DNA of 33,796 nt, taken from the NCBI GenBank assembly GCA_026417075.1, contig JAOADY010000089.1:1-33796 (forward strand). The letters are read 5' to 3'. The position numbers and the translations under genes were made by a program. The notes under the pieces are model-generated. The model was not told the DNA's origin. It made no database searches and saw nothing but the letters and a program-made list of their open reading frames with translations. Positions 1-33,796 of this stretch are shown in pieces (within the stretch, counting starts at the first letter, position 1; the number at the start of each line of letters is the position of its first letter). This DNA comes from Caloramator sp. (GTDB lineage Bacteria; Bacillota; Clostridia; Clostridiales; Caloramatoraceae).

Positions 1-130
1 CCATATGGATTTTCCTCCTTTGATTTGGTTATGGTCGGCAAACCCATAAACATTCTATCAGAGGAGGTTAATTTTTTCTACTCATAGCTATAAGCCTTTT
101 GGAACCACGGGCTTAACCCGTGGTATTCAA
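1..130 (+). mobile_element. Possible right end of an IS200/IS605-like (TnpB-type) element, truncated by the window edge
   Basis: Perfect 8-bp hairpin ACCACGGG-CTTAA-CCCGTGGT (104-111/117-124) followed 1 nt later by TTCAA (126-130). Plus frame 1 is open from the window edge to TAG at 85-87. The architecture resembles IS605-type right ends; no transposase domain is visible. Confidence 0.3.
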
Positions 131-135
131 TATAC

Positions 136-174
136 AATAAATTATCCCCACTATTACAGTGGGGATAATTTATT
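136..174 (-). terminator. Intrinsic terminator, 17-bp perfect stem, probably bidirectional
   Basis: AATAAATTATCCCCACT (136-152), loop ATTAC, AGTGGGGATAATTTATT (158-174). It overlaps the stop of the M42 gene ending at 173. Confidence 0.75.
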
Positions 175-1156
175 ATTTTTTATAATCTATTGCTGCTTTT
201 AAAAGCAAATCTATTGTGTACTCAACATCCGTCATATCTACAATTTCATAGGGAGTATGCATATATCTTAATGGTATTGCAACAGCACCAGTTTTTATAC
301 CTGTTCTTGTAGTATGTATAGCACTCCCGTCAGTTGCTCCCTTTGCTATATCAAACTGATATTTTATACCGTACTTTTTTGCAGTATCCAATAAATAATT
401 TTTAACTTGTGGATGGCTTATAAGTCCATCGTCCATAATAGTTATACATGTTCCTTCTCCAAGCTTTACAACTGTTCTTACCCCTTCTAAAGAATCTCCA
501 GAGAAAGTTACATCAACTGCAACTGCAATATCTGGCTCTATAGCATATGCAGAAACCGCTGCTCCGCTTACATAGGTTTCTTCATGAACTGTAAATACAA
601 AATAAACATCGCACTCATTGCCCTTTAATTTTTTTATAGTTTCAATTAAAGCAAAACAGCTTATTCTATTATCAAGTGCACCTGTAATTATCCTATTTTC
701 ATTAACTATAAAATCTGATTTTATAACTCCAAAACAACCTATAGATACCTTTTTACATGCATTTTCATAATCTGATTCACCAATATCTATAAACATATTC
801 TTAATTTTCAAATCTTTATTTTCGTATATATTTTCTGCCATAATTCTGCCGCATACCCCGTTTTCAAAAACTACAATTTGATTTAATAAGGACATAGGAT
901 TTATTGAGCCAACCGTTGTAAATCTTAAAAGACCATTTTTTTCAATTTCAAGAAGAAGAATACCTATTTGATCCATATGAGCCGTATACATTATTTTTCC
1001 TTTACCGTTACCCCTTTTAACAGCAATAACATTACCAAGATTATCTTTTTTTATCTCGTCAACATATTCTTTAATTTCTTCTATTATAATATTTGCAACA
1101 TTTTCTTCATTTCCTGATGGTCCAAAAGCAGATGTAAGCTTTTTAATTAATTCCAT
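173..1156 (-). CDS. M42 family metallopeptidase (aminopeptidase/endoglucanase-like)
   Basis: 327 aa ORF with M42 motifs TAHMDQIG, GALDNRIS, HEETYVSGAA, AVDVT, YMHTPYE. Confidence 0.9.
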   Translation of the reverse strand: MELIKKLTSAFGPSGNEENVANIIIEEIKEYVDEIKKDNLGNVIAVKRGNGKGKIMYTAHMDQIGILLLEIEKNGLLRFTTVGSINPMSLLNQIVVFENGVCGRIMAENIYENKDLKIKNMFIDIGESDYENACKKVSIGCFGVIKSDFIVNENRIITGALDNRISCFALIETIKKLKGNECDVYFVFTVHEETYVSGAAVSAYAIEPDIAVAVDVTFSGDSLEGVRTVVKLGEGTCITIMDDGLISHPQVKNYLLDTAKKYGIKYQFDIAKGATDGSAIHTTRTGIKTGAVAIPLRYMHTPYEIVDMTDVEYTIDLLLKAAIDYKK

Positions 1157-1157
1157 T

Positions 1158-2162
1158 TTAATCCTCCTCCAAACTATACAATACTAATTTTAACAGTTTT
1201 AAAGTGTTTTCAAAATCTTTTTTATTTATCATACTTACAGGTGAGTGTATATATCTTGTAGGTACAGAAATAGTTGCTGTTATACAGCCTGTTCCTGTTT
1301 TATGTATTATTCCTGCATCATTTCCCCCCACATTTCCCTTCCTATATTGAAAAGGAATATTATTGTTTTTAGCAATCTCGACAATTCTTTTCATTAAATT
1401 AATATTAGCAGTAGAAGTTCTATCCATAATAGAAATCGCAGGTCCGCCTCCTAATGTCGTTACAAAATCCCTTTCTTCTTTTGCTATATCTGCACAGGTT
1501 GTCCCTTCTAATATTATTGCAATCTCTGGCATAACATATTTTGCAGCAACTTCAGCCCCTCTAAGTCCAACTTCTTCCTGCACAGTAAATGCAGCATATA
1601 AATCGAATTTGTAATTATCTTTAAGTGCTTCATATATCAAAGCACAACCAACCCTATCATCGAGCGCCTTGCATTTAATAACTTCATCTAATTCAATATA
1701 TTCACTTTCAAAAACCGCATAATCTCCAATTCTTATAAACTTTGAAGCTTCTTCTAATGATTGTGCTCCTATGTCTATAAACAAATCTTTTAATGAAAAG
1801 GGTTTTTTTCTCTCATCTAAAGGCTGAAGGTGTATAGGTTTTGCCCCTATAACTCCTTTAAGATTGCTTCTTCCAAAAATAACCCTTTTAGAAGGAAGTA
1901 TTCTAGTATCGATTCCTCCAACAGGTGCAAATTTAATCCTGCCATCATTTAAAATGTCAGTTACGATAAATCCAACTTCATCCATATGAGCCGCAAGCAT
2001 AACTTTTTTCCCATTTCCTTTTTTATGTACAATAAGATTTCCTATTTTATCTATTGAAATATCTCCAATGCCTTCAACGCCATTTTTGATAATGCTTCTT
2101 ATTTCTCCCTCGCATCCTGAAACCCCAAAGGCTGTTGCATACTCTTTAAGCATATATATCAC
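1158..2162 (-). CDS. M42 family metallopeptidase
   Basis: 334 aa ORF with AAHMDEVG, ALDDRVG, VQEEVGLRGA, ILEGTT, YIHSP. GTG start at 2162 or ATG at 2153; overlaps the end of the upstream M42 gene. Confidence 0.9.
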   Translation of the reverse strand: MIYMLKEYATAFGVSGCEGEIRSIIKNGVEGIGDISIDKIGNLIVHKKGNGKKVMLAAHMDEVGFIVTDILNDGRIKFAPVGGIDTRILPSKRVIFGRSNLKGVIGAKPIHLQPLDERKKPFSLKDLFIDIGAQSLEEASKFIRIGDYAVFESEYIELDEVIKCKALDDRVGCALIYEALKDNYKFDLYAAFTVQEEVGLRGAEVAAKYVMPEIAIILEGTTCADIAKEERDFVTTLGGGPAISIMDRTSTANINLMKRIVEIAKNNNIPFQYRKGNVGGNDAGIIHKTGTGCITATISVPTRYIHSPVSMINKKDFENTLKLLKLVLYSLEED

Positions 2163-3180
2163 CCCAATCCTTTAAAGTAGATATAAATGAAGCTATAAGC
2201 CTTCCTGCTTTTTCTACGTCATTGTAATTAATAACCTCATTTGATGTGTGCATATATTTAATTGGAATAGAAATAAGAAGCGTAGCAACTCCTTCACCTG
2301 ACACTTGAATAGCACAGGCATCCGTTCCGGTTTTCCCTGGCTCTGCGACAAGCTTATAAGGTATATCATTTTTATCAGCAGTTTCTATAAGCTTTTCAAC
2401 GAGTTCAGGATGAATATTAGGGCCTACTGCAATTTTAATATTTTTACCACATTCAACTCTTATATCATCCTTTGCATATTTATCTGCACTTGTAACATCT
2501 ATTGCAATTCCTATATCAGGATTTATTCTATTAGTTACTGTTCTTGCGCCTTTATATCCTACCTCTTCCATAACAGTTGCAACAAAATAAACATCAGGAT
2601 GATGTTCAACATTTTTTAATATCTTCGCACATTCAAACATTACACATATACCTGCCCTATCATCAAGAGCCTTTCCTGTAATATAATCTCCTAAAAGGTT
2701 TACTGCATTTCTTTTTATAGATATCAAATCTCCTGGAGATATTAACTTAATTAATTCCTCTTTTTTTAATCCTGTATCTATTTGCATATCATCAACAGCT
2801 ATAGCTTTTTTAGCCTCATCCTCCGTAAGTACATGAGGAGGTTTTGCTCCTATAACTCCATATACCTCTTTTTTACCATGAATAATTACTTCCTGTGCAG
2901 GAAGAACTTTTGCATCAACTCCTTTTAAACATCTAAATTCTATAAATCCTCTTTCATTAATATTAGTTACCATAAGCCCGACTTCATCCATGTGAGCAGC
3001 CAACATTATTTTAATGCTTCCCTTTCCTTTTTTAACTGCAATAAAATCTCCAAGAGTACCGTAATTTATTTCGTCTACATAATCTTTAAAAGCATAATTT
3101 AAAATTTCATAAAGATTATGTTCATATCCCGAAATTCCAATGCTGTCACTAAGCTTTATTAAAAATTCTCTTCCCTCCAT
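2146..3180 (-). CDS. M42 family metallopeptidase
   Basis: 344 aa ORF with AAHMDEVG, ALDDRAG, VMEEVGYKGA, AIDVTSADK, YMHTSNEV. Confidence 0.9.
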   Translation of the reverse strand: MEGREFLIKLSDSIGISGYEHNLYEILNYAFKDYVDEINYGTLGDFIAVKKGKGSIKIMLAAHMDEVGLMVTNINERGFIEFRCLKGVDAKVLPAQEVIIHGKKEVYGVIGAKPPHVLTEDEAKKAIAVDDMQIDTGLKKEELIKLISPGDLISIKRNAVNLLGDYITGKALDDRAGICVMFECAKILKNVEHHPDVYFVATVMEEVGYKGARTVTNRINPDIGIAIDVTSADKYAKDDIRVECGKNIKIAVGPNIHPELVEKLIETADKNDIPYKLVAEPGKTGTDACAIQVSGEGVATLLISIPIKYMHTSNEVINYNDVEKAGRLIASFISTLKDWGDIYA

Positions 3181-3233
3181 ACTATCCCTCCTTATTCTGC
3201 CAAATCTATTTCCATTATATCATAATTATCACA

Positions 3234-3261
3234 TAAAAAAACAACTGCCACATCAGCAGTT
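3234..3261 (-). terminator. Intrinsic terminator between the M19 dipeptidase and the M42 genes
   Basis: Minus strand AACTGC-TGATGTG-GCAGTT followed by GTTTTTTT. Confidence 0.7.
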
Positions 3262-3338
3262 ATAAACAAAATCAGTTAGCAAGCTACCCTCCTATAAAAA
3301 CTAGCTGCTTTTGATATTAATTTAATTAAAAAATAAAT

Positions 3339-4313
3339 CTATTTTAATATTTCCTTTATAATTCTTTCAAAATTTTTAAATGCTATTTTTTCTATATCCT
3401 CCTGTTTATATCCTCGGTTTTGAAGAATATTTATCAATTTCGGTACCTTAGACGCATCTTCAAGACCTATTGCAGAAGATAATCTTCCTTTCTGAAAGCT
3501 AGATGTTGTATTTTGAGTTAAAAAGTTACAAAAGTCAAAGCCAAAGCCAATATAATCTATTCCTACAAGCTGTACAATATAATCTATATGATTTGCAAGA
3601 TTTTCAATAGTAGGTTTTTTTTCATCAATAAAATCCGGCCATGAATTAATTCCTATAACTCCTTTTCTTTCTGCAATAGCTTTTATTTGATCATCCTTTA
3701 AATTTCTAGAAACTTTACATAAACTATATGCATTAGAATGAGAAGCAATAAAGGGTTTTGAAGTATTTTCATATATATCCCAAAAAGTTTTTTCATTTCC
3801 ATGGGATACATCTATTATTATTCCCAAATCCTCCATCCTTTTTAATGCTTTTATGCCAAGTTCAGTAACCCCTCTGCTCTTATCTAAAGCTCCAACACCC
3901 GTTGCAAACTCGTTTTCTTCATTCCATGTAAGCATAGAATGTCTTATACCCATTTTGTAAAGCATATTTATGAGACTTACATTTCCTTTAAGCCCGCTTA
4001 ATCCTTCCATTCCTAGGATTATCGAAATTTTCCCTTTTTCTTTTATCTTTTCCATATCATTATAGTTTAAAGCAATTTCCCCATACTCTTTCATTTCATC
4101 AATTTCTTCACAAACAGCTCCAAATATATCGAGCATTCTTTCAGTTGGATTTTTATCATAGGGAGGATCAATCCATAGAACAAGTATTGTACCCTCTATA
4201 CCTCCTTTTTTAATCCTTTCTAAATGTCTATTTTTAAAGACATTTTTTTCTCCATTGAGCCTTCTAATTGTTACATCCGTTAATATATCAGAATGTCCAT
4301 CGAATATTCTCAT
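3339..4313 (-). CDS. Membrane dipeptidase (peptidase family M19)
   Basis: 324 aa ORF with N-terminal DGHSDIL, IIDVSHGNEKTF, IASHSNAYSL, IGFGFDF; M19 renal dipeptidase pattern. Confidence 0.9.
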   Translation of the reverse strand: MRIFDGHSDILTDVTIRRLNGEKNVFKNRHLERIKKGGIEGTILVLWIDPPYDKNPTERMLDIFGAVCEEIDEMKEYGEIALNYNDMEKIKEKGKISIILGMEGLSGLKGNVSLINMLYKMGIRHSMLTWNEENEFATGVGALDKSRGVTELGIKALKRMEDLGIIIDVSHGNEKTFWDIYENTSKPFIASHSNAYSLCKVSRNLKDDQIKAIAERKGVIGINSWPDFIDEKKPTIENLANHIDYIVQLVGIDYIGFGFDFCNFLTQNTTSSFQKGRLSSAIGLEDASKVPKLINILQNRGYKQEDIEKIAFKNFERIIKEILK

Positions 4314-4370
4314 TTTTATGCCTCCTGTTTCTAATTAAACCTATTACTTCTCATTCATCAATATATGCTA

Positions 4371-5582
4371 TTACATTCCAAATATTTTTCCCAATATATT
4401 TCCTGTAAATATTCCAATATAGTTTCCTATTACATACCCCCAAACTCCAACAAGCATCGCAGGTAATACAAGTTCTGTCCATCCTTTAGCAATTGCCATA
4501 GCTGCTGCTGTTGTAGGTCCACCAATATTAGCATTAGATGCTACACAAAGTTCTTCAAGGTTGAATTTTAAAAGTTTACCAAATGAAAAAGTTATAAGCA
4601 TATTGACAATTACCATTATAAGACAAAACAAGAGAAGTATAGGACTGTTTAATATAATAACTTTAAGATCCGCAGGAGCACCAATTACAACGAAAAATAT
4701 ATATATCATAAATGTTCCAATTTCCTGAGCCCCTCTTATTTCCCCAAGGAATTTCGGGAAAAGAGTTGCAAGTATAACCGTTAAAGTTGTTATAACAAAA
4801 TACTTTTGACCAAATATTGATTTTATAACTGGTGCTAGGTTAGTTGCATTAACCCATGCACAGAATTTAACTGATAAAAATACTATTATAAATGTCATTC
4901 CAAAAGCTTCAGCCATGTCAAGTAAAGATATTTCCTTCCTTCCCCAATAGCTTGCAGCCTTATTCTCTCCTTCACATCCTGAAACTGCCTTGTCCTGTTT
5001 TTTAACAGCATCTTCATAGGGATGTCCATAATGTTTCTTGAAAAATGCAGTAGATGGAATAGCCATTAAAATCATAAAGTATATTGCCATATTAAGATTA
5101 TCTGCAACTATTAAAGCATTAACCTGATTTTTAGATGTCTTAAATGCCTCTGACATCGCAACAAAATTGACGCTTCCTCCAATATAACTTCCTGTCATCA
5201 TAGCTGCTGCTTTGTGAATTTCTGGTATAAATTTTGATAAAAGAAAACATGCCCCGAATGCTCCAAGGATTGTGCCAACTGCACTTATATTAAATGCCAA
5301 GAAGGTTCTACCACTTTCTTTCCATATCTTTTTTAAATCTGCTTTAAAGAGCAAAAGTGGAACTGCAAGAGGAACGATATATCCCCATACAGCATCATAA
5401 ACTGGAGCTTCAGTTGGAATAATTTTTAAATTTGCAAGAATAAATGCCCCAAGTAAAGCTATAACTGCACCGCTGATTTTTGCTGCCCAGTTATATTTTT
5501 GTTCAAGATAAATACTGACAGCAGCCCAAGATATAAGAATAGTCCATAATGCCAATGTGTCATCTGCTTTAAAAAATGTCAT
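4371..5582 (-). CDS. DUF819 family integral membrane protein (putative transporter)
   Basis: 403 aa, multiple hydrophobic segments, MMTGSYIGGSVNFVAMSEAF and NANIGGPTTAAAMA motifs typical of DUF819. Confidence 0.85.
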   Translation of the reverse strand: MTFFKADDTLALWTILISWAAVSIYLEQKYNWAAKISGAVIALLGAFILANLKIIPTEAPVYDAVWGYIVPLAVPLLLFKADLKKIWKESGRTFLAFNISAVGTILGAFGACFLLSKFIPEIHKAAAMMTGSYIGGSVNFVAMSEAFKTSKNQVNALIVADNLNMAIYFMILMAIPSTAFFKKHYGHPYEDAVKKQDKAVSGCEGENKAASYWGRKEISLLDMAEAFGMTFIIVFLSVKFCAWVNATNLAPVIKSIFGQKYFVITTLTVILATLFPKFLGEIRGAQEIGTFMIYIFFVVIGAPADLKVIILNSPILLLFCLIMVIVNMLITFSFGKLLKFNLEELCVASNANIGGPTTAAAMAIAKGWTELVLPAMLVGVWGYVIGNYIGIFTGNILGKIFGM

Positions 5583-5861
5583 TTAGTATCACTCCTTTTC
5601 TTAAGTTTTACTTTAAAATTTTTATTATTTTACATTTCATTATATTGAATTTTTAAATATTTTCAGCAATATAAATATTTATTAATAATAATTATATCCT
5701 TATTTTGTTATTTATACATAATCCAATATTCCACAATTTACACAAATATTTCTGAATATTCTTTAATTTATTTTATCATTCTTCAATTTATTTATAATTC
5801 CATTTTTTTGTTGAAAATAATTCTATTTTTATTTTAAAATTTTAAAATTTCAATATAATGA

Positions 5862-5886
5862 AAGAGGCAACCAAAAGGCGCCTCTT
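5862..5886 (-). terminator. Possible terminator downstream of the XRE-cupin regulator
   Basis: Inverted repeat AAGAGGC/GCCTCTT; weak U-tract on the minus strand. Confidence 0.4.
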
Positions 5887-5890
5887 AAAA

Positions 5891-6433
5891 TTAAAAACTC
5901 GGTGGAACCATAGACCATATTGAAATACACTTTTTATCCCCTACATTTACATATCTATGTGGAACTGTGCTGTCAAAATAAATGCTATCTCCTTCGTTTA
6001 ATATATACTCCTTTGTTCCCCATTTTACTTTAAGGGTTCCGCTTATTACGTAGCCGCATTCTTCACCTTCGTGACTTATAAGTTCATCAGTGCTACATTC
6101 TCCAACATCTATCTCAATTAAAAGACATTCCATTTTCTTATCCTTAAGGTCAGGAGATAAAAGTTCATAACTTATATTTGAATTTGGAAGCATAATCTTT
6201 TTCCTTTGACCTTTTCTAACTATAGGATCTTCCTCAAAATTTTCATCGAAAAAATAATTCATAGAAACACCAAGAGCTTTTGCTATCTTCCAAAGGGACG
6301 CAACGGAAGGTCCTGTAATATCTCTTTCTATCTGGCTTATAAGCCCTGTACTAAGCCCCGTCTTTTCAGACATTTGCTCAATACTTATATTTTTTGCCTG
6401 CCTTAATTCTCTTATTTTACTTCCAAGTTCCAT
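5891..6433 (-). CDS. XRE family transcriptional regulator with C-terminal cupin domain
   Basis: 180 aa; N-terminal HTH (IRELRQAKNISIEQMSEKTGLSTGLISQIERDITGPSVASLWKIAKALGV) and cupin (HEGEECGYVISGTLKV, GDSIYFDSTVPHRYVN). Confidence 0.92.
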   Translation of the reverse strand: MELGSKIRELRQAKNISIEQMSEKTGLSTGLISQIERDITGPSVASLWKIAKALGVSMNYFFDENFEEDPIVRKGQRKKIMLPNSNISYELLSPDLKDKKMECLLIEIDVGECSTDELISHEGEECGYVISGTLKVKWGTKEYILNEGDSIYFDSTVPHRYVNVGDKKCISIWSMVPPSF

Positions 6434-6450
6434 TTCAAAGCCCCCTATTT

Positions 6451-7644
6451 CTATTTACTTGTTTTTCCTCCCTTTATAATTCCCGCACTTGCCTTTGCCA
6501 AAAGGGCTGTATCAAAGGTATATATATTGCTGCTGTATTCATCATGCCTTTTTATAGCAAGTTCTATAAGTTTATCTATAAGCTCTTTAAACTTAATACC
6601 GCTGTTTTCCCAAAGATAGAAAGAAATAGAGCCTGGTATGGTATTTATTTCATTTACATATACCTTCATAGATTCTTTTTCAACTAAAAAATCAATCCTT
6701 GCAACACCGCTGCAGTCAAGAACCCTAAAGGCATCTATTGATAGATTCTTTATCTTATTAGATGTTTCTTCAGGAATTGGAGCAGGTATTTTTCTAACTG
6801 TGCTCTTCATACCTTTAGATCCGCTTCCTCTCATATATTTATCATCAAAGCTTAAAAACTCCTCTAAGGATATTGGCTGCTCACAAACTGATGAAATAAA
6901 ATCGTTATCAAATCCTATAACAGAACAGTTTATCTCTATACAATTTTCAACTGATTTTTCAACTATTATCCTTCTATCATATTTAGTTGCAACTTCAATT
7001 GCATTTAAAAGTCCCTCTTTATTCTTTGCTTTACCAATTCCAATGCTTGAACCTAAATTTGCAGGTTTTACAAAGGCTGGATAACCTATTTCTCTTTCTA
7101 TCTTTTGTAGTATATTTTCTTTATTTTTTTCATATTCATCCCTCGTAAACCATATATAATTTACAATTGGAAGGTTATTTGCTTTAAATATATCCTTCAT
7201 AATTATTTTATCCATTCCAACTGCTGAGCCTGTAACACCGCTTCCAACATAGGGAATATAACAAAGCTCAAATAATCCCTGCATTGTTCCGTCTTCCCCA
7301 TGAGCACCATGAAAAGCTGGGAATATAACATCTATTGGTATATATTCAACATCTTTTTTGAAAAAACCTTTTTTCTCTGGCAATACTATAAGTGCCTTAA
7401 TTGAAGGTATGGGGGATAAAAATGCTTTCTTAGATTTTGATAACAAACTATTTATATCTTTATAATTTTTAATATCAGAAAGTTCCTCTCCTGTATACCA
7501 GTCACCACTTTTTGAAACATATATTGGCACAACATCATATTTGTTTTTATCGATATTCTCAATCACCTGAATACCCGTTATAACTGAAACCTCATGTTCA
7601 ACTGAACGTCCTCCAAAAATAACTGCTACTTTCTTTTTTGCCAT
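6451..7644 (-). CDS. ddl: D-alanine--D-alanine ligase
   Basis: ATP-grasp ligase starting [24 protein letters not shown] with [43 protein letters not shown] at 7644 has an AGGAGG RBS; the longer ORF to 7704 is probably not the real start. Confidence 0.93.
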
Positions 7645-7657
7645 ATTAAATCCTCCT

Positions 7658-9265
7658 TTACTCATTATAATTATCTGGCAAATCGTTTTCAAAAAGAACA
7701 ACATCTCCTGATGATACTATGCTTGAAAGCCTCTCTGTCGCCTTTTCAAGATTTGAAACAACAAATATTTTATCCTCACTAAATCCCTTTTCTAATAAGC
7801 CTTCTTTTATAGGTCTGCTCCTTTTAATTCCAACAAGTATAGCATAATCGCAGCACTGTGCTATTTTTTCTCCTAACTTTTTATTTTCCTCGTATTCTAT
7901 TTCGCCAAGTTCAACCATTCCCGGTGTTACTATAATCTTTTTATTTCCAGGAATCTCCTTTAAGGTTTCAAGGGCTTCTGAGGCTCCCACAGGGTTTGAG
8001 TTAAAGGCATCATCAATGACAGTAACCCCATTGTTTGTATCAAGAAGCTGAAGCCTGTGAGGCACAGGTTTTATCTTTGAAACCCCACTTATAATCTCAT
8101 CTTCATTAAGCCCCAATTCAAAGGCTACGCATATTGCTGCAAGTATATTGCTTATGTTGTGCTTTCCAAGAAGTGATGTTCTTAATGTAAAATCAATTCC
8201 ATTATTACCACAAACCCTGAATTTTAAACCTTCCTTTGTAATTTCTATATCCTTTGCATATACAAAAACTTTTTCATCAGCTTTTTTTATTCCATAAAGA
8301 TATGTTTTTATTTTCTTTTTGTCTGATAGTTTTAAACAGTATTCATTATCTCCGTTAAAAATTGCAACACCATCATCAGGAAGGGACTCAATAAGCTCAT
8401 ATTTTGTCTTTGCTACATTTTCTATTGATTTAAAGGTTTCAAGGTGCTGTCTTCCTATAGATGTCAAAACTCCAATTGAAGGCCTTGCAAGTTTGCATAG
8501 AGTTTTTATATCTCCCACATATCTTGCACCCATTTCGCAGACAAAAACTTCATGCTCATCCTTTAGCTGCTCCCTTATAACTTTAGTTATGCCCATAGGA
8601 GTATTAAAGCTTTCAGGAGTCATAAGTGTATTATACTTTTCTGAAAGTATAGTTTTAATAAAGTATTTTGTGCTTGTTTTGCCATAGCTTCCTGTAATTC
8701 CAATTACCTTTAAATTCTTCATATTTCTTATTTTAATCTGTGCTTCCCTGAAATATCTGTATTGAATGATCATTTCAATAGGATACATGATAATTGTAGA
8801 TAAAAGCATGACAGCTGAAAGAAGTACCCTGATTAAAATCAGCGATAATAAAAATACATTAAAGTTTGTAAAATAAAAAGCAATATACAATAAAGCCGCT
8901 GTTATTAAAATATCACAACTTAAAAGCCTTTTAGCTCTATTTGTATAAACAAGAGGTTTTTTAGCTTTAGCTTTGTTATTTTCATTTTTATATAATACAA
9001 ATAAACAAGCTGCTAAATAAATACTAAAAAATATATAATTATTTTTTAAAATAAAATTTAATGTAATCAATATAACAAAGGATATAATAAACCCTTCGTT
9101 TCCTTTTATATATGTTGATTTTAAGTTGCTTTTCAAAAATGTAAAATATTGATTTGGTCTATAACCTTCAAGCTGTGCCATATGAAGCTGTTTTATAATC
9201 TCTTTGTAAGAAGCTAATATAAAAAATAATATTGAAAATATATATATATAACTCATATCACTCAT
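7658..9265 (-). CDS. murF: MurF-type Mur ligase (UDP-N-acetylmuramoyl-tripeptide--D-Ala-D-Ala ligase family) with N-terminal transmembrane region
   Basis: [16 protein letters not shown]-loop, [60 protein letters not shown]. About 170 N-terminal residues contain several hydrophobic segments. Start is ambiguous (TTG 9274, ATG 9265 or ATG 9256). Confidence 0.85.
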
Positions 9266-10019
9266 TCCCTTCAAAAAATCTTGTTATAATAATATTAAAA
9301 TCATTTAGTTTATCAAGGTATGAAAAATGCCCTGCACCTTTAAATACTACAAGTCCCGCATCTGGTATCTCCTTTTCCATTATTTTAGCAAAATAAAGAG
9401 GTGTATCCTTATCTTCATCTCCCCATATTAAAAGGGTTGGTGCTTTAATATCTTTAAGATACGGTCTTAGATCTTGATTTACAACTTTTACAAAGGTCTG
9501 CCTCATATTCCCCGATTCTTTATAATCCTTTGAGCCGTATTTTTTATAAAAACTCTCAAGCTTTTCATCCTTATTTCCCTTTGTAAAAGTCATATATAGC
9601 TTTTTTAAAAGCTTGAATTTATAAACCTTATAGTAATATTTAAAAGTTCTTTTTGGTATTATTCCTGCACTGTCAACAAGAACTACCTTTTCTACACATT
9701 CAGGATGGGTTGCAGAAAAAAGTATAGATACCCTTCCTCCAAAGGAATGTCCCACAAGGCATCCCTTTTCAATATTTTGAACTTTAAAAAACTTATACAG
9801 TAAATTCATATAATCAGTAACATCAAAGGGTCTGTCAGGAGGTGATGATTTTCCAAAGCCGGGAAAATCTATGGCGTACACTTCAAACTTTGTTTTTAAA
9901 TAGTTGAAAACTGGAAGGAAGCTGTCAGAGTTTCCCCCCCAGCCATGAAGGAGTATTATTTTTTTACCACATCCTTCATGATTATAAAATATATTAATTC
10001 CATCTATATTTACAAACAT
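9258..10019 (-). CDS. Alpha/beta hydrolase
   Basis: 253 aa; LLHGWGGNSDSF oxyanion region, LVGHSFGGR nucleophile elbow, WGDEDKDTP, GAGHFSYLD. Confidence 0.92.
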   Translation of the reverse strand: MFVNIDGINIFYNHEGCGKKIILLHGWGGNSDSFLPVFNYLKTKFEVYAIDFPGFGKSSPPDRPFDVTDYMNLLYKFFKVQNIEKGCLVGHSFGGRVSILFSATHPECVEKVVLVDSAGIIPKRTFKYYYKVYKFKLLKKLYMTFTKGNKDEKLESFYKKYGSKDYKESGNMRQTFVKVVNQDLRPYLKDIKAPTLLIWGDEDKDTPLYFAKIMEKEIPDAGLVVFKGAGHFSYLDKLNDFNIIITRFFEGNE

Positions 10020-11468
10020 CTAATCTCCCTTTCTCATATTTTTTATTATATCTCCTAATATCTTTGTTCCTTTTTCAATATCTTTAACATCAACTCTTGA
10101 AAACCCTATCCTTAAAGTGTTTTCTCCTTGACCATCTGTATAAAAAATATCTCCTGGAGTAAAAATTATGCCCCTTTTAACAGATTCATTTAATACATCT
10201 CTCGAATTTATACCATCAAGCTCAAGGAAAACGTGAAGCCCTCCTTCTCCATAAAGCTTTTTATAGGGTATGTATTTTTTTATAAAGTGTACTGTCCATT
10301 CGTATCTCTCTTTATATACCTTTCTCACCTTGTTTATATATTTTTCAAAATTTCCTCCCCTTAAATATTCATAAAGAACTGCCTGATCAAGAAAGGATGT
10401 GTGTATATTGCGGCTTCTTTTTATGCTCTCAAGATAATTTATAAGCTCTTTATCAGCTAAAATCCACCCTATCCTAAGCCCTGGAAAAAGAATTTTAGAA
10501 AAGCTTCCTATATATATTACTCCATTTCCGCTTCCAGCAAAAGCTGATAGAGGAGCAATGTGAGATCCTGAGTATCTTAACTCCTCATTAAATCCATCTT
10601 CTATAACAGGAACATTGAATTCCTTTATTATATTATAAACTTCTATCCTCTTTTCAGGGGACATAACAATTCCTGTTGGATTATGATAAGAAGGTACTAA
10701 AAAAATAAGTTTTGCTTTATTTTCAGTTAATTTATCCTTTAAAATATTAGTATCTATGCCGTCTTCATTTAATTTTACGCCGTCTATATAAAGCCCATGG
10801 AGCTTCATTATTTTAATTGAAGTGTTATGTGTTGGATTTTCACAGATTACTCTATCTGTGCTATTGGTAAGAGCTGAAAGGATTATATCGAACCCTTCTG
10901 TAAAGCCGTTGGTTATAAGTATATCCTTATTTTTAACGTTAACACCTTTGTTTTCCATGTACTTTAATAAATAGTCAATAAGCGGTTTATAACCTCTTGC
11001 ATAACCGTAATTTAATATTTTCCTATCCTCAATTGATAATATATTTAAAAAAGACTTCTTAAAATCATCCATATCAAATAGATTGTCATCTGGGGATATA
11101 CTTTTAAAGGATATCATACCCTTTTCCCATTTTATATCATGCTTATAGGTATCAAGCTCATCAGATAAAATTGCATAGTCAGTTATATTATCCTCCCATT
11201 TTACATTAAACCCTTCATCATAGATTATACTATTATAAGAAACAAAGGCACCTTTATTGGGAATATTTTTAATAAACCCCTCATCCTCAAGATATTTATA
11301 AGCCTCAATCACTGTGTTTCTGCTAACGTTTAATATTAATGACAGTTCCCTTGTTGAAGGAAGTTTATCATCCTTTATATATACCCCTTTTAATATAAGT
11401 TCTTTAACATAATCCTTTATCTGAAGATAATAAGGCCTATCTTCACAAAGTTTAATATCTTTAAACAT
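10020..11468 (-). CDS. MocR-like regulator: GntR-type HTH fused to class I/II PLP-dependent aminotransferase domain
   Basis: N-terminal DKLPSTRELSLILNVSRNTVIEAYKYLEDEGFI (GntR wHTH) and aminotransferase domain with FLVPSYHNPTGIVMS and IGSFSKILFPGLRIGW. ATG at 11468 preferred over the ORF start at 11498. Confidence 0.92.
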   Translation of the reverse strand: MFKDIKLCEDRPYYLQIKDYVKELILKGVYIKDDKLPSTRELSLILNVSRNTVIEAYKYLEDEGFIKNIPNKGAFVSYNSIIYDEGFNVKWEDNITDYAILSDELDTYKHDIKWEKGMISFKSISPDDNLFDMDDFKKSFLNILSIEDRKILNYGYARGYKPLIDYLLKYMENKGVNVKNKDILITNGFTEGFDIILSALTNSTDRVICENPTHNTSIKIMKLHGLYIDGVKLNEDGIDTNILKDKLTENKAKLIFLVPSYHNPTGIVMSPEKRIEVYNIIKEFNVPVIEDGFNEELRYSGSHIAPLSAFAGSGNGVIYIGSFSKILFPGLRIGWILADKELINYLESIKRSRNIHTSFLDQAVLYEYLRGGNFEKYINKVRKVYKERYEWTVHFIKKYIPYKKLYGEGGLHVFLELDGINSRDVLNESVKRGIIFTPGDIFYTDGQGENTLRIGFSRVDVKDIEKGTKILGDIIKNMRKGD

Positions 11469-11563
11469 ACTTACACCTCTAATTATATTGTGGCACAAAA
11501 AAAATCATTTTAAAAGAACCAGTTTACTATTATTTTTATATTTGCGTGTCAGAGGAATAAAAA

Positions 11564-11611
11564 ATAATGGCTTTTGATGTTTTTTCTATCATTTACATCA
11601 AAAGCCATTAT
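11564..11611 (-). terminator. Intrinsic terminator at the end of the pyr operon
   Basis: 17-bp perfect stem ATAATGGCTTTTGATGT/ACATCAAAAGCCATTAT followed on the minus strand by a T-rich tract. Confidence 0.85.
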
Positions 11612-11613
11612 AT

Positions 11614-12171
11614 TTATTTTATATTTCTGCTTCCGGGCTTTATATAGGGTATACCCTCTTTGCAAAGCGGGCACTCATCCTTTTCATAGCTTTCCACATC
11701 AAGCTTTATGCAGCTATATACAGGATATTTTAAAGTCGTACTTCCTCTATCTACTATACATGCAATACCAACAACTACTCCGCCCATGCTTTCTATAAGC
11801 TCTGCAACTTCAAGTGAGGACTTTCCCGTTGTAACAACATCCTCAGTTATTAAAACCTTCTCCCCTTTTTTAATTTCAAATCCCCTTCTTAATGTCATAA
11901 TATTGTTTTCTCTCTCTGTAAATATTGCTCTTTTCCCCATCTGCCTTCCTATTTCATAGGCAACTATTATTCCTCCCATAGCAGGCCCTACCGCTACATC
12001 AAAATCAATGTCCTTTATTTTTTCACATACTACTTTTAAAACTTCATTTGCCTTGTCTGGATACTGCAAAAGTTTTGCACACTGTATATATCTATTGCTA
12101 TGTCTTCCAGAAGACAGTAGAAAATGACCTTCTAATAGAGCATCACATTCTTTTAAAATATCTATAACCAT
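11614..12171 (-). CDS. pyrE: Orotate phosphoribosyltransferase
   Basis: 185 aa; [59 protein letters not shown] loop; operon context. Confidence 0.95.
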
Positions 12172-12175
12172 AATT

Positions 12176-13078
12176 CTACCTCCTTACAATTCCTCTTATC
12201 TCTTCTATATTTTTAATTCCCTCATCTTCCATAAACTTTTTAATTCCATCTATTATCTCAATACAAATCATTGGATTTATAAAATTAGCCGTTCCAACCT
12301 GAACTGCTGTAGCACCTGCCATAATAAATTCAATAGCATCTTCATAGGATGATATTCCTCCTATACCTATTACAGGAACATCAACATTGCTGCATACCTC
12401 ATAAACCATTCTCAGAGCAATAGGCTTTATACATGATCCTGAGAGCCCCGCAAATATATTATCAAAAACTAATTTTCTTTTATATATATCTATTGCCATT
12501 GCTTTAAAGGTATTTATTAAAGATAGTGCATCAGCCCCTGCATCGCAGCATTTTACTGCCATATCAACTATATTTTCTGCATTAGGAGAGAGTTTTACAA
12601 TTAACGGCTTTTTGCAGTGCTCCTTTACCTTTGATACAACTTCAAAGGCAGTTTCAGACTTTATTCCAAAGGTCATCCCTCCAGACTTAACATTTGGACA
12701 GGATATATTAAGTTCAATCATATCCACTTCACTTGCGTTTAATTTTTTAACCCCTTCAATATATTCTTCAATACTTCCTCCCCCAAGATTTGCAATTATG
12801 ACGGTATTCATATTTTTCATTTTAGGGAGTTCATTTTCAATAAAGCAATCAATCCCCGGGTTTTGAAGCCCTATGCTGTTTATAAGACCTGCTCTTGTTT
12901 CATGAAGCCTTATTCCTTTATTTCCTTCTTTTTTATTTATTGTAAGCCCCTTGGTACATATTCCTCCAAGCCTTCCTACATCGTAAAAGGCTGAATATTC
13001 CTCTCCAAGCCCAAAGGTTCCTGAGGCTGCAATAACAGGATTTTTAAATTCTATTCCGCATATATTAGTCTTAAGCAC
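12176..13078 (-). CDS. pyrD: Dihydroorotate dehydrogenase B catalytic subunit
   Basis: 300 aa; [52 protein letters not shown]. Confidence 0.95.
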
Positions 13079-13817
13079 CTATAAACACATCCCTGCCATA
13101 AAATACCGGGCCATCTTTGCAGACTCTTTTATTTCCATCCTTTGTCTCACAGGTGCATCCAAGGCATGCCCCAATTCCGCAGGCCATATGTTTTTCCATA
13201 GACACAAAAACTGGAGTCGCATAATTCCTGCATACTTTAACTACCTTTTCCATCATAACCTCAGGGCCGCAGCAAAGTACCGCATTATATTCAAAGGGGC
13301 TGAAAATATCTGTTACATAACCTTTATAACCATACTTTCCGCTTTCTGTTGCAACATATATATTTGAAACATAATTTTTAATTTCATCTATTCCATAGAT
13401 TTCATCTTTATAACCTGCATATAAATCTATATCACAGCCTTTAAGGTTTTTAACCGTATAAAGCATAGGTGCTATTCCAATACCTCCTACAACAACTGCA
13501 ATTTTTCCCTTTATATTGTCAGTATGAAATCCATTACCTAAAGGACCTGTTAATTTAATTTCATCATTAACATCAAGCTTTGTCATAATATTTGTCCCCC
13601 TTCCCTTTTTTTGATATAAAAAACTTACATACCCATCTTCAAAATCATGTACACTTATTGGTCTTGGCAAAATAGGCTCTTCAGTTAAGCATTTCAGCAT
13701 GAAAAACTGCCCAGGTTTTATATCATAGTCCCCTTCAACTTTAAGCTTATATATATCCTCAAAGACATTTATATTTTCTACTACTTTGCAGCTTTTATAA
13801 CTTAACTGCACTTTCAA
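13071..13817 (-). CDS. pyrK: Dihydroorotate dehydrogenase electron transfer subunit
   Basis: 248 aa; [46 protein letters not shown] iron-sulfur motif. Confidence 0.95.
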
Positions 13818-14670
13818 TCTCCCCCTTCATTTTTAAAACCTCAAGCCTTGAACACTCATCAAACCTTATATCCCCATTTTCATAATTTTTATATGCAAGA
13901 AGTATTGCCCTTGATGAGTTTACAACTCCCCCATTCCCATTGTTAAGATAAAGGGCTACATCCTGTGCACTTCCTCCTTGAGCCCCATAACCTGGTATTA
14001 AAAAGAACATATTCTCATAAGTTTTTCTTATCTCTTTTGCCTCTTTATTTAAAGTGCATCCAACAACTGCTCCAATGTTGCTGTAACCATATTTTCCTAT
14101 ATAATTTTTTGATATTTTATAAAGCTTATCTCCAACATGTTCAAAAACCTTTTTATTATCTTTGCTCTCTATATACTGTATATCCTTTGCACCTTTGTTT
14201 GATGTTCTTAAAAGTACGAATAAACCTTTGTTCTTTTTTTCTACATATTCAAGATAAGGCTCTATGCTGTCAAATCCCATATAGGGACTTAAAGTTATAA
14301 AATCGCACTCAAAATCCCCTTCAAAATGTGCCTTAGCATACATCTTTGCCGTACTTGATATATCCCCTCTTTTAACATCTCCAATTGAAACTGAGCCTAT
14401 AGATTTTATATATTTTAAAGTTTTCATATAGGCATATAATCCTTCTATACCTAATGCTTCATAATAGGCTATCTGTACTTTATAGCAGGATACTAAGTCA
14501 AAGGTTGCATCTATTATTTTTTTATTGAATTGAAATACTGCATCTAAAGTTGAGCTGAATTTACTTTTAAAACTATCTGGTATATAATCTATCGAAGTAT
14601 CAAGCCCTACACATATACAGCTTTTATTTTGAACGCTTTCATAAAGGCTATCTATTATCATAATCATCAC
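13795..14670 (-). CDS. pyrF: Orotidine 5'-phosphate decarboxylase
   Basis: 291 aa; CVGLDTSIDYIP, IGDVKRGDISSTAKMYA, FFLIPGYGAQGG. Confidence 0.94.
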   Translation of the reverse strand: MMIMIIDSLYESVQNKSCICVGLDTSIDYIPDSFKSKFSSTLDAVFQFNKKIIDATFDLVSCYKVQIAYYEALGIEGLYAYMKTLKYIKSIGSVSIGDVKRGDISSTAKMYAKAHFEGDFECDFITLSPYMGFDSIEPYLEYVEKKNKGLFVLLRTSNKGAKDIQYIESKDNKKVFEHVGDKLYKISKNYIGKYGYSNIGAVVGCTLNKEAKEIRKTYENMFFLIPGYGAQGGSAQDVALYLNNGNGGVVNSSRAILLAYKNYENGDIRFDECSRLEVLKMKGEIESAVKL

Positions 14671-15850
14671 TCCTAAAAACCACTTTTCCGCCTTTTATAG
14701 TCATAACTATAACTCCATAAAACTCCATTCCATCAAAGGGAGTGTTTTTCCCCTTTGATTTAAACTTTGCTGCATCAACTTTAAACTTTTTATCTATATC
14801 AACAAGAACCAAATCTCCATCATATCCTATTTCTATTTTCCCCTTGTTTAATCCCATCATCTTCGAAGGATTTTCTGACATTAATTTTGATAAGTTATTA
14901 AGAGTAATATAACCGTTTCTAACAAGGGTTGTATAACATACACAAAAGGCTGTTTCAATTCCCGATATTCCCGGTGCCCCATTTAGTTTATCTTCAAAGC
15001 TGTGGGGTGCATGATCCGTTGCTATAACATCAACATACCCTTCTTTAATAGAATCTATTAAAAACTCTACATCTTCCTTAAGCCTTAAAGGAGGATTTAC
15101 TCTATACATGGTGCTATCACAAAGAGCTATATGATGAGGGGTAACTTCACAGGTTATGTTAAATCCTTCTTCCTTTGCATTTTTAACCATCATCATAGCT
15201 TCCTTTGTGCTTACGTGGGCAATATGAAGGCTGCAGCCTGTCTTTTTTGCTGCTTCAATATCCCTCATAGTCATATAATTTTCTGAAAGCCTGCTGTCCC
15301 ACTTTACATATTCTTCATGCTCCGCATGGGATATTACTGTAAAACCTTTATCCCTTGCTATACTCATAGCCTTTAACATAACTTCATCCTTTAAAATACC
15401 CTTTCCATCCTCAGATATAAATTTTACAGGATATACTATGTCCTTAAGGTGGCTTACATCATCACCCCTCATGCCTTTAGTTACAGAAACACACTGATGA
15501 ACATCTACAAGTCCTATATCCTTTGCCTTATTTATAACGTAATTTACCGTATCCATATCAGAGCAAACAGGCTTTGTGTTTGCCATAAGATTAACTGCAG
15601 TATATCCTCCAAAAACAGCTGCAAGGCTCCCAGATAAAATATCCTCTTTGTAGGTTAATCCTGGATCCCTGAAATGGCTGTGCATATCTACAAAGGAGGG
15701 CATAAGGACAAGGTTTTTACCATCTATCATATAGCAATCCTTTTCAATTCCTTGTCCTATTTCTTCTATTAATCCCTCTTTTATATAAACATCCCCTGTA
15801 AAATCCTTTTTACTATCAACTATCCTTACATTTTTTATAAGAAGGTTCAT
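14648..15850 (-). CDS. pyrC: Dihydroorotase
   Basis: 400 aa; [49 protein letters not shown]. Confidence 0.95.
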
Positions 15851-16284
15851 ACTTTTGCCTCCTCGAGGGTATGAACTTCATCGCAATACTCACATCTATA
15901 TTCTCCCTTCTGTTCATCTACAAGATAGAATACATTGGGTACATATTTTTCTATAGAAGTTATACAACGAGGATTTTTGCATTTTATAACATCAACAACC
16001 TTTTCAGGAAGCTTTAAATTTATCTTTTCTTTAATTTTTTCATCTTCAATTATATCTATAGTAATGTTAGGATCTATAAGTCCAAGCACTGTATAATCAA
16101 TATCTATTACATTTTCTATTTTTATAATATCCTTTCTCCCAAGCTTTTGACTTTCAACGTTCATTATTAATGCAACTCTAAAATCAGCTTTATCAAGTCC
16201 AAGATAGTTAAATATCTTAATTCCGCATCCTGCTTTTATATGATCTATTACTATTCCTTTTTTAATGCTGTTTATTGTTAACAT
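15847..16284 (-). CDS. pyrI: Aspartate carbamoyltransferase regulatory chain
   Basis: 145 aa; [19 protein letters not shown] and Zn site CKNPRC...YRCEYCDEV. Confidence 0.94.
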
Positions 16285-17210
16285 ATTTCATCAACCCCCA
16301 ATAGCTTCATGATAAGTGCCATTCTAACAAACATTCCGTATCTTGCCTGTTTAAAGTAGTAAGCTCTAGGATCGCTGTCAACTTCATAGTCTATCTCGTT
16401 TACCCTTGGAAGAGGATGCATAACGATCATATCATCCTTTGCCATCTTCATCTTCTTCATATCAAGAATGTAGCTGTCCTTTAATCTTATATAATCCTCT
16501 TCGTTAAAAAATCTTTCTCTTTGTACTCTTGTAACATAGAGTATATCGAGAGTATCTATAACCTCTTCAATCCTCTCAACCTCTATAAATTCAATATTCT
16601 TTTTTTCTAAAACTTCTTTTCTTATATAATCTGGAACTTTAAGCTCTTTTGGGGAAATCAATACGAATTTATTATTTTCATATCTTGACATGGATTTTAT
16701 AAGTGAATGAACTGTCCTTCCGAATTTTAAATCTCCGCAAAGACCTATTGTAAGATTGGATAGTGTTTTCTTTACGGATCTTATAGTTAAAAGATCTGTT
16801 AATGTTTGAGTTGGATGCTGATGTCCTCCATCCCCTGCGTTAATTACAGGAATATCAGAATACAAAGAAGCAATTTTAGGTGCTCCCTCTTTAGGATGCC
16901 TCATCACTGCAATATCAGCATAGCAGGAGATCGTTCTTATAGTATCTGCAACGCTTTCTCCCTTTGCAACTGAACTTGAATTAGGCTCTGAAAATCCCAT
17001 TACTTTTCCACCAAGCCTTAGCATGGCAGCTTCAAAACTAAATCTTGTTCTTGTACTTGGTTCATAAAAAAGAGTTGCCATTAGCTTTCCATCACATACA
17101 TGAATATACTTTTCTGGATTTTCAACAATTCTATCCGCAAGGTTTAGAATGCTGTCAATCTCATCAACTGAAAAATCCATTGGGTCGATTAAATGTCTTC
17201 CTTTTAACAT
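16278..17210 (-). CDS. pyrB: Aspartate carbamoyltransferase catalytic chain
   Basis: 310 aa; [49 protein letters not shown]. Confidence 0.96.
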
Positions 17211-17224
17211 ATTACTCCTCCTTT

Positions 17225-17242
17225 TTTGCCTCTCAGGGCAAA
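17225..17242 (-). promoter_or_regulatory. RNA hairpin with CUGAGA loop adjacent to the pyrB Shine-Dalgarno (PyrR-binding-loop-like)
   Basis: Minus strand UUUGCC-CUGAGA-GGCAAA, immediately followed by AAAGGAGGAG; core CCUGAGAGGC fits the CCNGNGAGGY part of the PyrR consensus. Confidence 0.6.
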
Positions 17243-17263
17243 TTTAAAAGTTGTCATAATAAA

Positions 17264-17283
17264 AGCCTTCCCAAAGGAAGGCT
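17264..17283 (-). terminator. Leader (attenuator) terminator upstream of pyrB
   Basis: Minus strand AGCCTTCC-TTTG-GGAAGGCT followed by TTTATTAT. Confidence 0.75.
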
Positions 17284-17318
17284 AAAATTACACAATTATA
17301 GCGTTATCTTTATCCTTC

Positions 17319-17336
17319 CCGGTATCACAGTACCAG
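17319..17336 (-). promoter_or_regulatory. Candidate anti-antiterminator / PyrR-binding-like hairpin in the pyr leader
   Basis: Minus strand CUGGUA-CUGUGA-UACCGG followed by GAAGG, which can pair with CCUUCC of the downstream terminator. Confidence 0.6.
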
Positions 17337-17354
17337 TTTAAAGGCATTTTTTAT

Positions 17355-17383
17355 ATACTATCATGGTATCTATTATTTGTCAA
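17355..17383 (-). promoter_or_regulatory. pyr operon promoter (sigma-A type)
   Basis: Minus strand TTGACA (17378-17383), 17-nt spacer, TAGTAT (17355-17360). Confidence 0.75.
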
Positions 17384-17942
17384 TATTATTCTTTAATTCC
17401 CCTATAAAACCATCTATTCTTTTCTTTTGCTGATTATCTAGATTACCTTCTTTTATTATATTTTGCAAATCAGAAATAAGTTTAGGCTTTTCAATATATT
17501 TATCTGCGAAAGTCTTTAATATTTTAGAAATATCATCGCTTTTAAAATTAGAAAGAACGTTTATAAATTCAAAAGAATTTTTTAAATAGTTATTATACAG
17601 TACTTTATAATAAAGTTCTTTTGTACTCCCTGTAAATTCCTTAGAAGATTTAATTAAATTCTCAAGTCCATTATAATTAATTAGATTCTGCTTTTCTAAA
17701 AATTTCAATATATCACCTTTTGTTTTATCATCAACCTTTGCCCAATTTATCTTATTTAAATTCTTAATTATTTTTTCACCTTCAAGGTTATCGATTTTAT
17801 TTACAGCTATTTTATTCAATTCATTTATAGTTAATCCATTTTTTAAGTCTATATGTGTATAAAAATAAAATATCCCATATACAAGAATAAAAAAGAAAAT
17901 TATACTGAATATTTTTTTCATAGTTTTTATTAACTCCTTCAT
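17373..17942 (-). CDS. Hypothetical protein with N-terminal membrane anchor/signal
   Basis: 189 aa ORF; hydrophobic N-terminus (MKKIFSIIFFFILVYGIFYFYTH) then a hydrophilic Lys/Asn-rich helical region; no family recognised. ATG at 17942 or 17921. Confidence 0.7.
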   Translation of the reverse strand: MKELIKTMKKIFSIIFFFILVYGIFYFYTHIDLKNGLTINELNKIAVNKIDNLEGEKIIKNLNKINWAKVDDKTKGDILKFLEKQNLINYNGLENLIKSSKEFTGSTKELYYKVLYNNYLKNSFEFINVLSNFKSDDISKILKTFADKYIEKPKLISDLQNIIKEGNLDNQQKKRIDGFIGELKNNIDK

Positions 17943-18053
17943 TTTTTAACATAGTTTTATAACTTTATTATACAAAAAATAATTTTGCCATAATAGCATA
18001 AAACCATAACATGTAAAATATTATTTAATAGAGAAATTTTTGGAGGGTTGAAA

Positions 18054-18251
18054 TTGAAAAAATTATCTAAAGCTGCATTCATTTTGGTACTCATCGGTGC
18101 AATAAACTGGGGACTTATAGGTTTTTTTAAGTTCGACCTTATTGCTACAATTTTTGGCGGTATGGAAGGGATAATTCCAAGAATTATTTACTCTCTTGTT
18201 GGATTATCCGGATTATATCTTATCTACGACTTGATTGCTAATAAAAAGTGA
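18054..18251 (+). CDS. DUF378 domain-containing small membrane protein
   Basis: MKKLSKAAFILVLIGAINWGLIGFFKFDLIATIFGG typical of DUF378. TTG start at 18054 has better spacing from GGAGGG than TTG at 18048. Confidence 0.85.
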   Translation: MKKLSKAAFILVLIGAINWGLIGFFKFDLIATIFGGMEGIIPRIIYSLVGLSGLYLIYDLIANKK

Positions 18252-18287
18252 GGATGGTTTTCCATCCTCACTTTTTATTAGCAATCA
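18232..18287. terminator. Bidirectional terminator shared by two convergent genes (26-bp perfect stem)
   Basis: TGATTGCTAATAAAAAGTGAGGATGG (18232-18257), TTTT, CCATCCTCACTTTTTATTAGCAATCA (18262-18287). Both 3' coding ends lie inside the arms. Confidence 0.85.
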
Positions 18288-18463
18288 TCTTCTTCATCAC
18301 TTTCAATAATAAAGGGTGATTCAGTTTCTCTGCACCACCTTACTGTAACACAGGTAGAAATATTCCTTGGGCAGAACCTGCATATACATTGTCTATCATT
18401 ACCACTACAGTTTTTAGAATAATATGGACATTTTTTGCAGTTGCTATTTATAATCTTACTCAT
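18278..18463 (-). CDS. Cysteine-rich 61-aa protein of unknown function
   Basis: MSKIINSNCKKCPYYSKNCSGNDRQCICRFCPRNISTCVTVRWCRETESPFIIESDEEDDC; nine Cys. It abuts a strong terminator. Confidence 0.7.
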   Translation of the reverse strand: MSKIINSNCKKCPYYSKNCSGNDRQCICRFCPRNISTCVTVRWCRETESPFIIESDEEDDC

Positions 18464-18581
18464 ATCTATCCCTACTTTTCTGTTTTTACAATAATTATAT
18501 CACAAATTCATTGTGTATTTTTATATAAATAATCCTTTAATGGAATGTTTAATATAAGATTATATAATCTTCCTTTTAAAA

Positions 18582-18636
18582 AATCCATCATACTGCTAAA
18601 GCCAACACAAAGAAAATTTTAGCAGTATAATGGATT
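18582..18636 (-). terminator. Intrinsic terminator at the end of the his operon
   Basis: 19-bp inverted repeat with one non-Watson-Crick position: AATCCATCATACTGCTAAA / TTTAGCAGTATAATGGATT; T-tract follows on the minus strand. Confidence 0.75.
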
Positions 18637-18673
18637 CTAAAAATATATTAAAATTTTCCAAACACTTTAGTTT

Positions 18674-19294
18674 CTATTTATCATATCTTCTTTTAATTTC
18701 CTTTTTTATATCTTCAATTGATATACCTTTGTCTGCCATCAAAACCAGTATATGATATAAAAGATCTGATATCTCATATATCATTTCTTCTTTGTTATCG
18801 TTTTTAGATGCTATTATAACTTCACTTGCTTCTTCTCCAACCTTTTTTAATATTTTATCTATTCCCTTTTCAAATAAGTAGTTAGTATAGGACCCTTCCT
18901 TAGGATTACTTTTCCTACTCATTATCCTTTCATAAAGCCTGACAATAATATCCTCTTTATCTTCATATTCATCTCTATTAACATATACTTCATTAAAAAA
19001 GCAGCTTTCACTTCCTGTATGGCATGAATTTCCTACAGCTTCAACCTCTATAAGCATACAATCCAAATCACAATCAAAACTCATTCTTTTTACCTTTTGA
19101 TAGTTACCCGAGGTTTCTCCCTTATTCCAAAGACACTTTCTGCTTCTGCTGTAAAAATGAGTCGTACCTGTAGTTATTGTTTTTTCTATCGATTCCTCGT
19201 TCATAAAAGCACACATTAAAACTTTTTTATTTTGAGCATCCTGAACAATTGCAGGAATCAATCCTTTATCATCGAATTTTATTTTCATGACCAT
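18674..19294 (-). CDS. hisI: Bifunctional phosphoribosyl-AMP cyclohydrolase / phosphoribosyl-ATP pyrophosphatase
   Basis: 206 aa His[59 protein letters not shown]. Confidence 0.95.
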
Positions 19295-19295
19295 G

Positions 19296-20057
19296 TTATA
19301 CCCTCCTGATGTTTACTCCTTTACAGTATAAATATTCCTTTAAATCATTTATCTTAATATCCCCATAATGAAAAATTGATGCTGATAAAGCTGCATCTGC
19401 CTTTCCATATTTAAAAACCTTTTCAAAATGTTCCATATTCCCTGCTCCTCCTGAGGCTACTACGGGAATATTAACATTTTCAGATATCAAAGATGTAATT
19501 TCATAATCATATCCATTTTTTATTCCATCGCAATCTATACTGTTTAAAACGATTTCTCCTGCTCCAAGGCTTTCTCCTAATTTAGCCCACTCTAGCGCAT
19601 AAAAATCCGTCTCAACTCTTCCTCCATCAATATATACCTTGTAATTCCCACTATCTGTCTTTTTGACATCCATAGACAAAACAACACATTGGCTCCCAAA
19701 TTTTTTAGCTGCACTTTTTATTATCTCTGGGTTTCTAACAGCTGCAGAATTAATAGAAACTTTATCAGCTCCCTTTAAAAGTGCCGTCCTAAAATCTTCT
19801 AAAGTTTTTATTCCCCCTCCAACGGTAAAGGGTATATTTATACTCTCTGCTATCTTTTCAACAACATTAAAAAAAATATTTCTCTTTTCAAAGGAAGCAG
19901 TAATATCATAAAAAACCAATTCATCAGCTCCCTCATTATTGTAAAATACTGCAAGATTCACAGGATCATCAACATCTGTTAAATCATTAAATCTTTTCCC
20001 CTTCACTACACGTCCATCTTTAACATCAAGACATGAAATAATTCTCTTTGCAAGCAA
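19296..20057 (-). CDS. hisF: Imidazole glycerol phosphate synthase subunit HisF
   Basis: 253 aa; [41 protein letters not shown]. Confidence 0.96.
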
Positions 20058-20760
20058 CTATTATCCCCCCTAAATCCTTTATTTTTCCTGTATAAAGTGC
20101 CTTCCCAACTATTGCACCGTAAACATTTAATTCTTTTAATTTATAAATATCCTCTATGGAACTAATTCCTCCTGAAGCTATAATTTTTAAATTTGTTTCT
20201 CTCTTTAAAATGCTTATTTGTTCAAAATTAGGTCCTGAAAGCATTCCATCCCTTAAAATGTCTGTATATATTAAATATTTAAGTCCTAATTTTTCAAGTT
20301 CTACAGCCAAATTTAATGAATTAATATTGCTTATCCTTCCCCATCCGTTTGAAGCAGCATACCCATTTTTAGCATCTATTGAAACTGCAATTTTTTCACC
20401 GAACCTTTTTAATACCTTTACTATTAATTCTTTATCATATAATGCTGCTGTACCTAAAATAACTCTTTTTGCTCCTAAATCAAAAATATATTCAATATCG
20501 CTTATATTCCTAATTCCTCCTCCAATCTGAATAGGTATATTAATTGATTTTATTATTCTGCTTACAGCATCCTTATTTATGATTCTACCGCTAAAAGCTC
20601 CATCAAGATCAACAACATGTATATATTCTGCACCCATCCTTTCCCACATAACTGCAGCTTCTACAGGATCATCATAAAAAATCTCCTTTTTCTCTAAATC
20701 TCCTTGTACTAATCTTACGCATTTTCCATCTTTTAAATCTATTGCTGGAAATATTATCAC
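20026..20760 (-). CDS. hisA: Phosphoribosylformimino-5-aminoimidazole carboxamide ribotide isomerase HisA
   Basis: 244 aa; MIIFPAIDLKDGKCVRLVQGDL, IQIGGGIRN, GAIVGKALYTGKI. Confidence 0.95.
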   Translation of the reverse strand: MIIFPAIDLKDGKCVRLVQGDLEKKEIFYDDPVEAAVMWERMGAEYIHVVDLDGAFSGRIINKDAVSRIIKSINIPIQIGGGIRNISDIEYIFDLGAKRVILGTAALYDKELIVKVLKRFGEKIAVSIDAKNGYAASNGWGRISNINSLNLAVELEKLGLKYLIYTDILRDGMLSGPNFEQISILKRETNLKIIASGGISSIEDIYKLKELNVYGAIVGKALYTGKIKDLGGIIVACKENYFMS

Positions 20761-21362
20761 TTTATCAGCTCCTTAAAATTATTTAAAAGTATACTTCCTA
20801 CTCTTCCACTTTTCTCAGGATGAAACTGCATTCCTATTATATTATCTTTTCTTATGAGTGCTGGAACTTTTGTTCCGTAATCCGAATATAAAACTACTTC
20901 ATTAAAATCCATAGGCTTAACATAATAGGAATGGACAAAATAAACATAATCCTCACTATTAATTCCCTTTGATATATCATCTTCTCTATTTATAATAAGA
21001 CTATTCCACCCCATATGAGGGACCTTTAATTTGCCATCAAACCTTACAACCTCACCTTTTAAAATCCCAAGTCCCCTATGACATCCATCCTCATAGCTTA
21101 CATCATAAAAAAGCTGAAGTCCGAGACAAATTCCAAGTATTACTTTGCCTTTTTTAGCATTTTCCTTTATACAATCAACAATCCCCATATTATTAAGATT
21201 ATTTATAGCTCCTTTAAATGCTCCCACACCTGGAAGTACTATTGCTCTACTGTCATTAATGTCATTAACCTTTGATGTTATTTTTGCATCAAAACCTATA
21301 TTTTTCATAGCTCTAAAAACATTCTTTAAATTTCCTGCTCCATAATCTATAATAGCTATCAT
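20757..21362 (-). CDS. hisH: Imidazole glycerol phosphate synthase glutaminase subunit HisH
   Basis: 201 aa; IDYGAGNLKNV, LPGVGAFKGA, GICLGLQLF, GMQFHPEKSG. Confidence 0.96.
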   Translation of the reverse strand: MIAIIDYGAGNLKNVFRAMKNIGFDAKITSKVNDINDSRAIVLPGVGAFKGAINNLNNMGIVDCIKENAKKGKVILGICLGLQLFYDVSYEDGCHRGLGILKGEVVRFDGKLKVPHMGWNSLIINREDDISKGINSEDYVYFVHSYYVKPMDFNEVVLYSDYGTKVPALIRKDNIIGMQFHPEKSGRVGSILLNNFKELIK

Positions 21363-21378
21363 ATATGCCCTCCAAAAT

Positions 21379-21966
21379 TTATAAACTTCCCTTCGTAGAC
21401 ATTACTCCATCTATATTTTCATTAATTCTTGTAGCTTTTAATAGTGCTCTTCCAAATCCTTTAAATATAGACTCTGCGATATGATGAGAGTTTTCACCGT
21501 ACATTAGATTTATGTGAAGGGTTATCTTAGAATTTATTGCAAAAGCATAAAAAAATTCCTTAATAAGTTCAGTTTCAAAATTTCCTATAAATTCTTTATT
21601 AAAAAGAACATTAAATACAAGATAACCTCTTCCACTTATATCAATAGAGACCATTGACAACGTCTCATCCATAGGTGTAAAAACAGTAGAATATCTCTCT
21701 ATTCCTCTTTTATCTTCTAAACATTTTAAAAATGCTTGTCCTAAAACTATCCCTATATCCTCAACAGTATGATGATTATCAACATCTATGTCTCCTATTG
21801 CTTTTACATTTAAATCAAATAATCCGTGCTTTGCAAAAAGATTAAGCATATGATTTAAAAAACCTACTTTTGTATCTATATCTGCCTTACCTCTTCCATC
21901 TATATTTAAATACATATCTATCTGAGTCTCATTTGTTTTTCTCGTTATATTACTTTCTCTATTCAT
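21379..21966 (-). CDS. hisB: Imidazoleglycerol-phosphate dehydratase
   Basis: 195 aa; GFLNHMLNLFAKHG, DNHHTVEDIGI, NSHHIAESIFKGFGRAL. Confidence 0.95.
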   Translation of the reverse strand: MNRESNITRKTNETQIDMYLNIDGRGKADIDTKVGFLNHMLNLFAKHGLFDLNVKAIGDIDVDNHHTVEDIGIVLGQAFLKCLEDKRGIERYSTVFTPMDETLSMVSIDISGRGYLVFNVLFNKEFIGNFETELIKEFFYAFAINSKITLHINLMYGENSHHIAESIFKGFGRALLKATRINENIDGVMSTKGSL

Positions 21967-23023
21967 TATTTATCACTCTCTTTACAACATCGATAAATTT
22001 GTCATTTTCATATCTGCTCCCTACAGTAACTCTTATACAATTTTTAAGTTCACCTTTTAAATAGGATTTTACAGAAATTTTATACTCTAAAAGAAGTTTA
22101 ATAACCTTATCAAAATTTTTAAATCTAATAAGCAGAAAGTTAGCACATCCTTTGTAAACCTTAATACCTGGAATATCTTTAAGACAGCTTTCCATATATT
22201 CTTTTTCTTCGTTAATTTTTTTAATACTTTCTTTAACAGCATCAATATTCTCAAGCAAAGTAACGGCAGCAATTTGAGAAAAAGTATTTATATTGTAAGG
22301 CGATCTTAACTTATTCAAGGCATCTATTATATTGTTTTGTGCTGCTGCATATCCTATTCTCGCTCCTGCAAGAGCAAAGGCCTTTGACAATGTTCTTAAA
22401 ACTATAAGCCTTTCCTCATCATATATTTTATCGATTACAGTTTCTCCTAAAAACTCATAATAAGCCTCATCAACAACTACAATGCTTTCAGTTTCATTAA
22501 TTACCTTTAAAATTTCTTCCCTCTTAATAGAATTTCCTGTAGGATTATTAGGATTGCATAGAAATATAACTTTCGCTTTATATTCAATTGCTTTTTTTAT
22601 AATTTCATCTATATTAATTTTAAATTCATCATCACAGCTTACTTCAATGGTATTCGCTTCTAAAATATCTGCATATATTTTATACATAGGAAATGTTGGA
22701 ACATGGATTATTATATTATCATTTTTACCTATAAAAGCATTTAATATCATTTGTATTATTTCATCTGAACCATTTCCACATATGATATTATCTTCATTTA
22801 TCATAGTATATTCAGAAATTTTGTGTCTTAAAGATTTGCAGTAAGAGTCAGGATATCTATTTAAATTTATTTTAGAAATTTCTTTAATAAATACATCTTT
22901 GTAGTTTTTAAAAATATCATAGGGATTTTCATTAGCATCAAGTTTTATTTCATAAATATCATTGTTAACTTTATAAGCATGAAGGTTCATTACGCTTTTT
23001 TTAATTAAATTTTCCATCTTCAA
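21959..23023 (-). CDS. hisC: Histidinol-phosphate aminotransferase
   Basis: 354 aa; LDANENPYDIF, GNGSDEIIQMI, NPNNPTGN, RTLSKAFALAGARIGY. Confidence 0.95.
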   Translation of the reverse strand: MKMENLIKKSVMNLHAYKVNNDIYEIKLDANENPYDIFKNYKDVFIKEISKINLNRYPDSYCKSLRHKISEYTMINEDNIICGNGSDEIIQMILNAFIGKNDNIIIHVPTFPMYKIYADILEANTIEVSCDDEFKINIDEIIKKAIEYKAKVIFLCNPNNPTGNSIKREEILKVINETESIVVVDEAYYEFLGETVIDKIYDEERLIVLRTLSKAFALAGARIGYAAAQNNIIDALNKLRSPYNINTFSQIAAVTLLENIDAVKESIKKINEEKEYMESCLKDIPGIKVYKGCANFLLIRFKNFDKVIKLLLEYKISVKSYLKGELKNCIRVTVGSRYENDKFIDVVKRVINNE

Positions 23024-24299
23024 ACCTCACTTTAATAGAATTCGCATGTCCATCAAGTCCCTCTTTTTCTGCAAAATAAATAATTTTATCCTTTACAATT
23101 TTTAAATTATTTTCATCATAATATATGATGCTTGATTTTTTCATAAAACTCTCAACGCTAAGGGATGATGAAAATTTAGCTGTTCCAGATGTTGGCAAGG
23201 TATGATTAGGTCCTGCAAAATAATCTCCTAAAGGCTCTGGAGAATATTTTCCTAAAAAAATAGCTCCTGCATTTTTAATTGTTGGAAGCATTTCAAAGGG
23301 ATTTTGAACCATAAGCTCAAGGTGTTCAGGTGCAATTTCGTTACAAATGTCTATAGCTGTTTTTAAATTATCGGAAATTAAAATCAGACACATATTTTCA
23401 ATTGATTTTTCAATAATGCTCTTTCTTTTTAAAATTTCTTTTTGAATTTTTATATTTTCTATAACTTCTGCAGCGACTTTAGTGCTCGTTGTTATTAAAA
23501 TTGCTGCTGCATTTTCATCGTGCTCGGCTTGTGAGAGCATATCCGACGCTACAAACTTCGGATTTGCTGTCTCATCTGCTATTATACATATTTCACTTGG
23601 ACCTGCGATCATGTCTATATCTACCTTCCCATAAACTAAAGCCTTTGCCCTTGCAACAAAAATATTTCCAGGACCTGTTATTTTATTTACAGGCTCTATA
23701 GACTCTGTACCATAAGAAAGAGCAGCTATAGCCTGAGCTCCCCCTATTTTATAAATCTCATCTATATCGCATATTTTTGCAGCTGCAAGAATATATGGAT
23801 TTATTTTACCTTTTTCATCTGGAGGAGATACTAATACTATAGATTTTACTCCAGCTATTTTTGCCGGTACAGCATTCATAAGTACTGTGGAAGGATATGC
23901 GGCCTTACCTCCTGGAACATATATGCCGACTCTTTCTATTGGTGTTATCTTTTGACCAAGCATAATACCGTCGTTTTTATAAATCATCCATGAGCTTTGA
24001 AAGGTTTTTAAATGATAATCATATATATTCTTTTTTGCTTCTTCAATTATAGAAATAAATTTGCCATCTACAATTTCTAATGCCTCTTCAATTTCCTCTT
24101 CTTTAACCTTTATTTCCTTAAGCTCAACTTTATCAAAGCATTCTGTATAATATAAAATAGCTTCATCTCCCTTTTCCTTTACATCATTTATAATCTTAAT
24201 TACTGATTTATCTATATCATTTAAAAATTCTTCATCCCTGCGGTTTAAATCTCTTATTATTTCTTTATAATCTGATTTATTTACATATATCGTTTTCAT
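23001..24299 (-). CDS. hisD: Histidinol dehydrogenase
   Basis: 432 aa; VGIYVPGGKAAYPSTVLMNAVPAKIAGV, IDMIAGPSEI, LPTSGTAKFSSSLSV. Confidence 0.96.
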   Translation of the reverse strand: MKTIYVNKSDYKEIIRDLNRRDEEFLNDIDKSVIKIINDVKEKGDEAILYYTECFDKVELKEIKVKEEEIEEALEIVDGKFISIIEEAKKNIYDYHLKTFQSSWMIYKNDGIMLGQKITPIERVGIYVPGGKAAYPSTVLMNAVPAKIAGVKSIVLVSPPDEKGKINPYILAAAKICDIDEIYKIGGAQAIAALSYGTESIEPVNKITGPGNIFVARAKALVYGKVDIDMIAGPSEICIIADETANPKFVASDMLSQAEHDENAAAILITTSTKVAAEVIENIKIQKEILKRKSIIEKSIENMCLILISDNLKTAIDICNEIAPEHLELMVQNPFEMLPTIKNAGAIFLGKYSPEPLGDYFAGPNHTLPTSGTAKFSSSLSVESFMKKSSIIYYDENNLKIVKDKIIYFAEKEGLDGHANSIKVRFEDGKFN

Positions 24300-24918
24300 T
24301 CATCTGCCTCCTAAAGTAATCGACGATTTCATAAATCTTATCTGATTTTATTTTATAACTAACCTTATTTGCAATAAGCCTTGCACTTATAGAGCAAATC
24401 TCTTCAATAATTTCAAGTCCATTTTCTTTAAGGGTTGTACCAGTTTCAACTATATCAACTATTACATCTGAAATACCTGCAATAGGTGCAAGTTCCACCG
24501 AGCCGTTAAGCTTTAGAATTTCTACCGGCTCATTTTTATTATTAAAATAATCCTTTGCAACCTTTGGATATTTAGTTGCGACTCTTAATTTCTTACCCTT
24601 TTTATGCTCAAAATCCTTTAATGAAGCTAAAGCAAATTTACATTTCCCATATCCTAAATCCAAAATCTCATAAACATCCGAATCTGTTTCAAGAAGTGTA
24701 TCTTTTCCAACAATACCTATATCAGCAGCTCCATATTCAACATAAATCGGAACATCATCCGCCTTTACAAGTATAATTTTTATTTTAGAATTATCATCTT
24801 CAAATATAAGCTTCCTTGAATTTTTAAAATCGCTAAAATTAAAAACATTCTTCTCTAACTTTTTTATTGTTATATTTGCTATTCTCCCTTTTGCAACAGC
24901 TATTGTAAGATAATCCAC
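24277..24918 (-). CDS. hisG: ATP phosphoribosyltransferase, short form
   Basis: 213 aa; LTIAVAKGRI, YGAADIGIVGKDTLLE, VATKYPKVAKDYF, short HisG partnered with HisZ. Confidence 0.95.
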   Translation of the reverse strand: MDYLTIAVAKGRIANITIKKLEKNVFNFSDFKNSRKLIFEDDNSKIKIILVKADDVPIYVEYGAADIGIVGKDTLLETDSDVYEILDLGYGKCKFALASLKDFEHKKGKKLRVATKYPKVAKDYFNNKNEPVEILKLNGSVELAPIAGISDVIVDIVETGTTLKENGLEIIEEICSISARLIANKVSYKIKSDKIYEIVDYFRRQMNENDICK

Positions 24919-24933
24919 TTCAAAATTCCTCCG

Positions 24934-26211
24934 TTAATGAATTGGTGTAATTTTATTATTTAAAAGAACATGCTCTAAAAATTTATCTTCTTTGCAGCTA
25001 TAAACAACTCCCTTTTCTATGTTGTTAATTTTAAAATTATTTTTTAAAACATAAACTACTTCCTTTGCCTTACCTTTAAAATCTTTAAAAAGTTCATCGT
25101 GCAACTGTGTTTCAACTATAAAATTATTCTGTCTTAAAACCCTTGCTAAAGCCAATGTATTTTCTCTCATATCTTCCTTATAAATCAACAGATAATCTGT
25201 TTTAAAACTTTGCTCCATCTTTTTCATACTAAGCACCTCCATTATTTCATCTACATTTAATCCAAAACCAGTTGCAGGTATTAAATTCCCAAATCTTTGA
25301 GTTAGATTGTCATATCGTCCTCCGCTTATTACTTCTCTCCCATGTCCATCTATATATCCTTTAAAAATAGCCCCGGTATAATAATTGATGTTGCTAACTA
25401 ATCCTAAATCAAATACTATAAAATCTCCATAACCATACTGTGTTATTATCTTATATACTTGTTTTATATTTTCTATAGACTCATCCATATAACTGTTCAA
25501 AACTAATTCCTTTGCCTTTGATATAACTTCAATAGGCTTCCCATATAATCTTGGCAATTTTAATAATACTTCTTTGTTTTTTTCAGGTATATCTGTTTCT
25601 TCAAGCATTCTTTCAAGTTCAAAATAATTTTTGCTTTCAACGTTTTTTCTTATTTCCATCAACCTTTTTTCATCGATATTACAATCATTTAAAGCTCCTT
25701 TAAAAAATCCTACATGCCCTATTTCAATCATAAAGTTTTTAATACCGCAGTTAATAAGGCTGTTTACACCCAGAGAAATTATTTCCGCATCTGAATCAGG
25801 TTCTGACATCCCAAAATATTCAGCCCCTGCCTGCATAAACTCCTTTTTGCCATAACCTATGCTGTTGTTTCTTCTAAACACATTTACTACATAGGACAAT
25901 TTTAAACTCCCTGAAATTTTATTAAAATTAGCTGCAGCAATCCTTGCAATAGGTATTGTCATATCCGGTCTTAACACAAGTATTTTCCCATTTTCATCAA
26001 TAATTTTAAACATTTCATCTCTATTGGTTATAGTATCCATTCCGTAAAACATATCGTAAAATTCGAAGCTTGGAGTAGATATGGGTCTATAACCATAACT
26101 TCTAAAAATTTCTTTAATCCTAGATATTGACCATTCCTTAATTTCATATTCATGATAAAATATATCTTCAACACCTTCTGGAATTATTTCACATAATTTT
26201 TCCAAACTCAT
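24934..26211 (-). CDS. hisZ: ATP phosphoribosyltransferase regulatory subunit
   Basis: 425 aa class II HisRS-like paralog: LRPDMTIPIARIAAANF, YYTGAIFKGYIDGHGREVISGGRYDNL; adjacent to short hisG. Confidence 0.93.
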   Translation of the reverse strand: MSLEKLCEIIPEGVEDIFYHEYEIKEWSISRIKEIFRSYGYRPISTPSFEFYDMFYGMDTITNRDEMFKIIDENGKILVLRPDMTIPIARIAAANFNKISGSLKLSYVVNVFRRNNSIGYGKKEFMQAGAEYFGMSEPDSDAEIISLGVNSLINCGIKNFMIEIGHVGFFKGALNDCNIDEKRLMEIRKNVESKNYFELERMLEETDIPEKNKEVLLKLPRLYGKPIEVISKAKELVLNSYMDESIENIKQVYKIITQYGYGDFIVFDLGLVSNINYYTGAIFKGYIDGHGREVISGGRYDNLTQRFGNLIPATGFGLNVDEIMEVLSMKKMEQSFKTDYLLIYKEDMRENTLALARVLRQNNFIVETQLHDELFKDFKGKAKEVVYVLKNNFKINNIEKGVVYSCKEDKFLEHVLLNNKITPIH

Positions 26212-26234
26212 CCCTCACTTTATTATTTTATCAC

Positions 26235-26260
26235 TTTAATTCGTTAAATTGTTAATAACA
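26235..26260. promoter_or_regulatory. Candidate operator palindromes at the his transcription start region
   Basis: TTTAA-TTCG-TTAAA (26235-26248) and TGTTAATAACA (26250-26260) lie just downstream of the predicted -10. Confidence 0.4.
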
Positions 26261-26262
26261 AT

Positions 26263-26290
26263 AATATACTATAATATACACTGATGTCAA
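26263..26290 (-). promoter_or_regulatory. his operon promoter
   Basis: Minus strand TTGACA (26285-26290), 16-nt spacer, TATATT (26263-26268). Confidence 0.6.
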
Positions 26291-26297
26291 TAAAAAA

Positions 26298-26315
26298 AAG
26301 AGCTTAAAAGCTCTT
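26298..26315 (-). terminator. Intrinsic terminator downstream of glnN
   Basis: AAGAGCTT/AAGCTCTT stem followed on the minus strand by a run of T. Confidence 0.85.
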
Positions 26316-26369
26316 AATTACAAAAATTTATTATTAATAAATTTACCTCCATAGAAATAAAATACAAAA

Positions 26370-28505
26370 TTATATATTAAATAAAAGTTCTCCATAGGTT
26401 GGAATTGGCCACAGCTTTTCATCAACTATTGTTTCAAGCTTATCAGCATCTTCTCTTAAAGATTGCATCGCTGTAAATACTTTATCCTTATAAAAGCATG
26501 CTTTTTCATAAATGTTTTCTTCGATTTCTGATGCTTGTAAATTCGTATTTTCAAGCACATCAATATTATTTTTGAAAGAAGCTAAAACCTTTGATAATTC
26601 GCATAAAAGTTCTTCTTGAACACTAATATCAACTACAATGCCTGTATTTTTTATCTCATTAATTGTTTTTGCTATATCTCCTATAAATCTAATAGTTGCA
26701 GGAAGTATCTGCCTTTTTGCTATATCAAGCATAGTTAAAGCTTCAATATTTATCTGTTTTATATAGGATTCAAGCAATATTTCATATCTTGAATATAGTT
26801 CATCTCTGCTCAATACATTATGTTTTTCAAAAAGTTCAATGGCCTTATCTGTTATAAGGGCTTTTGAAGCCTCTACTGTCGATTTAATATTAGCAAGTCC
26901 TCTTCTTTCTGCTTCTAAAATCCAATCATTAGAATATCCGTCTCCATTGAATATAATTCTATTATGATTGTTAACTATATCCTTTAAAATGTTTTCAACT
27001 TCAACGTTAAAATCCTCCGCTTTTTCAAGTCTATCTGCTATTTCTTTTAGACTTTCTGCAACAATTGTGTTTAATACTGTATTGGCATCTGCAATAGATG
27101 CTGATGATGGAACCATTCTGAATTCAAACTTGTTTCCTGTAAAGGCAAAGGGCGATGTTCTATTTCTATCTGTTATGTCCTTATGAAGTTTTGGAAGAGT
27201 AGTAACTCCTATTTTAAGTTCTTCCTTTTGCTTTACAGCCTTTGCTTCTACTCCATTTCCAAGTTGCTTCAAAATTTCTGTAAGCTGTTCTCCAAGAAAA
27301 ATTGAAAGTATTGCCGGTGGTGCTTCATTTGCTCCAAGTCTGTGGTCATTTCCAGGATTTGCTGCGGATACTCTAAGTAAATCAGAATATTCATCTATTG
27401 ATTTAATAACCGCACATAAGAATACTAAAAACTGTGCATTTTCATGGGGTGTTTTCCCTGGAGCTAATAGATTTTGTCCATCATCTGTACTTAAAGACCA
27501 GTTATTATGCTTTCCCGAACCATTTACCCCGGCAAAGGGCTTTTCATGTAAAAGGCATATAAGATTATGCCTATTTGCAACCTTTTTTAATGTATCCATA
27601 ACTATCTGATTATGATCAGTTGCAGTATTAGCATCTGTGTATATAGTTGCTATTTCATGCTGAGCAGGAGCAACTTCATTATGCTTTGTTTTTGCTGATA
27701 CTCCAAGTTTCCAAAGTTCTATATCAAGTTCTCTCATAAAGGATGCAATTCTTTCTTTAATACTTCCATAATAATGATCCTCAAGCTCCTGACCCTTTGG
27801 TGGTTTTGAACCAAACAGAGTTCTTCCTGCAAACACCAAATCCTTCCTTTGATTGTAAAGTTCTCTGTCAATAATAAAATATTCCTGCTCCGCACCTACC
27901 GTTGGAATAACTCGTTTTGCTGTTGTGTTCCCAAAAAGCCTTAAAACTCTTAATGCCTGTTTTGATAATGCTTCCATTGAGCGAAGCAGAGGTGTTTTTT
28001 TATCAAGGGCTTCGCCTGTATAGGAACAAAATGCGGTCGGTATATAAAGAGTTACCCCTCCCTCATCTTCTTTTAAAAAGGCTGGTGAAGTACAATCCCA
28101 CACTGTATAGCCTCTTGCTTCAAAAGTTGCCCTAAGTCCTCCAGATGGGAAAGATGAGGCATCGGATTCTCCTTTTATAAGTTCTTTCCCTGAAAATTCA
28201 GTTATAGCTTTTCCATCTGATGTTGGAGATATAAAGGAGTCATGCTTTTCTGCCGTAACCCCATTTAACGGTTGAAACCAATGGGTATAATGAGTAGCCC
28301 CTTTTTCAATCGCCCAATCCTTCATAGCATTTGCAACAACCTCAGCTACATTAGCTTCAAGAGGTAATCCTAGTTCAATAGTTCTTTTTAATGCTTTATA
28401 GGTTTCCTTTGGTAGTCTTTCTCTCATAACAGAATCGTTAAATACATTAGCACCAAAAACCTCTGAAATAGTTAATTTATAACATGATTCACTTTTCATA
28501 TACAT
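26370..28505 (-). CDS. glnN: Type III glutamine synthetase
   Basis: 711 aa; [85 protein letters not shown]. Confidence 0.96.
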
Positions 28506-28514
28506 ATCCTCCCT

Positions 28515-28565
28515 AAAAAAAGATAAAGCGCCCTAAAAACATATACTTTATGTTCTTAGAAGCGC
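28515..28565 (-). terminator. Leader terminator upstream of glnN
   Basis: Minus strand GCGCU(U)CUAAGAACAUA-AAGUA-UAUGUUUUUAGGGCGC followed by UUUAUCUUUUUUU, directly before the GGGAGGA RBS. Confidence 0.75.
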
Positions 28566-28574
28566 CGTTGCTTC
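28559..28574 (-). promoter_or_regulatory. ANTAR-like antiterminator hairpin (hexaloop A1/G4) overlapping the glnN leader terminator
   Basis: Minus strand GAAGC-AACGGC-GCUUC; the 3' arm overlaps the 5' arm of the terminator, so the two folds are mutually exclusive. Confidence 0.45.
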
Positions 28575-28682
28575 AAAATTGATTCAATTATATTATTATA
28601 GTAATAGTATATTACAAAAAAAGCAATATGTTTTTGTTAAAAAAGTGTTAATTGTTTTATTTTTTTGCTAATCTTAAATAAA

Positions 28683-29639
28683 TTATACTGTCATTTTACT
28701 GCTGTGTTTACCACATCTGTCTCCAAAACATCCAATTGTATTTCCATTTTCCTCTAATGTTACAACTTCACATCTGTTCGGACATCCATCACATTCAAAA
28801 CTTGATTGTAATACATTGCTTTGGGCAATATTAAATCCTCTGAATTTAGTAACTTCACCCTTCTTAACAGTTTCAGATGAAAGTATTGCTGCACCTATTG
28901 CTCCCATCATATTATAATGGGGAGGAATATAAACCTCAAATCCCAGCGCACTTTCAAAGGCAGCTTTCATTCCTCTGTTTGCTGCAACCCCTCCTTGGAA
29001 AAATACCTTTTGTATTATTTCCTTTCCCTTTGCAACATTATTAAGATAGTTTCTAACTAAAGCCTCACAAAGGCCTCTTATAATATCCTCCTGTTTATAA
29101 CCAAGTTGCTGTTTATGTATCATATCTGATTCGGCAAATACTGCACATCTCCCTGCAATTCTTACTGGAGAAGTTGATTTTAATGCGTAATCCCCAAATT
29201 CTTCTATTGGTATCTCAAGCCTTTCAGCTTGGCGATCGAGGAAGGAACCTGTCCCAGCAGCGCAAACAGTATTCATTGCGAAATCTAATACTATGCCCTC
29301 TCTTAAAATAATAATTTTAGAATCCTGTCCCCCTATTTCAATTATTGTAGAAACTTCTTTATCTATATTAAGCGCTGCTGTAGCATGTGCTGTTATCTCA
29401 TTTTTTACAGCATCTGCACCTATTAAAAAAGATGTTATATTTCTTCCGCTACCTGTTACACCAACAGCCGTTATTTGTTTGTCATCGTATTTTGATTTTA
29501 ATATTTTAAAACCCTCCTGTATTACCTGAATAGGTTTGCCTCTCGTTTTTAAATAAAGTTCTTCAACAACGCTGAAACTTTTATCTAAAAGAACAATATC
29601 AGTACTTACTGAGCCAACATCAACTCCTAAATAGTACAC
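28683..29639 (-). CDS. Acyl-CoA dehydratase activase (BadF/BadG/BcrA/BcrD/HgdC-type ATPase)
   Basis: GVDVGSVSTDIVLLD, VGVTGSGRN, EIGGQDSKII, NTVCAAGTGSFLDRQAERL, FQGGVAANRGM; C-terminal CDGCPNRCEVV. GTG at 29639 has a GGAGGAG RBS. Confidence 0.9.
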   Translation of the reverse strand: MYYLGVDVGSVSTDIVLLDKSFSVVEELYLKTRGKPIQVIQEGFKILKSKYDDKQITAVGVTGSGRNITSFLIGADAVKNEITAHATAALNIDKEVSTIIEIGGQDSKIIILREGIVLDFAMNTVCAAGTGSFLDRQAERLEIPIEEFGDYALKSTSPVRIAGRCAVFAESDMIHKQQLGYKQEDIIRGLCEALVRNYLNNVAKGKEIIQKVFFQGGVAANRGMKAAFESALGFEVYIPPHYNMMGAIGAAILSSETVKKGEVTKFRGFNIAQSNVLQSSFECDGCPNRCEVVTLEENGNTIGCFGDRCGKHSSKMTV

Positions 29640-30717
29640 TTTTTCTCCTCCTCTCAAGCAAATCGATAAAAGCTTCTATTCTTGTTAAATATCCCGCTTC
29701 TCCAGTCATTTCATCTACTATTAAAGACATAATGGGCATATTTAAATCCTTTGAAACGGTTGGAAGTATTGCCTTTGATACAATCTCAGGCATACATCCC
29801 ATAGGAAATATTTGAATTGCTCCGTCAAAGCCTTCATTTTTTGCAATAACTGCCTCTCCTATGCATTCCCTTGCATGACCTCCAATGCATAACGGAAGGT
29901 ATTCTTTTGATGCTTTTTTTATATCCAATGAATTTATTCTTAATGGGGACAATGCTGTGTTTTTAACCCACCAACTTGGGCTTAAGGTCCTTTTTGTTGA
30001 AACCCCATAATCCATAAGTTTATCTTCAATATAAAAATTAGAAAATGGTTCTATTATAGTATAAATTTCCCCTATAATTGCAATCTTAAGAGGCTTTTTT
30101 TGTTTATCTATTTCAACAGAATTTATTTTCCTTTTATATTCAGTCAAAATATTTATCATTTCATCTGCACTTTTTGAATTTATTGCATCTCTTTTGCATT
30201 TATTGAGAAACCTCTTAGCCTCTCCTGTATTTTTTTCATATCCAGCAATATAATGAGCATCAGCTTCAATATCATCAATCATATTAATAATCTTTAGAGC
30301 TTTGTATAGAGCTTTAATCTTTTCTTTCTTAGATTTACTGCTGCTATGTGATATCTTTCCTATCCTGCTAAACATTTCCTTTATCCCTATATCAGAAGGA
30401 ACATCCATTACTATAAAATCAACCTTTTTATTTAGTTTTTTGAGAATATTCATTTGTAATTCGCAATATTCTCCAAACCTGCAGGGGCCACAGCTTCCTG
30501 TAATAATTATAGTATCTGCACCCTCTTCTATACTTTTAATGTAATTGCCTATCATAATTTTAAATGGGAGACATATCTCTTCTGGCGAATATAATGTTCC
30601 TATTTCAAGTGCCTCCTTATTATTAGGTGGAGGTACCACACATTCAATCCCAAGTTCATTAAAAAGCGCTTTCGCTGCAAAACATACATTACCAAGATGC
30701 GGAAATGTTATCTTCAA
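29620..30717 (-). CDS. Acyl-CoA dehydratase activase-related protein (HgdB/DUF2229-like)
   Basis: ITGSCGPCRFGEYCELQ, IGGHARECIGEAV, IFPMGCMPEIVSKAILP, DEMTGEAGYLTRIEAF. TTG start at 30717 (MKITFPHLGNVCF) has an AGGAGG RBS. Confidence 0.8.
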   Translation of the reverse strand: MKITFPHLGNVCFAAKALFNELGIECVVPPPNNKEALEIGTLYSPEEICLPFKIMIGNYIKSIEEGADTIIITGSCGPCRFGEYCELQMNILKKLNKKVDFIVMDVPSDIGIKEMFSRIGKISHSSSKSKKEKIKALYKALKIINMIDDIEADAHYIAGYEKNTGEAKRFLNKCKRDAINSKSADEMINILTEYKRKINSVEIDKQKKPLKIAIIGEIYTIIEPFSNFYIEDKLMDYGVSTKRTLSPSWWVKNTALSPLRINSLDIKKASKEYLPLCIGGHARECIGEAVIAKNEGFDGAIQIFPMGCMPEIVSKAILPTVSKDLNMPIMSLIVDEMTGEAGYLTRIEAFIDLLERRRKSVLFRS

Positions 30718-31609
30718 TAGCTTTCCTCCTCTCAAGCATATCTGCAAATGCTTCAATTCTCGTATCAAACCCTGCCTCTCCAGTATGTTCATCTATTTTT
30801 AATATCAAAAAAGGAAAACTTCCTATTCTATCTTTAATAAGTTCAATTACAACTGAATCAATACCGCAGGCAAAGGAAGATATATAAACGATTCCATCAA
30901 CGAGCTTATTCTCTGCTAAATAACTAGTAAAACCATAGGTATATCTTGCAAAGGTCCAAAAAGGTTTTTTATAAAGCTTTAAAACCTGCCTGTTTATGTA
31001 TTCCTCATTTAATTTTTCTTCAGTCATAACTCCAACATTCAACCTGTTCAACTTTTTTACTACATTCATATTTAAAAAATCATCATAAATATTATAAGGA
31101 TGCCCTGCAAGGGCAACATTGATTTTATAATTTTTATCTTTAATTCCTTTTTTGCTTTCTATTTGTTTTTTTAAAGAAATAGAAAATGCATTTTCAATTT
31201 TTATTTTATCATTTGTTATTTTTTCTCCTATACTAAAAGCCCAATTTTTTAATCCATCCTTTGAATCTGCGTATAAAGTATCTTGAATCATGGGCGGCAA
31301 ATCCGGTATACTATTTTTTATCATTTCAGGGAGGCCGCAAAATTTAGGGCAGATGAATTCATTTTTATGAAGTCTCATTATTCTCGGTATGAAAATCATG
31401 TCGCTCTTTTTTCTTAAGGAATAAACATGCCCATGAAAGACTTTAATAGGAAGACACGCCTCGTCTACACAATATTTAACCCCATCATCCAAAATTCTTT
31501 TATTAGTCTCCCCTGAAGAAATTATTTCACATCCTAATTCATAGAAAAAATTATTTATAAAACTTTGATATTTATAATATAAAAGACTTGCTAGTATTCC
31601 GATTTTCAT
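30689..31609 (-). CDS. Acyl-CoA dehydratase activase-related protein (DUF2229-like)
   Basis: 306 aa; MKIGILASLLYYKYQSFINNFFYELG, VDEACLPIKVFHGHV, YISSFACGIDSVV, DEHTGEAGFDTRIEAFADMLERR. Confidence 0.8.
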   Translation of the reverse strand: MKIGILASLLYYKYQSFINNFFYELGCEIISSGETNKRILDDGVKYCVDEACLPIKVFHGHVYSLRKKSDMIFIPRIMRLHKNEFICPKFCGLPEMIKNSIPDLPPMIQDTLYADSKDGLKNWAFSIGEKITNDKIKIENAFSISLKKQIESKKGIKDKNYKINVALAGHPYNIYDDFLNMNVVKKLNRLNVGVMTEEKLNEEYINRQVLKLYKKPFWTFARYTYGFTSYLAENKLVDGIVYISSFACGIDSVVIELIKDRIGSFPFLILKIDEHTGEAGFDTRIEAFADMLERRKAIEDNISASW

Positions 31610-31780
31610 GATATCACCTTACTTTTATTAACATTAATGTATTCTTTCCAGTTAATAATCATATTATTCATATATGGTAATTAAGTCTTATATAATATAT
31701 TGATAACACTTCTATTTTTTGTAACATATCTTTTATATTATGTATATATTAATATTAATCGATAACTTAGAGGTGAAATC

Positions 31781-32224
31781 ATGTCCTTATCAGCAAGAGA
31801 ACTTTTAGCAAGATTAATTAAATGCGAAGCTGAAGGGGAAGGAGAAAACGGAATGAAAGCCGTTGCCACAGTTGTTATGAATAGAGTCCATGTAACAGGA
31901 GGAGAATATTTAAGAACTGGTCAGGGTGATTTAAGAAAAGTTATACTTCAACCCTATCAATTTACCTGTGCTCTAACAGAAGTATATGGTCAACCTAATC
32001 CTCAAAACATTTATAATATGAATCCTGATCAAATACACTACGATATAGCTGATTGGGCTTTATCAGGGAATAAACTTTCAGGAACAGAATTAGCATTATG
32101 GTACTATAACCCATTTAGCCCAACTTGTGCTTCATATTTTCCAAAAAACAAATCCGGTGTTTTTACCACTAGAATAGCTCAGCATTGTTTTTACAACCCA
32201 ACATCATTATATTGGAAAACATGA
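31781..32224 (+). CDS. cwlJ: Cell wall hydrolase, SleB/CwlJ family (spore cortex lysis)
   Basis: 147 aa; LLARLIKCEAEGEGENGMKAVATVVMNRV, WYYNPFSPTCASYFP; paired with gerQ. Confidence 0.88.
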   Translation: MSLSARELLARLIKCEAEGEGENGMKAVATVVMNRVHVTGGEYLRTGQGDLRKVILQPYQFTCALTEVYGQPNPQNIYNMNPDQIHYDIADWALSGNKLSGTELALWYYNPFSPTCASYFPKNKSGVFTTRIAQHCFYNPTSLYWKT

Positions 32225-32239
32225 TATAGGAGGTATTAT

Positions 32240-32728
32240 ATGTCAAAGAATAACTTTGAAAACAACATTTATGAACAACCAGACTACAATTATGGTTACT
32301 TTTGTCCACCAATTTTCAGGTACCCCTGCGATGAAGATTGTGATAAAGCTTCCTACGATGACAGACAGACACAATCTGGAATGCTCGATACTTCTCAAGC
32401 TGACACATCTTTTCAATCTACAACTGAACCAATACTTACCGATATTGGATATACTCAGGCCTTTTTAAAAACACAAATAGGAAAGAGAGTTAGAATTACT
32501 TTTCTTATTGGAACAACTAATCTGACAGATAGGGTAGGAATACTTGAAAAAGTGGGTGTAAGCTACATTGTTTTAAAAGTACCGGAGTCTAATATAAGAA
32601 CTATGTGTGATTTGTACGCTATAAAATTCGTAGATATATTTGAACAACAAAATATTATACCTTCTCAGAATATGATGGGAATGCCTTACATGGGACCTAG
32701 ACTTGACTTTGAGCCTTCAGAAGATTAA
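32240..32728 (+). CDS. gerQ: Spore coat protein GerQ
   Basis: 162 aa; C-terminal AFLKTQIGKRVRITFLIGTTNLTDRVGILEKVGVSYIVLKVPESNIRTMCDLYAIKFVDIFEQ resembles GerQ/YwdL; adjacent to cwlJ. Confidence 0.82.
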   Translation: MSKNNFENNIYEQPDYNYGYFCPPIFRYPCDEDCDKASYDDRQTQSGMLDTSQADTSFQSTTEPILTDIGYTQAFLKTQIGKRVRITFLIGTTNLTDRVGILEKVGVSYIVLKVPESNIRTMCDLYAIKFVDIFEQQNIIPSQNMMGMPYMGPRLDFEPSED

Positions 32729-32749
32729 TAGGTGGCTTTGCCGCCTATT
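32727..32749 (+). terminator. Intrinsic terminator after gerQ
   Basis: AATAGGTGGC-TTT-GCCGCCTATT then TTATTTTTTAT. Confidence 0.85.
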
Positions 32750-32806
32750 TTATTTTTTATGGATTTATTTTTATATTTAGCTTAAAATAACATTGGAGGT
32801 GTTATT

Positions 32807-33625
32807 ATGAGTGAAGCTGTTATGAGCAGTTTTATACATAATGGAAATATATATAGTGTTTCAGAATTTGATAATGTTTATTTAGAAAAATATCCATCAA
32901 TTTATGAAGTAATCAGAATTATAGACAAAGTTCCGATATTTTTAGAAGAACATTATGAAAGATTAAAGCGTTCTGCTGAAATTATAAATTATAAACTCAA
33001 CTTATCGATTGAAAGTATTAAAGAAAATATAAACAAGATGATAGAACTTAATAATGTAGATAATTACAACATAAAAATCGTTTTAAACGATTTTAATTTA
33101 AACTTAAACGAATATTACTATTTTATTAAAAGTATCTATCCTGAACCAAATATGTACGAAAAAGGAGTTAATACCTGCCTTTTTTATGCTGTTAGAGAAA
33201 ATCCTAATGCCAAGATAATAAATACAAAATTAAGAAATGAAATAAATAATATTTTAAATGAAAAAAAATATTATGAAGCTATTCTCGTTAACAATGATGA
33301 GATTACAGAAGGCAGCCGTTCGAATATATTTTTTATTAAGAATGATTGCCTTTATACTGCTCCATTATCAAAAGTTCTTCCTGGTATAACAAGGCAAAAG
33401 ATATTATATCTTTGCAGTAAAAATAAAATTAATGTTCTTGAAAGTCCTATATATGTTAATGAAATAGAAAATTTTGATGCAGCTTTTATAAGCGGCACCT
33501 CTCCAAAGGTTCTTCCTATTTCTAAAATAGATAATATTAGCTTTAATACAAAAAATAAACTTCTTTTAAAAATAATGTATCTATACGATGAAGAAATAAA
33601 ACTTTACATATCAAAAGAAAAATAG
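32807..33625 (+). CDS. Class IV PLP-dependent aminotransferase (BCAT / 4-amino-4-deoxychorismate lyase fold)
   Basis: 272 aa; VYEVIRIIDKVPIFLEEHYERLKRSAEI-like N-terminus, NDEITEGSRSNIFFI, PLSKVLPGITRQKI, AAFISGTSPKVLPI. Confidence 0.88.
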   Translation: MSEAVMSSFIHNGNIYSVSEFDNVYLEKYPSIYEVIRIIDKVPIFLEEHYERLKRSAEIINYKLNLSIESIKENINKMIELNNVDNYNIKIVLNDFNLNLNEYYYFIKSIYPEPNMYEKGVNTCLFYAVRENPNAKIINTKLRNEINNILNEKKYYEAILVNNDEITEGSRSNIFFIKNDCLYTAPLSKVLPGITRQKILYLCSKNKINVLESPIYVNEIENFDAAFISGTSPKVLPISKIDNISFNTKNKLLLKIMYLYDEEIKLYISKEK

Positions 33626-33644
33626 GCACAAAGTGCCTATTTTT
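33621..33644 (+). terminator. Intrinsic terminator after the class IV aminotransferase
   Basis: AATAGGCAC-AAA-GTGCCTATT-TTT. Confidence 0.85.
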
Positions 33645-33656
33645 CAGATTGTTGGT

Positions 33657-33687
33657 AAACCCCTTGGTTTCAAAAATCAAGGGGTTT
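33657..33687 (+). terminator. Second hairpin in tandem with the preceding terminator
   Basis: AAACCCCTTG-GTTTCAAAAAT-CAAGGGGTTT then ATTTAT. Confidence 0.6.
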
Positions 33688-33796
33688 ATTTATGCGATAG
33701 CATATAAATTTTCAAAATAAATTTCTAATTTTAATATAAATATTTTATTAATATTCCTAAAAAATAAAAGGGATAGTACCCTTGCAATCTTTTTCA

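Follow-up and report, generated by a model that had tools for sequence, protein, structure and literature searches.

What controls glnN, the type III glutamine synthetase gene of a Caloramator genome, whose leader carries one hairpin of the kind bound by ANTAR antiterminators overlapping a terminator, and where is the second hairpin that such a target is expected to have? The classical ANTAR target is a dual hexaloop, and in Enterococcus faecalis deletion or mutation of the first hairpin (P1) impairs control, both hairpins having been found necessary (PMC3369931). A later catalogue of ANTAR RNAs demanded two stems separated by a linker of 2-25 nt (PMC8164766). Published catalogues that admit only paired stem-loops joined by a short linker would have missed or misdrawn leaders with a single hexaloop. 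From the structure of EutV with RNA it was argued that the minimal site consists of a single hexaloop, and that paper calls for bioinformatic and experimental work on single sites (PMC8934654). Control of glutamine synthetase (GS) and GOGAT genes by ANTAR/NitR proteins is already known: NitR of C. saccharobutylicum is reported to induce them on nitrogen limitation (PMC6316151, citing Stutz et al. 2007). The original prediction drew on the link between clostridial GS genes and NitR-type ANTAR regulators.

The window (the whole stretch of 33,796 nucleotides that was analysed) encodes glnN on its minus strand (26370..28505, ATG at 28505; 711 residues with GSIII_N, Gln-synt_C and Gln-synt_C-ter in Pfam). 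On that strand the 5' leader reads UAUAAUUGAAUCAAUUUU-GAAGC-AACGGC-GCUUC-UAAGAACAUAAAGUAUAUGUUUUUAGGGCGC-UUUAUCUUUUUUU-AGGGAGGAUAUGUAUAUG. The putative antiterminator hairpin, P2 (28559..28574), has the stem GAAGC/GCUUC and a loop at 28569-28564 with A1 at 28569 and G4 at 28566; its sequence and coordinates are as originally predicted. The terminator stem-loop (28527..28566) begins at G4, its first stem base, and shares loop positions 4-6 and the 3' arm with P2. It stands immediately 5' of the glnN ribosome binding site, AGGGAGGA (28507..28514), with the U-tract UUAUCUUUUUUU (28515..28526) between them, the last two features being read from the sequence. All lie on the minus strand, as does the predicted promoter (28598..28626), a weak pair of TTGCTT (28626-28621) and TACTAT (28603-28598) with a 17-nt spacer that was placed by eye, by analogy with the TTGCAA-17-TATAAT of family relatives. 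This weak promoter sets the predicted +1 near 28591, 17 nt 5' of P2; the promoter script chose a different pair in this genus, and a generic promoter scan returned none at the window glnN site. Over the window, no Rfam cis-regulatory family matched at its gathering score, the best sub-threshold match under relaxed thresholds being rli56 (22.4 of 47 bits, E 0.12).

Folding supports the claim that hairpin and terminator exclude each other. The 81-nt leader folds at -21.4 kcal/mol (z = -4.7 versus dinucleotide shuffles, 0/200 equally good), and the two structures are mutually exclusive, the P2 3' arm being common to both. When growing prefixes are folded, P2 appears first, and the terminator takes over near nt 66. 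Alone, P2 amounts to -4.9 kcal/mol versus -19.1 kcal/mol for the terminator; being weak by comparison, P2 would require help to win, as an antiterminator should. Folding was used here instead of a gapless terminator test, which overlooked the window site on account of a bulge.

Terminators 5' of genes can be simple barriers, and a P2 of so little stability might be a by-product of the 5' arm of an ordinary terminator that merely limits read-through. The alignment contradicts this explanation. Across 36 aligned leaders the P2 helix has 96.7% paired cells and a covariation of 0.707 versus 0.234 in shuffles (0/500), and the terminator helix reaches 0.626 versus 0.284 (0/500); both stand well over shuffled and slid controls. 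In one state, columns 13-17 of the alignment have columns 2-6 as their partners; in the other, their partners are columns 63-71. The P2 5' arm takes no part in the terminator, and its covariation with the 3' arm therefore reveals selection on P2 itself. The combination of hexaloop and terminator is also rare in shuffled leaders (1/345 and 8/1640), and in many species the element is preceded by a predicted promoter and followed by glnN. We regard the plain terminator as an extremely remote explanation.

Orthologous leaders retain the loop, within the genus as well as across the order and in distant Clostridia, an outcome in favor of the original prediction. Two other species of the genus have an identical P2 stem with the loop AACGGC or AAUGGC, and GAAGC-AAYGGC-GCUUC occurs with 0 mismatches once per genome in all three species and nowhere else there. 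In 82 element-bearing glnN leaders from the order and more distant Clostridia, P2 stems are diverse and the loop stays near AANGGM, a conservation that is partly by construction, as the first hexaloop detectors had fixed loop letters. A rerun with the loop unconstrained was therefore made: terminator-overlapped loops of 6 nt occur in 74/148 leaders versus 11 after shuffling, compared with 15-40 leaders versus 7-19 for other loop sizes, and A1 and G4 are present together in 60 of 83 terminator-overlapped 6-nt loops of unconstrained sequence. Some Lachnospiraceae leaders have G at loop position 1 and retain G4. This fits the EutV-RNA structure, where base-specific contact is confined to G4 and A1 is believed to give the loop its form (PMC8934654).

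The distribution of the element follows that of ANTAR genes, among genomes as among genera. In the distant set, an ANTAR gene is present in 27/27 genomes first scored as hexaloop-positive versus 16/23 others; among the latter, L002 has the element on closer inspection and no ANTAR match. Within the order, glnN is present in 69/166 genomes, and the element in 50/59 glnN leaders of ANTAR genomes versus 1/10 elsewhere (p = 7e-6, a value weakened, like the other p-value given here, because the genomes are related and not independent samples, which leaves the glnA-nitR and own-genome matches below unaffected). G207 combines an element-bearing leader with no ANTAR gene detected in the genome. Nine ANTAR genomes have a glnN leader without a script-detected element; inspection shows that the script overlooked it in at least two (G098, G171). 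A covariance model built from glnN leaders, with no glnA-nitR leader in its training set, has matches in 70/103 ANTAR genomes of the order versus 4/63 without an ANTAR gene (166 genomes), and in 20/30 ANTAR genera versus 0/14 others (genera counted by hand). The 102 model matches at E up to about 0.008 comprise 39 glnN leaders and 63 other sites, 30 of which lie on the same strand as an ANTAR gene and 0.5-4 kb upstream of it, that is, at glnA-nitR. Within its genome the window site alone gives a good match (46.5 bits at E 3e-6, the runner-up having E 3.5), and a model of glnN leaders made without its own genus still recovers it at 39.7 bits (E 2.4e-6), the next best score in the window being 13.9.

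In Clostridium the two GS loci can be neighbors: glnA-nitR, gltB, gltD and glnN form one cluster in L251 and L252, and glnA-nitR and glnN are divergent in L249 and L253. Several such clustered or divergent loci carry hexaloop-terminators 5' of glnA and of glnN. More single-hexaloop terminators, which are further matches of the covariance model, stand before genes for a molybdopterin-dehydrogenase FAD subunit (L287:1501-1556), an amino-acid permease (L293:1501-1548) and eutA (L299:52-100); judged by sequence, these sites would make up a wider nitrogen regulon in Clostridium.

The caveat that no ANTAR gene lies in the window holds. The draft genome, 86% complete, has exactly one above the Pfam cut-off, on another contig (C86:1456-2022, equal to L082:1456-2022), directly behind the gene for a type-I GS (glnA, C86:112-1446) at a distance of 9 nt. 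Its product is a NitR-like REC-ANTAR protein of 188 residues that resembles Rv1626 and EutV among solved structures and keeps EutV R142, K143, K147, K149, E160, Y164, R168 and M172, the RNA-contact residues being taken from PMC8934654. With one recognisable target and one ANTAR protein, NitR acting on glnN is the simplest reading, and this sole REC-ANTAR gene, together with the co-occurrence of element and ANTAR genes across the order, supports the ANTAR assignment made from the window.

The leader of the genome's own glnA-nitR operon was checked for the hexaloop element and has none. In G002 a transposase-like sequence lies directly 5' of glnA-nitR (L089, about 1-1000), and the start of contig C86 (L082:1-60) is near-identical to that stretch (CTCCTTYGGAGG...AACTCAAAGG); in both genomes, inserted sequence may have taken the place of the glnA leader. 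Downstream of glnA-nitR, members of this family have a TusA/DsrE-domain gene and a gene for a putative Se/S carrier (L082:2054-2982; L255, L256).

Binding of NitR to P2 being a prediction, the hairpin might instead be an antiterminator whose reader is a metabolite, an antisense RNA or some RNA-binding protein other than ANTAR. In C. saccharobutylicum, GS is reported to be under the control of an antisense RNA (PMC6316151), and the replacement of A1 by G in some Lachnospiraceae would suit such a reader. Against this stand the emergence of hexaloop size and A1/G4 from the unconstrained test, the joint distribution of element and ANTAR genes, and the many genomes that have the element at the very operon encoding the ANTAR protein; no riboswitch family matches, and the element is too small for a typical metabolite aptamer. 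We consider a non-ANTAR reader very unlikely.

The second hairpin is a separate matter. As originally cautioned, the window has no canonical P1: the sole candidate, AAUUGAAUCAAUU (28577..28589, minus strand), has a pentaloop or triloop and not an A1/G4 hexaloop, and its pairing is weaker in the sister species G001 and G002. Using a linker-limited test with a control set (an A1/G4 hexaloop on a stem of >=4 bp, <=20 nt upstream), we found P1 in only 2/82 glnN leaders, leaving 80/82 without it, and at 0/12 AANGG sites of the glnA-nitR loci examined (two of the 12 are glnN leaders already counted). In contrast, the same detector found P1 in 13/15 hexaloop-terminator sites near ANTAR genes of the same order that are not GS-linked (p = 2e-12); in control sites L304-L307, L310 and L311 P1 is plain to see, gtac-AATGAA-gtac being one instance, and its linker measures 2-15 nt. 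This 4-bp test replaced a 3-bp criterion, which was dropped after scoring 14/52 leaders versus 15% of shuffled ones, mostly within promoters. As P1 is missing from nearly all GS-linked leaders but present in most control sites, its absence in the window is not local decay. Furthermore, about 20 leaders have a near-consensus promoter whose predicted +1 lies 0-4 nt 5' of P2; with transcript starts so placed, P1 would fall outside the transcript.

These results bear on the possibility that the leader is a canonical dual-hexaloop target with a P1 that escapes recognition because it is weak or degenerate, represented by AAUUGAAUCAAUU here or, in certain Clostridium leaders, by segments resembling UUA(AUUGAA)UAA. 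An AAUURAAU-like stretch does recur 5' of P2, an A1/G4 hexaloop on a 3-bp stem can be traced in a few copies, and EutV requires both hairpins (PMC3369931). The difference between glnN leaders and control sites under one detector, the predicted starts just before P2 and a 3-bp form about as frequent as expected from shuffled leaders all argue the other way, and a cryptic P1 is in our view improbable. The glnN leader appears, from comparison of sequences, to be a single-hexaloop ANTAR attenuator, a form common to GS-linked leaders across Clostridia. One A1/G4 hexaloop and its co-occurrence with ANTAR genes fit the minimal single-hexaloop motif of PMC8934654, with binding as a prediction.

Two observations concern the region upstream of P2. 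The AAUURAAU-like stretch is found in this genus (28577-28589 in the window) and in several Clostridium leaders, the leaders concerned including those of G115, G123, G141, G176 and G146; it may be a P1 relic, part of a promoter or an AT-rich chance occurrence. In Sarcina ventriculi (the L009 leader, with a second copy in G195) there is a second A/G4 hexaloop on a 9-bp stem, TAATATTTC-AAAGGT-GAAATATTA, located ~63 nt 5' of P2 and thus beyond the usual P1 distance.

The reading we prefer, and hold to be probable as a whole, is that the glnN leader is a transcription attenuator under a NitR-type ANTAR antiterminator that uses one hexaloop, not two. It adjusts the original prediction in one respect: the target would be a single-hexaloop form and not a dual motif with an overlooked P1. 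By default, as the fold and its covariation suggest, the leader RNA would form the terminator and glnN would not be transcribed. Under nitrogen limitation, the signal suggested by known NitR biology, NitR would bind the P2 hexaloop as it emerges, mainly via G4. By retaining G4 and the P2 3' arm, the bound protein would block the terminator and let RNA polymerase enter glnN; we infer this direction of control, as we do the binding. No P1 recruitment hairpin would be used, and in many relatives P2 would lie within a few nt of the predicted transcript 5' end. The need of EutV for both hairpins counts against this reading, in that a single hexaloop might not suffice (PMC3369931).

The receiver domain of NitR bears on how such a regulator could be controlled. 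Here D9, D54 and K104 are kept, N10 and L82 are present and the switch T/S is lost, so that the protein lacks the intact receiver (acidic pair, phospho-Asp, T/S, Lys) of phosphorelay ANTARs of the EutVW type. Among ANTAR loci of related genomes (L122-L151, L180-L209) and the own one (L082:1456-2022), 46 of 60 examined directly follow a type-I GS gene. The full phosphorylation set is found in 0/46 of these GS-linked ANTARs versus 12/14 ANTARs not adjoining GS, and the phospho-Asp is retained in 3/46; receivers of the own family are intermediate, with D54 and K104 kept and the switch T/S lost. K149, E160 and M172 are kept in 46/46, and in most of the 46 Y164 is changed to F or H and R168 to Q or E. 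GS-linked ANTARs thus look, by their residues, to be mostly pseudo-receivers. AmiR is a non-phosphorylated pseudo-receiver controlled by AmiC (PMC3369936, PMC3369931), and the constant gene neighbor makes the type-I GS a candidate partner of NitR, by gene order. We tentatively propose, as a possibility that is rather less likely than not to hold in full, that GS-linked ANTARs form a distinct kinase-free branch of antiterminators, in which a decayed receiver would sense nitrogen via contact with the co-encoded type-I GS, the target would be one hexaloop at the transcript 5' end, and a single protein-hairpin contact would suffice.

Set beside known systems, the proposed switch shares with the eut leaders of Enterococcus faecalis (PMC3369931, PMC8934654) an A1/G4 hexaloop hairpin that shares sequence with the upstream arm of an intrinsic terminator, and with EutV a REC-ANTAR protein with the same RNA-contact residues. 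It differs in that the glnN leader has one hexaloop and no P1, and in that the regulator adjoins a type-I GS with no kinase gene and has a partly decayed receiver. As for NitR of C. saccharobutylicum, an ANTAR gene directly behind a type-I GS, nitrogen-assimilation targets and antitermination (here predicted) are common to both; the present genome differs in that its recognisable target, glnN, lies on a separate contig from nitR and its glnA-nitR leader lacks the element. In AmiR/AmiC of Pseudomonas and in NasT/NasS, a receiver-like domain of an ANTAR protein is under the control of a partner protein. Most GS-linked ANTARs appear to have a non-phosphorylated pseudo-receiver like that of AmiR (PMC3369936); unlike in both of those systems, the partner here, the type-I GS, is only a candidate. 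The dual stem-loop ANTAR RNAs of Firmicutes and Actinobacteria likewise stand 5' of nitrogen genes, including glutamine synthetase, and have A1/G4 hexaloops (PMC8164766, PMC3369931). Within the literature accessible to our search, we found no account of single-hexaloop leaders as the rule for GS-linked ANTARs, of a hairpin position at the transcript 5' end or of the correspondence of these features with decayed receivers; a partial earlier description is possible.

The clostridial glnN and glnA-nitR leaders provide a large, conserved natural set of single-hexaloop sites, and because the predicted transcript start often lies at the hairpin itself, the need for P1 becomes directly testable. The decayed receivers suggest that no kinase may be needed to convey nitrogen status to NitR. 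The pairing of an intact receiver with a dual hexaloop, versus a decayed receiver with a single one, offers a handle on why one branch of ANTAR proteins needs two hairpins.
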